Shown: piece after piece, positions 1 through 64,000 of the stretch | How positions within the stretch are numbered: the first letter of the stretch is position 1 | How the letters are laid out: each line of letters begins with the position of its first letter | DNA from: Meiothermus sp. | GTDB taxonomy: Bacteria > Deinococcota > Deinococci > Deinococcales > Thermaceae | Assembly (NCBI RefSeq): GCF_026004055.1 | Contig: NZ_BPIJ01000002.1 | Span: 869,803 to 933,802, forward strand | Reading direction: 5' to 3' | Length of the DNA: 64,000 bases | Program-made: the position numbers and the translations under genes | Notes under the pieces: model-generated | What the model was told of the DNA's origin: nothing | What the model saw: only the letters and a program-made list of their open reading frames with translations | Database searches by the model: none

Positions 1-5
1 AGGTT

Positions 6-467
6 GTGGATAGAAGAACCTTTTTAAAAGCGTCGGCAGGGGCCGTTGCCGGGACGATGCTGGCCAACCAGTTGACCTCGGCCTTAGCCCAGGGCGCCCT
101 CGAGGGCGAGGACATCACCAACCTCGAGAAGGGCCTGCAACAGGTATTGGGCAAGAGCTTCAAGGACTTGACCCCATCGCCGCAGGTCAAGCTCGTCGCG
201 CCCACCATTGCCGAGTCGGGCGCCAACGTGCCGGTGGAGATCGAGGCCAGCCTGCCTGCCGATCAGGTCAAGGCCATTCACTGCTTTAGCGACAAGAACG
301 CCAATCCCCTGCTCTTTACGGTGATTCTCAACGGCGTTTTGCCCTACTACGCAACCCGGGTGCGGGTGGCCGAAACGGCCCCGGTACGGGCGGTGGTCGA
401 GACTAAAGACGGCAAGTTCTTGATGGCTTCCCAGTCGGTGCGGGTCACGGTGGGCGGCTGCGGTTAA
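6..467 (+). CDS. soxY: SoxY, thiosulfate-carrier subunit
   Basis: SoxY carries the sulfur substrate covalently on a C-terminal cysteine of the periplasmic SoxYZ carrier during thiosulfate oxidation. The protein (153 aa, usual length) starts with a twin-arginine signal (RRTFLK, then a hydrophobic stretch ending ALAQG) and ends in VGGCG, the mobile GGCG arm that holds the carrier cysteine. GTG at 6 is the only start that keeps the Tat motif. The window begins too close upstream to show a promoter. soxZ follows after 11 bases with an AAGGAGG site. Confidence 0.95.
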   Translation: MDRRTFLKASAGAVAGTMLANQLTSALAQGALEGEDITNLEKGLQQVLGKSFKDLTPSPQVKLVAPTIAESGANVPVEIEASLPADQVKAIHCFSDKNANPLLFTVILNGVLPYYATRVRVAETAPVRAVVETKDGKFLMASQSVRVTVGGCG

Positions 468-478
468 GGAGGCATGCA

Positions 479-805
479 ATGGCGATTAATATCCTGGTTC
501 GTTTCAACCCGGCCAAACCCAAAGCCGGTGAAGAAGTTCGGGTACAGATTGTGGTGCAGCACCCCATGGAACCTGGCACCCGTCGGGATGCCAGCGGCAA
601 GCTGATTCCCGCCGACTACATCAACGAGGTGAATGTGCTGATGGATAACCAGCTCATCGCCCAGGTCAAGCCCGGCCCCGGTACCAGCGCCAACCCGCTG
701 TTTGCGTTCAAGATGAAGGCCAGCAAGGCCGGGCAGCTCAAAGTCACCTGTAAAGACCTAAACGGCCAGACCGGCGAAAAAACCGCAGACCTGACCCTGG
801 CCTAG
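479..805 (+). CDS. soxZ: SoxZ, partner subunit of the thiosulfate carrier
   Basis: SoxZ is the small all-beta partner that clamps SoxY. At 108 aa it has the usual family length and no signal peptide of its own; in known systems it is co-exported with SoxY on the Tat signal. Recognisable family features are the opening ILVRFNP and the central HPMEPGTRRD segment. It is the second gene of the sox run, and soxA follows after a short AGGAGG-containing gap. Confidence 0.93.
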   Translation: MAINILVRFNPAKPKAGEEVRVQIVVQHPMEPGTRRDASGKLIPADYINEVNVLMDNQLIAQVKPGPGTSANPLFAFKMKASKAGQLKVTCKDLNGQTGEKTADLTLA

Positions 806-814
806 GAGGTTTGC

Positions 815-1606
815 ATGGGTCGCTTCTGGCGTTTGGTTGGGGCAGCAGTTCTGGCCCTCTTCAGCCTCGTGGTACTGGCCCAGGAAGAGGACGATCCGGT
901 CAAAGAGGCCGAGAAACAAAAGAAGCAGCTCTTGGAGCAGAGCGGCGGCATTCTACCCAGCGACTTGTACGTGGAGCAGGGCGAGCAGCTTTTTAAAGCC
1001 AAGCGCGGGCCCAAGCAGGTGAGCCTCGAGGCCTGCGACTTTGGCCGGGGGCCGGGGAAGCTCGAGGGAGTAGTAGGGCGGCTGCCCCGCTACTTCTTCG
1101 ACACCCGCCGGGTAGAAGACCTCGACTCGCGTATCCGCACCTGCATGATCCGGCTCCAGGGCTTCCAACCCCAGGAAATCCGGCGCAGTGACGTGGTGGC
1201 CATTGCCTTTTACCTGGCCTCGCTCTCCAACGAGCAGCCCGTGACGGTGCGCCCCCTGATGCCCCAGGAGAAAAAAATGTATGAGCTGGGCGAGCGACTC
1301 TTCTACCTGCGGGCCGGCCCTCGGGATATGGGCTGTGCAACCTGCCATGTGAGCTACGTGGGCCGTCGGGCTGGGGTGCTGCCGTACTCCGACATCCTCA
1401 AGGACAAACGCGCCGCCAGCCACTGGCCGGCCTTCCGTTACTCCAACGACCAGGCCTGGACCATGGCCGACCGCATCCGGGCCTGCTACAGCAACCTGAG
1501 CATGCCCGCCCCCGACTTCTACTCCGAGCCCATCATCGCCCTGACTCTCTTCATGAACGTGCAGGCTCGAGGGGCGCGGATGGACTTACCTGGGTTCATT
1601 CGTTAG
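815..1606 (+). CDS. soxA: SoxA, c-type cytochrome of the SoxXA complex (copy 1)
   Basis: SoxA with SoxX joins thiosulfate to the SoxY cysteine. The 263-aa precursor has a signal peptide (about residues 1-22, ending VLAQ). A block with single cysteines near residues 70 and 105 (EACDFG, CMIRLQGF) stands where dihaem SoxA proteins bind a first haem. One true haem motif, CATCH, lies near residue 173. A late cysteine in RIRACYS fits the persulfide-bearing axial ligand. It is therefore a single-haem SoxA. It is clearly paralogous to the product of 4536-5333. The ATG follows AGGAGG. Confidence 0.9.
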   Translation: MGRFWRLVGAAVLALFSLVVLAQEEDDPVKEAEKQKKQLLEQSGGILPSDLYVEQGEQLFKAKRGPKQVSLEACDFGRGPGKLEGVVGRLPRYFFDTRRVEDLDSRIRTCMIRLQGFQPQEIRRSDVVAIAFYLASLSNEQPVTVRPLMPQEKKMYELGERLFYLRAGPRDMGCATCHVSYVGRRAGVLPYSDILKDKRAASHWPAFRYSNDQAWTMADRIRACYSNLSMPAPDFYSEPIIALTLFMNVQARGARMDLPGFIR

Positions 1607-1615
1607 GGAGGTCTT

Positions 1616-2194
1616 GTGCGGCGATTCTACCTACCCACGTTGCTTCTTTTGCTTCTCGGCCTGGCCAGTGGCCAGACCGGCCCGTCCTACATCGACGCCG
1701 AGCTGCAGCGGCTGATCCAGGCCGGAGGCCAGAACTACGCCAATACCCTGCTCAAGCAGGCCCCCGACCAGGCCCTTTGCTCTATCCACCGCAACAAGCT
1801 GCCCGCCGAGGTGCTGGGCCCCTTCATCGAAGCGCAGCGGGCGAGTATCAAGTACCCCGCCGACGGCAAGCTGATGGGCGACTGGAAACAGGGCGAACCC
1901 ATCTTCAACACCCTGGCCCGGGGCAACTGTTTTTCCTGTCACATGGGCTCCCCCCTCAACATTGGGGGGAATGTGGGGCCCAGCCTGGAGAAGTACGGTC
2001 AGCGGGGTACTTCGGAAGCCATTCAGAAGTACACCTACGAGGTGATCTACAACCCCTGGGCCTACTTCCCCTGCACGGTAATGTACCGCTTCGGGCACGG
2101 CGGCCTGCTCAAGCCGGAGGAGATTGCCCATGTGGTGGCCTACCTGCTTGACCCGGCCTCGGACTTCAACACTAAACCGGCGCTAAAGCGCTAG
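1616..2194 (+). CDS. soxX: SoxX, monohaem cytochrome c of SoxXA (copy 1)
   Basis: SoxX is the electron-accepting monohaem subunit of SoxXA. The 192-aa precursor starts at a GTG behind GGGAGG, has a hydrophobic signal peptide ending ASGQ, and carries one CxxCH haem motif (CFSCH, near residue 103). A methionine in VMYRFGH near residue 158 is a possible axial ligand. A long N-terminal extension with a cysteine (ALCSIHRNKLP) precedes the haem domain and is shared with copy 2. Confidence 0.9.
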   Translation: MRRFYLPTLLLLLLGLASGQTGPSYIDAELQRLIQAGGQNYANTLLKQAPDQALCSIHRNKLPAEVLGPFIEAQRASIKYPADGKLMGDWKQGEPIFNTLARGNCFSCHMGSPLNIGGNVGPSLEKYGQRGTSEAIQKYTYEVIYNPWAYFPCTVMYRFGHGGLLKPEEIAHVVAYLLDPASDFNTKPALKR

Positions 2195-2245
2195 TCTCCC
2201 TTGTCTTTGTGCGTTCCCCGGCTGGCACCTGGGAATGGGGGTGCT

Positions 2246-3952
2246 ATGACCCGACGTGAACTAGTACAACTCTTGCTGGCCCTGGGTATAACCTCCCCTA
2301 GAGCCTTTGCCCAGGCCATGGAACGCCCCGAGCAGCTTTACGATCTGCCGCCTTTTGGCAACGTCACCCTGCTCTTCAACACCGACCTGCACGGCCAACT
2401 TAGGCCTCACTACTTTATGGAGCCGCCCAACCTTTTGGCCGCCAAGGCCCTGGAGGGCAAGCCCGGCTACCTGACCGGCGAGGCCTTTTTGCGCTACTAC
2501 GGCCTGCGGCGGGGTAGCCTCGAGGCCTACGCCTTTTCCTCGGTAGACTTTGCGGCCCTGGCCCAGCGCTTTGGGCCCATGGGGGGTGGGGCTTACATCG
2601 GCGCCCTTATCAAGCAACAAAAGGCCCAGGCAGGCGAAAACCGCACCCTGGTGCTGGATGGCGGCGACACCTGGACCAACTCCGGTATCTCGCTGCTGAC
2701 CAAGGGCCAGGTGATGGTGGACTGGATGAACCGGGTGGGCTTCGACCACATGGTCTTCCACTGGGAGTACACCCTGGGCCACGAACGTGTAGAGGAGCTG
2801 GTCAAGGTGCTCAAAGCCCAGGTTGTCAGCTTCAACATCGTGGACGACCTCTTTGGCGACCCCATTTACCCGCCCTATGCCATCCACGAGAGGGGGGGCT
2901 ATACCCTGGGTCTTATCGGTTCCACCTTCCCGTATGTGAAGGTCTCGCACCCGGAGGAGTTCTCCGAGGGGCTTTCGTTTGGGGTGCGGGAAAACGAGCT
3001 GCAAAAATACGTGGACGAACTGCGCGGCAAGGGCGTGGACGCGGTGGTGCTGCTCTCACACAACGGTGTACCGCTGGACTTGGCGCTGGCGGCCCGCATC
3101 AAGGGTATAGATCTGATCCTGACCGGCCACACCCACGACTTCACCCCTGCTCCCATCCGGGTGGGCAACACCTGGGTGGTGGCCGGGGGTTCGGCGGGCA
3201 AAGCGGTGGTGCGGGTGGACTTGCAGATGAAGAAAGGCGGGATCGCCGATATCCGGGCCAAGACCCTGCCGGTGGCCACCCGCCTGATCAAGCCCGACCC
3301 GGCCATAGAGGCCTTCATCCGCGAGGCCTACGCCCCCCACCTGGACTACCTCGATCAGGTGCTGGGCACCACCGAGACCCTGCTCTACAAGCGCGACTCC
3401 GTCTACTCCACCCTGGACGAGCTGTCGGGGCGGGCGGTGCAGGCTGCCTACCCCGAGGTGGAGGTGGCCTTTGGCACCGGCACCCGCTGGGGTACTGCTA
3501 TCCTGCCAGGCCAGCCCATCACCATGGACAAAATCCTGGCCTACACCGGCTACACCTACCCCGAGGTGTATGTCTTCCGGCTCAAGGGCGAGCGCTTGTT
3601 GGCGGTGCTCGAGGACGTGGCAGCCAACACCTTCAACCCCGATCCCTTCTACCAGCAGGGTGGCGATATGAGCCGGGTTTTTGGTCTCTCCTACGACCTG
3701 GCCGTCAATGCCCCCACCGGCCAGCGCATCCGCAACGTGGCCATCAAAGGCCGCCGCCTCGACCCCAACCGCGAGTACACCCTGGCTTCGTTTGGCGGGC
3801 GCTTGCAGCGCAGCGGTACCCTGGTAGAAAAATACACCCCCCGCCCCATCTACGACCTCATTGCCGAGTATCTGAAACAGGTCAAAACGGTCAACATTCC
3901 CCCACGCCCCGGTGTGCGGGTGTTGGATCAACGCTATGTGTTGCCCGGATAA
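2246..3952 (+). CDS. soxB: SoxB, dimanganese sulfate thiohydrolase
   Basis: SoxB hydrolyses the terminal sulfone from SoxY-bound thiosulfate to release sulfate. It belongs to the 5'-nucleotidase/metallophosphoesterase family. The 568-aa product has a twin-arginine-like start (MTRRELVQLL), the metal-site motifs NTDLHGQ, DGGDTW and LLSHNG, GHTHD near residue 293, and a C-terminal 5'-nucleotidase domain. An in-frame start exists 45 bases upstream, but ATG 2246 is preceded by GGGGGTG and begins exactly with the signal. It lies between the two soxXA pairs. Confidence 0.94.
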   Translation: MTRRELVQLLLALGITSPRAFAQAMERPEQLYDLPPFGNVTLLFNTDLHGQLRPHYFMEPPNLLAAKALEGKPGYLTGEAFLRYYGLRRGSLEAYAFSSVDFAALAQRFGPMGGGAYIGALIKQQKAQAGENRTLVLDGGDTWTNSGISLLTKGQVMVDWMNRVGFDHMVFHWEYTLGHERVEELVKVLKAQVVSFNIVDDLFGDPIYPPYAIHERGGYTLGLIGSTFPYVKVSHPEEFSEGLSFGVRENELQKYVDELRGKGVDAVVLLSHNGVPLDLALAARIKGIDLILTGHTHDFTPAPIRVGNTWVVAGGSAGKAVVRVDLQMKKGGIADIRAKTLPVATRLIKPDPAIEAFIREAYAPHLDYLDQVLGTTETLLYKRDSVYSTLDELSGRAVQAAYPEVEVAFGTGTRWGTAILPGQPITMDKILAYTGYTYPEVYVFRLKGERLLAVLEDVAANTFNPDPFYQQGGDMSRVFGLSYDLAVNAPTGQRIRNVAIKGRRLDPNREYTLASFGGRLQRSGTLVEKYTPRPIYDLIAEYLKQVKTVNIPPRPGVRVLDQRYVLPG

Positions 3953-3967
3953 AAAGGAGGAAAAACC

Positions 3968-4531
3968 GTGAAGAAAAGATACTTTGTAGGGCTTGCCGCC
4001 ATGCTATTGGTGGGCCTTACCCTCTCGCAACAAAGCCCCTTCCAGCAGCGCCTGCAGCAGGCCATCAACAGCGGCGGTAGCAAGTTTGTCGAGACCATGA
4101 AGCAAGACCCCGACCAGGCTTTGTGCTCGCAGTACCGCGACAAGCTGCCGGCGGAGCTGGTGCCGGCATTTTTGGAGCGCCAGCGTGCCCTCATCAAGTA
4201 CCCCGCCGACGGCAAGCTGATGGGCGACTGGAAGCAGGGCGAAGCCCTGTTCACTAATCCCCGCAAGGGCAACTGCTACGCCTGCCACACCGGCGACCCC
4301 AAGGAGGCCGGGGCCGGACGCATGGGGCCGGGCCTGGTGGGGTATGGGGCCCGCGGCACCAGCGAGCCGGTGGTCAAGTACACCTACGACAAGATTTACA
4401 ACGCCTGGGCCTCCATGCCCTGCTCACTGATGTACCGGGCGGGCTACCACGGCATCCTGAGCCCGGAAGAAACCGCCCACGTGACCGCTTTCCTGCTCGA
4501 CCCGGCCTCGCCGGTGAACGCCAAGAGGTGA
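3968..4531 (+). CDS. soxX: SoxX, monohaem cytochrome c (copy 2)
   Basis: This is a second SoxX of 187 aa starting at GTG behind AAGGAGG. It has a short signal peptide ending LSQ, the shared ALCSQYRDKLP segment, and one CYACH haem motif near residue 98. It matches copy 1 over its whole length, including a run of identical residues (IKYPADGKLMGDWKQGE), so it is a within-cluster paralogue. It sits directly before the second soxA, so the pair probably forms a second SoxXA complex. Confidence 0.88.
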   Translation: MKKRYFVGLAAMLLVGLTLSQQSPFQQRLQQAINSGGSKFVETMKQDPDQALCSQYRDKLPAELVPAFLERQRALIKYPADGKLMGDWKQGEALFTNPRKGNCYACHTGDPKEAGAGRMGPGLVGYGARGTSEPVVKYTYDKIYNAWASMPCSLMYRAGYHGILSPEETAHVTAFLLDPASPVNAKR

Positions 4532-4535
4532 TGCC

Positions 4536-5333
4536 ATGCGCAACCGCAGCCTGTGGATTGGATTTTTGTTGGCGCTGGGGGTGGGTCTGAGTATTGCCCT
4601 CACCCAGCAGCAAGAGGTAGACCCCTACAAGGAGGCCGAGCGGCAGCGGGAGCTGTTCCGCCAGACCGCCGGCATCTTGCCCGGCGAGTTGTATGCCGCG
4701 CAGGGCGAGGAACTGTTCGCCCAGAAGCGGGGCCCTAAAAATGTATCGCTGGAAGCCTGCGACTTCGGCTTAGGGCCGGGGAAGCTCGAGGGTGCCCTGA
4801 CCCAATTGCCGCGCTACTTTGCCGACACAAAGCGGGTGGAAGACCTCGAGACCCGCATCGTGAGCTGCATGGTGCGGCTCCAGGGTTTCAAGCCCGAAGA
4901 GATTAAGCGTGAGGATGTGAAGGCCCTCACCGCTTACGTGGCCTCCAAGTCGAGCGAGATGCCCATCAACGTGGTGCCCAAAACCTCCCAGGAGATTGCT
5001 ATGTACAACCTGGGCCGGGAGCTTTGGTACCACCGGGCCGGCGACCGCGACATGAACTGCGCCATCTGCCACGACAGCTACGCCGGGGGCAGGGTGCGGC
5101 TCTCCCCGGTGCGCAGCCCGCGCCAGGGCCTTTCCAATGAATGGCCGGCCTACCGCTTCGAAGCCGATAAGCTCTATACCCTCCAAGACCGTATTGCTTT
5201 CTGCTACGAGTCGGTGGGCATCCACCCGCCCGACCACTACTCCGAGCCCATGATTGCCCTCTCCATCTACATGCTGGCCGAGGCCACCAAGGGCAAGAAC
5301 AAGTTCACCGAACTGCCGGGCTTTACCCGCTAG
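4536..5333 (+). CDS. soxA: SoxA, c-type cytochrome (copy 2)
   Basis: This is a second SoxA of 265 aa, paralogous to copy 1. It shares KEAERQ near the N-terminus, EACDFGLGPGKLEG, the two lone cysteines, a single CAICH haem motif, the late cysteine in RIAFCYE and the ending LPGFTR. The signal peptide is about residues 1-22. Only one haem motif is present. It begins four bases after the stop of soxX copy 2 (TGATGCCATG), implying tight translational coupling. Confidence 0.88.
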   Translation: MRNRSLWIGFLLALGVGLSIALTQQQEVDPYKEAERQRELFRQTAGILPGELYAAQGEELFAQKRGPKNVSLEACDFGLGPGKLEGALTQLPRYFADTKRVEDLETRIVSCMVRLQGFKPEEIKREDVKALTAYVASKSSEMPINVVPKTSQEIAMYNLGRELWYHRAGDRDMNCAICHDSYAGGRVRLSPVRSPRQGLSNEWPAYRFEADKLYTLQDRIAFCYESVGIHPPDHYSEPMIALSIYMLAEATKGKNKFTELPGFTR

Positions 5334-5344
5334 AGGAGGTGTAT

Positions 5345-5776
5345 ATGCGCAGGGGTTGGATACTGCTGGTGCTCCTGGGCAGTCTGGGGCTGGCCCAGGA
5401 GATGAGCCCGGGCTCGCTGCAGGAGATGGGCAACTTTATCAAGAAGATCAACCCCGCTAGCTATCTGCTCTACGCAGCCGAAGCCAAGGACTTTGTGGAG
5501 GTCTTTGAGCCCTTTATCTTAGACGTGCGCACCAACGAAGAGCGCGCCAGGGGCTTCATCCCCGGCTCGGTGCAGATTCACATCAGCCAACTGCCCGACC
5601 GCCTGGCCGAGCTGCCCAAAGAAAAAGACAAACCCATCCTGGTGTACTGCGGCACCGGGCACGTGAGCGCAGTGGCAGCGGCTTTTCTGCGGGCGCTGGG
5701 CTACCGTGAAGTCAAGAACCTGAACGGAGGGTTTAGGGCCTGGCTCGAGCAAAATCTACCCATCCAAAGACCCTAG
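5345..5776 (+). CDS. Exported rhodanese-domain protein
   Basis: This is a single-domain rhodanese (sulfurtransferase) of 143 aa with an N-terminal signal peptide ending GLAQ, so it should act outside the cytoplasm. The catalytic cysteine lies in the loop VYCGTGHVS near residue 102, and LDVRTNEER and LNGGFRAW are the usual rhodanese flanks. ATG 5345 is chosen over GTG 5339 because AGGAGG ends right at 5339. Its place in the sox run suggests handling of sulfane sulfur; the actual substrate is not visible from sequence. Confidence 0.85.
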   Translation: MRRGWILLVLLGSLGLAQEMSPGSLQEMGNFIKKINPASYLLYAAEAKDFVEVFEPFILDVRTNEERARGFIPGSVQIHISQLPDRLAELPKEKDKPILVYCGTGHVSAVAAAFLRALGYREVKNLNGGFRAWLEQNLPIQRP

Positions 5777-5785
5777 AGGAGGCAT

Positions 5786-6652
5786 ATGAAGACCAAGTGG
5801 ATGTTGTTATTCGGTTTTATCCTGTCCCTGTCGGCCCTGGCCCAATCGCTGGAAACCACCCTGCGCGGGGTGAGCGTGGCCGATGCCCAAGCCCGGGTCG
5901 AAGCAGCCGTCAACGCCCAGGGCCTCAAGGTAGCCCGTACCCTGAACCTGGGGGGGCAGGTCAAGAACTTTAAGTCCGACTTCCCCGACTACCTACTGAT
6001 GGTGCTGGAGCCCGAAGCCGGGGTGCTGGCTGCCGTGCAGGAAAACGTCATGACCGCCATCATCCTGCCGCCCACCATCTATGTGCATGCGGCCCGTCCC
6101 GGTGTGACCACCGTCGGCACCTTCGACCCCGACCTGATGCTGGGCATGCTGGGGGTCAAGAACACCAAAAGCCGCCTCCTGGGGGCCAAACTCAAGGCGG
6201 TAATCGCCAGCCTGGGCCTGCCGCGTAAGGTAGCCCCGGCCATGATGCCCGACCCCAGCTCCGGCATGATGCCGGCCCTGATGTACATGGTGGAGGGAGG
6301 CAACGTCGATGAGCTCACCCTTCTGATCGAGAGCGAACTGGGTAACAACGGCCTCAACGTGCTGCCCTCGGTCAAGATGGGGAACGTGGTGGGCATCCAG
6401 CCCTGCAAGAGCGAGTGGGCCTACGAGATGTTTATGGCCCAGCCTGCCGGCGGCTTTGCTGCACCCTGCCGCTTCTTTGTGGCGCCCATGCCCGGCGGGG
6501 TTTTGGTGGGGGCCATCGAGCCCATGCTGATGGGCATTATGCCCGGCGTAGCCCAGAATCAGGCCACCATGGGCATGCTCCAGGAGGCCCGGCGGGTGAT
6601 GAGCCAGATTCTGGAGGGCGTGGGCGGGAAGCCCTATCGCCCCCAGCAATAA
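5786..6652 (+). CDS. Exported protein with two DUF302-like halves
   Basis: A 288-aa protein with a signal peptide ending SALAQ. Residues about 20-130 resemble DUF302 (VSVADAQARVEAAVNAQGLK, later a cofactor-like pocket region), and residues about 160-285 repeat the layout with a GNVDELTLLIESELGNNG start and an FFVAPMPGGV strand. The middle is rich in methionine (AMMPDPSSGMMPALM). DUF302 proteins recur in sulfur-oxidation clusters but no reaction is established. It is followed by a 126-base gap holding an inverted repeat before the flavoprotein gene. Confidence 0.75.
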   Translation: MKTKWMLLFGFILSLSALAQSLETTLRGVSVADAQARVEAAVNAQGLKVARTLNLGGQVKNFKSDFPDYLLMVLEPEAGVLAAVQENVMTAIILPPTIYVHAARPGVTTVGTFDPDLMLGMLGVKNTKSRLLGAKLKAVIASLGLPRKVAPAMMPDPSSGMMPALMYMVEGGNVDELTLLIESELGNNGLNVLPSVKMGNVVGIQPCKSEWAYEMFMAQPAGGFAAPCRFFVAPMPGGVLVGAIEPMLMGIMPGVAQNQATMGMLQEARRVMSQILEGVGGKPYRPQQ

Positions 6653-6674
6653 GCGGTATAACCGTCGGTAATAG

Positions 6675-6731
6675 CTTTCCTGGGCTTGGATACAATCTGA
6701 TAAACTCGAGCCAAGCCCAAGCCTAGGAAAG
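6675..6731. promoter_or_regulatory. 15-bp inverted repeat between the DUF302 and flavoprotein genes
   Basis: The arm at 6675-6689 (CTTTCCTGGGCTTGG) pairs with 6717-6731 (CCAAGCCTAGGAAAG) with one mismatch across a 27-base loop. The loop contains TACAAT, a plausible -10 hexamer. No T-run follows, so it is not a classical terminator. It may be an operator, an internal promoter or an mRNA processing site separating the first and second halves of the sox run. Confidence 0.5.
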
Positions 6732-6778
6732 TTGCCGGGGGCACTCCCTCCGGGGCGGTTTGGGTTACGGGAGGAAGC

Positions 6779-8059
6779 ATGAGCAAACTGACGCGTCGGA
6801 AGGTTCTCAAGGCGGGTGCAGTAGCAGGGGCCGCTGCGGCTAGCAGCGCTTTTGCCCAGGAGTTTTTTAGCAAGCCCAGCAGCGTGTTGGGGCCGGCCCG
6901 GGGTAACCGGGTGGTCATCATCGGTGGAGGTTGGGGTGGGGTGAGCACGGCCCGCCACCTGCGTCGCAAGAACCCCAACATCGAGGTGGTGCTGATTGAG
7001 AAAAACCCCGCCTTCATGTCCTGCCCCATGAGCAACCTCTATTTGGGAGGGGTCAAAGACCTGGACTTCATCGTCTTCGATTACGCCAACGTGGCCAGGG
7101 CCGGGGTCACCATCGTGAACGAGCGGGCCATTGAGGTCAACCGCGCGGGCCGCTATGTGCGCACTACTAGCGGCATCATCTTCTACAACTACCTGGTGGT
7201 CTCGCCCGGCATTGACTACATGTACGAGGCCATCCAGGGCTACAACGAGGTCAAGCAATTTATGCCGGTGGGCTTCAAGCCCTGGGAGCACATCGCCTTG
7301 AAGCGCCAGCTCGACAACTTCGAGGGCGGCGACCTGGTGCTGGCCATTCCCAAGCCCCCCTACCGCTGCCCCCCCGGCCCCTACGAGCGGGCCGCCATGC
7401 TGGCCTACTACCTTAAGACCAACCAGATCAAGGGCAAGGTGATTGTGCTGGACGCCAACCCCGGCCCCATCTCCAAAGCTCCCGGCTTCACGGCGGCCTA
7501 TAACGATCTCTACAAGGACTACCTGCAGTACATTCCCCAGGCCGAGGTCACGGCCATTGACTACGCTAAAAAGGAGGTCAAAACCCCCTTGGGCGAGTTC
7601 AAGTTTGACCTGGCCAACATCATCCCCCCCATGAAGGCCGGGGAGATCGTGCGCACCGCCGGTCTGGGCGATCGCTGGGCCAACGTGCGGCTGCCCAGCT
7701 TCCTCTCCGAGCGGGACGACCGGGTCTACATCATCGGCGATGTGATCGGCAACGTGCCCTACCCCAAGAGCGGCCAGGTAGCCTACAACGACGGCAAGAT
7801 TATTGCCGACCACATTGCCCAGCGCATCTCGGGCAAGCCCCTGACCGAGATTGCCAACCCCCTACCCGACAACATCTGCTACAGCTTTGTCGGCAGCGAG
7901 GAGGCCATCTGGGTCTCGCACAAGCACAACTGGGACGAGGCCGCCCGACAGGTGCGGCAGCAGTCCACCGTAGACAACAACCGCTCCAAGCCCAACGGGG
8001 CCCTGGCCCTGGAATGGGCCCGGGGGCTCTGGAGCGATATGTTTGGCCCAGGCGCCTAA
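6779..8059 (+). CDS. soxF: SoxF-like flavoprotein of the flavocytochrome c / sulfide dehydrogenase family
   Basis: An FAD-dependent oxidoreductase of the FCSD flavoprotein family, which oxidises sulfide or sulfane sulfur outside the membrane. The 426-aa precursor has a Tat signal (LTRRKVLKAG), a dinucleotide-binding motif (VVIIGGGWGGV, near residues 43-53) and a redox-disulfide region (SCPMSN near 82; RCPPGPYERAAM near 199). The C-terminal FCSD domain has NICYSFV. No cytochrome subunit of the FCSD type follows directly, so electrons probably go to another Sox cytochrome. GGGAGGAAGC precedes the ATG. Confidence 0.85.
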   Translation: MSKLTRRKVLKAGAVAGAAAASSAFAQEFFSKPSSVLGPARGNRVVIIGGGWGGVSTARHLRRKNPNIEVVLIEKNPAFMSCPMSNLYLGGVKDLDFIVFDYANVARAGVTIVNERAIEVNRAGRYVRTTSGIIFYNYLVVSPGIDYMYEAIQGYNEVKQFMPVGFKPWEHIALKRQLDNFEGGDLVLAIPKPPYRCPPGPYERAAMLAYYLKTNQIKGKVIVLDANPGPISKAPGFTAAYNDLYKDYLQYIPQAEVTAIDYAKKEVKTPLGEFKFDLANIIPPMKAGEIVRTAGLGDRWANVRLPSFLSERDDRVYIIGDVIGNVPYPKSGQVAYNDGKIIADHIAQRISGKPLTEIANPLPDNICYSFVGSEEAIWVSHKHNWDEAARQVRQQSTVDNNRSKPNGALALEWARGLWSDMFGPGA

Positions 8060-8115
8060 GCCTGGGGGCCCGGGGTGGGACGGCCGTCCCACCCCACTTA
8101 AGGAGAAAGCATCGG

Positions 8116-9411
8116 ATGAACCGTCGTAAACTATTGCAACTCTTGAGCCGAGGGGCGGCTGCGGGGGCCTTTGTCAAGCTCTCCGGCGGCCTTGCGCAGG
8201 GCAAAATACCCTCTGGCGCCACCGACAGCATGAAGGGGCTGGGCACCACCCTGCGCGAGTACGGCGAACGCAGCGAGTTTGAGAAGGACGTAATTCGCTA
8301 CATCTCGCCCAACCTGCGCAGCCGTCACACCGGGGCCGACTTTAGTCCGTTGGAGAAGCTCGAGGGCATCATCACCCCCAGCTCGCTGCACTTTGAGCGA
8401 CACCACGGCGGGGTGCCCAACGTAAACCCCGCCGACTACCGGCTGGTCATTCACGGGATGGTCGAGCGGCCCCTCATGTTTACCCTGCAAGACCTCAAGC
8501 GTCTTCCTTCGGTCACCCGCACCTACTTTATCGAGTGCGCGGGCAACGGGCAGAACGGCTACCGCAACCCCCCCGACATGACCCTGACCGCTACCCGCAG
8601 CCGGGGCCTGGTCTCGAACTCCTCGTGGACGGGGGTGCCCCTCTCGATTCTGCTCAAGGAGGCCGGCCTCAAAGAAGGGGCCCGCTGGCTGATTCCCGAA
8701 GGCCAGGACGCCGCCGCCTACACCCGCAGCCTGCCGCTGGAGAAGGCCCTGGACGACGTGCTGGTGGCCTATGCCCAGAACGGCGAGGCCATCCGGCCCG
8801 AGCAGGGCTACCCGGTGCGGCTGGTGGTGCCGGGCTGGGAAGGCAGCATCCAGGTCAAATGGCTGCGGCGCATCCAGGTGACCGATACCCCGGTGATGAG
8901 CAAGGACGAGACCTCGGAGTACACCGACGTCATGGCCGACGGTAAAATCTATGCTTTTACCTGGGTGATGGATCCGGAGTCTATCATCACCTACCCCTCG
9001 GGGTTGCAGCAGATTCAGCGGGGTTTCCACGAAATTCGGGGCCTGGCCTGGAGCGGGCATGGGCGTATCCGCCGGGTGGAGGTCTCGCTGGACGGCGGCA
9101 AAACCTGGAAGCAAGCCAGCCTCGAGCCCGCCCCCGATGCGCTCTCGGTGGTGCGCTTCAAGCTGGGCTGGGTCTGGGATGGCAAGGAAACGGTCATTAT
9201 GAGCCGGGCCTGGGACGAAAAAGGCAATACCCAGCCCACCCAGGAGGAGTTTTTTGCCAAATGGGCCCGCAACAACCGCTACCACTACAACGCCATCCAG
9301 GCCTGGCGCATTGGGGCCGACGGCAAGGTAGTCAACGGCGACAAGACCCTGGCCGGTGCACCCGCCCGGCTCGGCGCGGTGGGGCGGGGCGGCTGTGGAG
9401 GTGAGTCCTGA
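8116..9411 (+). CDS. soxC: SoxC, molybdopterin subunit of sulfur/sulfite dehydrogenase
   Basis: SoxC is the Mo-cofactor subunit of Sox(CD), of the sulfite-oxidase family, which oxidises the carrier-bound sulfane sulfur. The 431-aa precursor starts with a twin-arginine signal (MNRRKLLQLLSRG). The Mo-ligand cysteine lies in FIECAGNGQNG near residue 142, and a C-terminal dimerisation domain begins near GLAWSGHGRIRRVEVSLDGG. ATG 8116 is preceded by AAGGAGAAAGC; a longer in-frame start at 8014 lies inside the upstream gene. Its stop overlaps the soxD start by one base. Confidence 0.9.
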   Translation: MNRRKLLQLLSRGAAAGAFVKLSGGLAQGKIPSGATDSMKGLGTTLREYGERSEFEKDVIRYISPNLRSRHTGADFSPLEKLEGIITPSSLHFERHHGGVPNVNPADYRLVIHGMVERPLMFTLQDLKRLPSVTRTYFIECAGNGQNGYRNPPDMTLTATRSRGLVSNSSWTGVPLSILLKEAGLKEGARWLIPEGQDAAAYTRSLPLEKALDDVLVAYAQNGEAIRPEQGYPVRLVVPGWEGSIQVKWLRRIQVTDTPVMSKDETSEYTDVMADGKIYAFTWVMDPESIITYPSGLQQIQRGFHEIRGLAWSGHGRIRRVEVSLDGGKTWKQASLEPAPDALSVVRFKLGWVWDGKETVIMSRAWDEKGNTQPTQEEFFAKWARNNRYHYNAIQAWRIGADGKVVNGDKTLAGAPARLGAVGRGGCGGES

Positions 9412-9971
9412 TGCGGCGCAAGTGGTTTATCACCCTCTCGGCCCTGGCCCTCTCGGCTTTGGTGCTGGCCCAGGGGCGCTACCAGATCGGCACCCCGCTC
9501 TCCGAGCAGGAGGTGCAGGAATGGAATATCCGGCCCTCCATCCTGGCCAATGGGGTGGGCCTGCCCCCAGGCCAGGGCACGGTGGATGAGGGCGCCAAGG
9601 TCTATGCCACCCACTGCGCGGGCTGCCACGGCGCTACCGGCGAGGGCGGCGCTTTTACCCGACTGGTTTCCGAGCCCTTCCCCGTTACCAAAGAAACCGA
9701 CTCGGTAGATTTTGCTATTGGGAACTACTGGCAGTACGCCACCACCCTCTTCGACTACACCCGCCGGGCCATGCCCTTTACCACCCCTGGCATCCTGAGC
9801 AACGACGAGGTGTATGCGGTGGTGGCCTATATTCTCTACCAGAACGGCGTAATTGACGCTAACGAGCCGATGAACGCCCAGACCCTGCCCAAGGTGCAGA
9901 TGCCGGCCAGGGCATTGCTCGAGCTCGACCCCGGCACCCAGAAGCGCTTCCCCTGGATTAAGCTTCCCTGA
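9411..9971 (+). CDS. soxD: SoxD-type cytochrome c subunit
   Basis: A 186-aa exported cytochrome c that takes electrons from SoxC. It has a signal peptide ending LAQG, one haem motif (CAGCH, near residue 70) and a likely methionine ligand in AMPFTTPGIL. Classical SoxD has two haem domains, so this is the short single-haem version. TGATG coupling to soxC supports a SoxCD pair. Confidence 0.85.
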   Translation: MRRKWFITLSALALSALVLAQGRYQIGTPLSEQEVQEWNIRPSILANGVGLPPGQGTVDEGAKVYATHCAGCHGATGEGGAFTRLVSEPFPVTKETDSVDFAIGNYWQYATTLFDYTRRAMPFTTPGILSNDEVYAVVAYILYQNGVIDANEPMNAQTLPKVQMPARALLELDPGTQKRFPWIKLP

Positions 9972-9978
9972 GGTTCGC

Positions 9979-10704
9979 ATGGATCGTCGTAACTTTCTCG
10001 ATTTACTGGCGAAGGGCGCTTCGCTGGGGCTATTGCTCAAGCTCTCGCCTTTGGGGATGCTCGAGTTCGTCCGCGCCCAGAGCAGCGCCACCAGCTTTCA
10101 GAAGGCCCTCCTGGTGGACAAGGCGGGCAACCCCTTCAAGCTGAGCGCGCTCAAGCCCCACGAGCCCTTTGTGTTCGCCTACCCCTATGCCGCTACCCCC
10201 AACATCCTGGTTAATGTGGACGCCGAGCTGCCCCCGGTGGACGTAAAGATGCCCGACGGCAAGAATTACCGCTGGCCCGGTGGGGTGGGGCCGCGCAAGA
10301 GCGTGGTGGCCTATACCAGCATCTGCCCCCACGGCTACAGCTACGCCGCGCCCAACCTTGGGGCCATGGGCTACTACAAGCCCGAGGGCAGCCGGGGGCC
10401 CCGTATGGTCTGCTGCGCGCACCTTTCTGCCTTTGACATCAGCAAAGGGGGCGAGGTGAAGGGCGGCCCCGCCCCCCACGCCCTGGCTGCGGTGGCCCTG
10501 GAGTACGACGCTGCCAAGGACGAAGCCTACGCGGTGGGCTTTTTGGGCAACCCCCAGTTCGACGAGTTTTTTCGGGCCCAGCAGCAGAGCCTGCGCGACC
10601 TCTTCCGCACCACCGCCCGGGCCCGCGAGGAAGTGACCAAGGCCACCGTAATCCCCTACGCCGAGCACACCAAGGTGCCCACGACCTGCCCGGTGCTGGG
10701 CTGA
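9979..10704 (+). CDS. Rieske [2Fe-2S] protein of the sox run
   Basis: A 241-aa protein with a Tat-like start (MDRRNFLDLLAKG) and a Rieske cluster site: CPHGYS near residue 116 supplies Cys and His, and CCAHLSAF near 145 supplies the second Cys and His. The second box differs from the usual CPCHGS, as in some arsenite- and sulfite-oxidase small subunits. It follows soxD after seven bases. It is probably an electron-transfer partner of the SoxCD module. The partner is inferred from position. Confidence 0.8.
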   Translation: MDRRNFLDLLAKGASLGLLLKLSPLGMLEFVRAQSSATSFQKALLVDKAGNPFKLSALKPHEPFVFAYPYAATPNILVNVDAELPPVDVKMPDGKNYRWPGGVGPRKSVVAYTSICPHGYSYAAPNLGAMGYYKPEGSRGPRMVCCAHLSAFDISKGGEVKGGPAPHALAAVALEYDAAKDEAYAVGFLGNPQFDEFFRAQQQSLRDLFRTTARAREEVTKATVIPYAEHTKVPTTCPVLG

Positions 10705-10756
10705 TGCGGTTTGCCGGGAACCTTCGCTTTTACCGTCCTAAGACATGGAGGCCCAC

Positions 10757-12001
10757 ATGAGTGACCTGAATCGCCGTGAGCTTCTCAAAACCCTAGGTGC
10801 AACCGCCGTCGGAATGGCCGCTGCACAGTCGGCCCAGGCCCAGGCTCAGGCCAGCCCGGTGGTTTGGTCGGACTACGTGGTTTTCCTCAACGCCAACGCC
10901 AAGGCCTTTATTGTGGATACCCGCACCGATCAGGTGGTGGCCAGCCTGGACACCGCCCGGGGGGCCACCCTGGGCAGCATGACCCCCGACGCCCGGAAGG
11001 TGTACGTGAGCGGTGCCGGGGAAGGCGAGACCCGGGTGGTGGTGCTGAATCTGGAGAACCTGCGGGTAGCCAAGGTGCTCGAGACGGGCAACCGCCCCAA
11101 GCACGGCCTGGTGAGCCCCGACGGCAGGCGGGTGGGGGTGGATCACTGGGGCCTTTCGGACGGCAAGCTGCGTTTGGTCTTCATCCGCACCGCCGACGAC
11201 ACTATAGAAAAAACCCTGGAAATTCCGGTGCAGAACCAGCCCAAGGGCGTTACCTCCATGCACAACGCCTGGAGCTGGGACAGCCGCTATTTCTACAGCG
11301 TGGATCGGGTGGACGACCGGCTGTTGGTGGTGGACACCACCGACTGGTCGGTGCGCACCTTCCGCTCGCCCAGCGTGCCCCACTACCCGTGCATCAGCCC
11401 AGACGGCAAGGAACTCTGGCTCATCCACGAGGGCAACGCCCAGGTCAGGCCTGGCATCGTGGTTTACGACCTGACCCGGCCCGACCTGCCGGTGCTGGCC
11501 CAGATGGAGATGCCCCTCATCGGCGAAGACGCGGTGGAGGCCCACCACGGCAACTTCACCCAGGACGGGCGCTACTTTATGGCCCTGAACCGGGGGCCCG
11601 GCAACAACCTGCGGGGACGCGAGGTGGCCTTCTACAGCGCCCGCACCAAGCGCTTAGTGCACCGGGTGAGCTGTGCCAGCACCGGGGTGGGCCACGCCTA
11701 CAACACCCCCGACGGTCGCCGGGCCATTGCCACCAACTATGGCAACAACGTGATCACCGTGATCGACATCCCGGGCCTGCGCACCCTCAAGGACTTGGTC
11801 ATTGGGAAGGGGCGCATGGGCCACGTGGTCTTCACCAAGGATGGGCGCTTTGGCTACCTGTCCAACGCCGACGGGAACCTGTACAAACTGGATATGCGTT
11901 CCCTCACCGTGGTCAAAACCATTGAGACCGGTCAGACCAGCGGGGGTGGACAGGTGATTAACGTCTGGACCAACCTCTTCGAGGAGCTCCCTCGAGCCTA
12001 G
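10757..12001 (+). CDS. Exported YVTN/WD40-type beta-propeller protein
   Basis: A 414-aa protein with a twin-arginine signal (NRRELLKTLG, then AQAQAQAS). Repeating blades follow, such as DTRTDQVVASLDT, SPDGRRVGVDHWG, SPDGKELWLIHEG and TPDGRRAIATNYGN, typical of YncE/YVTN propellers and the cytochrome cd1 propeller fold. It has no haem motif. ATG 10757 is preceded by GGAGG; a start 12 bases earlier is less well placed. Role in sulfur oxidation is unknown. Confidence 0.8.
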   Translation: MSDLNRRELLKTLGATAVGMAAAQSAQAQAQASPVVWSDYVVFLNANAKAFIVDTRTDQVVASLDTARGATLGSMTPDARKVYVSGAGEGETRVVVLNLENLRVAKVLETGNRPKHGLVSPDGRRVGVDHWGLSDGKLRLVFIRTADDTIEKTLEIPVQNQPKGVTSMHNAWSWDSRYFYSVDRVDDRLLVVDTTDWSVRTFRSPSVPHYPCISPDGKELWLIHEGNAQVRPGIVVYDLTRPDLPVLAQMEMPLIGEDAVEAHHGNFTQDGRYFMALNRGPGNNLRGREVAFYSARTKRLVHRVSCASTGVGHAYNTPDGRRAIATNYGNNVITVIDIPGLRTLKDLVIGKGRMGHVVFTKDGRFGYLSNADGNLYKLDMRSLTVVKTIETGQTSGGGQVINVWTNLFEELPRA

Positions 12002-12004
12002 CCT

Positions 12005-12673
12005 ATGACCCTAAGCCTCCCCATCGCTTTCCTGGCGGGAATCCTCTCCTTCCTCTCGCCCTGCGTGCTCCCCTTGGTGCCCACCTACCTGCTCTATCTG
12101 GGGGGCCAGCAGGGCCGTCCATTGCGCAACGCGGTCTTCTTCGTGCTGGGCTTCTCGGCCATCTTCTTCCTGTTGGGCTTGCCCTTCACCCTGCTGGGGG
12201 GCCTGCTTTTCGAGCACCGCGACCTGCTGGGAAGGGTGGGGGGGGTGGTGCTGATTCTGCTGGGGCTCTACATGCTGGGCCTCAAGCCCAAATGGGGCGT
12301 GAACCTGCGCTACGAGGGCCCCACCGACCGTCCCTGGGGGGCTTTCGTGCTGGGCATCGTGCTGGGGCTGGGCTGGACGCCCTGCATCGGGCCCATCCTG
12401 GGGGGCATCCTGACCCTGACCGCTACCGGCGGGGGGGTGCACCTGCTGGTGGCCTACATCCTAGGGTTGGCGGTGCCCTTCTTGCTGGTAGCCCTTTTTG
12501 CCGAGCGGGCTCGAGCCTTCCTCAAACGCGCAGCTCGGCTATCTCATGCGGTCGAGATCACCGCCGGATTGGTGTTGATCGCTGTGGGTATCCTGCTGCT
12601 AACCGGCACCTACACCCAGCTCAACAGCTTCTTCCTCAAAATTACCCCGGAATGGCTACAAGAACGGTTGTGA
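12005..12673 (+). CDS. CcdA/SoxV-type thiol-disulfide transporter
   Basis: A 222-aa membrane protein of the CcdA/DsbD-beta family with six predicted helices. It carries the two conserved cysteines in LSPCVLPLVPTYLLYL (residue about 20) and GWTPCIGPIL (about 124), which relay reducing equivalents from thioredoxin across the membrane. In sox clusters such proteins (SoxV) keep the SoxYZ cysteine reduced. The gene starts three bases after the propeller gene stop. It could instead serve cytochrome c maturation. Confidence 0.85.
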   Translation: MTLSLPIAFLAGILSFLSPCVLPLVPTYLLYLGGQQGRPLRNAVFFVLGFSAIFFLLGLPFTLLGGLLFEHRDLLGRVGGVVLILLGLYMLGLKPKWGVNLRYEGPTDRPWGAFVLGIVLGLGWTPCIGPILGGILTLTATGGGVHLLVAYILGLAVPFLLVALFAERARAFLKRAARLSHAVEITAGLVLIAVGILLLTGTYTQLNSFFLKITPEWLQERL

Positions 12674-12685
12674 GGGGAGGGGTGG

Positions 12686-12982
12686 ATGAACCCGGGCAGA
12701 CCCAAGCTGGATGGCACCTTCAGCGACCCCGAAACCCTAGAGGGCATCCTGAGGCGCTTCAAGCGGATCGAGGGCCAGGTGCGGGGCTTGCAGCGCATGG
12801 CCGAGGAAGGGCGGCCTTTTGGTGAACTGTTGGATCAGATCCAGGCTACCCGTAAAGCCCTGGACTCGGTGGCCAGCGTGGTGCTGGAAGAGTACCTCAA
12901 TGCCTGGGAAGCCCAGGCTGCGGCGGGCGATGTCGAGCTGGGCAAGGGCCAGATTGCCATGATTCTGCGAAAGATAATTTGA
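12686..12982 (+). CDS. CsoR/FrmR-family (DUF156) protein without sensing cysteines
   Basis: A 98-aa all-helical protein whose core (GILRRFKRIEGQVRGLQRM, then LLDQIQATRKALDSVA) is diagnostic of the CsoR/CstR/FrmR/RcnR repressor family. In characterised members the inducer is sensed by a Cys after the first helix and by His and Cys in the second helix. Here those positions read PFGELL (no Cys) and EEYLNAW (Tyr and Trp in place of His and Cys), and the whole protein has no Cys or His. It may bind DNA constitutively or sense something else. It is the last gene clearly tied to the sox run. Confidence 0.82.
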   Translation: MNPGRPKLDGTFSDPETLEGILRRFKRIEGQVRGLQRMAEEGRPFGELLDQIQATRKALDSVASVVLEEYLNAWEAQAAAGDVELGKGQIAMILRKII

Positions 12983-13021
12983 GAACGATTCCGACGCGTG
13001 AGCCTCGGGTAAACTAAGAGC

Positions 13022-13306
13022 ATGTTCGGTTTGTTTCGCAAACCAGACGAACATGTCCAACGCGAGGGTGATACGGCCTTTCGGGTACGGGTGCGCACCG
13101 CTCGCAGTGGGGATATCGTAGAGTTACGGCTCACCAAGGGCAACGAGATTTCCACCTCCGACGAAGGGGGGTACTATGTGCGCAAAATCGTCATCTCGCC
13201 ACAGCACCTAGATCGGGCCGTGTTGGAAATCTGGTTCGACAATGCCTATCGCCCCAAGCGGAAAGCTGTAGAAGGGGGCGAACTGGTGCCCATCAAAGAG
13301 TGGTAG
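13022..13306 (+). CDS. Conserved small protein of unknown function
   Basis: A 94-aa basic and acidic protein predicted to be mostly beta strand (FRVRVRTARSGDIVELRLTKG, VRKIVISPQHLDRAVLEIWF). It has no signal peptide or cysteine. I do not recognise the family. Coding-type composition and clean position 39 bases after the CsoR-like gene support it being real. Confidence 0.6.
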   Translation: MFGLFRKPDEHVQREGDTAFRVRVRTARSGDIVELRLTKGNEISTSDEGGYYVRKIVISPQHLDRAVLEIWFDNAYRPKRKAVEGGELVPIKEW

Positions 13307-13364
13307 AGCGGCCTCGCATATTTTGAGCCATCCAGCTCTGATACCGGATTCAACGGATAAAAAA

Positions 13365-13385
13365 CCCCTACCGGCAAGGTAGGGG
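13365..13385 (-). terminator. Rho-independent terminator of the NYN gene
   Basis: A perfect 8-bp stem (CCCCTACC/GGTAGGGG) with a five-base loop is followed, on the minus strand, by a run of six T. It lies 17 bases beyond the stop of the minus-strand gene at 13403-13975. Confidence 0.85.
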
Positions 13386-13402
13386 CCAGCGTTCGTGCTG
13401 TT

Positions 13403-13975
13403 TTACTGCAATTCGTCCTCGAGGTTGTCCATTACCCGCCGGGCAACATCGCTCTGCTCATCGCTTTTGAAGCCCTCCTCACTCACCGTAGGATAGGTGC
13501 GCCTTCCCCCACCGGTGCGCTCGAGCTGGGCCTGCAACTCGCGCAAGTCCAGGTAGCGGTCGCTCTGGTTGCGCAGCTCGAGGTCGGTCAGTTCGGGCAC
13601 TCCCAACAGGTGAATCTCCTTGCCCTGGGCCCTAAGGGCCGAGAGGGTATGGGCCAGGTCGCCCGAGCCGCTCGCCACCACCGCCCGCTCCCAGCGGGGC
13701 GCGGTGATCAGCAGATCGGTGGCCATCATGGCCTCGAAGCGGGGGTCGCCGTGGGCCTCGCGGCTGCGCACCGTATAGCCCATAAACACCAGCGCGTCGA
13801 GGAATTTTTGCTGGCGCTCATCGTTGCTGTCGGTGACGGGGGCGTAGTAGAAGGCGTTGTACAGGTCTTCGGGCTTGGAGAAAACCCCTATCGCCTTCCG
13901 GTGGTCAATGTTCCACCCCAGACGTTTGGCCGCGTCGTACATGTAAGAACCATCAATAAATAAAGCCGTCTTCAT
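13403..13975 (-). CDS. NYN-domain (LabA/DUF88-type) putative ribonuclease
   Basis: A 190-aa protein with the PIN-like NYN fold. It has an acidic FIDGSYMYDA at the N-terminus, a central TDLLI, and SGSGDLAHTLSALRAQG, where the aspartates are expected to bind catalytic metal. A flexible C-terminal tail follows residue about 140. NYN proteins are usually RNases. It is transcribed alone and ends in a clear hairpin terminator. Confidence 0.8.
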   Translation of the reverse strand: MKTALFIDGSYMYDAAKRLGWNIDHRKAIGVFSKPEDLYNAFYYAPVTDSNDERQQKFLDALVFMGYTVRSREAHGDPRFEAMMATDLLITAPRWERAVVASGSGDLAHTLSALRAQGKEIHLLGVPELTDLELRNQSDRYLDLRELQAQLERTGGGRRTYPTVSEEGFKSDEQSDVARRVMDNLEDELQ

Positions 13976-14024
13976 GTCTTCTGTCTCGCTTCCTGTTCTG
14001 CGGCGGGGTTGTCCGCTACGCTAG

Positions 14025-14360
14025 ATGTGTATGGTGCATCTAGACGGCCCAATCTACTATCTCGGCGCGCTTGAGCGACCGTTACTGATTCAGACAGGGC
14101 CACCCCTAGCTCTGCTTTTTACATCATGCGACATAGCCCGCCAATTTCCAAGCGTTGTAACGGATTTGGGCAACCTCGAGGTGCAACAAATACAGGACTG
14201 GAGGGGAAAAGAAGAGTTTCTCAAAGCCTTGGTGCTGCAAGGTATCGAGATCTATTTGCTCGACCCCAACCCTCACCAACCTTTGCGAGCGGCACGCCAT
14301 GCAGTACGAGCGGCTCTCATCTACGTGCAGAGCCACAAAAAGCAAACCGCCTGTCTTTGA
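14025..14360 (+). CDS. Hypothetical protein, 111 aa
   Basis: An ORF with credible coding character (GPPLALLFTSCDIARQFP, EEFLKALVLQGIEIYLLDPN) reminiscent of SseB-like small domains, but I cannot assign a family. The start could be ATG 14025 or ATG 14031; no strong ribosome-binding site is seen. It is divergent from the NYN gene. Confidence 0.5.
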   Translation: MCMVHLDGPIYYLGALERPLLIQTGPPLALLFTSCDIARQFPSVVTDLGNLEVQQIQDWRGKEEFLKALVLQGIEIYLLDPNPHQPLRAARHAVRAALIYVQSHKKQTACL

Positions 14361-14543
14361 GCCCACGAGGCGACACAAAGGGCAGCCTCCTCGAGCAAGC
14401 GCTTCCCAGGCGCGCGTTATGCGAACTGGGTGCAAGGTTATGTACAAAACTTGACCCCAGTTTCCCTAACCCGGTGCACCTCTTGCACACCGTTGAGAGG
14501 GGTGGCCTTTGATCATCGGTTAGGGGCAATAGACTATTGCCCA

Positions 14544-15575
14544 TCACCCAACTTCCAGCACCACCTTGCCAAACACCCGCCGCTCTTCCAGCAGCCGGTG
14601 CCCCTCGGCGGCTTGTGCGAGGGGCAACGTGGCCCCCACGATGGGCTTGAGCCGGCCCTCGCCCACCCGCCTGAGAATGGGGAAGAGGCGGCTTTTGGAA
14701 CCCATGGTGGAGCCAAAAATGGAAAGCTGGCGGTAGAAGATGTGAGACAAGGGCGTCGTGGCCTCGTATCCCGAGGAGGCCCCCACCAGGCAGATGCGCC
14801 CCCCCCAGGCGGTGGCCTTGATCACCCCCTCCCAGTACTGGGCCCCGGTGTGATCCACCACGGCGTCGGCGCCCTTGCCGTCGGTGAGCTTACGTACCTC
14901 TTTGAACCAGTCGGGGAGAGAGTAGTTAACGACTTCGTCGGCGCCCAAGGCTTTGGCTTGAACCAGCTTCTCCTCGCTGCTGGCGGTGGCGATGACCCGC
15001 GCCCCATAGAGCTTGGCAATCTGGAGGGCGGCCACCGAGACCCCCGAGCCTGCGGCCATCACCAGCACGTCCTCGCCCGGCCTGACCTGGAGCTTGTCCA
15101 CTACCATCTGCCAAGCAGTTAGGAAGGTAAGGGGCACCGAGGCGGCCTCGGCCCAGCCCAGGTGGGGTGGTTTGGGCAGGACGTTGGCTGCCGGTACCGT
15201 CACCAACTCGGCGTACCCGCCCCAGCGGTGTTCGCCCAGAATCTGGTACTGCGGGCAGAGGTTGTCCTGCCCACCAAGGCAGCGCTCGCAGCGGCCACAG
15301 GAGATCCCAGGGTTCAGCACCACCGCATCCCCCGGCGCCAGCCCCTCCACCCCTGGGCCTACCGTTTCCACCACCCCGGCCACATCGGAGCCCAGGATGT
15401 GCGGCAGCGGCAGTTTGGGGCTGGCCACCCCCTTGCGAACCCAGATATCCAGGTGGTTGAGGGCCACCGCCTTGACGGCCACCCGTACCTGCCCCGCTTC
15501 CACCGCAGGTGCGCTTATCTCGCCGTAGCGCAACACCTCCGGGCCGCCCCTGGCCTCCATCCAGACCGCTCGCAT
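14544..15575 (-). CDS. Zinc-binding alcohol dehydrogenase / quinone reductase family protein
   Basis: A 343-aa medium-chain dehydrogenase. The N-terminal GroES-like domain has HILGSDVAGVVE and the structural-zinc cysteines in CGRCERCLGGQDNLCPQ. The NAD(P) fold carries AAGSGVSVAALQIAKLYGA. The usual catalytic-zinc cysteine of alcohol dehydrogenases near residue 40 is replaced (HLDIWVRKG), so it looks more like the reductase branch that keeps only the structural zinc. Substrate is unknown. Confidence 0.85.
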   Translation of the reverse strand: MRAVWMEARGGPEVLRYGEISAPAVEAGQVRVAVKAVALNHLDIWVRKGVASPKLPLPHILGSDVAGVVETVGPGVEGLAPGDAVVLNPGISCGRCERCLGGQDNLCPQYQILGEHRWGGYAELVTVPAANVLPKPPHLGWAEAASVPLTFLTAWQMVVDKLQVRPGEDVLVMAAGSGVSVAALQIAKLYGARVIATASSEEKLVQAKALGADEVVNYSLPDWFKEVRKLTDGKGADAVVDHTGAQYWEGVIKATAWGGRICLVGASSGYEATTPLSHIFYRQLSIFGSTMGSKSRLFPILRRVGEGRLKPIVGATLPLAQAAEGHRLLEERRVFGKVVLEVG

Positions 15576-15735
15576 AGGGGCGATTCTGCCACCTTATGCA
15601 GGGGGCCGTCAAACGGGCATATTGGAATTGCCGAAAGCTAAAAGCCGAAGGCCAAAGGCTCCATGGATGTCCGGCGCTGGACGGGTTGACGACCCAAGAC
15701 CGGTTATGCGCTGGCGTCAAAAGCCGAGGTAACGG

Positions 15736-16488
15736 TTACGATGCCACCACCCGCGTTCCTGCGGTACCTTCCAGCACCGCCTGCAAGATGCCCGGGGCTC
15801 CTTTGGCAATGGTAGCCCAGGGCGCGCCTTCGTGTAGGGCATTCAGGGCGGCCTCGACCTTGGGAATCATGCCCCCGGAGATGGTTCCATCCTGAATGAG
15901 CGCCTGCACCTGGGCCTGGCTGAGCTGGGCGAAGCGGCTGCTGGGGTCTTGGGGGTCGCGCAGAACCCCTACCACATCGGTCAGGAAGACCGCCGGTAGG
16001 TGCAGGGCCCCGGCGACAGCCCCGGCGGCGGTATCGGCGTTGATGTTCAGGGGGCCATGCGCGTCCAGGCCGATGGGGGCTACCAGGGGAGTCAGGCCCA
16101 CGTGTAGCAGCTTTTGTAAAACCTCGGTGTTGACCCGGATGACCTCGCCCACCCGGCCCAGCACGGGGTCTAGCAGGCGGGCCTCGAGCAGCCCTGCATC
16201 GCGTCCGGTGAGGGCCACACTGGGCCGCCCCCGGCGCGAAAGGCCCTCGGCCAGTTGCTTGCCCAGGGTGGTGAGCACCATCTCCACCACCTCCATCTGC
16301 TCGAGGGGGGTAATGCGCAACCCCTGGTGAAAATGGGTCTCGAAACCCAGCCGGTTCAGCCACTCGGCAATGCGGGGGCCGCCCCCATGCACCAGCACCA
16401 GGGGGCCGGGGTAGGCGCTCACTTCATCCAACAAATCGCCCGCTTCCTTCAGGCTACCCCCAATTTTTACCAGCAAAGCCTGTTCCAT
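15736..16488 (-). CDS. argB: Acetylglutamate kinase
   Basis: ArgB phosphorylates N-acetylglutamate in arginine synthesis. The 250-aa product has the amino-acid-kinase signatures LLVKIGGS, LVHGGGPRI, GRDAGLL, and NINADTAAGAVAGAL with the nucleotide-site region VFLTDVVGVL and GGMIPKVEAAL. The length and the ALLVKIGGS start match Thermus ArgB rather than the lysine-pathway paralogue LysZ. ATG 16488 gives the expected N-terminus; an in-frame ATG at 16500 would add four residues. It runs towards the alcohol dehydrogenase and away from the tRNA. Confidence 0.88.
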   Translation of the reverse strand: MEQALLVKIGGSLKEAGDLLDEVSAYPGPLVLVHGGGPRIAEWLNRLGFETHFHQGLRITPLEQMEVVEMVLTTLGKQLAEGLSRRGRPSVALTGRDAGLLEARLLDPVLGRVGEVIRVNTEVLQKLLHVGLTPLVAPIGLDAHGPLNINADTAAGAVAGALHLPAVFLTDVVGVLRDPQDPSSRFAQLSQAQVQALIQDGTISGGMIPKVEAALNALHEGAPWATIAKGAPGILQAVLEGTAGTRVVAS

Positions 16489-16588
16489 ACTGCCAATCAT
16501 ACCCAGAGCACGGCAGATGTTTGGCTTGACACGTCCGGAGGCGGGTGTTACCCTTTTGAGTGCGCTTGCGTGGGCAAGCATTAAACCA

Positions 16589-16663
16589 GGGCGATTAGCT
16601 CAGCGGGAGAGCACACGCTTCACACGCGTGGGGTCGTAGGTTCAAATCCTACATCGCCCACCA
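16589..16663 (+). tRNA. tRNA-Val (anticodon CAC)
   Basis: A complete 75-base cloverleaf. The acceptor GGGCGAT pairs with ATCGCCC, the D arm has GCTC/GAGC, the anticodon stem is CACGC/GCGTG with loop TTCACAC (anticodon CAC), and the T arm is GTAGG-TTCAAAT-CCTAC, followed by discriminator A and an encoded CCA. Its 3' part is the attachment site of the element that follows. Confidence 0.96.
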
Positions 16664-16664
16664 A
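16619..16664. repeat. Left attachment site (46-bp direct repeat in tRNA-Val)
   Basis: The 46 bases from the anticodon loop through CCA plus one A are repeated exactly at 19990-20035. This is the usual site for tyrosine integrases, which recombine in the anticodon/T-arm half and rebuild the tRNA. Confidence 0.93.
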
Positions 16665-16669
16665 GTCCG

Positions 16670-16695
16670 GGACGCTACTCAGGGAAGTAGCGTCC
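16670..16695 (+). terminator. Hairpin just downstream of tRNA-Val
   Basis: A perfect 10-bp stem (GGACGCTACT/AGTAGCGTCC) with a six-base loop begins seven bases after the tRNA CCA. The following bases are only moderately T-rich (TCTTCATTT), so termination is plausible but not certain. Confidence 0.55.
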
Positions 16696-16775
16696 TCTTC
16701 ATTTGCCCTGAAAATACGACACTTGTACGACATAGCCACCTTTGACTGGCCATGCGTTACTGTTGGAGGTGCAAA

Positions 16776-17801
16776 GTGAGCGGCCAGGCAGTGGGGTTGC
16801 CCCCACGGCTGGCCGCTCCACCCCCCCCTACTAACAGGGGGGTGGAGATTACAAAGCATGGTCTGATTGTTGGTTTCCACACGCTCACCTTCACGATTCA
16901 GGCTCCACCGGACTATGTGCGCTACGTGGCGGCGGGTCTCGTTGCACCAGGGCATGAGGATACGGCGGCCTGGCTACCTATCGGGCACGGTGGACGTGGC
17001 TACCGTGAGATACACCTGGGGCCGCTTGGGGTCAAGGTATACACGCTGCCAGTGGACGGCTCGGATCGCTGCACCCTGGAGATTCCCGGCTCGGCGGTGG
17101 ATACCATCAGTGCTGAACACCTGCACGATTTTGCAACCTCCCTGGAGCAGGCCGGTGTCCGGTGGTGGGCCTCCCGTGGCGACATCTACGCCGACCACTG
17201 CCCATTCACTCCTAAGGACTTGCTGGGGGCCTTTCAGCGGGGTGACATTCGCTCGGTGGTCAAAACCACTAATGCCCGGAGCTGGGGCTGGCATCAGAAC
17301 GGGGAGGGTTCGACTTTTACCCTGGGTTCTCGTTCCTCTGAACGTTACCTGCGGGTTTATGACGCTCGGGGCTACACTCGTACTGAGCTGGAGTTCAAGG
17401 GTGAGCGGGCTAGGTTAGTGCTGCGAGAAGTGTTGCTGAGTCCTCCTGGTGAGTGGGCGGTTCGGTTCTTGGCTCATCTACGTCAGTTCGTTGATTTTGT
17501 AGATGCTTCAGCCGATACCAACATCAGCCGTGCTCCCTTGCTGGCATGGTGGCGGGCCTTCGTGGGCGGGGTAGAGAAAGCGGCCCTGCACATTGCAAAG
17601 CCCCTCCCTACCCTGGCCCGGGTTGCGTCCTGGCTCCGGCGACAGGTGGCTGCGTCGGTAGCCATGATGGAAAAAGCCGACCCCTACGCCTTCGGCGATT
17701 TCCTGGTGAACCTCCTCCAAACGGGTAGGGAAAAGCTCGGGCCAAGACACAAACTTATCCTCGCCATGAATGTACCCACTGCAACCATAGCCTCAACTTG
17801 A
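16776..17801 (+). CDS. Rep_trans-family replication initiation protein
   Basis: The 341-aa product (GTG start) resembles replication initiation factors of the Rep_trans type, which nick one strand at the plasmid origin through a tyrosine. Supporting segments are FTIQAPPDYVRYVAAGL near the N-terminus, ADHCPFTPKDLLGAF, and SSERYLRVYDARGYTRTELEFKG near residue 205, where such proteins place conserved Tyr, Arg and acidic residues. GTG 16776 is chosen over ATG 16752 because GGAGG lies six bases before it. The 5' end of the gene contains the hairpin cluster at 16778-16847. Confidence 0.72.
   Translation: MSGQAVGLPPRLAAPPPPTNRGVEITKHGLIVGFHTLTFTIQAPPDYVRYVAAGLVAPGHEDTAAWLPIGHGGRGYREIHLGPLGVKVYTLPVDGSDRCTLEIPGSAVDTISAEHLHDFATSLEQAGVRWWASRGDIYADHCPFTPKDLLGAFQRGDIRSVVKTTNARSWGWHQNGEGSTFTLGSRSSERYLRVYDARGYTRTELEFKGERARLVLREVLLSPPGEWAVRFLAHLRQFVDFVDASADTNISRAPLLAWWRAFVGGVEKAALHIAKPLPTLARVASWLRRQVAASVAMMEKADPYAFGDFLVNLLQTGREKLGPRHKLILAMNVPTATIAST
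16778..16847. promoter_or_regulatory. Overlapping strong hairpins inside the start of rep: candidate replication origin
   Basis: First hairpin: 16778-16787 (GAGCGGCCAG) pairs perfectly with 16809-16818, with an inner GTGGGG/CCCCAC stem (16791-16796/16801-16806). Second hairpin: 16816-16826 (CTCCACCCCCC) pairs perfectly with 16837-16847 across a 10-base loop. They share bases 16816-16818, so they exclude each other. Rolling-circle plasmids of the Rep_trans type often keep the double-strand origin as hairpins in the rep gene. A translational control role is the main alternative. Confidence 0.5.
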
Positions 17802-17981
17802 TTGTCCTGAGTCCTAAGAGCAAGGCTCAAGCTGCACTGAGGCGGCCCCCAAAAAACTGTTGAACTGAACAGGGGTCGTAAATGTTCGTGCAGCGTAGAG
17901 CCGCGCAGTAAAGAGAAAAGGCCCGTCAAGCTATTGACTAGTTTTTTCAAAAAGAAAGGGAGTGTATTATTAGGTCACACT

Positions 17982-18359
17982 ATGTCCAGAGCTAAGCACA
18001 AAGAGCAGAACTTACCCGATACAGTGCCGTTTGACCTTGCTAAACTAGAACCAATAATCCAAGCTGCATCAAAGAAGTACCAGGGCAACCTTGATTTACT
18101 TGAACGAGCCTTGGGTGCGCTCATCATGGGTCAACTCTTCGGGTACAAAGTCCTGAGAATTGTTCACTCACCAGCGACTTACGCTAAGTACGAGCGTATT
18201 TTGGGGGTAAAGTTTCGGGAAGTATGCCCGCCCCAAACTGCATGGTCACGGCGCAATAGTGGTTACAGATGGGCTGAAAACTTCGGTGACTTTTGGGAGG
18301 CCATAAGGAAGAATCTAATCCCGTCTGAAGGGAAGCAAGAAACGACCGCATCTGAGTAG
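17982..18359 (+). CDS. Hypothetical protein of the integrative element
   Basis: A 125-aa protein without a recognisable domain. It is helical around LAKLEPIIQAASKKYQGNLDLLERALGALIMG and basic elsewhere. ATG 17982 is more plausible than the upstream TTG at 17934, although the ribosome site is weak. Base composition is AT-richer than neighbouring chromosomal genes. It could be a DNA-binding or copy-control protein of the element; this is only positional inference. Confidence 0.55.
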   Translation: MSRAKHKEQNLPDTVPFDLAKLEPIIQAASKKYQGNLDLLERALGALIMGQLFGYKVLRIVHSPATYAKYERILGVKFREVCPPQTAWSRRNSGYRWAENFGDFWEAIRKNLIPSEGKQETTASE

Positions 18360-18381
18360 TTGATAGAAAAATACGTATAGC

Positions 18382-18410
18382 TTGACAGAATACTTGTCCT
18401 TTGCTACCCT
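18382..18410 (+). promoter_or_regulatory. Promoter of the xis-int pair
   Basis: A -35 TTGACA (18382-18387) and a -10-like TACCCT (18405-18410) are separated by 17 bases. The -35 overlaps a small dyad (GACA-7-TGTC) that could be a repressor site. Confidence 0.6.
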
Positions 18411-18416
18411 CATTTA

Positions 18417-18464
18417 CGAACAAACCCGCACACGCTTTCAGAGGGTCGTAGTGCGGGTAGTTCG
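18417..18464 (+). promoter_or_regulatory. Leader hairpin upstream of xis-int
   Basis: 18417-18431 (CGAACAAACCCGCAC) pairs with 18451-18464 (GTGCGGGTAGTTCG), leaving one small bulge and a 19-base loop. It would form at the 5' end of the transcript from the promoter at 18382 and lies 18 bases before the excisionase start. It may attenuate integrase expression. Confidence 0.5.
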
Positions 18465-18481
18465 GAAAGGATAGGTGTTCC

Positions 18482-18730
18482 TTGTCAGCTATTCATAGTA
18501 GCACTTCAAACCTTCTTCCACAAAAGCCCGTTTTCTCCATCCGAGAGGTCATGGAGATACTAGGAGTCTCGCGCGATACGGTAGAGCAAGAACTTCGCTC
18601 AGGCCGCCTGGCATGCAAGCGGCTGGGAAAGCGGCGTGTTGCGATTCCCTTCTTAGCTCTCAAGACCTATCTGGAGACCTTCGATCAGTACGAGCTGCAA
18701 GAGGTAAAGGATGCCCTCCCCTGGGACTAA
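18482..18730 (+). CDS. Excisionase-like HTH protein
   Basis: An 82-aa protein containing a MerR/HTH_17-type helix-turn-helix: FSIREVMEILGVSRDTVEQE, then LRSGRLACKRLGKRRVAI. This is the standard layout of small excisionases and recombination directionality factors. It starts at TTG with GGAAAGGATAG upstream and overlaps the integrase gene by 20 bases, so the two are co-translated. Confidence 0.78.
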   Translation: MSAIHSSTSNLLPQKPVFSIREVMEILGVSRDTVEQELRSGRLACKRLGKRRVAIPFLALKTYLETFDQYELQEVKDALPWD

Positions 18731-19847
18731 ACCTAGCAAGGGTACTATCCCTGAACCCACCAGGCGTAAGGATAGGCCCCTCTTTGAGGGTAAGGTCGTG
18801 GTGGGCTACCGTAATGGACGCCCTCTGCGGAAGTCAGTCTATGGCAGGACAAAGCAGGAGTATTGGGAGAAAGCCCTACAACTTCTCAACCAGTCTCCTT
18901 TGGCCCTACTGGCAAACGCTGATAAAGTCACACTCAAGCGTTGGCTGGAGCGCTTCATTCGAGATAAGGCTCCTGAGGTACGCCAAAACACCCTTGAGAA
19001 CTACCAGCAGTACTTTCGGTACATTGTTGCTGACCTTGGCGGCATTCTCCTGACTGAAATCAAGAGCGCTCACATAGACTTTCTACTGCGAAGCCTGGCG
19101 GAGCGCAATTTGTCCCCTTCGGTACGGAAGCATGTTTATCACTTCCTCAAAAAAGCGCTTCGCAAAGCCTATCAACTAGACATTATTCCGGCTAATCCAG
19201 CCGACAAACTCGATGCGCCTAAGGGTGGAACTGTCCGCACCACAAGCGCCTGGACGCCCTCCGAGGTCAAGCGTGTGCTGGCGGCTGCTGAGGGTACGCG
19301 CTGGTATGCGCCCATCCGCTTTGCCATCACAACCGGGGTACGCCCTGGGGAACTCTTTGCGCTCCAGTACGGCGATATTCAAGGCTCCAAGGTAAAGATT
19401 AGCCGCACCCTCTTGGCTGCTGGCCCTACACCTGTCTTTGGAAAACCCAAGACCAAAAGCAGTGAACGAGTGTTTCACCTTGATGCCGGAACTCTTGCCG
19501 TCCTTGAACAGTACCGCTACTTGGTCGAAGAAGAGAGGGCCTTGGCGGGTTCCAGGTGGAGGGATTTTGCCCTGGTTTTTCCCTCCTCGCTTGGAACCCC
19601 GGTCTCAATCAACAACTTTAGACGTGCCCTACGGTCTCTCGCGGAGGCTGCTCAGGTTCCCTATCGTACTCCGCACGAGCTACGCCACACTCACATCACG
19701 CTGATTCGCCGGAAAGCGGACGTAAAGCTGGTTTCCCGCAAGGCAGGGCATGCCGACACAGTTCTCACCGATAAGGTCTACAACCACCCTGAGGATGATG
19801 ACCTAAAAGCTGTTGCACTCCCTCTGGAACGAGCTTTTGGGGGATGA
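18711..19847 (+). CDS. int: Tyrosine site-specific integrase
   Basis: A 378-aa phage-type integrase. The N-terminal part has an arm-binding AP2-like strand set (GKVVVGYRNGRPLRKSVYG) and a SAM-like core-binding domain (about residues 65-165). The catalytic domain has Arg in TTGVRPGELFAL, the HELRHTH box, GHAD and the nucleophile Tyr in DKVYNH near residue 364. All catalytic residues are present, so the element may still be mobile. It reads towards the right attachment site 142 bases away. Confidence 0.93.
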   Translation: MPSPGTKPSKGTIPEPTRRKDRPLFEGKVVVGYRNGRPLRKSVYGRTKQEYWEKALQLLNQSPLALLANADKVTLKRWLERFIRDKAPEVRQNTLENYQQYFRYIVADLGGILLTEIKSAHIDFLLRSLAERNLSPSVRKHVYHFLKKALRKAYQLDIIPANPADKLDAPKGGTVRTTSAWTPSEVKRVLAAAEGTRWYAPIRFAITTGVRPGELFALQYGDIQGSKVKISRTLLAAGPTPVFGKPKTKSSERVFHLDAGTLAVLEQYRYLVEEERALAGSRWRDFALVFPSSLGTPVSINNFRRALRSLAEAAQVPYRTPHELRHTHITLIRRKADVKLVSRKAGHADTVLTDKVYNHPEDDDLKAVALPLERAFGG

Positions 19848-19989
19848 AGTGGAGTACGAAGAATGACGAACAAACGAAGCATTGTGAGCCATACCAAGTA
19901 CCCTTCGATCAGACCTGGGCGACTGAGACGTTTCGTCCAGGAAACGATTTACGGGATATTCTGTTCCGATGCCAAGGCAGAGATGGTAA

Positions 19990-20035
19990 TTCACACGCGT
20001 GGGGTCGTAGGTTCAAATCCTACATCGCCCACCAA
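19990..20035. repeat. Right attachment site (46-bp direct repeat)
   Basis: An exact copy of 16619-16664, that is, the 3' part of tRNA-Val without its 5' half. It is followed by ordinary post-tRNA sequence and a terminator, which was presumably the original downstream flank of the tRNA. Confidence 0.93.
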
Positions 20036-20061
20036 CCAAGCACCAAGTCCAGCACAGCCTA

Positions 20062-20087
20062 AACCCCCAATCTGCAGATTGGGGGTT
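20062..20087 (+). terminator. Strong palindromic terminator beyond the right attachment site
   Basis: A perfect 26-base palindrome (arm AACCCCCAATCTG) is followed by GGGTTGTTTT. It probably ended the tRNA-Val transcript before the element integrated, and would now end transcription leaving the integrase gene. Confidence 0.8.
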
Positions 20088-20129
20088 GGGTTGTTTTAAG
20101 GCCGAGTGTAGCAACCTAAAGGGGCCGTC

Positions 20130-20320
20130 TCAGTTGGGCAGGCTGTTGACCTGAATCCGCTGTCTGTTGGTGAGCCTGGCAGCGGTGTGGATGTCCAGAA
20201 CGTATTCCAGGCGCTCCTGCTCGAGTACGTGTCGGTACACATTCAGAGTGAAGGTGGGGTTGGCATGGCCCAACCGCTCCGATACTACCCTCGCTGATAA
20301 ACTTGAAGACGCATATGACC
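20130..20320 (-). pseudogene. C-terminal remnant of a second tyrosine integrase
   Basis: Read on the minus strand, the segment encodes SSLSARVVSERLGHANPTF followed by TLNVYRHVLEQERLEYV and then a stop at 20130. SERLGHA and NVYRHVL are the last catalytic boxes (His, then Tyr) of phage integrases. The rest of the gene is missing at the 20.3-kb junction. It points towards the tRNA-Val site, suggesting an earlier element used the same locus. Confidence 0.72.
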
Positions 20321-20647
20321 ACCCAGCAAGCTCTGCTTAGTAGCCCTACTTCTCCTGAACGCTTTGGATTTGCGGGTCACGAAACCTTCCCCTTTCGCTA
20401 TGGCTGGCTCAAGAAGGCTGTGGATGCAGTGACCAGCGATGCAATGTTGCTTAGCTCTGATCAGGCTCTGGTGGAGCTGGGGGTGGGGAAGAACATGGTG
20501 CAAAGCATTCGCCACTGGGGGCTGGCCACTCAGGTTCTGCAAGAGGGTCAGGGTCGCAGCCTCGAGGTCTCTCGCATAGGTGCGCTGCTCTTTGGGGAAT
20601 GGGATCCCTACTTGGAAGACCCCGCCTCATTTCACACCTATCATTGA
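20315..20647 (+). pseudogene. Truncated DUF4007-family gene
   Basis: The 110 residues from ATG 20315 contain FGFAGHETFPFRYGWLKKAV and ELGVGKNMVQSIRHWGLATQ, the N-terminal signature of DUF4007 proteins. Full-length members are, as I recall, near 300 aa, so this is the N-terminal third; it stops where GC-rich DNA changes to AT-rich DNA at about 20640. I recall DUF4007 genes beside DNA sulfur-modification (Dnd-like) genes, which fits the cysteine desulfurase nearby, but could not check it. Confidence 0.65.
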
Positions 20648-20710
20648 TGTATTTTCGCGTATTGTAGTCAGTCAAATACAGCGTGAGGATGCAGTATTCT
20701 TTGAGTTAAG

Positions 20711-21859
20711 ATGTCCTCTGTTCAGTTTTCTCCGGCTGGAAAGCTTATTGGAACAATTCTTAGACACGACGCTAAGACTGCAAGTTATAAACTTGCGTTG
20801 ATTCGGAGCATTAATGACGTAGCTCTAGGATTTCCCGAGTTCATGGCTTCAGAGAACAAAAGCAGTTTGGCCGTTCCTTTGAAGCTTCTGGCTGAATTCT
20901 GGATAGCGTACTACTGGCCGTTTGTTGGTAATGTACACATCCTACAAGGTCGGCCTCAAGGCAGTAAACAAGATGTCTCATTTAGGAAAGACCTGAGTGC
21001 GCTACGGATTTACTGGGAAAAGAACAATTTTGGCTTTTCCCAATCAGATGGATATTACCTAGTATCCGAGATGCGTTCGTTCAGGAGAGCACAGACATAT
21101 CCGCCGGATTTGCGATTGCTTTACAAGAATGCAAAAGAAGCAGTTCTACACGCTATTCGACAACCCATTCGTTATGCAGGGCAGGAGGAATGGTCTTTGT
21201 TCCCAAAGCCTAGGCATTGGAGGCAACTAAAGCACCGAACAAACACCGTTGCACTACCAGGAACCCAAGAGGAAGACCTTTGTCTTCAGATAGATGCAAG
21301 CTTGTGGGGTGAGTTCCTCCAGGTGTCTTTATGGGTAGAGGCACTTTGTATTCATGAGTGGGCTTTGTTTACAGAGCGACTTACCGGTATAAACCGGGGT
21401 CAGGTTTATGAAGCGCTCACAAGCCGACCTGACAACCGCAGGCCCCTGACTTGGGAACGAAACCAAGTTGAGCTGTTGATGATGGAAGGGCACACTTTTG
21501 TTTGTCCCTGGACAGGAAACGAACTGAACACAAAAAATTACGATATAGACCACTTGATTCCGGTTTCACTGTACCCGATTAACGAAACCTGGAATCTTGT
21601 TCCGGCAGACCGAGGATTCAATCAAAGAGTGAAAAGGGATAAACTGCCCAGTGACCAACGAATAGAGAAGCTAACCTTTCGGTTACCTCAATGCTATGGG
21701 CTTTATGAACTCTCAGAGTTGAGAGAGCCGCTCAGGGTGGACTCGAACAACAGGTTTGGAGACTTGGGCAGTCAGGAACACTTTCGCTTTGCATTATCCC
21801 AGGCTGTTGGAAGGTTAATAACTGCAATGAAGTATTCCAGAAACGTTGCTGAGTTTTGA
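20711..21859 (+). CDS. HNH endonuclease domain protein in AT-rich DNA
   Basis: A 382-aa protein. Residues 1-110 (RHDAKTASYKLALIRSINDV and following) form a helical domain of a type I associate with defence-island HNH proteins. The C-terminal part has a full HNH/zinc site: CPWTGNEL, YDIDHLIPVSLYP, and NETWNLVPADRGFNQRVKRD near residues 265-315. The gene is markedly AT-rich and uses codons unlike the flanking genes, so it arrived separately. It may be an antiphage nuclease. Its stop overlaps the next reading frame. Confidence 0.75.
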   Translation: MSSVQFSPAGKLIGTILRHDAKTASYKLALIRSINDVALGFPEFMASENKSSLAVPLKLLAEFWIAYYWPFVGNVHILQGRPQGSKQDVSFRKDLSALRIYWEKNNFGFSQSDGYYLVSEMRSFRRAQTYPPDLRLLYKNAKEAVLHAIRQPIRYAGQEEWSLFPKPRHWRQLKHRTNTVALPGTQEEDLCLQIDASLWGEFLQVSLWVEALCIHEWALFTERLTGINRGQVYEALTSRPDNRRPLTWERNQVELLMMEGHTFVCPWTGNELNTKNYDIDHLIPVSLYPINETWNLVPADRGFNQRVKRDKLPSDQRIEKLTFRLPQCYGLYELSELREPLRVDSNNRFGDLGSQEHFRFALSQAVGRLITAMKYSRNVAEF

Positions 21860-22992
21860 CGATAAACGTACCCAACTTGAAATTGTGGATTTTTCTTGTT
21901 GAATATCTAGGCAACCCCTCGAGCAGCCTCCATCCTTTGGGGCGCAACGCTGCTGATGCCGTAGAGCAGGCCCGTAGCCAGGTGGCCCAGCTTATTGGAG
22001 CCAAACCCGGTGAAATTGTGTTCACCAGCGGTGCTACCGAGAGCAACAACCTTGCTATTTTTGGTGTAGCTGCGGCATACAAGGGCCCTCGTAGGCGCTT
22101 GGTGACTTCTCCCATCGAGCACAAAGCCGTGCTCGAGCCCATGCGGAGGCTTTCCCAAGAGGGTTTCGAGCTGGTGTATCTGCCAGTTGATTCAAAAGGA
22201 AGGGTTGATCTCGAGGCTGCCCAGCGCCTCATTGACCAACGCACCCTCCTTGTTTCGGTGCAGGCGGCCAACAACGAAATAGGTACCCTGCAACCGATGG
22301 GCCAGATCGCAGCGTTGGCAAAAGAAGCCGGAGCATTCGTTCATTGCGATGCTGCACAGGCGGTGGGCAAAGTGCCGGTGGATGTGGGGGCCTGGGGAGT
22401 GGATTTGCTGTCCCTTAGCGCTCACAAAATCTACGGCCCCAAGGGTGTGGGAGCCCTGTACATTCGGCAAGACTTGAAGAAGTCCCTCCCTAGGCCACAG
22501 GTACTCGGTGGGGGTCAGGAGTGGGGTTTGCGCTCGGGAACCCTCAACGTGCCGGGGATTGTCGGGCTTGGGGCTGCATGTGCGATTGCCGAGGCTACCC
22601 TGGACGAAGAAGCCCGTCGAATTGCCACCATGCGCGATGCCTTTGAGCAGGGCCTGAGTTCCAGAATACCCGGCATTTGTTTCAATGGCGACTTGGATTG
22701 CCGTTTGCCGGGCAACAGTAGCATCAGCTTTCCTGATGTGGAAGCCGATGCCTTGATTTTGAACCTACCGGACATTGCCTTAAGCATGGGCTCAGCCTGC
22801 AATTCAGGTGCCCTCGAGCCCTCCTATGTTCTAACTGCCATAGGCCTATCCAGAGAACAGGCTTACAGTACGGTGCGGGTTGGCTGGGGCCGGTTTAATA
22901 GTTTGGCTGAGGTGACCTTTGCAATAGATCGGATTTGTAGCGGCTATGAGCGGCTCAGGGCTGAGAATCCAGCAGCCCACAAGCTTTCATAA
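21856..22992 (+). CDS. 5'-truncated cysteine desulfurase (IscS/DndA-like)
   Basis: From residue about 18 (EYLGNPSSSLHPLGRNAAD) the protein is a class V aminotransferase-fold cysteine desulfurase. The PLP lysine is in SLSAHKIYGPKGVG and the catalytic cysteine in SMGSACNSGALEPS. The usual N-terminal segment with LDNAATT is absent; its place is taken by unrelated AT-rich codons starting at a TTG that overlaps the HNH stop. The enzyme is therefore probably inactive or misfolded. It may have been the DndA-type sulfur donor of a DNA-sulfur-modification cassette, or an ordinary IscS. Confidence 0.72.
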   Translation: MTINVPNLKLWIFLVEYLGNPSSSLHPLGRNAADAVEQARSQVAQLIGAKPGEIVFTSGATESNNLAIFGVAAAYKGPRRRLVTSPIEHKAVLEPMRRLSQEGFELVYLPVDSKGRVDLEAAQRLIDQRTLLVSVQAANNEIGTLQPMGQIAALAKEAGAFVHCDAAQAVGKVPVDVGAWGVDLLSLSAHKIYGPKGVGALYIRQDLKKSLPRPQVLGGGQEWGLRSGTLNVPGIVGLGAACAIAEATLDEEARRIATMRDAFEQGLSSRIPGICFNGDLDCRLPGNSSISFPDVEADALILNLPDIALSMGSACNSGALEPSYVLTAIGLSREQAYSTVRVGWGRFNSLAEVTFAIDRICSGYERLRAENPAAHKLS

Positions 22993-23000
22993 TTTCCTCC

Positions 23001-23126
23001 CTACTGCCAGGTGGCAGAGTCCCAGTTCGAATTATCCCAGGTGCCTTGAGTAGTGGGGGAGCCACCCCCGCAGGCCGCCAACAGTGCCAGTACCAGCCCG
23101 AGAACCCGCCATTTTCGTCTCACCAT
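23001..23126 (-). CDS. Very small lipoprotein, 41 aa
   Basis: From ATG 23126 (or GTG 23123, better spaced from AAGGGAGGG) the peptide is a basic start (VRRKWRVLG), a hydrophobic stretch and a lipobox LLAAC, followed by only about 22 residues, rich in Trp, Ser and Asp (GTWDNSNWDSATWQ). It looks like a genuine short surface lipoprotein. It lies directly downstream of the larger lipoprotein gene. Confidence 0.5.
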   Translation of the reverse strand: MVRRKWRVLGLVLALLAACGGGSPTTQGTWDNSNWDSATWQ

Positions 23127-23206
23127 GCCCTCCCTTAAAAACCGGGTGTTGCGCGTCTTTGGGTTTGGAAGCTCCGTGTTGCACCTTGACCCTGGGGTTG
23201 ACAAGC

Positions 23207-24160
23207 TCAGAAGCGGAAAGCCCCCAGCCGCACCCGCCCAGAGGGGGTGTCCAGGAACTGCTCGAGGTTGTTCCCCACAAACTGCTGCCCAAAGCCCCCC
23301 ACCCGCACCCCGCCGCGCAGCAGGTCGCCTGAGGCCGTCCAGAAGTCGGGCTCGATGGGGTTGCCGTCGCGGAAGACTCGCTTGATGAGGCCGTTTTGCA
23401 ACCGGAAGGACTGGCCCCCCTCGCTCCAGGTGTTGTTCAGGGTGCGGATGGTCTGCATCACCAGGCTACCCGAACCCACCAGGCGGAAGTCGTAGGTCTC
23501 GTTCACCTGCACCTGCAAGCTGGGTCCGCTCAGGCTGCCCTGCAGGGTGTCCTGGTGACGGAAATCGATGGAGCCGGGGCCAAAGTCGGAGAGTACTACC
23601 TGGGCATAGTTCAGGTTCAGGGTGTGGGCCTGCCCTTCGAAGGTGGCGCTGCCGACCAGGCTCACGCTCAGGTTAGCGCCCTGGCGCTCTGAGCGCAGGC
23701 TCAGGTTCACCGGGCCCATCTCGCCGTCGGGGTCGAGCGAGGCGGTGTACTGGAGCAGGTGGTTGCCCTTGTAGAAAGCCTGGGCTCCGCTGCTCAGGCT
23801 GCCCTGGAACTGCGTGATGACGAACTCGTAGAACACCCCGTCGCTCCAGACCACCCGCAGGCGGTTGGTGGGGGTGGCGCTGTAGGTAAAGGTGTTGCCG
23901 GTCTGCGTGAGGGTGCCGGTGAGGGTGCTGGTGTTCCGGCTCAGGCTGCGGGCCAGCTCGATTAGCTCCACCAGCAGGGGCGAAAGCTCCTGTTCCAAAT
24001 CTTTGAGCTGTTCGGGCAGAAGCGAGGCCGTCTTGAAGCCAAGCCCACCGGAGTTGCCGGGCGGGTTGGGCGTACCGGGGCTGGGGTTGCTGGCTGTGCT
24101 ACCGCAAGCACACAGGGCGGCGATGAGTAGGCTAAAGATGGTCCAGGTCAAAAGCTTCAT
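23207..24160 (-). CDS. Lipoprotein of unknown function
   Basis: A 317-aa lipoprotein with signal peptide and lipobox ALCAC, then a Pro/Gly/Ser linker. A long beta-rich domain follows, with repeated short strands (LTGTLTQTGNTFTYSATPTN, VNLSLRSERQGANLSVSLVG). I do not recognise the family. ATG 24160 follows AAGGAGGCCTC; the longer ORF start is not needed. One copy of the 18-bp repeat lies about 90 bases upstream. Confidence 0.75.
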   Translation of the reverse strand: MKLLTWTIFSLLIAALCACGSTASNPSPGTPNPPGNSGGLGFKTASLLPEQLKDLEQELSPLLVELIELARSLSRNTSTLTGTLTQTGNTFTYSATPTNRLRVVWSDGVFYEFVITQFQGSLSSGAQAFYKGNHLLQYTASLDPDGEMGPVNLSLRSERQGANLSVSLVGSATFEGQAHTLNLNYAQVVLSDFGPGSIDFRHQDTLQGSLSGPSLQVQVNETYDFRLVGSGSLVMQTIRTLNNTWSEGGQSFRLQNGLIKRVFRDGNPIEPDFWTASGDLLRGGVRVGGFGQQFVGNNLEQFLDTPSGRVRLGAFRF

Positions 24161-24246
24161 GAGGCCTCCTTGGGAAAGTCTGCGCCCATACCGGTCAGGG
24201 GGAAATAGGCAGAGTGCTGGGCGATTGCCAGCAGAATAGAAACCCA

Positions 24247-24264
24247 GCGTTACACCAGCGTCTC
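24247..24264. repeat. 18-bp repeat, copy A (upstream of the lipoprotein gene)
   Basis: GCGTTACACCAGCGTCTC, identical to the copies at 25210 and 25426. On the coding (minus) strand it reads GAGACGCTGGTGTAACGC and lies 87 bases before the lipoprotein start. Confidence 0.7.
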
Positions 24265-24328
24265 TAGGCAAAACCCCGCCCAGGGGTGGGGCCACCAGAA
24301 CGAAAGCCGGGGCTGGTGGGCTATGGCC

Positions 24329-25168
24329 TCAGCGAAGGTGCTGGGCAAAAAAGGCAAATACCTCGGGCCCCCAAATCTCGCTACCCTGGACACAGAACGC
24401 ATGCCCCTGCTGGGGGGTGGTGCCAAAAGCGGGGTACACCCTGGCCTGGTAGGGCTTCCCGCTCTGGCGGAGCACCTCCGATAAGCCCTCGATAGCCGCC
24501 AGAGAGTGGTCGTTCTGGGCCTGCAACAAGAAGATGGGCACCGCTGCTTTTTGGGCGGCTTCCGAGAGGCGGGCCCGCAGGTCGGGTGAGGTAGGCCAGG
24601 TTTGCGCGGCCCCCGCACAGCTTACCGCCGCTTTGTAGGCGCTGTCGGGGTGCTCGGCGGCCAGTAGGGTCTGGATGCCCCCGAACGACCATCCATATAC
24701 CCCGATGCGGCTTGGATCCACAAAGGGCAGGGTCTTTAGGTAGGCCACCCCGGCGAGCTGGTCGGAGAGCTGTTCCTCGTGCAGCCGCACCAAGGCCTGG
24801 CTCCACTCCGCCCCGCGCAGTGTGTTCAGCACATCCAGGATGTAGTTGCCCGGCGAGCGACCGTGGCCCCGGCGGTTGGGCGCAAAGAACGCGTAGCCCT
24901 GCCGCACAAAGGGCACCGCCAGCCGGTCAATGTAGGCCAGGTTCTTCTCGCTGCCGTGGTTGTAGACGATGGCGGGGAATGGCCCTGGGCCAGGGGGACG
25001 GTAGAGGAAGGCGCGCAGCTCGAGGTCGCCGTTTTTGTAGCTGACCGTCTCGATCCGCATCTCCTGGCCCAGCGCATGGGGTGCAAAAGCCAGGCAGAGC
25101 AGCAGCCAGCCTGCGGTGGCAGCCCAGGATGGGATAGCTAGCCAGGGTGTCCGATTCTTTTGGGACAT
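24329..25168 (-). CDS. Exported alpha/beta hydrolase (dienelactone hydrolase-like)
   Basis: A 279-aa protein with a signal peptide ending ALGQ. The hydrolase fold shows the oxyanion strand IVYNHGSEKNL, nucleophile Ser in GVYGWSFGG near residue 160, the acid Asp in LQAQNDHS and catalytic His in QQGHAF. It is similar to secreted dienelactone-hydrolase and prolyl-oligopeptidase-type peptidases. ATG 25168 follows CGGAGGG. Copy B of the 18-bp repeat is about 42 bases upstream. Substrate unknown. Confidence 0.8.
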   Translation of the reverse strand: MSQKNRTPWLAIPSWAATAGWLLLCLAFAPHALGQEMRIETVSYKNGDLELRAFLYRPPGPGPFPAIVYNHGSEKNLAYIDRLAVPFVRQGYAFFAPNRRGHGRSPGNYILDVLNTLRGAEWSQALVRLHEEQLSDQLAGVAYLKTLPFVDPSRIGVYGWSFGGIQTLLAAEHPDSAYKAAVSCAGAAQTWPTSPDLRARLSEAAQKAAVPIFLLQAQNDHSLAAIEGLSEVLRQSGKPYQARVYPAFGTTPQQGHAFCVQGSEIWGPEVFAFFAQHLR

Positions 25169-25209
25169 GGAACCCTCCGTTGAGTGTGCCCTGTGTTTTA
25201 GCACCTATG

Positions 25210-25227
25210 GCGTTACACCAGCGTCTC
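25210..25227. repeat. 18-bp repeat, copy B (upstream of the hydrolase gene)
   Basis: Identical to copies A and C. On the minus strand it overlaps the stop codon of the small ORF at 25226-25405 and lies about 42 bases before the hydrolase start. Confidence 0.7.
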
Positions 25228-25405
25228 AGCGGAGCCGGCGGGGCCAGTGGCGCTGTAGGTAAGCCTGTAGCTCCTCCCAGGTGGTAAACACCACCTCCTG
25301 ACCGGTCTTCAGGTCGTGGACCCGGTACGAGCACCGGGGTAGGCCGTCCGGGCCGGGGGTGGTGTACACCCGCAGCAGCAGGCTCCGGCGCAGCCGGGGG
25401 GTCAT
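25226..25405 (-). CDS. Small hypothetical protein, 59 aa
   Basis: An ORF from ATG 25405 to TGA, with sequence such as SLLLRVYTTPGPDGLPRCSY and TTWEELQAYLQRHWP. It is basic, soluble and of unknown family. It sits between the SARP regulator and the hydrolase in the same orientation, with copy C of the repeat just upstream. It may be a small accessory of the SARP-controlled set. Confidence 0.5.
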   Translation of the reverse strand: MTPRLRRSLLLRVYTTPGPDGLPRCSYRVHDLKTGQEVVFTTWEELQAYLQRHWPRRLR

Positions 25406-25425
25406 GGGGACAGGGTAGGGGGGGA

Positions 25426-25443
25426 GCGTTACACCAGCGTCTC
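25426..25443. repeat. 18-bp repeat, copy C (end of the SARP gene)
   Basis: Identical to copies A and B. It overlaps the SARP stop codon and lies 20 bases before the start of the small ORF at 25405 on the minus strand. Confidence 0.7.
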
Positions 25444-28405
25444 AGGTCTTGGATGACCGGACTCGAGCCAGGTAGTCGGCCTGGGCCCGCTCGAGCTGAG
25501 CCTGTAGGTGGGGGGGGAGCGCTTGGGTTTTGGGTGAACCGATGGCATTTTGTGCGGCCTGAACCTGTGCTGCTGAGCCGTAGCGGAGTGCAGCAATCAG
25601 CACTAGGGCACGGGGGGGGTCAAACTCGACGTGAGCGATGCTCTCGATGGCCCTGTCCACTGCGTCCTCTACCTCCTGGCTGCGCCCAGCTTCGTGATAC
25701 AAACGGGCTAGGGTAGCCCAGGCAGCGGCTTTCCAGATAGGGTTTCTCGCCTGAAGCCCGTTGATCTCGTAGTGAAAGATAGCCCTGGCAGATTCCCCCA
25801 GCCGGGCGTAGGCATTGGCTACGTTGTTTCGTAGCGCCTCGGTGTTGGATAATCTGCTGTCTGCATCCAGTTTCAGGGCTTCCTCAGCAAGGGAAAGTCC
25901 TCTTTCAGGTTCACCCACTGTGATCCAGTAGTACAGCAGATTCCCAGTGGCCTGCATCAGCCCATCTCGACTGCCAATTTTTCGGTGCATGGCCAGGGAG
26001 CGCTCGAGGAACTGAAGGGCTTCTTGATTTTGTCCCAGGTTAACCAGAAAGGTACCTATCTCCGAGAGTAGCGAGGCAACATGCACCGAAGGAACCTCCG
26101 GGTCGTAGTACCGCAGGCGTTGTTGGGCTAAACCCAAAGCCTCCTTGAAGTGGCCTTCTCTTGCAGCCAGGCGTTGTTCTTCACGCAAAACCTCTTGCTG
26201 GTTTTGGTGGGTGAGGTCTTCAAAAACGCAGATCTGGCGTAGCTTCTCAAGCATCTGTCTGGCCTGGCTCATCTGGCCAATCAGGGTATTGTGCGCGGCT
26301 AGCTGAATTAGGGCCCGCACCTGTACCTGCACATCCTGACTTTCCTCAAGAACCTTCTGCCATAAGCGAACAGCGCCTTCTGTTTGGGATACACTGAATA
26401 GGTTAATCCCAATGTCAATCTGAAGTTCCTGGGCCGTGTGAGGATCAGTAGCGTGCTCCAGGGCACGCTGGTTCAGGAGCAGCGCCTCTTCGTCAAGACC
26501 CAGCTCGGAAAGTTGCTGGGCCGCCATACGCCAGAGTCGTATTGCCTGCTCAATATCCCCTGCCTTGAACCAGTGTTCGGCCACCACCTGGGGCTTTGCG
26601 TGGCCCTCGAGCCGCTCGGCCACCCGTATGTGTAATGCCCTGCACCGGGTCGGAGCCAGGCCCTGGTAGATGCCCTGCTTGAGCACATCGTGAACAAACC
26701 TTTCCCCGCTAACAATCCCGGCCTGCTCGGCCTCCTCCACCCCTTCCAGCACCGCCCACTCCGAAAGCCCGGTCACCCCGGCCAGCAGCCTGGGGCTGAA
26801 GCCTTCGCCCAGCACGCTGGCGGCCTGCACCACCCGCAGGGCGGGCTCAGAGAGGCGGCCCACCCGGCGACGGATCACCTCGGCTACTTTGGGGGGAATT
26901 TGCAGCTCGCTGTAGTCGCGGGTCACCTCGTCGAGGTCGGTGTGCCACCGGCCCCCCTCGGCCCGCAGCACCCCGTTTTCGAAAAGGGCCTTGAGGGTCT
27001 CGAGGGCAAAAAAGGGGTTGCCGCCGGTCTGGCCGTGCAGCCAGCCCGCGAAGACCGGGGGCCCCTCCTCCACCCCAATCAGGTCGGCCAGCAGAGCCTG
27101 TACGGAATCGGCTTTCAGCGGCTTTAGGGCCAGCTCCTCTACCCCGCTTCCGCGCAGGGCCTCCCGTACCCTGGCCAGGGCCGGCCCCACCTCATGGGTG
27201 CGGTAGGCCCCCACCCAGGGCTGGCCCCGGCTGTGCAGGTACAGCAAAAGTTCCAGCGTGCCCTCGTCGGCCCATTGCAGGTCGTCGAACAAGAGCCGCC
27301 CGGCGGGGGCCAGGGCGCGGGCCAGGGCCTCCAGGAGCCTGGCTTTGGCGCTGCCAGGCTCGGCGGGGGGCGGGGTGAAGCCGGGGTAGACCTCCGGCAG
27401 CAGCCGGGCCAGGTCTTCACGGTAGGGGCCCAGCTCGGGGAGGCTGTCCAGGTTGGCCTTGAGGTGTTCCAGCACCGCATAGAAAGGCACGTTTTCCAGC
27501 CCTTCGCGGCTCCTAAGGAGCGGGGCCTGAGGGAAGACCTCTTGCAGCAAGCGGGACTTCCCCACCCCCGGTTCCCCCTGCACCAGCAGGGCCGAGGACG
27601 CCCGCAGCCGGGTTTGCTCGGCCTCGCGGCCTACCAGGCGGGGCGGGTGCAGCACCTCGAGGGGAATCCTGGGGAGTGCTTTTGGTGGGGCCGCTCTGAG
27701 CGGCTCGCTCCGCCGCAAGGCCTGGGCCAGCTCCAGGGTAGCCCGCATGGGCTCTAGGCCCAGCTCTTGCTTGAGCTCCTGTGCAAAGCGCTCATAGAGC
27801 CTGAGGGCGGCCTCGCGCTGGCCCGCCAGATAGGCGGCTCGCAGGTAGTTCTGTAACACGTCTTCGGCCAGCAGGTTCTGCCGCAGCACCTCGGCCAGCA
27901 GACGGCTGGCCTCGGCGTGCTGCTGGGCTTGCTGGAGGGCCTCGGCATGGCGCTGGGCGGCCTGCTGCCAGGCTTCCAGCAGGCTCTCGCGCTCTAAGGT
28001 GGCCCAGTCTTCCAGGGTGGGCACGTCCTGTAAGGGGAAGCCCTGCAAGAAAGGCCGTTGGTGTAGACGCACGGCCTGCTCCCACTGGGCCTGGCCCAGC
28101 GCCCTGCGGAAGGCGGCCACGTCGGTGGGGATGCTAAAGCGCACCTGCTCGCGGGCCACTTCCAACGCCATAGCCCAGGGTAGGCTCCTGGCCCGGTGCA
28201 GCACCACCCGTAGGTTGTGGCGGGCTTCCTCCTCGGAGCTGTCGGGCCAGAAGAGGGCGGCTAAGGCCTCGCGGCTCACCCACTCTCCCCGGCAGGCCAG
28301 GTAGATCAGGAGAAGGGTTGGGCGCGAGGGGGTGAGCTCGAGGCGCTCGTTGCTTGCCCGCACGTGGGGCTCGTCCAGCAGATACAAGCAAACAGGCGTG
28401 GACAT
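25442..28405 (-). CDS. SARP/BTAD-type transcriptional regulator with AAA ATPase and TPR domains
   Basis: A 987-aa regulator of the AfsR/BTAD architecture. Residues 1-95 form an OmpR-like winged helix. The bacterial transcriptional activation domain covers about 95-235 (ERFAQELKQELGLEP). An ATPase carries Walker A LVQGEPGVGKSRLL near 275 and Walker B LLFDDLQWAD near 370. A long helical TPR-rich C-terminus starts near 640 (LGLDEEALLLNQRALEHA). ATG 28405 has GGAAG upstream. Such proteins activate nearby genes by binding direct repeats, which may be the 18-bp copies. Confidence 0.85.
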   Translation of the reverse strand: MSTPVCLYLLDEPHVRASNERLELTPSRPTLLLIYLACRGEWVSREALAALFWPDSSEEEARHNLRVVLHRARSLPWAMALEVAREQVRFSIPTDVAAFRRALGQAQWEQAVRLHQRPFLQGFPLQDVPTLEDWATLERESLLEAWQQAAQRHAEALQQAQQHAEASRLLAEVLRQNLLAEDVLQNYLRAAYLAGQREAALRLYERFAQELKQELGLEPMRATLELAQALRRSEPLRAAPPKALPRIPLEVLHPPRLVGREAEQTRLRASSALLVQGEPGVGKSRLLQEVFPQAPLLRSREGLENVPFYAVLEHLKANLDSLPELGPYREDLARLLPEVYPGFTPPPAEPGSAKARLLEALARALAPAGRLLFDDLQWADEGTLELLLYLHSRGQPWVGAYRTHEVGPALARVREALRGSGVEELALKPLKADSVQALLADLIGVEEGPPVFAGWLHGQTGGNPFFALETLKALFENGVLRAEGGRWHTDLDEVTRDYSELQIPPKVAEVIRRRVGRLSEPALRVVQAASVLGEGFSPRLLAGVTGLSEWAVLEGVEEAEQAGIVSGERFVHDVLKQGIYQGLAPTRCRALHIRVAERLEGHAKPQVVAEHWFKAGDIEQAIRLWRMAAQQLSELGLDEEALLLNQRALEHATDPHTAQELQIDIGINLFSVSQTEGAVRLWQKVLEESQDVQVQVRALIQLAAHNTLIGQMSQARQMLEKLRQICVFEDLTHQNQQEVLREEQRLAAREGHFKEALGLAQQRLRYYDPEVPSVHVASLLSEIGTFLVNLGQNQEALQFLERSLAMHRKIGSRDGLMQATGNLLYYWITVGEPERGLSLAEEALKLDADSRLSNTEALRNNVANAYARLGESARAIFHYEINGLQARNPIWKAAAWATLARLYHEAGRSQEVEDAVDRAIESIAHVEFDPPRALVLIAALRYGSAAQVQAAQNAIGSPKTQALPPHLQAQLERAQADYLARVRSSKT

Positions 28406-28627
28406 ACACGCTTCCGGCACCGGGTGGATTGGCCTTTATTGTAGCACCTGGACTGCACTGGCGGTCTCTGGTCTGGTCGGAATGCCCGTTATACCGGATT
28501 CAAAAAGATAGTCTTCAAAACAAAGAGCCCTCCCGTTGGTCGGGTTATTTCGTCAAAATAGCCGAATCTGGTATTAGAGGGAAGAAGTTGGGTTTGTTGG
28601 AGGTATCCCGATTACTTTGTTACCTGA

Positions 28628-29674
28628 CTAGATGGGGCGCTTAATTGCCGAAAGGGCCTCCAGCAAGTCCTCTTCGCCAAAGGGTTTGGGGATGTGAGTA
28701 ACGCGGGCGTTCCTGACCCAAAGCCCCCGGGGAGGCTGCTCGCAAATCAACCAGATGGGCAGAAAGCGCCCGTTGGGCAAGGCCCGCAGTTGGCGTACCT
28801 TGTCCGGTAAGTCGGTGCCCTCGAGCAATACCCCATCCAGCCGGTGGTGCGCCAGAATGCGTTTGGCGCTTTCCAGGTCGGGGGACAGCATGACCCGGTA
28901 GCGGTGGCGCTCGAGCGTAACCAGCAAGAGCCGCCGGATCAGGTTAGAGTCGCTCAAGACCATTAGCAGAGGGTCGTGGGGGCGTACGTCGGCTTCGGCC
29001 AGAATGCCCCGGCTTTTAAGTTCATAGAGCAGGTGGTAGACCTGTTCTTCGGGCAGGTCGCACTCCAGCGCGACCGAGCGGGCCCGCTTAACCCCGTCCA
29101 GAGCCTCCAGCACCGTCCAGGCGTCGGGTGGCAGGACATGGCGGGTGGGGTCGCCCGCAAGTTGTAGCACCGCTTCGGGGTCTACTGTGCCCCGCTTCCA
29201 CTCGTCCAGGCGGCGCAGGGCCTCCATCAGGATGGTGCTGGTGTCGGTGACGCCGGGGAGCAGCACCTGCGAGGCGTCTACCGGAGGGGGTTCGGCCAGT
29301 AGCTCGCCTTCTTGCTGGCCCAGGATGGTGGCCAGGGCCTCGAGGGTTTGCGCGCGCAAAACGTCGTTGAGCTCATCCTCGCGAATCATTTTTTGCTGCA
29401 GCGCCAAAAGGCCCAGGGGGGTGCCGGGGTTCTCCTGCGCTTGGTATTTGACCAGTTCTTGTACTTGCTCCAGAGTTAGATAGTCGAAACGCACCAGATA
29501 TTCGCCCAGGTGGGGGCCGGGGTGGGTCTGGATATAGGCAATTTTGCCCTCTCGGATATGGATCCGGCCCTGCAGTTTAGGGCAACTCACACGGATAATG
29601 GCGCTCTTGCGGTTTCCCTCGAGGGCGCGCAACAGGTCTCCTAGTTCAATTTCGTCCAATCGGGCCCGTATCAC
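28628..29674 (-). CDS. DUF4388 protein with a degenerate response-regulator receiver
   Basis: The N-terminal 110 residues (LDEIELGDLLRALEGNRKSA, REGKIAYIQTHPG) are a DUF4388/PatA-type domain found in gliding and type IV pilus signalling. A middle helical region follows. The last 120 residues form a receiver-like fold (LMVLSDSNLIRRLLLVTLER) in which the phosphoacceptor position reads LLEGTDLPD, Glu for Asp, while the Lys of HIPKPF is kept. GTG 29674 fits the domain start; TTG 29707 is an alternative adding 11 residues. Confidence 0.75.
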   Translation of the reverse strand: MIRARLDEIELGDLLRALEGNRKSAIIRVSCPKLQGRIHIREGKIAYIQTHPGPHLGEYLVRFDYLTLEQVQELVKYQAQENPGTPLGLLALQQKMIREDELNDVLRAQTLEALATILGQQEGELLAEPPPVDASQVLLPGVTDTSTILMEALRRLDEWKRGTVDPEAVLQLAGDPTRHVLPPDAWTVLEALDGVKRARSVALECDLPEEQVYHLLYELKSRGILAEADVRPHDPLLMVLSDSNLIRRLLLVTLERHRYRVMLSPDLESAKRILAHHRLDGVLLEGTDLPDKVRQLRALPNGRFLPIWLICEQPPRGLWVRNARVTHIPKPFGEEDLLEALSAIKRPI

Positions 29675-29897
29675 GGCAAGGTATCCTCGGAGGTTGCCTT
29701 CCGGCAATCCAACCTCAGTATGGCACTTCCGGAGGGCACAGAGCTCAGGGAAAGCCGAATGATTGGGTAGGATGCAGTGCCAGATGTATTCTTGCCTTCT
29801 TGAGTTTCAATGGGGAACTGCGGGGTAGCCATGCCGACTCCACGCTGCTCTGAGACCTATCCCCCTGTATCGGGGCTCTATGCCCCGCGCCCGGCCC

Positions 29898-30887
29898 CTA
29901 CTCCAGCAGGCGGCTCTGCTCGGGCAGGGGATAGCCAAAGTGGGCGTAGGCCCGCTCGGTGGCCTGGCGGCCCCGGGGGGTGCGTTTGAGCAAGCCGAGT
30001 TGAATCAGGAAAGGTTCGTGCACCTCCTCCAGGGTCTCGGGGTCTTCGGAGAGGGCGGTGGCCAGGGTCTCGAGGCCCACCGGCCCTCCGGCAAAACGCT
30101 CGATTACCGTCTGCAGGATCAGGCGGTCGCGGGCGTCGAGGCCCAGGGCGTCCATGCCCAGCGCGTCCAGGGCCTGCCGCGTGCGCTCCAAGCTCACCAC
30201 CGCCTCGCCGGCTACCTCGGCAAAATCGCGCACCCGCCGGAAAAGCCGCTTGGCAATGCGCATGGTGCCCCGGCTGCGGTGCCCGATTTCCAGGGCTGCT
30301 TCGGGCTCGATCTGTAAGCCCAGCAACCGGGCGTCGCGCTCGACTCCTTGGGCCAGCTCGGCCTCGGTGTAGAACTCGAGGTGCTCGATAATCCCGAAAC
30401 GGCTGCGCAATGGGCCGGAGATGAGCCCTGGACGGGTGGTGGCCCCAATCAGGGTAAAGCGGGGTAAGTCCAGCCGCAGGGTACGGGCGGCAGGGCCGCT
30501 GCCGATCACAATGTCGATCTTGAAGTCTTCTAAGGCCGGGTATAGGTGCTCCTCGGCGGTCTTGGAGAGGCGGTGAATTTCGTCTATGAACAGGATGTCG
30601 CCCTCCTCGAGGCTGTTGGTCAGGATGGCGGCCAGGTCGCCGGGTTTTTCGATGGCCGGGCCGCTGGTCACGCGGATGTTCACCCCCAGCTCGTAGGCCA
30701 CCACGTGGGCCAGGGTGGTTTTGCCCAGGCCGGGCGGCCCAAACAAAAGCAGGTGGTCGAGGGCCTCGCCCCGGTTTTTGGCGGCCTCGAGGTAGACCCG
30801 CAGCTTTTTCTTGAGTTTGGCCTGCCCCACGTACTCGTCCAGGCTCTTGGGCCGCAGGGTTACGTCTGCTTCCACGCTCCTCATCAT
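29898..30887 (-). CDS. ruvB: Holliday junction helicase RuvB
   Basis: RuvB is the hexameric AAA+ motor that drives branch migration with RuvA. It has Walker [14 protein letters not shown], Walker B LFIDEIHR, sensor 1 GATTRPG, the Arg finger in RSRFG and a C-terminal winged helix ([19 protein letters not shown]). ATG 30887 is used, but GTG 30875 would also give a Thermus-like N-terminus. The reading frame overlapping it on the same strand is a shadow. Confidence 0.95.
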
Positions 30888-30975
30888 ACATGTAGGCCGC
30901 CGCAAGATTATGTTTCCTACGTAAGCTGTGACGGTGGTCGTTTAATGCCCGTCCAATACCCTACAATAACCCCTG

Positions 30976-31968
30976 ATGGTGCGTTTTTCTGCTGTAGGCG
31001 TTCGCCTCGACCAGGCCCTGGCTTTTGAAGCCAACACCTCGAGGGCCAAAGCCCAGGAGTGGATTGAGGCGGGGTTGGTGCGGGTGGGAGGCCGGGTGGT
31101 CACCAAGGCTTCCTACAAGCTGCGGGGCGAAACCGTGGAGGTCGAACCCCCCCCGCCCGAACCGATCACGGTAGCGCCTCAGGCTATCCCGCTGCAGGTT
31201 CTGCACGAAGACCAAGACCTGATCGTGATTAACAAACCGGCGGGTATGATGACCCATCCGGCCCCTGGGGTGTACTCGGGCACGCTGGTCAATGCCATCC
31301 TGGGGCGGTATGGGCTGGAGATCTCGGATTGGGGCGAGGAAGGCGACCTGCTTTCAAAAGCCCCTCGGCCCGAGCTGGTGCGCCCCGGCATTGTGCACCG
31401 GCTCGACAAGGATACCAGCGGGGTGATTGTGGTGGCCCGCCACGAGGCGGCCCACCGCCGCCTGGCAGAAGCCTTTGCCGGGCGCAGCGTCTACAAGCGC
31501 TACCTGGCCATTACGGTGGGCATCCCGCAGGAGGGCACCCTGTCTGCCCCCATTGGCCGTCACCCGATCGACCGCACCCGCATGCATGTGGGTGGGGTGG
31601 CCGCCCGGCACGCCCAGACCGATTTCGAAGTCCTGGTCACTGCAGAAAAACACGCCTTGGTCTCGGCTATTCTGCACACCGGACGCACCCACCAGATCCG
31701 CGTGCACCTCAAACACCTTCACGCCCCCATTTTGGGCGACGAGGTGTACGGTAAGCCCTCCGATCTAATCGCTCGTCAGGCCCTACATGCCTACGAACTG
31801 CGCCTACAACACCCACGCACCGGCAAGTATCTGCACTTTGTGGCTCCCGTTCCTGCCGATATGGTGTGGGCCTGGCAGCAGTTGGGGCAGGAATGGCCCC
31901 AAGACCTGAAGACCGAGGCGCTCGAGGCCCGTCCCATGGGGCCTTTTACGGCACCGTCCTCCAAATGA
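30976..31968 (+). CDS. rluD: RluD-type 23S rRNA pseudouridine synthase
   Basis: A 330-aa RluA/RluD-family enzyme with an N-terminal S4 RNA-binding domain (VRLDQALAFEANTSRAKAQE). The catalytic Asp is in HRLDKDTSGVIV near residue 146, and family motifs INKPAGMMTHP and HTGRTHQIRVHL are present. It is divergent from ruvB. The small insertion elements begin only five bases after its stop. Confidence 0.9.
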   Translation: MVRFSAVGVRLDQALAFEANTSRAKAQEWIEAGLVRVGGRVVTKASYKLRGETVEVEPPPPEPITVAPQAIPLQVLHEDQDLIVINKPAGMMTHPAPGVYSGTLVNAILGRYGLEISDWGEEGDLLSKAPRPELVRPGIVHRLDKDTSGVIVVARHEAAHRRLAEAFAGRSVYKRYLAITVGIPQEGTLSAPIGRHPIDRTRMHVGGVAARHAQTDFEVLVTAEKHALVSAILHTGRTHQIRVHLKHLHAPILGDEVYGKPSDLIARQALHAYELRLQHPRTGKYLHFVAPVPADMVWAWQQLGQEWPQDLKTEALEARPMGPFTAPSSK

Positions 31969-31973
31969 CCTTA

Positions 31974-32184
31974 GTGGTCTGGTAACAAAGTATGTGATGT
32001 TGGCTTTCTCCCGTCATTGCGAGCATCCGCAGGATGCGAAGCAATCCAGAATCTCTGCCTTGGTCAGCCTGCACAAGGCTATCTGGATTGCTTCGTCGGC
32101 CTAAAGCCTCCTCGCAATGACAAGGCGTCCGTCAAGAAAACATCGTATCTGCATAAAGTGGCGAAAATCGACTTACCAGACTAC
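31974..32184. mobile_element. 211-bp inverted-repeat element (MITE-like) with a REP-type hairpin
   Basis: Ends GTGGTCTGGTAACAAAG and, inverted, GTAGTCTGGTAAGTCG match the termini of the 340-bp family. The inside is different: a long interrupted palindrome (GTCATTGCGAG at 32013-32023 against 32111-32121; GAAGCAATCCAGA against TCTGGATTGCTTC). TA flanks both ends. It has no ORF. Confidence 0.72.
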
Positions 32185-32186
32185 TA

Positions 32187-32526
32187 GTGATCTGGTAACA
32201 AAATTTCCGAAGTTATGTACCGCACACCGAATACATCGATGTAGAGATTCCATCCCACTTCGGCCCCCGAGATGGCCTAAAAACGCCCTCCCTACCGCGT
32301 AGGGAGGGTGGGGGAGGGTATCAGGCAAGGCCCGCAATCCGCTGCGTGAAGGGCCAGGTCAGCCACCCCACCTGGCCTCCCCTACGCAGTAGGGGAGGGA
32401 AGGGGCGAAGCGGGGTGGGGTGCTTTTTGCATGACCGTACAGGCAAGGCACCGAAGGCCCAGGTTTACGAGACACGGCGCGTTCTGAAGGCTAAACCCCA
32501 TACTGCGTATTTTGTTACCAGACCAC
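32187..32526. mobile_element. 340-bp MITE-like element, copy 1
   Basis: Termini GTGATCTGGTAACAAAATTTCCG and, inverted, GTGGTCTGGTAACAAAATACG, flanked by TA on each side. It is nearly identical along its whole length to 44363-44702 and 62695-63034, all exactly 340 bp. The interior carries GC-rich dyads around ACGCCCTCCCTACCGCG and CTCCCCTACGCAGTAGGGGAG. There is no transposase gene, so it must be moved in trans if mobile; TA flanks suggest an IS630/mariner-type enzyme. Confidence 0.82.
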
Positions 32527-32646
32527 TAGTACGCCGTCAACCGCTAAGAGGCAGGTTGGGGGCCAATGGTTTTCGAGCAAACTGCCTCCAGCACGTTTCC
32601 GGTTTATTCACGGCGCGGAAAAACTATCAGTTGACGCACCACTAGT
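32525..32646. repeat. 122-bp element with imperfect inverted ends, abutting the MITE
   Basis: The end ACTAGTACGCCGTCAAC (32525-32541) matches the inverse of 32630-32646 in 13 of 17 positions. It shares the ACTAGT junction with the preceding MITE, and its far end runs into the stop codon of the GntR gene. I see no gene inside. It is a candidate third small insertion in the same stack. Confidence 0.5.
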
Positions 32647-33298
32647 ATTTTCTGGCCGACAAAAAACCCTCTAAAGCCTCTCCGGCCTTGCGCACGTGGG
32701 TGCGCATAGCCGCCTCGGCGGCCTGGGGGTTCTTGTCCCGCACAGCCTGCAAGATGGCCTCGTGCTCGGCCCGCGACTGCGGCAAGCGGCCTGGAATGGC
32801 GGCTGAGCTATTAATTAGCATGCGAATCTGGCCGTCTATGGTCTCGGCAGCGGCCAGCAGACGCTTGCTGCCCGAGGCCTCCCAGAAGGTGCGGTGGAAT
32901 TCCAGGTCGAGGTCGCCATAGGTCTCGATGTCGCCGCGTTCGGCGGCCTCGCGCTGTTTATCGAAGAGGCGCTCGAGCTTCCGCAAAATGGCCTTGCCGT
33001 TGTGCTCGACGGCCAGCCGGGCAGCTAGCCCTTCCAGCACCTCGCGCAGGCTGTAAATTTCGCGCACGTCCTGGAGGCTGGGCTCCAGCACAAAATAGCC
33101 CCGGTGGGGCACCGCGACCACCAGCCCCTCGCGCTCCAGGGCGCTCAGGGCTTCCTTGACCGGGGTGGGGGAGAGGCCCAGGTCTTCGGCTAGCACCCGT
33201 ACTACCAACTTCTGGCCGGGGGGAATCTTTCGCCCCAGAATGGCCTGCCGGAGGGCTTTGTAGGCTTCGCGGTTCAGGGTGGTGCGCTGCAGGGTCAT
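32642..33298 (-). CDS. GntR/FadR-family repressor of the adjacent catabolic operon
   Basis: A 218-aa regulator with an N-terminal winged HTH (LAEDLGLSPTPVKEALSALE) and an FCD effector domain (REIYSLREVLEGLAARLA, DLDLEFHRTFWEASGS) whose Asp and His residues bind metal and a carboxylate ligand. It is divergent from the suyA-like gene across a palindromic operator, the standard arrangement for autoregulated repressors. Its last codons are AAA TAC TAG, with the TAG lying in the terminal ACTAGT of the neighbouring repeat. Confidence 0.85.
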   Translation of the reverse strand: MTLQRTTLNREAYKALRQAILGRKIPPGQKLVVRVLAEDLGLSPTPVKEALSALEREGLVVAVPHRGYFVLEPSLQDVREIYSLREVLEGLAARLAVEHNGKAILRKLERLFDKQREAAERGDIETYGDLDLEFHRTFWEASGSKRLLAAAETIDGQIRMLINSSAAIPGRLPQSRAEHEAILQAVRDKNPQAAEAAMRTHVRKAGEALEGFLSARKY

Positions 33299-33320
33299 CC
33301 TGGGCTGTAATTTTAGCACA

Positions 33321-33352
33321 TTGACCATAAAAGATTTTAGATATAAAATCTT
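33321..33352 (+). promoter_or_regulatory. Promoter with overlapping GntR operator palindrome
   Basis: -35 TTGACC (33321-33326), 17-base spacer, -10 TAAAAT (33344-33349). The perfect palindrome AAGATTTTA-GATA-TAAAATCTT (33331-33352) covers spacer and -10, so a bound repressor would block the polymerase. AAAGGAGG and the first gene follow. A related palindrome lies before the Gfo/Idh gene at 46129. Confidence 0.75.
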
Positions 33353-33374
33353 CCGCAAAGTAAAGGAGGCGTTG

Positions 33375-33719
33375 GTGGCACATAGAGCGTTAGCGCATAA
33401 AAGCACCGATGATGTGGCAGTGGCTGTAGCCGACCTCAAAGCAGGCGAGGAACTCACCATCCACAGCCTAGAAGGCGGCAAGGCCCATAAGGTCAAACTG
33501 CTGGAGGATGTGCCCCTGGGGCACAAAATCGCCCTTAAGGACATGCCCGAGGGCCATGTGGTGATCGAATACGGCGAGAAGGTAGGCAAGATGACCCAGC
33601 CGGTGCGGAAGGGCGGCTATGTGCATGTCCACAACATCCGGACGCTGCGCTGGGATTATGGCCAAAAAAGCAAGACTGCCAAGCCCAAAGCCCAAAGCAG
33701 GGCCAAAGGGGGCCGCTGA
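33375..33719 (+). CDS. suyA: SAF-domain small subunit, SuyA-like sulfolactate sulfo-lyase subunit
   Basis: A 114-aa protein consisting of one SAF domain (DDVAVAVADLKAGEEL, LLEDVPLGHKIALKDM, GKMTQPVRKGGYVHVHNIRT) with a basic tail. Such small subunits pair with UxaA-type large subunits; stand-alone forms ending GGxVHVHN occur in altronate dehydratase and in SuyA of (2R)-sulfolactate sulfo-lyase. Neighbouring SlcC- and ComC-like genes favour SuyA. GTG 33375 is five bases after AGGAGG. Its stop overlaps the next start. Confidence 0.68.
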   Translation: MAHRALAHKSTDDVAVAVADLKAGEELTIHSLEGGKAHKVKLLEDVPLGHKIALKDMPEGHVVIEYGEKVGKMTQPVRKGGYVHVHNIRTLRWDYGQKSKTAKPKAQSRAKGGR

Positions 33720-34897
33720 TGCCCAGAAAAACCACTGCTAAAAAGATGCAGCTCACCGGCTACCGGCGCCCCAACGGCGCGGTGGGGGTGCGTAACCACG
33801 TGCTGATTCTGCCGGTGGACGACCTTTCCAACGCAGCAGCGGAAGGGGTGGCCCGGCTCATCAACGGCACCACCGCCCTGCCACACCCCTACGGGCGCTT
33901 GCAGTTTGGCGCAGACCTCGAGCTCACCTTCCGCACCCTCTCGGGCCACGGGGCCAACGCCAACGTGCACGGGGTGGTGGTAATCGGCATCGAGCCCAAA
34001 TGGACCGACCGGGTAGCCTCGGCCATTGCCAAAACCGGCAAGCCCGTCGAGACCTTCTCCATCGAGCGCCACGGCGACCTCAACGTGATTAACGCCGCCA
34101 GCCGGGTGGCCTACCAGATGGTGCAGGATGCCTCTGAGCTGCGGCGTGAGCCGATCCAGGTGTCCGAGTTGGTGCTCTCTATCAAGTGCGGCGAGTCCGA
34201 CCCCACCCTGGGTCTGGCCGGCAACAAGGCCCAGGGCCGGGCGGTAGACCGGCTGGTGGATATGGGGGCCTCGGTCATTTTTGGCGAGACCTCCGAGCTC
34301 ACCGGCGGGGAGCACCTGATTGCCAACCGCTGCGCCACCCCGGCTCTCAAGCGCAAATTCATGCAGATTTACCAGGACTATATCGCCATGATCGAGGCCC
34401 AGGGCGTAGACCTGCTGGGCTCCCAGCCCACCGAGGGCAACATCCGCGGGGGCCTTTCCACCATCGAAGAAAAAGCCCTGGGCAACATCCAGAAAACCGG
34501 CACCCGCCCGGTCAATGCAGTCCTGAACTACGCCGAGCCGGTGAAACCCGGCCAGGGGCTGGTCTTCATGAACAGCTCCTCGGCCGGAGCCGAGCAGGTC
34601 ACGCTCTGTGCGGCGGGGGGCAGCGTGCTGCACTTCTTCACCACCGGCCAGGGCAACATCGTGGGGCACCCCCTGATCCCGGTGATCAAGGTCTCGCCCA
34701 ACCCCATCACCTGCTCCACCATGGGCGAGCACATCGACGTGAAGCTGCCCGACCTGCTCGTAGGCGACATCAACCTGGATCAGGCCGCCGACCGCATCCT
34801 GGAGGTGTTCGAGCGTACCGTCAACGGACGCCTGACTGCGGCTGAGTTGCTGCGGCACAACGAGTTCGTGATTACCAAGCTCTATCCAAGTGCCTAA
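33719..34897 (+). CDS. suyB: UxaA-family large subunit, SuyB-like sulfolactate sulfo-lyase
   Basis: A 392-aa UxaA-family lyase. Typical segments are YRRPNGAVGVRNHVLILPV, LSIKCGESDPTLGLAGN with the conserved cysteine, GGLSTIEEKALGNIQKTGTR, and FFTTGQGNIVGHPLIPVIK, where altronate dehydratases usually have TTGRGTP. From memory the C-terminus (NGRLTAAELLRHNEF) is closer to SuyB. SuyAB splits (2R)-3-sulfolactate into pyruvate and sulfite. A sugar-acid dehydratase is the alternative. Confidence 0.66.
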   Translation: MPRKTTAKKMQLTGYRRPNGAVGVRNHVLILPVDDLSNAAAEGVARLINGTTALPHPYGRLQFGADLELTFRTLSGHGANANVHGVVVIGIEPKWTDRVASAIAKTGKPVETFSIERHGDLNVINAASRVAYQMVQDASELRREPIQVSELVLSIKCGESDPTLGLAGNKAQGRAVDRLVDMGASVIFGETSELTGGEHLIANRCATPALKRKFMQIYQDYIAMIEAQGVDLLGSQPTEGNIRGGLSTIEEKALGNIQKTGTRPVNAVLNYAEPVKPGQGLVFMNSSSAGAEQVTLCAAGGSVLHFFTTGQGNIVGHPLIPVIKVSPNPITCSTMGEHIDVKLPDLLVGDINLDQAADRILEVFERTVNGRLTAAELLRHNEFVITKLYPSA

Positions 34898-34921
34898 AGC
34901 CAGAGGCTCTTGCCTTCAGCT

Positions 34922-35848
34922 ATGATTATCGTTTGCGAGTTCATCACGCCCAGCGGCCTGGAACGCCTCAAACAGGGGGGCCTCGAGGTTTTCTACGACC
35001 CCAACCTCTGGAAAGACCGCGAGGCCCTTAAGGCCAAGCTGGCGAACGCGACCGCCCTGATAGTGCGCAACCAGACCCTGGTGAATGCCGACCTGCTGGC
35101 CGCAGCGCCGAAGCTTAAGGTGGTGGGGCGGCTGGGGGTGGGCCTGGATAACATCGTGCAGGCCGACCTAAAGGCCCGAGGGGTGCAGCTTTACTTTGCC
35201 CGGGGCATCAATGCGGGCGCCGTGGCCGAGTACGTGCTGGCCGCCATGTTGCACCTGGCCCGCAACATCGCCGGGGGGGCTGCCCATGTGGCCGGGGGTG
35301 GCTGGAACCGCGCGGCTTTTGGGGGCTTCGAGCTGGCGGGCAAGACCCTGGGGCTTCTGGGCCTGGGCGAGGTGGGTTTGCGGGTGGCCAAGCGGGCCCG
35401 GGCCTTCGGCATGAAGGTCGTGGCCGCCGACCCCATGCGCCTGCCCTGGGAGAGCGCGGTGGAAGACCTAGAGATTCGGCTGCTCTCCACCGCCGAGGTG
35501 CTGCGAAAGGCCCAGTTCCTCTCGCTGCATGCGCCCCTGACGCCCGAGACCCGGGAGCTGATCCGGGCCGAGACCCTGGCCTGGATGCCCAAAGGGAGCT
35601 ATCTGATTAACACCGCGCGGGGCGAGCTGGTCAACCAGGCCGACCTGGTGGCTGCTTTGCGCTCAGGCCATCTGGCGGGGGCGGTGCTGGATGTGGTTGA
35701 CCCCGAGCCCCTGCCGGCGGAGCATGTGCTGCGGGGTGTGGATAACCTGTGGATAACCCCCCATGTGGCCGGTCTGACCGCCGAGGCCCAGGAAGCGGTG
35801 GGGCTGCGGGTGGCCGAAGGGGTGCTGAACCTATTGGGGGTGGCATGA
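34922..35848 (+). CDS. slcC: D-isomer 2-hydroxyacid dehydrogenase, SlcC-like
   Basis: A 308-aa NAD-dependent dehydrogenase. It has an N-terminal catalytic half with LIVRNQTLVNADLLAAAPKL, an NAD fold LGLLGLGEVGLRVAKRA, and the catalytic Arg in NTARGELV, Glu in DVVDPEPLP and His in ITPHVAGLT. SlcC, which oxidises (S)-sulfolactate to sulfopyruvate, is of this family, and the company of SuyAB- and ComC-like genes points that way. Phosphoglycerate dehydrogenase-like activity on another hydroxyacid remains possible. ATG 34922 is preferred to TTG 34910. Confidence 0.68.
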   Translation: MIIVCEFITPSGLERLKQGGLEVFYDPNLWKDREALKAKLANATALIVRNQTLVNADLLAAAPKLKVVGRLGVGLDNIVQADLKARGVQLYFARGINAGAVAEYVLAAMLHLARNIAGGAAHVAGGGWNRAAFGGFELAGKTLGLLGLGEVGLRVAKRARAFGMKVVAADPMRLPWESAVEDLEIRLLSTAEVLRKAQFLSLHAPLTPETRELIRAETLAWMPKGSYLINTARGELVNQADLVAALRSGHLAGAVLDVVDPEPLPAEHVLRGVDNLWITPHVAGLTAEAQEAVGLRVAEGVLNLLGVA

Positions 35849-36843
35849 AGGTTCCTTATCCCGATCTCAGGCGGGCGGTCTTTAGCCACTTCCACCACCT
35901 GGGGTTGGCTCCGAACCACGCCGATGAGCTGGCCGAGGTGATCCTCGAGGCCGAACTCGAGGGCAACCATGGGCATGGCCTCACCCGGATCGCCCAGTAC
36001 ACCGCCCAGCTCCAAGCCGGCGGGCTCAACCCCAGGCCGCAGATGCGCCTGGAGCGCCCCAAGCCCGCGGTGGCGGTGTTGCACGCCGATGGCGCACCGG
36101 GGCCGGTGGCCGGGCTCTTGGCGGTGCGTGCGCTGGCTCCGATGGCTAGGGAGCAGGGGAGTGCAACCCTGGCCGTGCGCGGCGCCGGACACTCGGGGGT
36201 CTTGTCGGCCTACGTGGGCCGGCTGGCCCGGCAGGGTCTGGTGGCCCTGGCCTTTGCCAACACCCCGCCTGCCATCGCTCCAGGGCCGCTGCTGGGCACC
36301 AATCCCATGGCCCTGGGTGCGCCGTCAGACCCCCAACCCATCGTTATCGACACCTCCATCTCGGTGGTGGCCCGGGGCAAGATTATCGCTGCCTCCAAAA
36401 AGGGCGAGCCCATTCCGGAGGGCTGGGCGCTCGACAAAGAAGGCCGCCCCACCACCGATGCCAAAGCCGCCCTGGAAGGCTCCTTGATTCCTATTGGGGA
36501 GGGGAAAGGGTATGCGCTGGCGGTGCTGGTGGAAATCCTGGCCGGGGCGCTGGCGGGGGATATCCTCTCGCCCGATCTGCCCCTGCCCTGGATGCCCCCG
36601 GAGCAGGCCGCCAAGCCGGGGCTTTTGTTGATGGCGCTCGAGCCCGGCGCCTTCGGTACGGGCTATGCGGGCCGGGTGGCCCAGCTTATCCAGGCTCTTG
36701 AAGCGGTCGGAGGCCGGATTCCCGGTGCCCGCCGAGCCGCTTTGCGAGAGAAAGCTATGCAAGAAGGAGTGGAAGTAGGCGAGACACTACTGGCCGAACT
36801 CGGTAAACTAGGCCTGCGTCTACAAGAAGGAGGAACCGCATGA
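35845..36843 (+). CDS. comC: Malate/lactate (Ldh2) family dehydrogenase, ComC-like
   Basis: A 332-aa NAD-dependent oxidoreductase of the MDH2/LDH2 family. It has HGHGLTRIAQYTAQLQAGG, the conserved His in VRGAGHSGVLSAYV, LLGTNPMALGAP, and IGEGKGYALAVLVEILAG. ComC, (R)-sulfolactate dehydrogenase, belongs here; with SlcC it inverts (S)- to (R)-sulfolactate through sulfopyruvate so that SuyAB can act. ATGA overlaps with both neighbouring genes show one tightly coupled operon. Confidence 0.7.
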   Translation: MKVPYPDLRRAVFSHFHHLGLAPNHADELAEVILEAELEGNHGHGLTRIAQYTAQLQAGGLNPRPQMRLERPKPAVAVLHADGAPGPVAGLLAVRALAPMAREQGSATLAVRGAGHSGVLSAYVGRLARQGLVALAFANTPPAIAPGPLLGTNPMALGAPSDPQPIVIDTSISVVARGKIIAASKKGEPIPEGWALDKEGRPTTDAKAALEGSLIPIGEGKGYALAVLVEILAGALAGDILSPDLPLPWMPPEQAAKPGLLLMALEPGAFGTGYAGRVAQLIQALEAVGGRIPGARRAALREKAMQEGVEVGETLLAELGKLGLRLQEGGTA

Positions 36844-38093
36844 AGAAGCTCTTTTGGCTATTGGTTGCAGTGTTGGTGATGTCGACTGCGCTGGCTCAGC
36901 AAACCCGTTTGCGGGTGTTCGTGGGGGGGCAGCAGCGCCCGGATGTGATGCGCAAAATCCTGGATATCTATCAGTCGCGCAACCCCGGGGTGCGGGTGGA
37001 GATTGAAGTAGGAGGCGCTACCTCCGACCAGCAGCAGCAGTATCTGACCACCGTGCTGGCCTCGCGTGACCCCAGCATCGATGCCATCCTGATTGATGTG
37101 ATTCGGCCTGCCCAGTATGCGGCGGCCAAATGGGCCGATACCCTGGATAAGTACCTGCCGGCGGCTTCCAGAAATGCCCTGTTGCAGCAGTACCTACCGG
37201 CCTATGCCAAGGCCAACCTGATCAATGGTCAGCTCATTGCGCTGCCCAGCTTCGCCGACGCGCAGTTTTTGTACTACCGCAAAGACCTGCTGGATAAGTA
37301 CGGCCTGAAGCCCCCTACCACCTGGGACGAGGCCATCAAGCAGGCCCAGACCATCCTGGCCGGTGAGCGCAACCCCAACCTGAACGGCATCGGCTTCATG
37401 GGTAACATCTCCGAAGGCACCGTGTGCAGCTTTTTGTTGCCGGTATGGGCCGCCGGGGGCGATGTAGATCAGGATGGCAAGCTGGTCTTGACCGAGGCCC
37501 AGGCCCGGGCTTCGCTGCAGTTCTGGCTCGACCTGATGGACAAGCACAAGGTCTCGCCGCCCAATATGGCCGAAAAGGCCCAGGACACCATCCGCCAGGA
37601 GATGCAGGCTGGGCGCTGGATTTTTGGCACCCTGTTTGCTTACGCCTGGAATAGGTTCCAAAACGATGCCGATAGCCAGGTCAAGGGCAAGATTGGGGTG
37701 GTGCCACTGCCCAAGTTTGAGGGCGGGCGTCCGGCCTCCTGCCTGGGTGGCTGGCAGTGGACCATCTCCGATTTCTCCAAAAACAAGGCCCAGGCCTACA
37801 AGCTGGTGCGCTACCTCAGCAGCCCCGAGGTCTCGAAGATTCTGGCCATTGAGGCCTCCAACCTACCGGTCTTCCCCTCGCTTTACCGCGACCCCGACGT
37901 GCTAAAAGCCAACCCCTGGTTCGCCGACGCCCTGCCGGTGGTGCAAGCGGCCCGGGCCCGCCCGGTGCACCCGCGCTACCCCGAGGTGGCCGATGTGCTG
38001 CGCAAAGCGCTGAACGCGGTGCTGGCCCGCACCAAGACCCCTGAGGTGGCCGCCAAAGAAGTCATTGACGGCCTGCGCGCCATTTACCGCTAG
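36840..38093 (+). CDS. ABC transporter solute-binding protein (sugar family 1)
   Basis: A 417-aa periplasmic or lipid-free binding protein with signal peptide ending ALAQ. It has the family-1 layout: VFVGGQQRPDVMRKILDIYQ, ALPSFADAQFLYYRKDLLDK and, near the end, LKANPWFADALPVVQAARAR. It captures the transported sugar. The operon context suggests a sulfosugar or its glycoside. A stable hairpin follows the stop, which often protects the binding-protein mRNA. Confidence 0.88.
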   Translation: MKKLFWLLVAVLVMSTALAQQTRLRVFVGGQQRPDVMRKILDIYQSRNPGVRVEIEVGGATSDQQQQYLTTVLASRDPSIDAILIDVIRPAQYAAAKWADTLDKYLPAASRNALLQQYLPAYAKANLINGQLIALPSFADAQFLYYRKDLLDKYGLKPPTTWDEAIKQAQTILAGERNPNLNGIGFMGNISEGTVCSFLLPVWAAGGDVDQDGKLVLTEAQARASLQFWLDLMDKHKVSPPNMAEKAQDTIRQEMQAGRWIFGTLFAYAWNRFQNDADSQVKGKIGVVPLPKFEGGRPASCLGGWQWTISDFSKNKAQAYKLVRYLSSPEVSKILAIEASNLPVFPSLYRDPDVLKANPWFADALPVVQAARARPVHPRYPEVADVLRKALNAVLARTKTPEVAAKEVIDGLRAIYR

Positions 38094-38103
38094 TTTTTTC
38101 TCC

Positions 38104-38145
38104 GCGCCTCGAGCCGCATTGAAGGCTTGTTGTGGCTCGAGGCGC
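38104..38145 (+). promoter_or_regulatory. Stable hairpin between binding-protein and permease genes
   Basis: A perfect 12-bp stem, GCGCCTCGAGCC (38104-38115) with GGCTCGAGGCGC (38134-38145), and an 18-base loop. It is a likely partial terminator or mRNA-stabilising structure giving more binding protein than permease. Confidence 0.6.
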
Positions 38146-38163
38146 TCTTAGGCAAGGTATCGC

Positions 38164-39069
38164 ATGACCAAGCCAGGTAAACCCTACCGCCGCAGCTTCG
38201 GCGACCTCTCGGAGCGGGCGCTGGCCGTGTGGCTTTTGCTTCCGGCGGGCTTGTTGCTGGGCTTTGTGGCGCTGTATCCGGTGCTGCGCCTCATCTACAC
38301 CAGTTTTTTCCAGTACCAGCTTACCCTGGGCCCCGAGGCCAGTTTTGCCGGCTTGGCCAACTACGTTGCGGCGCTGCAAGACCCGCGCTTCTGGAACGCC
38401 CTCAAAAACACCGCCCTGATTGTGCTGGTTACGGTGCCGGGGGCTTTGGTGGTGGGGCTGCTGCTGGCCCTGCTAGCCAACCTGCCTTTTCGGGTCAAAT
38501 GGCCGGTGCGGCTGGGGCTGCTTTTGCCCTGGGCCTTGCCGCTGGTGTTTGTGGGCCTCATCTTCCAGTGGTTCTTCGATAGCCAGTACGGGGTGGTCAA
38601 CGACTGGATTGTGCGGCTGGGGGGTGAGCGGCAGTTCTGGCTCTTCAGGCCCGACCTGGCCTTTGTGGCCATCTGTTTTACCATCATCTGGAAGACCAGC
38701 TCGTTCGTGGCCCTGATTCTGCTGGCCGGCCTGCAGACCATCCCCAAAGAGCTCTACGAAGCCGCCCAGGTAGACGGCGCGAGCCGCTGGCAAAGCTTCT
38801 GGCGGGTCACCCTTCCGCTGCTGACACCGGCCATTCTGGTGGCCCTGATTTTCCGTACCATCACCGCCTTTCAGACCTTCGACATCCCTTACGCCATGAC
38901 CAAAGGGGGGCCGGGCAACGCCACCGAGACCCTGGCCATGTATGTGCGGGTGACCAGCATCGAAAACCTGAACTTTGGCTATGGCTCGGCCCTGGCGGTG
39001 CTGCTGTTCTTGATCAGCATGGCCATCACCGTAGTCTACCTGCGCTATATCCGAGGCGCCGATGAGTAG
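38164..39069 (+). CDS. Sugar ABC transporter permease 1 (MalF-type)
   Basis: A 301-aa membrane protein with six predicted helices. It carries the EAA loop EAAQVDGASRWQSFWRVTLP near residue 199, which docks the ATPase. It follows the binding protein and precedes the second permease, as in carbohydrate uptake family 1 transporters. Confidence 0.9.
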   Translation: MTKPGKPYRRSFGDLSERALAVWLLLPAGLLLGFVALYPVLRLIYTSFFQYQLTLGPEASFAGLANYVAALQDPRFWNALKNTALIVLVTVPGALVVGLLLALLANLPFRVKWPVRLGLLLPWALPLVFVGLIFQWFFDSQYGVVNDWIVRLGGERQFWLFRPDLAFVAICFTIIWKTSSFVALILLAGLQTIPKELYEAAQVDGASRWQSFWRVTLPLLTPAILVALIFRTITAFQTFDIPYAMTKGGPGNATETLAMYVRVTSIENLNFGYGSALAVLLFLISMAITVVYLRYIRGADE

Positions 39070-39126
39070 GACAACCCCGTACCAAGCAAGTTATCCCGTC
39101 TGCCCGTGCAGCGCTGGGGGGCCCGG

Positions 39127-39954
39127 ATGAAACTTAGCAATCCCCGTATCTGGCTGTGGATAGCCGCGGCCATTGTGGTTTTGAACGGCTTTTTTCCGGC
39201 CCTGTGGATTTTTCTGACCTCCATCAAGGGCGAGGCCGAGCTGACCCGTATCCCCATCACCTACTGGCCGGAGAACCCCACGCTGCAAAACTATGTGCAG
39301 GCTTTCCGCGAGCAGCCCCTGGCCCGCTACTTTCTGAATAGCCTGATTGTGGCGGGTTTTTCCACCGTGCTGTGCGTGGGAGTGGCCAGCCTGGCAGCCT
39401 ACGCGCTGGCCCGGTTGCACGTACCCCGGCGCAACCTGATTCTGTCGCTGCTGGTGGGGGTCTCGATGTTTCCGGTGGCTTCTTTGATGGTGCCGTTGTA
39501 CCAGACTTTTGTGGAGCTGGGGCTGCGCAACACCTATGTGGCCCTGATTTTGCCGCATGCGGCCCTTTCGCTGCCGGTGGCCACCCTCACCCTGGTGAGC
39601 TTTTTTGCCGGAATTCCGCGCGACCTCGAGTCCGCCGCCATGGTAGACGGCAGCACCCGGCTGGGGGCATTGTGGCATGTGGTAGTGCCCCTGGCAGCGC
39701 CTGGGGTATTCACCGCGGCCATTCTGGCGTTTGTGAATAGCTGGGACGAGTTCTTGCTGGCCTCCACCTTGCTCCCCGCCAAGGCCATGCGCACGCTGCC
39801 GGTGGGTATCCAGCTCTACCAGGGCGAGTATGTCTTTCCCTGGCCGCTCATCTCGGCGGCTCTGGTGGTGGCGTTGGTGCCGGTGGCGCTGGTAATTGCC
39901 CTCTTCCAGGAGCGGGTGGTGGGGGGTCTGACGCAGGGAGGGGTGAAGGGTTGA
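39127..39954 (+). CDS. Sugar ABC transporter permease 2 (MalG-type)
   Basis: A 275-aa membrane protein with six predicted helices and the EAA-type loop (ESAAMVDGSTRLGALWHVVV). ATG 39127 follows GGGGGGCCCGG; a GTG at 39106 would add seven residues. No ATPase gene is present in the operon, so a shared MsmX/MalK-type ATPase encoded elsewhere is expected. A 195-base gap without a recognisable gene follows. Confidence 0.88.
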   Translation: MKLSNPRIWLWIAAAIVVLNGFFPALWIFLTSIKGEAELTRIPITYWPENPTLQNYVQAFREQPLARYFLNSLIVAGFSTVLCVGVASLAAYALARLHVPRRNLILSLLVGVSMFPVASLMVPLYQTFVELGLRNTYVALILPHAALSLPVATLTLVSFFAGIPRDLESAAMVDGSTRLGALWHVVVPLAAPGVFTAAILAFVNSWDEFLLASTLLPAKAMRTLPVGIQLYQGEYVFPWPLISAALVVALVPVALVIALFQERVVGGLTQGGVKG

Positions 39955-40149
39955 GGGACTTATGGACGATGGTTGTTAGTCGGTGGCGAGTAGCTCGTCT
40001 AAATAGCTTTGTAGTCCCAAATCCGAGTGTATTCTTCGCCTGACGAAGCAGTCCAGAACAAGCCAGCCTGCGGTTTGCCAGAGGAGTACAGGTTGGCGAT
40101 GTAATAGCCCATCGTCGGTAGCCAGAAGGATGCTTGTAATCTATCGACA

Positions 40150-41481
40150 ATGCGTCATCCACTTATGCTACGAATCGGTTTAGTTCCCATCGTGCGACCC
40201 CTTTTTCGGGGCTCGAGGTTCGGCCTCGAGCACACCTCAAAAGAGGCCTTAGAAGCCCTGGGGCACAAGCTGGGCTTTGAGCTGGCCTATGTGTCGGAGC
40301 CGGTGGCCGATGCGGCCCAGGCTGAGGCCGCAGCCCGTGCAGCCCAGATGGCCAAGCTGGACTTGTTGCTGGTGCAGCACGTAACCTTTGCCACCGGCGA
40401 CGCTTTCTTGCCCTTACTGAAGCTGCCCATTCCGGTGGGGCTCTGGGCCCTGCCCGAGGTGTGGGACACCGGGCCCCTGCCGCAGAATGCCATCTGTGGG
40501 CTCAACTTGGGGGTTTCGCTGGCCGAGAGGCCGACCAAATGGTTCTACGGAGCGGTCGAGGATCCCTGGTTTCAGACCCGCCTGAAGCTCACCCTGGGGG
40601 CTTTGCGCGGCGCCAGGGTGCTGCGCGAAGGGCGGGTGCTTGCTTTGGGCGGCCACGCACCGGGTTTTTTTGCTTTTGATGCGCTCCCGGAGACCGGCCT
40701 GACGGTAGAAAAGGCCCAACTAGACGAGCTATGGCAGGCCTTGGCAAGCGTAAGCGAGGCTGAGGTAGCCGAGCGTGCAGCGGCCTTCCGCGAGCTTTCC
40801 GAGTACCCGGTCGAAGCGCTCCGCGAGCTGTTTCGCCTCGAGCTGGCCCTGGAAAAGCTGGCCCGGCCCTACGACGGGGTGGCCCTGCGCGAGTGGCCCG
40901 AAATTCCCGACCGGCTGGGGGTAATGGCCTACGCAGCCATGGCTCGCCTGGCCGATGCAGGCTATACCCTGGCCCCCGAGGGCGATGTGATGGGCCTGGC
41001 CAGCCTGCTGGCCCTGCGGGCCATCTCAGGCCAGCCGGCCATACTGCTGGACATCTCGCACTTTTCGCCCAAGGGGATCATGCTCTGGCACGGCGGCGAG
41101 GCCCCCCAGGCCTGGGCCGGGAGCCCCACCCGGCTGGTGCCGCACTTCAACCGCAACCTGCCGGCGGTGCGCGATATGCCCCTCCGGGCCGGGCCCATCA
41201 CGGGCCTGCGGCTGCTGCCGGGGCGCAAAGCGGTGGTGCATGGGGGCCTGCTAACCGGCGAAAAAGGCTACGACGGCGACTCAGGCTACCTCACCCGCCC
41301 CACCTGGGCGGCCGCGCCCCTCACCCCAAGGCAGTTTCTGGCCAGCTGGTTCAACCACCGCATCCCCCACCACCTGGCGGTGGGGATGGGCGCTTTCGAG
41401 GAAGCACTACTGGAGATGTGCGCCTGGCTGGGTTTAGAGGTGCTGCCCGCCCGCCCGGAGGAGCATAGACTGGTATGGTGA
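40150..41481 (+). CDS. L-fucose/arabinose isomerase-like protein, candidate sulfoquinovose isomerase
   Basis: A 443-aa protein of the fucose/arabinose isomerase fold. The N-terminal half is a Rossmann-like region (LLVQHVTFATGDAFLPLLKL). The C-terminal half has the metal-site pattern APEGDVMGLASLLALRAISG, LLDISHF and IMLWHGGEAP, where Glu, Asp and His bind the divalent metal. Directly before the kinase and aldolase, it may isomerise sulfoquinovose to sulfofructose. The start is uncertain (ATG 40150 or 40165). It overlaps the kinase start by seven bases. Confidence 0.68.
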   Translation: MRHPLMLRIGLVPIVRPLFRGSRFGLEHTSKEALEALGHKLGFELAYVSEPVADAAQAEAAARAAQMAKLDLLLVQHVTFATGDAFLPLLKLPIPVGLWALPEVWDTGPLPQNAICGLNLGVSLAERPTKWFYGAVEDPWFQTRLKLTLGALRGARVLREGRVLALGGHAPGFFAFDALPETGLTVEKAQLDELWQALASVSEAEVAERAAAFRELSEYPVEALRELFRLELALEKLARPYDGVALREWPEIPDRLGVMAYAAMARLADAGYTLAPEGDVMGLASLLALRAISGQPAILLDISHFSPKGIMLWHGGEAPQAWAGSPTRLVPHFNRNLPAVRDMPLRAGPITGLRLLPGRKAVVHGGLLTGEKGYDGDSGYLTRPTWAAAPLTPRQFLASWFNHRIPHHLAVGMGAFEEALLEMCAWLGLEVLPARPEEHRLVW

Positions 41482-42317
41482 AGGTTCTGACCGTGGGCTG
41501 GGCCAACCTCGACCAGCGCTACTACATCGAAGTGTTTCCGCCCCGCGAGAGCCGCACCGGGGTGCGGGCCTACCGCGAGACCATTGGAGGCCCCGCCGCG
41601 GTGGCGGCGGTGGCGGCGGCCCGCCTGGGGGCCGAGGCCCACCTGCTGAGCCGCCGGGGCGACGATGCTGCCGGCGAGCGCCTGGAAGAGATGCTACAGG
41701 CCGAAGGGGTCAAGGCCCATTTCCAACTGGGTGCGGCCACCCCGGTCTCGGCGGTGCTGGTGACGCCGGAGGGCGAGCGCTACATTTTCCCCTACCGGCC
41801 CGCCCTGCCCGAGGAGCTGGTGCTGAACGAGGAACGTCTGCTCAAAGGGGTGGGGGCGTTGCTCTTGGACGGGCGCTGGGCTGCTGCCGGCTATGGGCTA
41901 GGCCAGGCTGCACGGGAGCGCGGTATTCCGGTGGTGCTTGACCTCGACCGCGACCGCGACGATGACTGGATGCTGACCCAGGTCGCCACCCATGTGGTGG
42001 CCTCGGAGGAGCTGGCCGCCAAGCTGGGGGGCCTCGAGGCCCTCCTGGCCCGTTTGCAGGCCCTGGGGGTGTTTGCCGCCGTGACCCTGGGGGCCGAGGG
42101 GGTGGCGTATGCCGGTGGTCGTCTACCGGCCCACCGGGTTCATGTGCAGGACACCACCGGGGCGGGGGACGTGTTTCATGGAGCCTTTACGCTGGCCGTG
42201 GCCGAGGGCAAAGGGAATGTGGAGGCGCTCGAGTTCGCCAGTGCGGTGGCCGCCCTGCACTGCGCCAAGGGCCAGCCCCCCACCCTGGCCGAGGTGCGGG
42301 CCTTTTTGGGGGGGTGA
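41475..42317 (+). CDS. PfkB-family kinase, YihV-like (candidate sulfofructose kinase)
   Basis: A 280-aa ribokinase-family sugar kinase. The N-terminal signature GGPAAVAAVAAARLGAEAHL and C-terminal DTTGAGDVFHGAFTLAVAEG closely recall E. coli YihV, which phosphorylates 6-deoxy-6-sulfofructose. The lid opening GWANLDQRYYIEVFP also fits. The catalytic base is Asp in GAGDVF. With the isomerase-like and aldolase-like neighbours it completes the upper sulfo-Embden-Meyerhof logic. A fructose- or keto-acid-specific kinase is the alternative. Confidence 0.75.
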   Translation: MVKVLTVGWANLDQRYYIEVFPPRESRTGVRAYRETIGGPAAVAAVAAARLGAEAHLLSRRGDDAAGERLEEMLQAEGVKAHFQLGAATPVSAVLVTPEGERYIFPYRPALPEELVLNEERLLKGVGALLLDGRWAAAGYGLGQAARERGIPVVLDLDRDRDDDWMLTQVATHVVASEELAAKLGGLEALLARLQALGVFAAVTLGAEGVAYAGGRLPAHRVHVQDTTGAGDVFHGAFTLAVAEGKGNVEALEFASAVAALHCAKGQPPTLAEVRAFLGG

Positions 42318-42782
42318 GTGGGCTACTTTGGCGAACTACGCGCAGCGGTGGGCTCTCGTCCCCTCCTGATGGTGGGGGCCGGGGTGCTTTTGTTGGACGA
42401 ACAAAACCGCGTGCTGCTGCAACACCGCACCGACACCCACGACTGGTCCACGCCAGGGGGCGCCTGCGAGCTGGGCGAGAGCCTGGAAGCGACCGCCCGG
42501 CGCGAACTACTGGAAGAAACCGGCCTCGAGGTGGGCGACCTGCGCCTGTTTGCGCTGTTGTCCGGCCCCGAATACTACTACCGCTACCCCAACGGCGACG
42601 AGGTGTACAACGTGAGCGCCATGTTTGTGGGCCGCTATAAGGGCGAGCCCCTCCGGCCCGACCCAGCGGAAACCAAAGAGCTTCGATTTTTTGCCCTAGA
42701 CGACCTGCCGCCTCTGATGGGGCCGGTAAATCAGAAAGCCCTGGAAATGCTCAAACAAGCCCTTACCCAAGGAGACCTATGA
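42318..42782 (+). CDS. Nudix hydrolase
   Basis: A 154-aa Nudix protein with the full box GGACELGESLEATARRELLE followed by ETGLEV (residues about 47-72). It starts at GTG right after the kinase stop and overlaps the aldolase start (ATGA). Nudix proteins hydrolyse nucleoside diphosphate derivatives; its place in a sugar operon suggests a housekeeping or NAD/ADP-sugar-clearing role. Substrate cannot be told. Confidence 0.85.
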   Translation: MGYFGELRAAVGSRPLLMVGAGVLLLDEQNRVLLQHRTDTHDWSTPGGACELGESLEATARRELLEETGLEVGDLRLFALLSGPEYYYRYPNGDEVYNVSAMFVGRYKGEPLRPDPAETKELRFFALDDLPPLMGPVNQKALEMLKQALTQGDL

Positions 42783-43768
42783 AGACCACCCCCGCCAAGG
42801 CCCGGGCTTTTGCCCGTATCGGAGATGGCGCTATGCGGTTTGGCACCCTGGCCATTGACCAGCGACCCCCCTTGATGCACCTGGTCGCCCAGGCCCTGGG
42901 CCGCGACCCCGAACAGGTAGGGCCCCAGGTGACCGAGCTAAAGGGCCTGCTGGCCGAGACCCTGGGCCGTGCCGTGACCGGTATCCTGATTGACCCGCAC
43001 TACGCCTTCCCGGCGGCCATGCCCACCCTGCCGCGCGAGACCGGCCTGATGCTGACCCTCGAGCACCACCGCTTCGAGACTACCCCGGAAGGCTGGCGCA
43101 AGAGTGCTGTCATTCCCGGCTGGAGCGTGGAGCAGGCCGTGCGCATGGGCGCCGATGGCCTAAAGCTTCTGGCCTGGCACCGGCCCGACGCCCCGCCCGA
43201 GGTAGTGGAGCACCAGCTAAACCTGGTGCGCGAGGTGGGCGAGCAGTGCAAAAAAGCCGACCGCCTGTTCATCTTTGAGGTGCTGCCCTACCCCCTTCCC
43301 GGTGAGGACGCCGCAACCTACAAGGCCCGGTTACGCGAGATGTCGCTCGAGATTGCCGCGGCCTTTGCCGACCCCGGCTTTCACGTGGATCTCTACAAGC
43401 TGGCCTTTCCGGGGGCCGCCGAGCACGTGAAGGAGTTTGGCGGCAGCGGCTACTCGCTGACAGACCTGGAAGCCGACATGCGCGAATACACCAAGCTGCC
43501 CGCCCCCTGGCTGCTGCTTTCGGGGGGCCTGGGGGCTGATCAGTTCGTGCAGATGCTGGAAGCGGCCCTGGCCGCCGGGGCGCGGGGTTACCTGGCAGGC
43601 CGCGCGGTCTGGCAGCACCCCCTGCGCTTTTATCCCGACCACAACCGGGTGCGGGAGGCTTTGCGCGAGGAGGGCCTGGAGACCCTTGACCGCTTGAACG
43701 AACTCCTGCGTACCCTCAAGCCCATGTACCCCGAGGCAGAATGGCAGCTCGCCGGGGTGGCCGGGTAG
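42779..43768 (+). CDS. Class I aldolase of the LacD/YihT type (candidate sulfofructose-1-phosphate aldolase)
   Basis: A 329-aa TIM-barrel aldolase. It matches LacD/YihT landmarks: FGTLAIDQRPPL, GADGLKLLAWHRPD, the probable Schiff-base Lys in FHVDLYKLAFPG, PWLLLSGGLGADQF and GARGYLAGRAVWQ. YihT splits sulfofructose 1-phosphate into dihydroxyacetone phosphate and sulfolactaldehyde. It could instead be a tagatose-bisphosphate aldolase, but the operon has no galactose genes. It is the last gene of the operon. Confidence 0.74.
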   Translation: MKTTPAKARAFARIGDGAMRFGTLAIDQRPPLMHLVAQALGRDPEQVGPQVTELKGLLAETLGRAVTGILIDPHYAFPAAMPTLPRETGLMLTLEHHRFETTPEGWRKSAVIPGWSVEQAVRMGADGLKLLAWHRPDAPPEVVEHQLNLVREVGEQCKKADRLFIFEVLPYPLPGEDAATYKARLREMSLEIAAAFADPGFHVDLYKLAFPGAAEHVKEFGGSGYSLTDLEADMREYTKLPAPWLLLSGGLGADQFVQMLEAALAAGARGYLAGRAVWQHPLRFYPDHNRVREALREEGLETLDRLNELLRTLKPMYPEAEWQLAGVAG

Positions 43769-44107
43769 CTACTCCCGCGTCACCCGGTAGTGAATACCCT
43801 TCGCATCGACCCGGATCAGGTGCAGTATTGGCCCAGCCCCGGTCATCTCGAAAAAGGCTTCGAACGCCTCGCTCTGGTTGTTGAAGCGGTTGGTAAGGGT
43901 TAGGCGCCAGTCGCTCAGGGTCATGCGGCCCTGGTACTTTTGCGAGTAAAACTGCTGCGAACCCACAAAGCCGCTGGCCCCATTGTGCGTGGAGCTATAG
44001 CTTCCGTTGCGGTTGAAGGTGAAGGTATCGGCCATGCTCACCGCGTTCGTGCCCGCATAGGCCCCCGTAACCGAGTTGTAGTACTGCCCGGCGGCAGCTC
44101 TGCTCGA
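43769..44107 (-). pseudogene. C-terminal remnant of an unidentified protein
   Basis: The open frame reads from about 44105 (SSRAAAGQYYNSVTGAYAGT) to a stop at 43769, with FTFNRNGSYSSTHNGASGFV and MTLSDWRLTLTNRFNNQSEA. This resembles the second half of small beta-barrel proteins that follow a missing N-terminus. A TGA blocks the frame upstream, at the point where the zinc-ribbon gene begins, so the gene is probably truncated. The shortest expressible form starts at ATG 44041. Confidence 0.5.
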
Positions 44108-44114
44108 GGTTCAC

Positions 44115-44342
44115 TTGCCGGTGACTCTCAAAACTTGCGACGAATGCGGGAGCTTGTTCTTTGCGGACATGTCGCGCATGGATGCACTGTGCCCAGAGTG
44201 CGCACATCTGCTGTACGGATATGAGCCCTGTATCCACACCTTTGTGAACGGGCGTTGTGCGAACTGCCATTGGGACGGCTCTGTTTCGGAATATGGTCGG
44301 AAGCTGAAACAAGAGCGAGGCGATGGCGGTTTGGATGCGTGA
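44115..44342 (+). CDS. Small zinc-ribbon protein
   Basis: A 75-aa protein with two cysteine pairs (CDECG, CPECA) followed by a second set with CIHTF and CANCHWDG, enough for two zinc sites. TTG 44115 is chosen because GAGG lies five bases upstream. The family and role are unknown. It is followed within 20 bases by the second copy of the 340-bp MITE. Confidence 0.52.
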   Translation: MPVTLKTCDECGSLFFADMSRMDALCPECAHLLYGYEPCIHTFVNGRCANCHWDGSVSEYGRKLKQERGDGGLDA

Positions 44343-44362
44343 CTCATGTGCGGAGTGATCTA

Positions 44363-44702
44363 GTGGTCTGGTAACTAAATTTCCGAAGTTTTGTACCGCA
44401 CACCGAATACATCGATGTAGAGATTCCATCCCACTTCGGCCCTCGAGATGGCCTAAAAACGCCCTCCCTACCGCGTAGGGAGGGTGGGGGAGGGTATCAG
44501 GCAAGGCCCCCAATCCGCTGCGTGAAGGGCCAGGTCAGCCACCCCACCTGGCCTCCCCTACGCAGTAGGGGAGGGAAGGGGCGAAGCGGGGTGGGGTGCT
44601 TTTTGCATGACCGTACAGGCAAGGCACCGAAGGCCCAGGTTTACGAGACACGGCGCGTTCTGAAGGCTAAACCCCATACTGCGTATTTTGTTACCAGACC
44701 AC
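44363..44702. mobile_element. 340-bp MITE-like element, copy 2
   Basis: Termini GTGGTCTGGTAACTAAATTTCCG and, inverted, GTGGTCTGGTAACAAAATACG, flanked by CTA on the left and TAG on the right. The interior differs from the other two copies by only a few bases. No gene is inside; the recurring reading frame starting MKGQVSHP is a by-product of the repeat. Confidence 0.83.
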
Positions 44703-44722
44703 TAGTATGTAAATTTCAGGGT

Positions 44723-44835
44723 TCATTCCGAACGAAGCGAAGAGGGGTGAGGAATCCGATGCACTCGAGTCCCCTGTATTCTCCAACCCTTTGCAGAACC
44801 AGATTCCTCGTCGCACTGCGTGCGCCTCGGAATGA
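44723..44835. repeat. REP-like imperfect palindrome
   Basis: TCATTCCGAACGAAG (from 44723) through GAGGAATC pairs imperfectly with GATTCCTCGTC through GGAATGA (to 44835). The overall form resembles the widespread intergenic repeats around CATTCC/GGAATG. It occupies most of the gap between the MITE and the Gfo/Idh gene. Confidence 0.5.
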
Positions 44836-44909
44836 TGGTGGGGGTCGAGGGGCGCCGCTGAGTTTTTTGAGAAAACCCCCGCCTTGTTATACAGACTACT
44901 GATTATGCG

Positions 44910-46127
44910 CTATGCCAGATGCCCCAGCCCATTCGCCTCCAGCAACTCCTTCACCATCACCTTTTCCCCCCGCTTGACCGACTCCTCCGCCGCCACCCCC
45001 ACCACCACACTCCAAAAGCCCTCTTCGGCAGTGGCTGCGGTAGAGGGCTGGCCGTCCATGGCCTCGATCCAGCGCAGGTGCTCGTAGTAGGTGGCCCCGC
45101 TATGGCCGGTCTCCTCGATGACGGCAGGGTAGCTGGGGGTCATGGTGCGGGAGGTGCGGTCGGGAAGGGCGATCACTTCCAGGTAGTTCTCCCACTTGGA
45201 GTAGGCCTGGCCGTTCACGCCCTCGCTGGCCTTGAGGCGGCCTTCGTCGCCGCAGATGACGATTTCCTCATAGACCATGGGGGCAAACATGCACAGGTTG
45301 AAGTTGGCCCGCACCCCGTTTTGGTATTCCACAATCACAAAGGCGTTGTCCAGGATGTCGGATTTCTCGCCGCCGTACTCGAAGTCCTTGAAATTGACCG
45401 CCTGGCTGCCCGTGGCATAGACCGTTACCGGGCGCGACTCGGCAAACAGATTGAACAGGTCGAAGTAGTGGCAGCACTTTTCTACCAGGGTGCCGCCCGA
45501 GTACTTGGAGAACTTGTTCCACTGCTTCACTTTGTCCAGGAAAGGCTCGCGGTGCTCGAGGATGGTTAGGGTCTTGATCTCACCCAGGCTACGCCGCACT
45601 TTGGCCTCGTGAATGGCCTCCACGTAGATGGGCTTGTAGCGATATTGAAGGCCAATTTGCAGCACCTTGGGATAGTTTTGCGCGATCTGCCAGATTTCGT
45701 AGGCATCCTTCAGGTTGGTGGCCATGGGCTTTTCCAGCAGGATGTGTTTGCCCGACTGCACGGCCACCTTCAGCACCTCGAGGTGGGTGTGGTTGGGGGT
45801 GCAGATAATCAGGCCATCCACCGCCGGGTCGTTGCAGGCGGCCTCGAGGCTCTCGTAGACCACCAGGGGCTCCGGGCTAAACTGGGCCTTGATGCGCTTG
45901 GCGGCCTCCACGCTGCTCTCGTTGGGGTCGTAGACGCCGTGGACGGTGCAGCGGCCCTCGAGCAGCGTGACCCGGATATGCTCCTGGCCGTTCACCCCCA
46001 CCCCGATCACATTAAAGCGGTACTTGAGCGGGCCCGGATCCATCAGGAAGCGGTCTTCGGCGGGCACGTAGGCAAACTTGGGGGTGAGCGCGTGGAGCCG
46101 GTTGGCGAACTCCTTGTTGCGTTTCAT
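44910..46127 (-). CDS. Gfo/Idh/MocA-family oxidoreductase-like protein
   Basis: A 405-aa NAD-binding protein with the Rossmann motif NVIGVGVNGQEHIRV and the family EKP motif (ILLEKPMATN) near residue 110. A substrate domain carries SGGTLVEKCCHYFDLFNLF. ATG 46127 directly follows an operator related to that of the sulfosugar operon, with no ribosome site, so its mRNA may be leaderless. I recall NAD-dependent sulfoquinovosidases (GH188) belonging to this fold, making that a candidate role; inositol- or sugar-dehydrogenase is the fallback. Confidence 0.75.
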   Translation of the reverse strand: MKRNKEFANRLHALTPKFAYVPAEDRFLMDPGPLKYRFNVIGVGVNGQEHIRVTLLEGRCTVHGVYDPNESSVEAAKRIKAQFSPEPLVVYESLEAACNDPAVDGLIICTPNHTHLEVLKVAVQSGKHILLEKPMATNLKDAYEIWQIAQNYPKVLQIGLQYRYKPIYVEAIHEAKVRRSLGEIKTLTILEHREPFLDKVKQWNKFSKYSGGTLVEKCCHYFDLFNLFAESRPVTVYATGSQAVNFKDFEYGGEKSDILDNAFVIVEYQNGVRANFNLCMFAPMVYEEIVICGDEGRLKASEGVNGQAYSKWENYLEVIALPDRTSRTMTPSYPAVIEETGHSGATYYEHLRWIEAMDGQPSTAATAEEGFWSVVVGVAAEESVKRGEKVMVKELLEANGLGHLA

Positions 46128-46128
46128 G

Positions 46129-46151
46129 ATTTTAGATTGTAAATCTAAAAT
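46129..46151 (-). promoter_or_regulatory. Operator palindrome and -10 at the Gfo/Idh start
   Basis: Perfect inverted repeat ATTTTAGATT-GTA-AATCTAAAAT. It shares the 9-mer ATTTTAGAT with the operator at 33331-33352. On the minus strand it contains TACAAT (46136-46141), which ends eight bases before the ATG, consistent with transcription starting at the start codon. Confidence 0.65.
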
Positions 46152-46419
46152 TGCCGAGAGGGAAGCCCGGCCAAGATTTTCTTGGGGCCGTCGGTACAGC
46201 CACATCTCCATGGCCTTGCATAACCGCCCAACCCCGATTCGTCCCGTCCCCCACGCCGCAGAGAGGGCCAGTCTCTTCGAAGTGCAAAGGGATTTCTACG
46301 CGAAGCAGCCCCAAAACGCGGCCTCGAGGGAGCAAATGCGGGTTGTGTAGCCCTGCAATAAAGACTGGCGGGAGACCTCCATAAAACGTGAAGGCCTGGT
46401 ACGTTGCGTGCGGGCCCGG

Positions 46420-47361
46420 CTACAAAGAACCCAGCACGTAGGCCCCCCAGAACAAACTTGCCAGCAGCAAAAAGCCCAGTAAGAGGCCTAGCCCAACGCT
46501 CCCCACACCCAGAATCAGCCCTACCTGAACCAGCACAGCGCAGACGACCCACACCACCAGCACGGTTCTGACCGGGTTGCGCAGGTGGAGCTGGTTGAGG
46601 CGGTCGTAGGTGTGATCCCGGTCGCCGTCGAAAATGGGTTTACCGCGTCGCCAGCGGCGGATGATGCCTGCGGCCATGTCGTAAAGCGGAAAGCTTAGCA
46701 TCACCCCTGCCGCCAAAAAGGCAGTCCAGCTCTGGGCTGCTGCCGTTAGCCACAAAAGGGCCAGCAGATACCCCACCGAGAGGCTGCCGCTATCGCCCAT
46801 GAAGGTACGGGCCTGGGGAAAGTTCCAGAGCAAGAACCCCAGCAGACTACCGGCCAGCGCCAGGGTTAAGGGGATTTCGCTCGAGCCCCACAGCAAAACC
46901 GCCAGGCCCACCACCGAGATCAGCGCACTCCCAGAAGCAAGACCGTTCATGCCGTCAATCAGGTTTACGGCGTTCGACATCACCGGCACCAGGGCCAGGG
47001 CCAGCACCAGCCCAACCCAGCCCAGCAGTCCCCAAAAATGCCAGCCCAGGGCCAGCCCCGCCAGCAGCTCGGCCAGCAGGCGCAGCCGGGGCGAGAGGCC
47101 GAAGCGGTCGTCCAGCGCGCCCGTTAGGGCGATCACCAACAAGCCCAAAAGGGCCCAGCCGGTCAGCGCTTGGGTGAAGTAGCCCCACAACGCCACGCTG
47201 GCCACAATGCCCACCCCGCCAAAGCGGGGGGTGGGGCGGGTGTGGATTTTGATGGCCCCGGGCCGATCCACAATGCCCAGGGTACGGGCCAGAGGAATGC
47301 TCAGGCCTACCAGCAGGTAAGAGGTCAGCGTCGCAAAAAGGAAGAGGAAAAGCTCATTCAT
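46420..47361 (-). CDS. WecA/MraY-type polyprenyl-phosphate sugar-phosphate transferase
   Basis: A 313-aa polytopic enzyme that starts lipid-linked glycan synthesis by moving a sugar phosphate onto undecaprenyl phosphate. Signatures are HTRPTPRFGGVGI, the Mg-binding ALDDRFGL, NAVNLIDGMNGLASG, RTFMGDSGSLSVGYLLALL and the cytoplasmic GDRDHTYDRL. It is WecA-like rather than MraY-like in length. ATG 47361 is used. It opens the surface-glycan region. Confidence 0.88.
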   Translation of the reverse strand: MNELFLFLFATLTSYLLVGLSIPLARTLGIVDRPGAIKIHTRPTPRFGGVGIVASVALWGYFTQALTGWALLGLLVIALTGALDDRFGLSPRLRLLAELLAGLALGWHFWGLLGWVGLVLALALVPVMSNAVNLIDGMNGLASGSALISVVGLAVLLWGSSEIPLTLALAGSLLGFLLWNFPQARTFMGDSGSLSVGYLLALLWLTAAAQSWTAFLAAGVMLSFPLYDMAAGIIRRWRRGKPIFDGDRDHTYDRLNQLHLRNPVRTVLVVWVVCAVLVQVGLILGVGSVGLGLLLGFLLLASLFWGAYVLGSL

Positions 47362-47662
47362 GGTAGCCTCTGTTGCCCCGCGCCATGCAGGTCTCACAGA
47401 GCCCTGCACATCCGGCCGGGCCCACCTATTCTGAGCATAGGGGCTTTCCTTTGAGAACTCGGTTTTTTTGCCGCAGTCTGCGGATGATTGAGGCTGGAAT
47501 AAAGCGTGACGCGATACGTTACAAAACATGAATTTCTTAAATGTTGCTTAACGTTTATCAAAAAAAGCTCTCGTCTTATGGCTATATCGTCGTAACGGCG
47601 GGTTCGGGCAAGCGAGGTCTTGCCTGGGCTCGAGCCTCACCAAACCCTGGGAGCCCTGACAC
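47362..47662. other. Intergenic promoter region, AT-rich
   Basis: These 301 bases separate two divergent genes. 47500-47600 is unusually AT-rich for this genome (ATGAATTTCTTAAATG, TTTATCAAAAAAAGC) and probably holds promoters for both directions. I see no RNA gene or convincing operator in it. Confidence 0.45.
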
Positions 47663-49060
47663 ATGAGAGTTGTTTTAATTCTTTTTTTGGCCGCGGTGCT
47701 TGCCGCCTGTAGCACCGAAACCACCCCACCCCCTGCCGGCAGCCCCAGCGTGCGCATCCTGAGCCCGGTGAGCGGGGCCAGCCTGAGCAGCCAGAGCGCC
47801 ACCGTCCAGGTAGCCGCCAGCGACGATACCGGCGTAACGCGCCTCACCTACGCCCTCAACGGTGCCGCCGAGGTGGCGGTTTCCATTACGCCCGGCCCCG
47901 CGGTAAACGCCAGCTTTACCGTGGCCAACCTGCGTTTGGGCAGCAACACCATTGTGGTAACCGCCTACGACGCCGATGGACTCAAAGGCAGCGCCAGCCT
48001 AAACATTCAGGTCAACACGGCCAGTAGCCCCATCGGCCTGCCCATCCCCAGCGGAACCACCTTCTACGTGGGGCCCGGCGGCAGCAACGCCAACGACGGC
48101 TCGCGCGAGCGGCCCTGGGCTACCATCAGCTACGGCGCTTCCCGGCTCAAGCCGGGCCAGATTCTGCGGGTGCTCCCCGGCACCTACAACGAGGCGGTGA
48201 GCGTGGCCGTGAGCGGTACTGCTTCCCAGCGCATCGTGATTGCCGCCGACAGCCGCTGGGCGGCCAAGGTCAACGCCCAGGGGGCCTTGTTCGGCATCGA
48301 CGTGCGCGGTAGCTATGTGGACATCATCGGCTTTGAGGTGACCGGGGCTACCAACAGCGGCATCATTAGCTGGCAGCCCTACAACCGCTTTTTGTACAAC
48401 CATGTGTACGGCATCCGGGCCCAGTGCGACTCCAACGGCGGGGCGGGGGTCAATATGAGCTCGCCCGACTCCTCCGACGGGGTGATGCTGGGCAACCTTG
48501 TCCACGACATCGGCGACCTTTCAGCGGGTTCGTGCACCCGCATCCACGGCATCTACCAGGGCGCGCCGCGCGGGGTGGTGCAAAACAACATCACCTACCG
48601 GGCTCGAGGCTTCGGCATCACTACCTGGCACGCCGCTACTGCTGTTACCATCAGCAACAACCTCTCGTTTGCCAACCTCTACGGCGGCATCTCGGTAGGT
48701 TCGGGCGACAACACCCGCGGCAACAGGGCCGAGAACTTCCTGGTGGCCAACAACATCGTGGTGGGCAACCCCCGCGGCATCAGCGAGGAGAACAACACCG
48801 GGGTCAACCGCTTCGTGGCCAACCTGGTCTGGAACAACACCACCAACTGGCGGCTGCAGACCAGCAGCCAGCAGGGCAGCCTGAGCCTCGACCCCGGGTT
48901 TGTAAACTTCAAGCCCGACGGCAGCGGCGACTACACCCTGCAAAGCAACAGTCCGGCCATAGACAAAGGCATCGAAGAGCGGGCCCCGGAGCTCGACTTC
49001 CAGGCCAAACCCCGCCGACAAGGAGCGACCCTCGACCTTGGCCCCTTCGAGGTGCGCTAA
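47663..49060 (+). CDS. Surface lipoprotein with Ig-like and parallel beta-helix domains
   Basis: A 465-aa lipoprotein with lipobox LAACS and a Pro-rich linker. An Ig/cadherin-like domain spans about residues 28-115 (VRILSPVSGASLSSQSATVQ). A right-handed beta-helix of the pectate-lyase-like type follows, starting FYVGPGGSNANDGSRERPWA with many N-rich turns (NNITYRARGFGI, VANNIVVGNPRGI). Such proteins bind or trim polysaccharides. No catalytic set could be identified. Its stop overlaps the convergent oxidase gene. Confidence 0.8.
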   Translation: MRVVLILFLAAVLAACSTETTPPPAGSPSVRILSPVSGASLSSQSATVQVAASDDTGVTRLTYALNGAAEVAVSITPGPAVNASFTVANLRLGSNTIVVTAYDADGLKGSASLNIQVNTASSPIGLPIPSGTTFYVGPGGSNANDGSRERPWATISYGASRLKPGQILRVLPGTYNEAVSVAVSGTASQRIVIAADSRWAAKVNAQGALFGIDVRGSYVDIIGFEVTGATNSGIISWQPYNRFLYNHVYGIRAQCDSNGGAGVNMSSPDSSDGVMLGNLVHDIGDLSAGSCTRIHGIYQGAPRGVVQNNITYRARGFGITTWHAATAVTISNNLSFANLYGGISVGSGDNTRGNRAENFLVANNIVVGNPRGISEENNTGVNRFVANLVWNNTTNWRLQTSSQQGSLSLDPGFVNFKPDGSGDYTLQSNSPAIDKGIEERAPELDFQAKPRRQGATLDLGPFEVR

Positions 49061-51763
49061 GGCAAGCCCTGGGCCCGCAGGCGCAGCACCCAGGCCTCCG
49101 ATGCCACCCCCCGGCCATCCAGCACATAAAGCTGGTAGTAGCTGGGGGTGGCCAGGTTGGGGCTGCTGGGGGCGGTAACCTCCAGGGTATTGGGCCCGGT
49201 GCGGGTGAAGTTCAGCTCCACAAAACGCTGCCCCATGTTGAAGGCATGGGTGACCGCACCAAAGGCCACCATGGTGACCCGGTCTACCACCGAGGCCGGT
49301 ACATCGGTGGTCAGGCTGAAGGTCTGGCCGTAGACCAGCCGATCCGGGGCGCTCTGAATGCGCGGGCGGGCTGCTAAGCTACCGTCGGCGTTGTAGAGGT
49401 AGGGGGGGGTAGTAGATTTCGGCGTTGAGCTGGTTGACCTTTTGGGCGTTGCCCTTGGTTTTATCACACTCCGGTGCCCTGGGGTCGTCGTCGCCTCCGG
49501 TGGCCCCGCCTCCCATGGTGAGGATGGTGCCATCCTTCAGCAAGAGGGCGGTGGAGTGGTAGGTGCGGGGGCACTGGGCCTCGGCGGCGGGCTTGAAGGT
49601 CTCGGTTTTGGGCGACCAGATCTCGCTCTCGTAGACCGCGTTCTGGTTGTTGAACTGCACGCCGTCGGTGTTGCCCCCGTTGACAAAGATGCGACCATCG
49701 GGCATCAGGGTGGCGTTGACGTGGGTGCGCTTGTGCTTCATGGGGGCTACGTCCCGCACGCTGATGGTTTGGTTGGTGGGGTTTAGCTCGATGACCTGCG
49801 CCGTCTCGCCCCCTTGCGGCCCGGAAAAGCCTACCCAGCCCCCTCCCAGCACCAGAATCTTGCCCGGCTGATACATGACCGAGGAGCCGTAGTAGCGGTT
49901 GTAGGTCTGGATGTTAATGGGCCCCCAGGAGCCCGCACCGCTGGTGTTGAGGTAGTACCAGTTTAGATAGCTGCCCGACAAAAACACCTGCCCGTTAGGG
50001 GCTACGTGTACCCAGGGGTAGAAGTGCTCGATGCCTTTGCCAGAAGAACTAGCCGCGGTGAGCCGCCGTAGGGTGTTGGTAAAGGGGTTCCAGACATCGG
50101 CGATATAGTTTTTGTCGTCCATGATGCCGTTGCCGTTGTAGCTATCGGCATTACCCCCAATAATCAGCATCTCCTCGTTGGGCAGGGTAATGACGCTGGG
50201 GTACCAGCGGCCCTGGGTCATGTTGGGGCCGGCGGACCAGGTGTTACTGGCGGGGTCGAAGATGTTGGTATGGGTGTGGCCGGCGGCAAAGCCGTACTCA
50301 TCACCGCTGGCGGTGTAGTCGTAGCCCAGGTTGCCCCCGGCCAGGTAGAGCTTGCCGTTGGCGGCCAGCACGTAGCCGGAGCAGAAAAGGTCGGTGCGGG
50401 TGTTGTCGTAGCGGGCCTGGCTCTGGGCATCGGTGGGGGTGCCGGGCGTCCAGACAAAGACCTGGGACGAGCCGTGGGCAGCGTAGTTGCGGTAGCTGTC
50501 GCCCTGGCCCTTGCCCACCGGGTCGAGGCCGTGGAAGCTCATGACCCGGCCATCGGGTAGCAGGGCGGCGTGGGTGGCCACCGTGGGCCAGGGTAGTTTG
50601 GGGCCAAAGCGGCCTATACGGGCCCACTCATGGCGACGGAAGGCGCTCTGGGGCACGATTTGTTCGGGCTGGCCGGGGCGCGACCAGCGCAGCTTGAGGG
50701 CCCCGCGGGGGTCTTGGTTGTAGTACTCGAGCCGGATGGGGTAGGCCTCTCCACCGTTCAGGGCAATCTGGGCGGTGCGGCGGGTGAGGCCCTGGTCGAT
50801 CCAGCGGTCTATAAGGAGCTGGTTGTTGACCCAAAGCCGCACCCCATCGTCGGAGAGCACCACAAAGGTGTAGGTGGCGGTGGCCGGAGGGGTGATGAGG
50901 CCGCTCAGGCGAAGGCTAAAGCCGTCGGCGCCCATGCCCGGCAGGGGGGGCTGGCTGGGGAAGCTGTGGTTGATGCGGGCCTCGATGCGGCGGAAGTACA
51001 GGCCGCTCAGGTCGGGGTTGTCGAAGTACTCGGCGTCGAGGCCGTAGTCCTCGGAGCCTACCAGCGACTGGCCGGATGGGGGCTCGTCGTCGGCAAAGCG
51101 GTACGCGGTGGGGGTTATCTCCAAGCCCGATTCGGTGTAGGGGGGGGTCTCGGTGGTTTGGGTGGCAGGGGTGCTGGGGCCGATGCTGTTGCGGGCGGTC
51201 AGGCGGTAGGTGTAGGGGGTGCCGCTCCCCACATCGCTGTCGGTGTACTGGGTGGTGCTGGCGGGCAGGTTGTCGGCCAGCACCACAAAGCTGCCGTCGC
51301 GGGTACGACGCTCGAGGGTGTAGCGCGACACCCGTGGCGGGGCCTCCCAGGTGAGCCGCACCTGGGGGGTGTCGTCGGGGGTGGCCCGGAAGTTGGGGGG
51401 CGTCTCGGGGGGCTCGAGGGGCCTTGGGGGCGTGGTGACCTCTACTGTGACGGGCAGGCTGGCGCCGGCGTTGTTGCGGGCGGTCAGGCGGTAGGTGTAG
51501 AGCGTGCTGTACTCGACCGTGCGGTCGGTATAGGAGGGAGCGGTGACTACATAAATGGGGGTAAAGTCGGCGCTGCCCTGCTTGCGCTCGAGCACATACT
51601 CCGTGGCCCCCGGTACGGCCTCCCAGGTGAGCCGCACCTGGGGGGTGTCGTCGGGGGTGGCCTGGAAGTTGGTGGGAGCGGCGGGGGGTTTGGGGGTGCA
51701 GGCGGCCAGTAGGACAAGCAAGAACAATGCAGGGGCCTTCCGCGTCCAGCTTTTTATACTCAA
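49057..51763 (-). pseudogene. Copper-radical-oxidase-like lipoprotein interrupted by a frameshift
   Basis: The reading frame from TTG 51763 (after GGAGG) gives lipobox LLAAC, two FN3 domains, a PA14 domain (about 230-375) and a galactose-oxidase propeller. The cofactor residues are present: Cys in LFCSGYVL, Tyr in GRWYPSVIT, and Tyr-His in RTYHSTALLL. In an 8-C run (plus-strand G 49402-49409) the frame shifts, giving a stop at 49379. The next frame continues YLYNADGSL into the DUF1929 domain with its copper His in AVTHAFNMGQRF. A 7-base run would restore one 900-aa enzyme. Confidence 0.8.
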
Positions 51764-51800
51764 CTACATCACCTCCGTGTCCCTCCCTTTTGGCAGAAGC

Positions 51801-53375
51801 TTAGGCTTGAGGAATCGCCGGTGGGTTTTCCTCGTGGGTGTTGTGCAGATGGGCTTGCTCGATCAGGCTTTTCTCCCAGCCCAGGTAGTACTGCTTGACC
51901 GCGTCCGAGGCGGTGTCCTCGGTGAGATACTTCACGTTGGAGTACATGGCGGCCCGGTAGTCGCGCACCTTGCCGCTCTGGAGCGCCTCGATGACCTGCC
52001 GGATGCCCTGTTCCACCGTCCACTTGGGTTCAAAGCCCAGCAGGTTGCGAATCTTGGAGAAGTCTACGCGGTAGTTGCGCCGGTCGCCATCGCGGCCCGA
52101 GTCGATCAGCTCGGCCTCGGGTACCAGCTTCTTGACCAGCTCGCCCACCATGCCCAGGGTCATGTTGCCCTCGTTGCTGCCCACGTTAAAGGTTTGGTTG
52201 TGTACGCGCTCCTTGGGGGCTTCGACGGCCAGCATCACGGCGTGGGCCGCGTCGTCTACGTGGACAAAAGGCCGCCACTGATCGCCGCCGAATACGGTGA
52301 TTTTCTTCTCCACCACGGCCTTGGCGGTAAGCAGGTTGACCACCAGGTCGAAGCGGGTGCGGCCCGAGAGGCCGTAGATGGTGCCAAAGCGCAAGATGAC
52401 CACCGAGAAGTCGTCGCTTTGGAGCTGGTGCAGCACCTGCTCGGAGGCGATTTTGCTGCGGGCATAGAGCGAGACCGGGTTCAGGTTGCTGCGCTCGTTG
52501 AGCACCAGGTCGCTGGCCCCATAGACCGAGCAGGTGCTGGCGAAGATGAAGCGGCGCACGTGCATGCCCTTGGCAATCTCGGCGATGGTGCGGGTGGCGA
52601 CCAGGTTAATTTCGATGGTGAGATTTTCGTCCAGGGCGCAGGCCGGGTCGCCGACCAGACCCCCCAGGTGTACCACGGTGTCCACCCCCCGCATGGCCTC
52701 CACCACCTTGTCTACCTGGCGGAAGTCGGCCTGAATGACCTCGAGGTTGGGGTGGTACAGCACGTGGGCGATGGGCTCTTTGCCGAACAGCAGCAAATCT
52801 AGCAGACGCACCCGGTAGCCGCGCTCGAGCAGGCGCGGCAGCAGGCCCGAGCCGATATAACCGGCCCCGCCGATGACCAGCACGGTGCGCTCGTCACTGC
52901 TGGGGCTGGGTACCGGGCTGGCCTTGGCCTTGCGCTGGGCCTCGATGCGCTCCCAGTAGTGCACCCAGGTTCTCGAGCCCAGGGTCAGGCCCAGGGTCAA
53001 AAGGCCCGACACGAACAAGACCGAGCGCGGGGGGTCTACCAGGGGCAGCATGAACACCGCAAAGGCAAAGAGCAGATAGGTCAGGGCAACCGCCTGGGTA
53101 ACGATTAGCATCTTGTAGCGGCCCTGGTAGGCCCGGCCCCGGGTGTAAAAGCCGCTCAGCACGAAGACCACAAAGCTGATGAGGGTGAGAAGCGGAAGGT
53201 TGGCCAGGTAAATCTGGGCATAGGCCCCCAGAAGCCGGGGGTCGCCCGACTGGTTGTAGATCCAGACCAGGTGCATCAGCATGGCCAGGGCAAAGCTGCC
53301 CAGCACCATGACCTGGTCGGCCAGGATGCGCAGGATGACATCGGCGGTGAAGCGCAATTCTTTGAAGTGAATCAT
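51801..53375 (-). CDS. Membrane-anchored extended SDR (nucleotide-sugar epimerase type)
   Basis: A 524-aa fusion. Residues 1-150 form four or five membrane helices resembling the N-terminus of CapD/WbpM-type proteins. Residues about 160-480 form an NAD-binding short-chain dehydrogenase with GGAGYIGSGLL, the catalytic pair in LYARSK, and WRPFVHVDDAAHAV. The SDR half looks like a UDP-sugar epimerase or dehydratase rather than the usual CapD partner. It probably modifies a nucleotide-linked sugar at the membrane, next to the DegT aminotransferase. Confidence 0.8.
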   Translation of the reverse strand: MIHFKELRFTADVILRILADQVMVLGSFALAMLMHLVWIYNQSGDPRLLGAYAQIYLANLPLLTLISFVVFVLSGFYTRGRAYQGRYKMLIVTQAVALTYLLFAFAVFMLPLVDPPRSVLFVSGLLTLGLTLGSRTWVHYWERIEAQRKAKASPVPSPSSDERTVLVIGGAGYIGSGLLPRLLERGYRVRLLDLLLFGKEPIAHVLYHPNLEVIQADFRQVDKVVEAMRGVDTVVHLGGLVGDPACALDENLTIEINLVATRTIAEIAKGMHVRRFIFASTCSVYGASDLVLNERSNLNPVSLYARSKIASEQVLHQLQSDDFSVVILRFGTIYGLSGRTRFDLVVNLLTAKAVVEKKITVFGGDQWRPFVHVDDAAHAVMLAVEAPKERVHNQTFNVGSNEGNMTLGMVGELVKKLVPEAELIDSGRDGDRRNYRVDFSKIRNLLGFEPKWTVEQGIRQVIEALQSGKVRDYRAAMYSNVKYLTEDTASDAVKQYYLGWEKSLIEQAHLHNTHEENPPAIPQA

Positions 53376-53399
53376 GCCCTGCTCCTCCCTAATAGCAGC

Positions 53400-54590
53400 T
53401 CAAATCGAGGCTTCTTCCATGACCTGCTCTACTGCGTCGGCGGTGGCCTGCATATGCTCTGGGCCCAGGGTGGGGTGTACCAGGAACATCAGCGAGGTTT
53501 CACCCAGCTCCCTGGCTACCGGTAGCCGCTCGGCGGGCTGCCAGCCGCGGCGGGTAAAGGCTTTCTCCAGGTAGATTTCACTGCAGCTACCGCTCATGCA
53601 GGGGATGCCCATATGGCTGATGGTCTGCATGATGCGGTCGCGGCTCCAGCCGGGCTTGAGCCGTTCGGGGCGCACATACACGTAGTACTTGTAGTAGGCG
53701 TGGTACACCTCGGCGGGCACCTCGGGCACGCGCAGGGCCGGAATCCGGCGGAAGCGTTCGCTCAGGTAGTGGGCGTTGGCGCGGCGCTGCTCGATCCAGC
53801 GATCCAGCTTGCGCAAGATAACCCGGCCGATGGCCGCCTGCACCTCGAGCATCCGCCAGTTGGTGCCAAAGTCTTCGTGCAGCCAGCGGAAGCCCGGCGG
53901 GTGCTGGCGGTTGTAGACCGCATCGTAGCTTTTGCCGTGGTCTTTGAAGCTCCAGGCTTTGTTCCACAGCTCGTCGTCGTTGAGGGTGAGCATGCCCCCC
54001 TCGCCGCCGGTGGTCAGGATTTTGTCCTGGCAAAAAGACCAGGCCCCCGCATGGCCGATGGAGCCCACGCTCCGGCCCTTGTACTTAGCCCCGTGGGCTT
54101 GGGCGCAGTCTTCGATCACCCACAGGTTGTGCTTCTGGGCCAGTGCCATGATGCTGTCCATGTCTGCCGGCCAGCCCGCCAGGTGCACCACGATGATGGC
54201 CTTGGTGCGGGGGGTAATGACCCGTTCGATGGTCTCGGCGGTAATCAGGCCGCTGTCGCGATCTACCTCGGCCATGATGGGCCGGGCACCCCGCATCACC
54301 GCTGCACTGGCCGAGGCAATGAAGGTGCGCGGGGTGGTGATCACCTCGTCGCCTTCCCCCACCCCCATGGCATACAAAGCCAGCTCGAGCGCCACCGTGC
54401 CGTTGTGCAGGGCGATGGCGTGTTTGGTGTCCACATAGGCGGCAAACTCTCGCTCGAACAGGCGCCCTTCCTGGCCGGTCCAGTAGTTTACCTTGCCGGA
54501 CTGCAGTACCCGCACGGCCGCTTCGATCTCGTCGGGCTCAAAGTGGGGCCAGGGAGCAAAAGGTACGGTGCTGAAAGGTTCTTTTAGCAT
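53400..54590 (-). CDS. DegT/DnrJ/EryC1/StrS sugar aminotransferase
   Basis: A 396-aa PLP enzyme that transfers an amino group to a keto nucleotide sugar. It has HLAGWPADMDSIMALAQKH, VIEDCAQAHGAKYKGRSVG and the PLP lysine region SFCQDKILTTGEGG. ATG 54590 follows AAAGGAGC. It forms a pair with the downstream SDR gene, suggesting synthesis of an amino sugar for the surface glycan. Confidence 0.9.
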   Translation of the reverse strand: MLKEPFSTVPFAPWPHFEPDEIEAAVRVLQSGKVNYWTGQEGRLFEREFAAYVDTKHAIALHNGTVALELALYAMGVGEGDEVITTPRTFIASASAAVMRGARPIMAEVDRDSGLITAETIERVITPRTKAIIVVHLAGWPADMDSIMALAQKHNLWVIEDCAQAHGAKYKGRSVGSIGHAGAWSFCQDKILTTGGEGGMLTLNDDELWNKAWSFKDHGKSYDAVYNRQHPPGFRWLHEDFGTNWRMLEVQAAIGRVILRKLDRWIEQRRANAHYLSERFRRIPALRVPEVPAEVYHAYYKYYVYVRPERLKPGWSRDRIMQTISHMGIPCMSGSCSEIYLEKAFTRRGWQPAERLPVARELGETSLMFLVHPTLGPEHMQATADAVEQVMEEASI

Positions 54591-55001
54591 TTAGGTGCTC
54601 CTTTGGGATTGCTGCCTCCGAGCGTATGCCGAGTGTAGCCCAGGCGTCGTTATGCAGGCGTTATTCGGCAGAAATCCCCTCTACTACCCGTACCATACCC
54701 AGCGTTACACAGCGGAGAGGTTCATTTCCAGCACGCAACTCTCTTGTAACGATGGCTATAACGCCGGTCTTGGCTGCGCCAAGCGCCACACCCAGCAGGC
54801 TGGGATGTAGCGCACAGGAAGCATCTGGTACCAAGCCTGCCAAAACTTCCCGTGGGCGTGCGGATCAAGGTGTAGGGGGTTCCAAAGATGTAAGGATTTG
54901 GACGGGCCATGATCCCGGTTGTGGTGCGCGGCTTGGGTACTTGGGAAAAAAGCAGGGGGCTCGAGGGTTGGCCCCCCAAGCCCCCTAATACGGCTTCCTT
55001 A
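54591..55001. other. Intergenic stretch of about 410 bases without a gene
   Basis: No convincing gene on either strand. At 54697-54714 it contains ACCCAGCGTTACACAGCG, a one-base-deleted relative of the 18-bp repeat found near the SARP regulator, about 107 bases before the aminotransferase start on the minus strand. The rest is unremarkable. Confidence 0.5.
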
Positions 55002-57062
55002 CTATTGCTTTGTGCCGCTGGTGTTGTACTTCAGCACGAAGATGTCGTCCGGGCCACCTTGGTTGGTGTAGCCGTCGAAGGCTCCGGCGGTGTGGCCGGT
55101 GATGTAGAGGTCGCTGCCGCTAAGGGCAACGGCCAGGGCAATTTCGTCTTGCAGGCTGCCTACTTGCCTATTCCAGCCCTTGGTGCCGTCGGCCAGATAC
55201 TGCAGCACGAACACATCTTTGCCGCCCTGATGGGTTTCGCTGCCGTCGATGGAGGTGTTTACATCTCCCACGATGTACACGTTGCCGCTGGCGTCGGCGG
55301 CCATGCCGTAGGGGTTGATCTGGGCCGGGTCGGTGGGGCTGAACTGCCGGCGCCAGGTCTCGCTGCCGGTGCTGCCGAACTTGACGAGGAAGAGGTCGGT
55401 GCCGCCGTTGTAGGTGCCGGCCACGAAGTCTCCGGTTACGTAGCCCGCTACGTACACGCTCGAGCCCGACACCACCAGGGCGTTGGCGGAGTCGCCGAAA
55501 GGCGTACCGAACTGCTCGAGCCACTGCTGGGTGCCCGCAGCGCTGTACTTGGCCGCAAAGGCGTCTGTTTGACCCACAGCCGCCTTGCTGGGCAGGGCCC
55601 CGTTGGCAAAGCCGGCGACATAGACATCGCCCGCCGCATCCACACCCAGGGCGGTAATCCGGTCGTTGCCGGCGGAGCCGAGCTGCTGGGCCCACTGGAA
55701 GGTGAGGTCGGTGTCGTATTTGTACAGCGCGGCGTCCTCGCCCCCGGCGTTGGTTCCGCTGGGCACGGTGCCAGCGGTGTAACCGCCCAGGTACAGGCTG
55801 GTGCCGCTCACTGCCACCGCGTTCAGGCCGTTGGCGGAAGCGGTAGCCTCGTCGAGCTTGATCGAGTTAATCCGGTTGCCATTGGGCCCGAGCTTGAGCA
55901 CAAAGCCTTTGAAGGCGTTGGCGCTCGATACAAAGGCGCTACCCACCACGTAGATGTTGCCGCTGGCATCGGTGGCGACCCCTTTGGCCGTGGACTCCAC
56001 GTTGGGGGTGGTGTTGGGGTCGCCCACGGTGAACTGCTTAACCCACAGCCGGGTGCCGTTGGGGTCGTACTTGGCCACCACCACATCGGGGAAGCGGCTG
56101 TTAAGCTGGCCCAGCTCGCCTAATAGCTCGCGCGAGAGGCCCGCCACAATCACATTGCCGCCGGCGTCCACGGTGATGGCGGTGCCCTGGTCGGTGCCGG
56201 TGGAGGCCAGCCACTTGGTGTAGGGCGAGCAGTCTACCTGGAGGTTGGTTACGTTGGCCCCGGAGACGGTCACGTTGGGGTTGACCACGCTACAGGTCTG
56301 GGCCGGGTTCGTGGGCTGGGTTTGCACGCTTACGGTGTAGGTGCCGTCTGGGAGCGGGGTATCGAAGTCGAAGCTGCCGTTTTGGCTGATGGCCTTGGTC
56401 TGGCTACCGATGGCCAGCACCAGACCGCTGCCGTTCAGGAAGCGCACCGTACCGCCGACCATGAAGGTGGGGGGGGAAGTCACGGTGAGGGTGGCGTTGC
56501 CGCTCTTGCCCTGGGCGCTGGCGGTGATGGTGGCAGTGCCGGCGGCAACCGCGGTGGCCAGGCCGCTGCTATCCACGGTTGCAATGGCGGTGTCGCTCGA
56601 GCTCCAGGTAAAGGTTACGCCGGAGATGGTGTTGCCGCTGGCGTCCTTGGCCACGGCGGTGAACTGCTGGGTCTGGCCCACCTGTTTGCTGGCCGAAGGG
56701 GGGCTTACCTCGATGGTTTCGATGGGTGGGGGTGCGGGGTTGGTCACGGTGAGGGTGGCGTTGCCGCTCTTGCCCTGGGCGCTGGCGGTGATGGTGGCAG
56801 TGCCGGCGGCAACCGCGGTGGCCAGGCCGCTGCTATTGACGGTGGCTACGCTGGGGTTGCTCGAGGTCCAGGTAAAGGTTACGCCGGAGATGGTGTTGCC
56901 GCTGGCGTCCTTGGCCACGGCGGTGAACTGCTGGGTCTGGCCCACCTGTTTGCTGGCCGAAGGGGGGGTGACCTCGATGGAGTTTATGGTGGGTCCACCG
57001 GCAGGCCCACACGCAGCCAAAAACAGGGCGGTTAAGAGTAGTAGAAGCCAGCGATAGGTCAT
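55002..57062 (-). CDS. Surface lipoprotein with two Big_2 domains and SBBP beta-propeller
   Basis: A 686-aa lipoprotein with lipobox LAACG. Two adjacent Ig-like Big_2 domains (about residues 20-195; SVEVTPPSASKQVGQTQQF-type start) are nearly identical. A short carbohydrate-binding-like domain follows. A long SBBP propeller has repeated DASGNVYIVGDVNTS-type blades (DASGNIYVVGSAFVS, DAAGDVYVAGFANGA). It is probably an extracellular structural or adhesive protein. ATG 57062 follows AAGGAGG. Confidence 0.82.
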   Translation of the reverse strand: MTYRWLLLLLTALFLAACGPAGGPTINSIEVTPPSASKQVGQTQQFTAVAKDASGNTISGVTFTWTSSNPSVATVNSSGLATAVAAGTATITASAQGKSGNATLTVTNPAPPPIETIEVSPPSASKQVGQTQQFTAVAKDASGNTISGVTFTWSSSDTAIATVDSSGLATAVAAGTATITASAQGKSGNATLTVTSPPTFMVGGTVRFLNGSGLVLAIGSQTKAISQNGSFDFDTPLPDGTYTVSVQTQPTNPAQTCSVVNPNVTVSGANVTNLQVDCSPYTKWLASTGTDQGTAITVDAGGNVIVAGLSRELLGELGQLNSRFPDVVVAKYDPNGTRLWVKQFTVGDPNTTPNVESTAKGVATDASGNIYVVGSAFVSSANAFKGFVLKLGPNGNRINSIKLDEATASANGLNAVAVSGTSLYLGGYTAGTVPSGTNAGGEDAALYKYDTDLTFQWAQQLGSAGNDRITALGVDAAGDVYVAGFANGALPSKAAVGQTDAFAAKYSAAGTQQWLEQFGTPFGDSANALVVSGSSVYVAGYVTGDFVAGTYNGGTDLFLVKFGSTGSETWRRQFSPTDPAQINPYGMAADASGNVYIVGDVNTSIDGSETHQGGKDVFVLQYLADGTKGWNRQVGSLQDEIALAVALSGSDLYITGHTAGAFDGYTNQGGPDDIFVLKYNTSGTKQ
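56479..56980. repeat. Tandem 264-bp coding repeat (Big_2 domains)
   Basis: The unit beginning GTCACGGTGAGGGTGGCG at 56479 recurs at 56743, an offset of exactly 88 codons. Long stretches are identical even at synonymous positions, which indicates recent duplication or conversion. Confidence 0.75.
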
Positions 57063-57476
57063 GGAATACCTCCTTGGGTTTTGGATCGTGCGATCCTGAG
57101 TCCGAGTGTAGCGGTGCAGGTTGGTTTTGCAACTGCGCAAATGCACCAAGGAAACGGACATTACCCGGCGCTTTAACGCAGCGCCGGCAGGGGGATGTTG
57201 GTTCCAGCAGGCGCAACTTGCGGGTCGGCTCGCTTTTTCTTCTCCAAACCGTATCCACGCTAACGAGGGGTTGGGGCCGTTACCTGCTCACCCGGGGTCT
57301 AGCCTGTAACGATGAGATAACGCTGAGGTTCACAAACCCACGCCCTGGGCCCAACCCCCAAGATCTGTGGTTTTCCCTTTTTTATCGGACAAACCTCGAG
57401 TCCGGGCCCTCGCACCCAAGCATACCGGGGGGTTGGGGCCGGGTCATATTGCGCTCTTCACCGGAGCGGCCGCCCA

Positions 57477-57516
57477 TTAGTCCCGGATGACTCGATATTT
57501 GTAGAAGATCGCTCTA
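57477..57516. repeat. Dispersed 40-bp repeat, copy 1
   Basis: TTAGTCCCGGATGACTCGAT and the bases after it match 63035-63073 with about four differences. It lies in a 469-base gap (57063-57531) where I see no gene. Confidence 0.5.
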
Positions 57517-57531
57517 GCCCCCAAAGGGAAG

Positions 57532-58368
57532 TTAGCCGACCCGGTACCGGACTTCCTCCCAGGCCCGCCCGAGGTTGTCTTGGAGGTTCACGGCAATATT
57601 GGCGCTCCAGTGCCGGGGGTGGAGCAGGATTTCGATCACGGACTGGCGGCTTGCCAGAGCGGCCAGAGGGTCGCCATCGAGCCACAGCCTGGGATAAGCG
57701 CCGTCGGAGTAGCGCTGGGCGTAGTGGCTGTGCAGGGCATCGTCGTAGGCCTCGAGCTCGATGCCCAAAGCCTCACGCAGAGAACGGTCTTGCAGGAGCT
57801 CGAGGTTGGTGACCCCCAGCCGGCGGTTGAGCCAGTCGCCATGCGAGGCTACGGTGTGCAGGGGCAGGCCGGTCAGGGCCTTTATCCGGCGGTAGTTGGC
57901 TGCAAACAACGCCCGGATGGCGGGCATCCGGGCCTCGACCTCGGCGCGGCTTTTCAGGCGGTGTCGTTTGGCGTAGGTGGCCAGCTCTTCGTAGTGGTAG
58001 CTGGCCTCGCTGCCGGCCTCGTGGATGGCGCGCATCAGCTCCACATCCAAGGTGCAAAGGCGAAAGTAAAACGAGCCCCGGACGTTCAGCTCGCGCATCA
58101 CCTGCCACAAAGCCCGGGTGGTGCGCAGGTCGGTATCAATGTCCAGGCGTAACACCAGCAGGGGCCCCTCTTCCAGGCGACCTGCTTTGATCTGTTCCCA
58201 GATGGAGGCAATGGAGTGGATGCGGTAGCCCCGGGCCAGGGCTTGCTCGAGCAGCCGGCGGAACTCGGGGGTGCGGTCGGGGAGCAGAAAGTCGGAGTAA
58301 AAGCGCTGCCAACCGCTTTGTAGCAGAGCTTTCAGCTTGGGTGTGGCAACAGAACTCGGCATTTCCAT
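57532..58368 (-). CDS. Polysaccharide-deacetylase-fold protein
   Basis: A 278-aa cytoplasmic-type protein with NodB-like landmarks: acidic strand LVLRLDIDTDLRTTRAL, GSFYFRLCT, ASYHYEELATYAKRH, VASHGDWLNRR and the terminal LLHPRHW. Asp and His in these boxes would bind the metal. It may deacetylate a glycan precursor. The start is uncertain (ATG 58368 or 58362), as no ribosome site is visible. Confidence 0.72.
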   Translation of the reverse strand: MEMPSSVATPKLKALLQSGWQRFYSDFLLPDRTPEFRRLLEQALARGYRIHSIASIWEQIKAGRLEEGPLLVLRLDIDTDLRTTRALWQVMRELNVRGSFYFRLCTLDVELMRAIHEAGSEASYHYEELATYAKRHRLKSRAEVEARMPAIRALFAANYRRIKALTGLPLHTVASHGDWLNRRLGVTNLELLQDRSLREALGIELEAYDDALHSHYAQRYSDGAYPRLWLDGDPLAALASRQSVIEILLHPRHWSANIAVNLQDNLGRAWEEVRYRVG

Positions 58369-58458
58369 AAGCGCTAGACGCGGGTTGGTCAGAGGTGCTT
58401 TATTGAAGGTAGCAAATAGCTTTACCTGTGCAGGGTCATTTGACCAGTGTACCAGGGC

Positions 58459-59703
58459 CTAGGGTTCCCTCTTGGGATGGGTAGGGTTTTGGCCGGGCAA
58501 CAAACCGGTAGCATCGGATATCTGCGCTACGACCGGGGTTTGTCCTTCGATCAGGCGTTGGTAGTAGCCCAGCAGGGTGCGGGCGTTCTGGGTAGCGTCG
58601 TAGTGCTGGTAGACGTGGGCCTGTAGCCGCCGGGCACGAGCTATGGCTTCGGCGGGGTGGTTGCGGAGCTGGGCCAGGGCCTTCAGGATGGCCTCGGGGC
58701 TGATGGCCTCGAGGGGGAAGCCGGTCTGGGGGTTGATCAACTCGGGTGTGCCCCCTTCCATGCTGGCAATTACCGGCAGGCCCGCTGCGCCGGCCTCGAC
58801 GACCACGGTGGGCAAGCCCTCGCGGTAGGACGGCAGGATAAAAGCGTCGGCGGCGGCCATGTGGGCCCGTACCAGCGGGTTGGGCTGCTGGCCCAAGCAG
58901 CGGATGCCGGTGCGCGAGGTGCTCGCCAGGCTTTCGCGCAGCGGCCCTTCGCCGATAAACACCGCCAGCACCTCGGCATCGTCGAGCCGGCGCAGGGCCT
59001 CGGCCAGCTCCAAAACGCCCTTGTACTTCCAGAGCGTCCCCACGAACAACAACACAAACTTGTCCGGGGGCAGGCCTAGCTCGGCGCGTAGTGCGGCTTT
59101 GTCGGGCTTTTGCTCGAGCGGGGGGAGCCGCAGACCCACCCGATGGGTGACGATCGGACGCTTGGTAAGGGGCTGGGTGCGCTGGCGAATGGCCTCGCTC
59201 ACCGCCAGAATTAGGTCGGCCTGGTTCAGGGCTTGCTCGAAGTAGTGCCGGTAGTGAGGGCTTTGTTGGGGATAGGTGTTGGCATCGTCGCCGTGTAAGG
59301 TGATGACCAGTGGCTTATGCCAGCGGCGCTTTAGCCAAAGTCCCAGGGTGCCCTCGGGGTGGGCGAAGTGGGCGTGAATCAGATCGTAGTGGTGCCCGGG
59401 GTTGGCCCAGAGCGAGAGGGCCTTGAAGTGGTGAGGCCAGCCCCATAAGTTTTCGCCCGGAAAGGCTAGGTAGCGCGGGCGGGCTACCCGTACCCCTTCT
59501 ACTTCGTAGTGGGGGGGAATCTGGGTGTAGGCGCGCCAGGCCGGTTTGAGCCGGGCCATGCCGGGCAGCACTGCTGGCGTAGGGGCGTGTATCTCGACCT
59601 CTGCCCCCAGCCGCTTTAGCTCGAGGGCCTGGGTCTGCACGAAGATGCAGGCCGAGGGGTTCACCGCAGAGGGAAAATCAGGGCTTAGGAACAGCAGACG
59701 CAT
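58459..59703 (-). CDS. Glycosyltransferase family 4 protein
   Basis: A 414-aa GT-B enzyme. The N-terminal acceptor domain includes FSPDFPSAVNPSACIFVQTQ and DLIHAHFAHPEG. The donor domain has VLLFVGTLWKYKGVLELAEA, and the EX7E-type site lies in ILPSYREGLPTVVVEAGAAG. Its start overlaps the end of the O-antigen ligase gene by 26 bases, so the two are coupled. Confidence 0.9.
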   Translation of the reverse strand: MRLLFLSPDFPSAVNPSACIFVQTQALELKRLGAEVEIHAPTPAVLPGMARLKPAWRAYTQIPPHYEVEGVRVARPRYLAFPGENLWGWPHHFKALSLWANPGHHYDLIHAHFAHPEGTLGLWLKRRWHKPLVITLHGDDANTYPQQSPHYRHYFEQALNQADLILAVSEAIRQRTQPLTKRPIVTHRVGLRLPPLEQKPDKAALRAELGLPPDKFVLLFVGTLWKYKGVLELAEALRRLDDAEVLAVFIGEGPLRESLASTSRTGIRCLGQQPNPLVRAHMAAADAFILPSYREGLPTVVVEAGAAGLPVIASMEGGTPELINPQTGFPLEAISPEAILKALAQLRNHPAEAIARARRLQAHVYQHYDATQNARTLLGYYQRLIEGQTPVVAQISDATGLLPGQNPTHPKREP

Positions 59704-60964
59704 AGTGGATACCTCGAACCATCATGGCCAGACCGTGCAGCAGCGCGATGGTCAGCCACAGGTATTTGCGTTCTAGAATGCCTAAAAAGGCCCCTTGGAT
59801 TAGGTAGGCCAGTAGACAGGCCTTGAGGATAAGAATCAGGTCAGGGTGAACCGACTGTCGCAGGCTCACCCGTAGCAAGACCCACATCCAGGCCAGAAAG
59901 AGGCCCAGCCCCACCAGGCCCACCTCGGTGACGAGCTCGAGGTAGATGTTGTGGGCGCCCCGGCCATCGGTGATGTAGTAGGTGTCGATGGACTCGAGGT
60001 TGGACATGGCCGCGGGCCCCAGTCCAAACAACACCGTAAAGCTGCCCAGGCCATGCCCGATGAGGGGGCTTTCCTGCGCTAGCTGCCAGCCGACGGTCCA
60101 GATGGCGGTGCGACCGGCCCCGCCGTCCTCCGCCGCCGAGGTGACGCGGGTCGTCAGGAACTGATTGACCGCGGGCAACTGAAACAGCGCCAGCCCCACC
60201 AGCCCCAGCGTCAGGCCCAACGAGAGCAGCCTTTGCCAGCCCAGGCGCGGCAGAATCACCAGGGCCAGCGTAACCAGAATGGCCACCCAGGCGCTGCGGG
60301 TGCCGGAGAGTACCACCGCCACCGTGCACACCACAAAACACAGGATGCTGTAAACGCGCATCCAGGGGCTTTTGGCCGCTAGCCACAGACCCACGGCCAT
60401 CAAGGCGCCCAGCATCACCATGGCGGCAAAGTCGGCGGCATCGGCGGCCCCGGTAAAGGTCGTGCGGCTCAGAGGGTTGCGCAGGTAGTTGGAGATGCCC
60501 TGCACCGCCGCGATGATGGCTCCTAGCGAGTAGGCCAGCAGCAGGGGTTGCAAGGTCTTGGGCCGGGCCATGATGAAAAAGGCGATGGCCAAAGCGCCCA
60601 GCAGTTGCTGCGCCAGGGCCTGTAGTTTGTCCCAGGTAGCCGAAGGCTCTACCGACCAGAAGTAGCTCAGGCAGGCCCAGAACAACAGCGCCACGGCCAG
60701 AATCGAGATGCGCAGCCGGGGAATTTGCCGCCAGGTGAGCACCAAAGCCGGAAACCAGGCAATTTTGGGCCGCCTGATCTGGAAAACCAGGGCAAGCAAA
60801 AATAGCCCCAGCAGCCCTTTGGACAAGGTGAACACCCCCTCTACGGCAAACACGCCCTCGAGGGGAAGGGTAAAGGCATAGAGATACAGCAGAATTTGGG
60901 GGAAGGCCAGCCACGCCCACATAGGGAAGAGCATGGCTGCCGTTACCGACGCTACCGACCTCAT
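59678..60964 (-). CDS. O-antigen ligase / polymerase-like membrane protein
   Basis: A 428-aa protein with 10-12 predicted helices and the Wzy/WaaL signature in the large outer loop: ESPLIGHGLGSFTVLFG and DGRGAHNIYLELVTEVGLVG with the conserved His. ATG 60964 overlaps the flippase stop (ATGA). The longer reading frame extending to 62422 is only the shadow of the flippase gene in its upstream half. Confidence 0.85.
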   Translation of the reverse strand: MRSVASVTAAMLFPMWAWLAFPQILLYLYAFTLPLEGVFAVEGVFTLSKGLLGLFLLALVFQIRRPKIAWFPALVLTWRQIPRLRISILAVALLFWACLSYFWSVEPSATWDKLQALAQQLLGALAIAFFIMARPKTLQPLLLAYSLGAIIAAVQGISNYLRNPLSRTTFTGAADAADFAAMVMLGALMAVGLWLAAKSPWMRVYSILCFVVCTVAVVLSGTRSAWVAILVTLALVILPRLGWQRLLSLGLTLGLVGLALFQLPAVNQFLTTRVTSAAEDGGAGRTAIWTVGWQLAQESPLIGHGLGSFTVLFGLGPAAMSNLESIDTYYITDGRGAHNIYLELVTEVGLVGLGLFLAWMWVLLRVSLRQSVHPDLILILKACLLAYLIQGAFLGILERKYLWLTIALLHGLAMMVRGIHYASAVPKP

Positions 60965-62391
60965 TGCAAACCTCCCTTCCGCAGTTGCATAAGCGTCCAA
61001 ACCAGAACCGCCCCGGCCAGCAGACCGGCCCATACCAAGAGGCTCCAGCCCGCAAACCAGTGCCCCAGCCCCCCCAACAGCAGCAGGATGGGTAGGTTGA
61101 GCCAGACGAAAGGCCGCACCCTCGACCAGAAATCCCCCCAGCGTACCCCTGCCGCCCTGAAGAATAGCCCCAACGAGAGCCCGGCCACCAAAGCGCTGCT
61201 GGCGGCAAACAAAAACACAGCCCAGTACATCTGCTGGGTGCCGATGCCCCAGTAGATGGCCCCCATGCGCAAGGCCAGCTCGAGCACGGTAAAAATCAGC
61301 AGGGCTTTCTGCCATTCGCGCACGGTGAGCAAAGTGGACAGGGGCTGGGCTACTATCGAAAGCAGCAAGTAGGGCGCCAGCAGCCGGGCGTACAGCCCCG
61401 CTTCCTGCCAGGCTGGCCCGAAAATGAGCGGGAAGGCCTGGGGTGCTACCACAAACAGCGCGCCGAAGATGGGTAGCCCCAGGGCCAGTAGTGTGGTTGC
61501 GGTCTGGGCGGTGAGCCGGGCCAGCTCCGGGGTTTGTCGGGCTGCGGCGGCTCGGGAGAAGAACACCTGCCCGATGGACTGGGCCACCAGGGTGACTGGG
61601 ATGGTGGTCATGCGGTAGGAAAGGCCAAACTGCCCCATTGCGGCAGTGCCAAAAAAAGCGGTCAGGACGATAAACGGCAGGTGAAAGCTGGCCGCTGTCA
61701 GCAAAGCTGCGCTGGTTCCGAAGAAAAGAAAGCTGCGGTAGCGCCGGGCCACCTGGAATAAAGCAGGCCAGGAAATGCCCTCGAGGCTGCGCGGCCAAAG
61801 CCGCCACAAGGCCTGTACCCCCCCCAAGCGGCCCAGCACATCCCCCAGCAAAAGCCCCCCCGGCCCCTTTAGCACCAACCCCAGCCCCACCTGGGCCAGG
61901 GCCTGCCACAGCCCTTGCTGAAACTTGGTCTGGGCCAGCACACCAAACTGGGCCAGGCGTAGAGCCCACATGCTGCCTGCTTGCATCAGGGCTATACAGG
62001 CCAGCCCCACCCCTACCAGTGCGGCAAACCAACCTGGAATTGAGAAGCCCAGCCAGGCCGAAAAAATCCCCCGAAAGAGCCAGAAAGCCAGGCCAATCAG
62101 GGCGCTCAGTACCAAGCCCACCCCCCCCGCCAGCACCAGCAAGCGGCGGGCCTCCGGCTCCTCTTTGGGGAGCTGGATGGCTTGCTCGTAGCGAAGGTTG
62201 ATGACCACTGCGGCCATGGAAAGGATAGAGCCATACAAGGCCCACCAGCCGAAGTCTGCGGGCTGGTAAATGCGCGTAAGCAAAGGCTGCACCAGTAGTA
62301 CCAGACCCTGCCCCAATACCGTGCTGCTGGCCAGCAAGGCCGCACTGCCCATAAAAGAGGTCTGGGCAAAAAAACCTTTGATCCGGGTCAT
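60961..62391 (-). CDS. Polysaccharide flippase (Wzx/MATE-like)
   Basis: A 476-aa protein with 12-14 predicted helices. It starts with SAALLASSTVLGQGLVLLVQ and PLLTRIYQPADFGWWALYGS, the typical opening of lipid-linked oligosaccharide flippases. It probably exports the repeat units that the neighbouring ligase/polymerase uses. Confidence 0.85.
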   Translation of the reverse strand: MTRIKGFFAQTSFMGSAALLASSTVLGQGLVLLVQPLLTRIYQPADFGWWALYGSILSMAAVVINLRYEQAIQLPKEEPEARRLLVLAGGVGLVLSALIGLAFWLFRGIFSAWLGFSIPGWFAALVGVGLACIALMQAGSMWALRLAQFGVLAQTKFQQGLWQALAQVGLGLVLKGPGGLLLGDVLGRLGGVQALWRLWPRSLEGISWPALFQVARRYRSFLFFGTSAALLTAASFHLPFIVLTAFFGTAAMGQFGLSYRMTTIPVTLVAQSIGQVFFSRAAAARQTPELARLTAQTATTLLALGLPIFGALFVVAPQAFPLIFGPAWQEAGLYARLLAPYLLLSIVAQPLSTLLTVREWQKALLIFTVLELALRMGAIYWGIGTQQMYWAVFLFAASSALVAGLSLGLFFRAAGVRWGDFWSRVRPFVWLNLPILLLLGGLGHWFAGWSLLVWAGLLAGAVLVWTLMQLRKGGLQ

Positions 62392-62694
62392 AGGTAGTGC
62401 GGGCCGGATGCTCTGGTAGCATCCGCTAACCCCACCCCCTATGGTACACAGCGCCGTCCGGGGGGCCGGGTATTCTGCGTAACTGTGGGCGTTAAGGCCA
62501 TGTGGCCAGAGTTAACTAAATGCCCTCCATTTGATGGAACCTCTGTAAGCAGCGTGGATCTGCGCGCCGATGGGAAAACTGGGAAGGCGCCAAACCAACC
62601 CCAGAGATGAAGCTTCTTGTAGGGGTACTTATTGCGTTTCCACAAACACTGCCCTCGCGGCGACCACTGTTCTGTCCAGGACAAAAGGTTCTTA

Positions 62695-63034
62695 GTGGTC
62701 TGGTAACTAAATTTCCGAAGTTTTGTACCGCACACCGAATACATCGATGTAGAGATTCCATCCCACTTCGGCCCCCGAGATGGCCTAAAAACGCCCTCCC
62801 TACCGCGTAGGGAGGGTGGGGGAGGGTATCAGGCAAGGCCCGCAATCCGCTGGGTGAAGGGCCAGGTCAGCCACCCCACCTGGCCTCCCCTACGCAGTAG
62901 GGGAGGGAAGGGGCGAAGCGGGGTGGGGTGCTTTTTGCATGATCGTACAGGCAAGGCACCGAAGGCCCAGGTTTACGAGACACGGCGCGTTCTGAAGGCT
63001 AAACCCCATACTGCGTATTTTGTTACCAGACCAC
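62695..63034. mobile_element. 340-bp MITE-like element, copy 3
   Basis: Same length and termini as the other copies (GTGGTCTGGTAACTAAATTTCCG and its inverse). It is flanked by CTTA on the left and TTAG on the right, so either TA or TTA could be the target duplication. It sits directly beside the dispersed 40-bp repeat. Confidence 0.83.
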
Positions 63035-63097
63035 TTAGTCCCCGATGGCTCGATATTTGTGAAGAGCGCTCTACAGCAAAAAACGCCGTAGGGACTA
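63035..63097. repeat. Dispersed 40-bp repeat, copy 2, with short inverted ends
   Basis: 63035-63073 matches 57477-57516. TAGTCCC at 63037 pairs with GGGACTA about 50 bases later, so the whole may be a small fold-back element. Its left edge is the MITE boundary. Confidence 0.45.
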
Positions 63098-63226
63098 TTC
63101 GTGGGAACCGCTCTAGTACCAACCGGGTTATTTTCCCTGGTGTTCTGGGGCCAATGCGGTTAGGCTGATGCTCTGTGAGGCCCCAAGCCCTGCCGGCCAA
63201 GGTAGGGCCTTGGAACCAGGGGAAAT

Positions 63227-64000
63227 ATGATGAAAAGCATGTCCAGCATGACCGATTTCGACCGCTTGCTACAAAGTTTTAGTCGCTATTTATGGGCTGT
63301 GCTAGGGCTTTCGGTGGTATTTGCGGTGGTTGTATATATCCTCACTACCCTTCAGCCCCGCGTCTACGAGGCTTCGGCCCGCCTGCTCTCGGCCCAACCG
63401 GTCGAGCTCGGTTCGGCCACCAGCTCCCCGCAGTTTAGGCCCTTGGCCGCTGCCGCCTACCGTGAAGCGGCCTACGGCACCCTGGTGCTCGAGCAGATGC
63501 AACGGCGCTTTCCTGGAGTGTTGCCCAAAGACGTGGCTAAGGTGAGGGAGCGATTGCGCATTCGTTCCATCGAGACGGTGGGCTCGAGCTCTACCGTTTT
63601 TGTGCTAAGCGCGCGCGACAACGATCCCCGCCGCGCGGCGGCGCTGGCCAATGCCTGGGCTGAGGCCCTGCGCCGCTGGGAAGAGGCCCTGATCCGAGAT
63701 AACTTCAAGCGCGCTGGGCTCTCCCTGGAAAGCCGGATTCGCTGGGTGGATGCCCAGATTGCCCAGGCCCCCAACCGTACCGACCAGGCCGTACTACGCG
63801 AACTGCGAGGCAACCTCGAGCGCGAACTGGGCATTATTCGTTCACTGGAAAATAGCGCAACGGGCCAGCTTTCCCTGCTGGCAGAAGCCGAGGTTCCCAG
63901 TGAGGCCATTCTGCCGCGACCTCTGCTCACGGCGGGTATCGCCGCCATCTCCACGCTTTTGCTGGGGTTTATCCTGCTGGCCATGCGGGAACGGCTCTTT
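63227..64000 (+). CDS. Wzz-type chain-length determinant protein (partial, runs off window)
   Basis: The open frame from ATG 63227 (or 63230; AGGGGA upstream) continues to the last base. A membrane helix near residues 19-43 (LWAVLGLSVVFAVVVYIL) is followed by an extracytoplasmic Wzz domain (YEASARLLSAQP), a coiled coil (LESRIRWVDAQIAQAPNRTD, then a heptad-like LRELRGNLERELG) and a second helix near 236-255 (LLTAGIAAISTLLLGFILLA) after a Pro-containing PSEAILPRP segment. This is the classic two-helix layout. A tyrosine-kinase domain might follow beyond the window. Confidence 0.8.
   Translation, partial: MMKSMSSMTDFDRLLQSFSRYLWAVLGLSVVFAVVVYILTTLQPRVYEASARLLSAQPVELGSATSSPQFRPLAAAAYREAAYGTLVLEQMQRRFPGVLPKDVAKVRERLRIRSIETVGSSSTVFVLSARDNDPRRAAALANAWAEALRRWEEALIRDNFKRAGLSLESRIRWVDAQIAQAPNRTDQAVLRELRGNLERELGIIRSLENSATGQLSLLAEAEVPSEAILPRPLLTAGIAAISTLLLGFILLAMRERLF

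Follow-up and report, generated by a model that had tools for sequence, protein, structure and literature searches.

A near-minimal tRNA-Val element with its own Rep_trans initiator in Meiothermus, probably an integrative rolling-circle plasmid

A 64-kb stretch of Meiothermus sp. DNA (64,000 nucleotides, hereafter the window) was analysed, and its only tRNA gene, tRNA-Val(CAC), was found to be followed by a compact element (Table 1). In an Rfam scan, the tRNA alone scored above threshold. The element is bounded by two exact 46-bp direct repeats with a spacing of 3371 bp. Other exact repeats of similar or greater length are also present in the window, and the 46-bp repeat is therefore taken as the attachment site because it coincides with the tRNA 3' end and has an integrase gene against its far copy, not because of its length alone. 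Four intact ORFs lie between the repeats, namely rep, orf125, an HTH_17 excisionase-like gene (xis) and an overlapping tyrosine integrase gene (int), and the G+C content of the element is 54.5%, compared with 62.1% for the window. No cargo, capsid or transfer genes are found within the element, and no ORF in 16619-20035 encodes an FtsK-like Tra translocase. The exact repeats, the integrase with all its catalytic residues, the overlapping excisionase-like gene, the Rep_trans-like protein and the lack of visible cargo, capsid or transfer genes had all been put forward in an initial annotation of this DNA, and each was confirmed.

Table 1. Coordinates of the element, its target gene and its predicted features within the window
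Feature	Position	Strand	Basis or remark
tRNA-Val (anticodon CAC), integration target, intact	16589..16663	+	ARAGORN; Rfam RF00005
attL, 46-bp repeat copy, anticodon loop to tRNA 3' end	16619..16664	+	
Terminator-like hairpin directly after attL	16670..16695	+	Relatives have a hairpin at the same place
rep, Rep_trans (PF02486) replication initiator	16752..17801	+	349 aa from ATG 16752
Large G/C-rich inverted repeat upstream of nick hairpin	16776..16821	+	Region folds with z -6.0
Candidate double-strand origin/oriT hairpin, 12-bp perfect stem, loop CTACTAAC	16816..16847	+	
orf125, 125-aa protein, family without match, predicted all-helical	17982..18359	+	
Putative promoter (TTGACA) and leader hairpin (18425-18457) ahead of xis-int	18380..18457	+	Sequence
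xis, excisionase-like HTH_17 protein, 82 aa, TTG start	18482..18730	+	Profile matches
int, tyrosine integrase, 378 aa, catalytic residues kept	18711..19847	+	Profile matches
attR, second 46-bp repeat copy, displaced tRNA 3' end	19990..20035	+	

The boundaries were compared with a congener lacking the element, as the initial annotation had proposed. In that genome (G001, L057), the flank that follows attR here (20042-20115) stands directly 3' of tRNA-Val, with 89% identity over 75 bp, which is the arrangement expected of an unoccupied site. An origin of the repeats by chance or through assembly was dropped, given the exact tRNA end and the unoccupied site elsewhere. Across the 3.18-Mb genome the element is present once, integrated in the chromosome, and no second or free copy was found. 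This single integrated copy counts against reading the element as an integrative plasmid, as does the absence of the predicted attP junction from the viral contigs searched. At the DNA level, no match to the element was obtained among plasmids, and matches among phages were short (~2% of the query) and, where annotated, fell in a tRNA-Val. The hairpin behind attL is probably a replacement terminator for tRNA-Val supplied by the element; promoter and terminator scans did not rise above shuffled background.

Profile searches assigned Int to PF00589 (5.9e-16) and phrog_1 (2.7e-59), with residues R211, H322-x-x-R325, H347 and Y357 present and conserved in a relative. Xis matched PF12728 (9.2e-9) and TIGR01764 ('excise'; 32.5 bits, cut-off 28.8), and its gene overlaps int by 20 bp. 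The TTGACA promoter ahead of the two genes was not picked out by a consensus scan; a comparable TTGACA and hairpin can be seen by eye at the same place in L007.

Rep was matched to PF02486 with an E value of 3.5e-20 (72.9 bits, cut-off 29.6). Its start is uncertain, either ATG 16752 or GTG 16842 (319 aa), the latter falling inside the nick hairpin. The tyrosine of an RVYD motif (Y203 in the numbering of the 349-aa ORF) aligns with the Rep_trans structures 4CIJ and 4CWE, as do the acidic segments R-x-D and E-x-E, and a profile built from Rep and its relatives matched GsRep (4CIJ) with an E value of 1e-19 over a region that includes the tyrosine and the acidic motifs; no residue was assigned as the third metal ligand (motif N'). 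The nicking residues, whose absence would by the initial annotation have spoken against its proposal, are thus present on alignment, and a hairpin with the corresponding CT'AA nick sequence was also found. A single-sequence search of genome contigs with Rep returned nothing; relatives emerged from whole-genome searches and alignments.

The G/C-rich hairpin lies at the 5' end of rep and shares 21 of 24 bases (16820-16843) with the oriT of ICEBs1 (reference sequence from PMC10233336), a likeness seen in 0 of 100 shuffles. Its loop contains CT'AA, the nick sequence of Rep_trans/MOBT enzymes (PMC9371924), and the cut is predicted between 16832 and 16833; the large inverted repeat just upstream is possibly an accessory to the origin. 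A Rep_trans homologue is encoded in 76 of 80 viral contigs with the nick motif, always on the same strand and with the motif at the 5' end of the gene. Among 111 genomes of the order, the motif occurs solely in this element. The candidate hairpin of a diverged element described below has a loop without CTAA, which counts against the integrative-plasmid reading.

The oriT-like hairpin is also what would be seen if the element were an integrative mobilizable element, with the Rep_trans protein doubling as relaxase and a resident conjugative element moving it. In Streptococcus, Rep_trans proteins do serve IMEs as their relaxases (PMC7563843), and a coupling protein is lacking from 35 of 118 non-canonical IMEs of that genus (PMC5704250). 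This explanation is nevertheless quite improbable, as Rep reached 34 bits with the MobT model, whose cut-off is 600, no HTH domain could be seen in it, a clade of the element Reps with MobT relaxases was rejected (AU p 0.0195) and a VirB4 search of this genome gave nothing over the cut-off, although a helper need not be resident.

Phylogenetic analysis placed the element Reps with those of filamentous phages (inoviruses), with support of 93/91 for grouping with the Deinococcales inovirus L008 and 86/96 with gut inoviruses, in a tree that is deep and long-branched. A clade with the sampled Firmicutes plasmid Reps was rejected (AU p 0.003). That Rep is closer in the tree to the initiators of filamentous phages than to those of the plasmids sampled counts against the integrative-plasmid reading. 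It accords with the suggestion in the initial annotation of a filamentous-phage satellite. On that reading the element, a satellite or a reduced descendant of such a phage, would replicate with its own inovirus-type Rep, and a helper filamentous phage would package or extrude it. A Zot-type ATPase profile also scores in 61 of the 80 nick-motif contigs, by a permissive count, and in one genome (G044) an element of this kind coexists with a filamentous prophage whose Rep is related. The Rep phylogeny thus speaks for a satellite, but no match to Zot (PF05707), and so no helper, was found in this genome, the element has no coat, Zot or repressor gene, and its orf125 is common to a Rep_1 plasmid. 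The G044 element and prophage have no DNA in common by blastn, a comparison that short signals could escape. With the depth of the tree also in mind, a satellite is considered unlikely.

The G044 element, found in a MAG from another family, occupies the same tRNA-Val(CAC), is 3534 bp long with 48-bp repeats, and has the gene order rep-orf125-x-int, with proteins 28-34% identical to those described here. As this far-diverged counterpart keeps the layout and the tRNA gene in a different bacterial family, the element is one of a small family and not a remnant left by chance. In G038 a rep lies right after tRNA-Ala, but this locus was left out of the complete elements because its contig stops a short way beyond and a second att copy was not seen. 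One broader proposal is an undescribed Deinococcales family (tRNA-nick hairpin-rep-orf125-xis or other small gene-int) with filamentous-phage-derived replication, travelling as phage satellites or ssDNA passengers; this is considered rather unlikely. A separate explanation is that the element is dead, able neither to excise nor to replicate any more. The lack of cargo, the single chromosomal copy and a site that holds relics of other elements would agree with this, but the four ORFs are intact with catalytic residues kept, the att copies are identical, the origin hairpin is perfect and the layout is conserved in the diverged relative, so that a dead remnant is very improbable.

Searches of Pfam, PHROGs, NCBIfam and PADLOC with orf125 returned no family, none of the plasmids or viral contigs searched held a relative, and no fold match was obtained (model pLDDT 70; best E 2.7). 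A search for relatives of Rep and of the 125-aa protein had been suggested in the initial annotation, and those of orf125 were seen only in the G044 element and on a circular plasmid, in the same order. The latter, a rolling-circle plasmid, is a 3.3-kb contig, circular as judged from its terminal redundancy, on which the orf125 homologue adjoins a Rep_1 gene, and it lends support to the plasmid alternative that the initial annotation had offered beside the satellite. Both relatives are MAG contigs, which counts against the integrative-plasmid reading. The orf125 product probably assists the replicon, in copy control or origin binding, a role that stays a guess because of the missing family, relatives and fold match.

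Taken together, the element is most reasonably interpreted as an integrative rolling-circle plasmid reduced to its replication and integration modules, and the central reading of the initial annotation, a near-minimal integrative element in tRNA-Val that brings its own Rep for rolling-circle replication, is supported and strengthened. Int would recombine the 46-bp core within tRNA-Val(CAC), the tRNA 3' end being restored and a terminator supplied by the element, and Xis with Int should release a 3371-bp circle. On this circle the Rep tyrosine would nick the hairpin at CT'AA, host polymerase and helicase would copy it by rolling circle, and Rep would reclose it. Spread from cell to cell, for which the element has no gene of its own, would probably depend on natural competence or a helper. 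As the element has four genes and its nick is predicted at single-base precision, it offers a system in which excision, replication by rolling circle and renewed integration could be tested from end to end, and a thermophilic minimal integrating replicon could serve as a vector backbone for these bacteria.

Several known systems share parts of this design. Like AICEs such as pSAM2, in which repSA-xis-int form one operon (PMC3218068), the element has a tRNA 3'-end site, a tyrosine integrase with Xis beside it and a rolling-circle initiator (PMC3218068), but it lacks tra and pra, its Rep is Rep_trans and not RepSA, and it is a 3.4-kb element of Deinococcales. With the Rep_trans/MOBT IMEs and ICEs (ICEBs1, Tn916, IME_oriT) it shares a PF02486 enzyme accompanied by a G/C hairpin that contains the CT'AA nick (PMC9371924, PMC10233336), whereas it has no T4SS or coupling protein and its Rep falls outside the MobT clade. 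The ICEBs1/Tn916-type nick hairpin is now found in Deinococcales, in an element that is not conjugative and is not a phage, and this has a bearing on how replication modules are exchanged among mobilizable elements, plasmids and filamentous phages. Those inoviruses whose initiator is a Rep_trans protein have the nick motif at the rep 5' end and the nearest Reps in the tree, and in Cupriavidus a filamentous prophage whose pII belongs to PF02486 has been described (PMC10011098); the element differs in having no coat, Zot or ssDNA-binding genes and in having its own tyrosine integrase and tRNA site. The rolling-circle plasmids of the pT181 family and pSTK1 have the same Rep_trans domain and active-site residues but are not integrative. 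ICETh2-type elements of Thermus and Meiothermus also integrate at tRNA-Val (PMC7693054), but with a primase/helicase-type replication module and a different integrase that adjoins the tRNA and points at it. Elements of 5.8-7.7 kb that look related to these occupy the same tRNA-Val in four congeners.

The element carries four genes, all on the + strand, between two exact copies of a 46-bp direct repeat spaced 3371 bp apart, the left of which runs from the anticodon loop to the 3' end of tRNA-Val(CAC). The 3.18-Mb genome (three contigs) contains a single copy of it, and its G+C content is 54.5%, against 62.1% for the window. Repeat length alone would be insufficient to identify attachment sites, and the assignment was made because the repeat matches the tRNA end and the integrase gene adjoins the far copy. 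In a congener (G001), the stretch directly 3' of tRNA-Val resembles 20042-20115, just past attR (89% over 75 bp), which sets the right end of the element at the repeat and is how an unoccupied site would be expected to look. Terminator-like hairpins follow both attL and attR, so the entered tRNA gene seems to receive a new terminator from the element.

Features of the tRNA-Val element and its surroundings, and of the related element L007
Feature	Coordinates	Strand	Remark
tRNA-Val(CAC)	16589-16663
attL	16619-16664
Hairpin after attL	16669-16696		terminator-like
rep	16752 or 16842 to 17801	+	alternative starts, ATG/GTG
Nick hairpin	16816-16847		candidate double-strand origin/oriT
orf125	17982-18359	+
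xis	18482-18730	+	overlaps int by 20 bp
int	18711-19847	+	overlaps xis by 20 bp
attR	19990-20035
Hairpin after attR	20062-20087		terminator-like
Integrase relic	20130-20273	-	C-terminal
Apparent Ssp/Dnd remains	20303-22992
L007 tRNA-Val(CAC)	8512-8438
L007 48-bp repeats	8482-8435 and 4948-4901

The element is probably an integrative rolling-circle plasmid, in which Int and Xis would serve entry into and predicted excision from the chromosome, Rep would nick the hairpin at the 5' end of its own gene and so replicate the element, and orf125 would be an accessory of the replicon. Rep exceeds the PF02486 cut-off (72.9 bits against 29.6), and a profile built from Rep and its relatives matches Rep_trans proteins of solved structure, namely 4CIJ (E 1e-19) and 4CWE/4CWC (E 2e-4). 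The profile alignment sets R-V-Y203-D of Rep against the R-F-Y-E-K and R-I-Y-N-K motifs of the solved proteins, whose tyrosine is catalytic in RepD (Y188) and RelSt3 (Y252) (PMC6499999). The R-x-D and R-T-E-L-E segments align with the acidic motifs; the assigned active-site residues are the tyrosine and those of the acidic motifs, without the third metal ligand (motif N'). Int has the catalytic residues R211, H322-x-x-R325, H347 and Y357, each kept in a relative, and Xis, an HTH_17 protein, scores above the TIGR01764 'excise' cut-off; that the element is a dead remnant is improbable. The 125-aa product of orf125 matched no known family, and a fold search with its helical structure model (low-to-medium confidence) gave no match.

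The 211 bases at 16660-16870 fold much better than their shuffled versions do (z -6.0). The nick hairpin within them has a perfect 12-bp stem and the loop CTACTAAC, and 16820-16843 is identical at 21 of 24 positions to the ICEBs1 oriT, ACCCCCCCACGCTAACAGGGGGGT, printed in PMC10233336, with 0 matches in 100 window shuffles. According to PMC9371924, MOBT and Rep_trans enzymes cut G/C-rich hairpins within the loop, at CT'AA, which puts the predicted nick here between 16832 and 16833. Reading the element, with its oriT-like hairpin, as mobilizable is nevertheless quite doubtful; nothing in the source genome reached the VirB4 family cut-off, the best being a P-loop match of 32 residues. The linkage of the motif to Rep_trans was tested by scanning IMG/VR for CCCCCCN4CTAACAGGGGGG, which gave 109 matching stretches. 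A Rep_trans homologue is encoded in 76 of the 80 examined, and in all 76 the motif lies on the same strand, at the 5' end of the reading frame or just upstream of it. Among the 111 genomes of the order it occurs once, at the nick hairpin. The IMG/VR loci (L076-L155) carry it at the 5' end of Rep_trans genes of filamentous phages and Tn916-like elements with such regularity that searches for origins of this type could use it as a tag.

Relatives of Rep were found in only two of the 111 genomes (G038 and G044), as were relatives of orf125 (G044 and G045). Contig C5 of G044, a MAG of another family, holds a complete related element of 3534 bp (L007), in which rep is followed by orf125, then by a 129-aa gene with no assigned family, and last by int. 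Its proteins are 28-34% identical to those of the Meiothermus element, and the two have almost no DNA in common outside the att region; that such far-diverged elements share layout and target suggests that selection on a functional unit maintained the arrangement. CTAA is missing from the hairpin upstream of L007 rep, GCGCCGTGCTG-GTAT-CACCACGGCGC, so the nick sequence of L007 would be different or located elsewhere. In G038 the rep open frame begins about 120 bp past tRNA-Ala(TGC), a hairpin with ACTAAGA in its loop precedes the conserved rep core, and the contig ends soon afterwards. Contig C386 of G045 (L032), a Deinococcales MAG, is 3484 bp long with a terminal overlap of 141 bp, and is thus apparently a complete circular plasmid of 3343 bp. 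Its genes include one for a Rep_1 initiator (PF01446, 2.5e-9) and a homologue of orf125. The occurrence of orf125 alongside rolling-circle initiators of two unrelated kinds suggests that its role in these replicons is accessory.

A tree built from 25 Rep_trans proteins clusters the Reps of the three elements with the Rep of a G044 filamentous prophage (support 93/91) and next with two gut inoviruses (86/96). Grouping them with MobT relaxases or with Firmicutes plasmid Reps was rejected (p 0.0195 and 0.0035, respectively); a clade of the three excluding the prophage Rep is compatible with the data (p 0.083). Because the branches are long, the phage link is a lead, not a proof. The prophage (L008, 2715-8544 of contig C14) encodes a Zot homologue (8.3e-6) and small membrane proteins besides its Rep_trans initiator. 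A filamentous-phage satellite, to which the Rep clustering would be suited, is an unlikely reading: no Zot homologue was found in the source genome, so no filamentous helper is visible, and blastn found no DNA common to the G044 element and prophage, although a past or outside helper, phage or conjugative, would be compatible with the lack of a resident one. Each module of the favoured integrative rolling-circle plasmid is already known; no description of such a combination of this size in Deinococcales was found in the limited open-access literature searched.

The same tRNA-Val carries 5.8-7.7-kb elements with a different integrase in the congeners G003, G008, G013 and G016. Their large proteins look primase/helicase-like on visual inspection of length and sequence, as opposed to a family search, and the elements resemble ICETh2, which sits at tRNA-Val in Thermus and has relatives in Meiothermus (PMC7693054). 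The tyrosine integrase relic just past attR best matches the integrases of these four elements (59% over 29 residues) and is a trace of an earlier occupant; together they indicate that at least two kinds of element have used the site. Beside it lie a truncated SspB (DUF4007) of which just the first third is left, an HNH_4-domain ORF and a DndA/SspA cysteine desulfurase, apparently what remains of an Ssp/Dnd system for defence by DNA phosphorothioation. Besides the 46-bp pair, the window contains further exact repeats, dispersed over three places (32216-32531, 44361-44707 and 62693-62852; up to 197 bp), and close direct repeats at 51341-51386/51617-51662 (46 bp, spacing 276 bp) and 56479-56703/56743-56967 (about 100 bp, spacing 264 bp).
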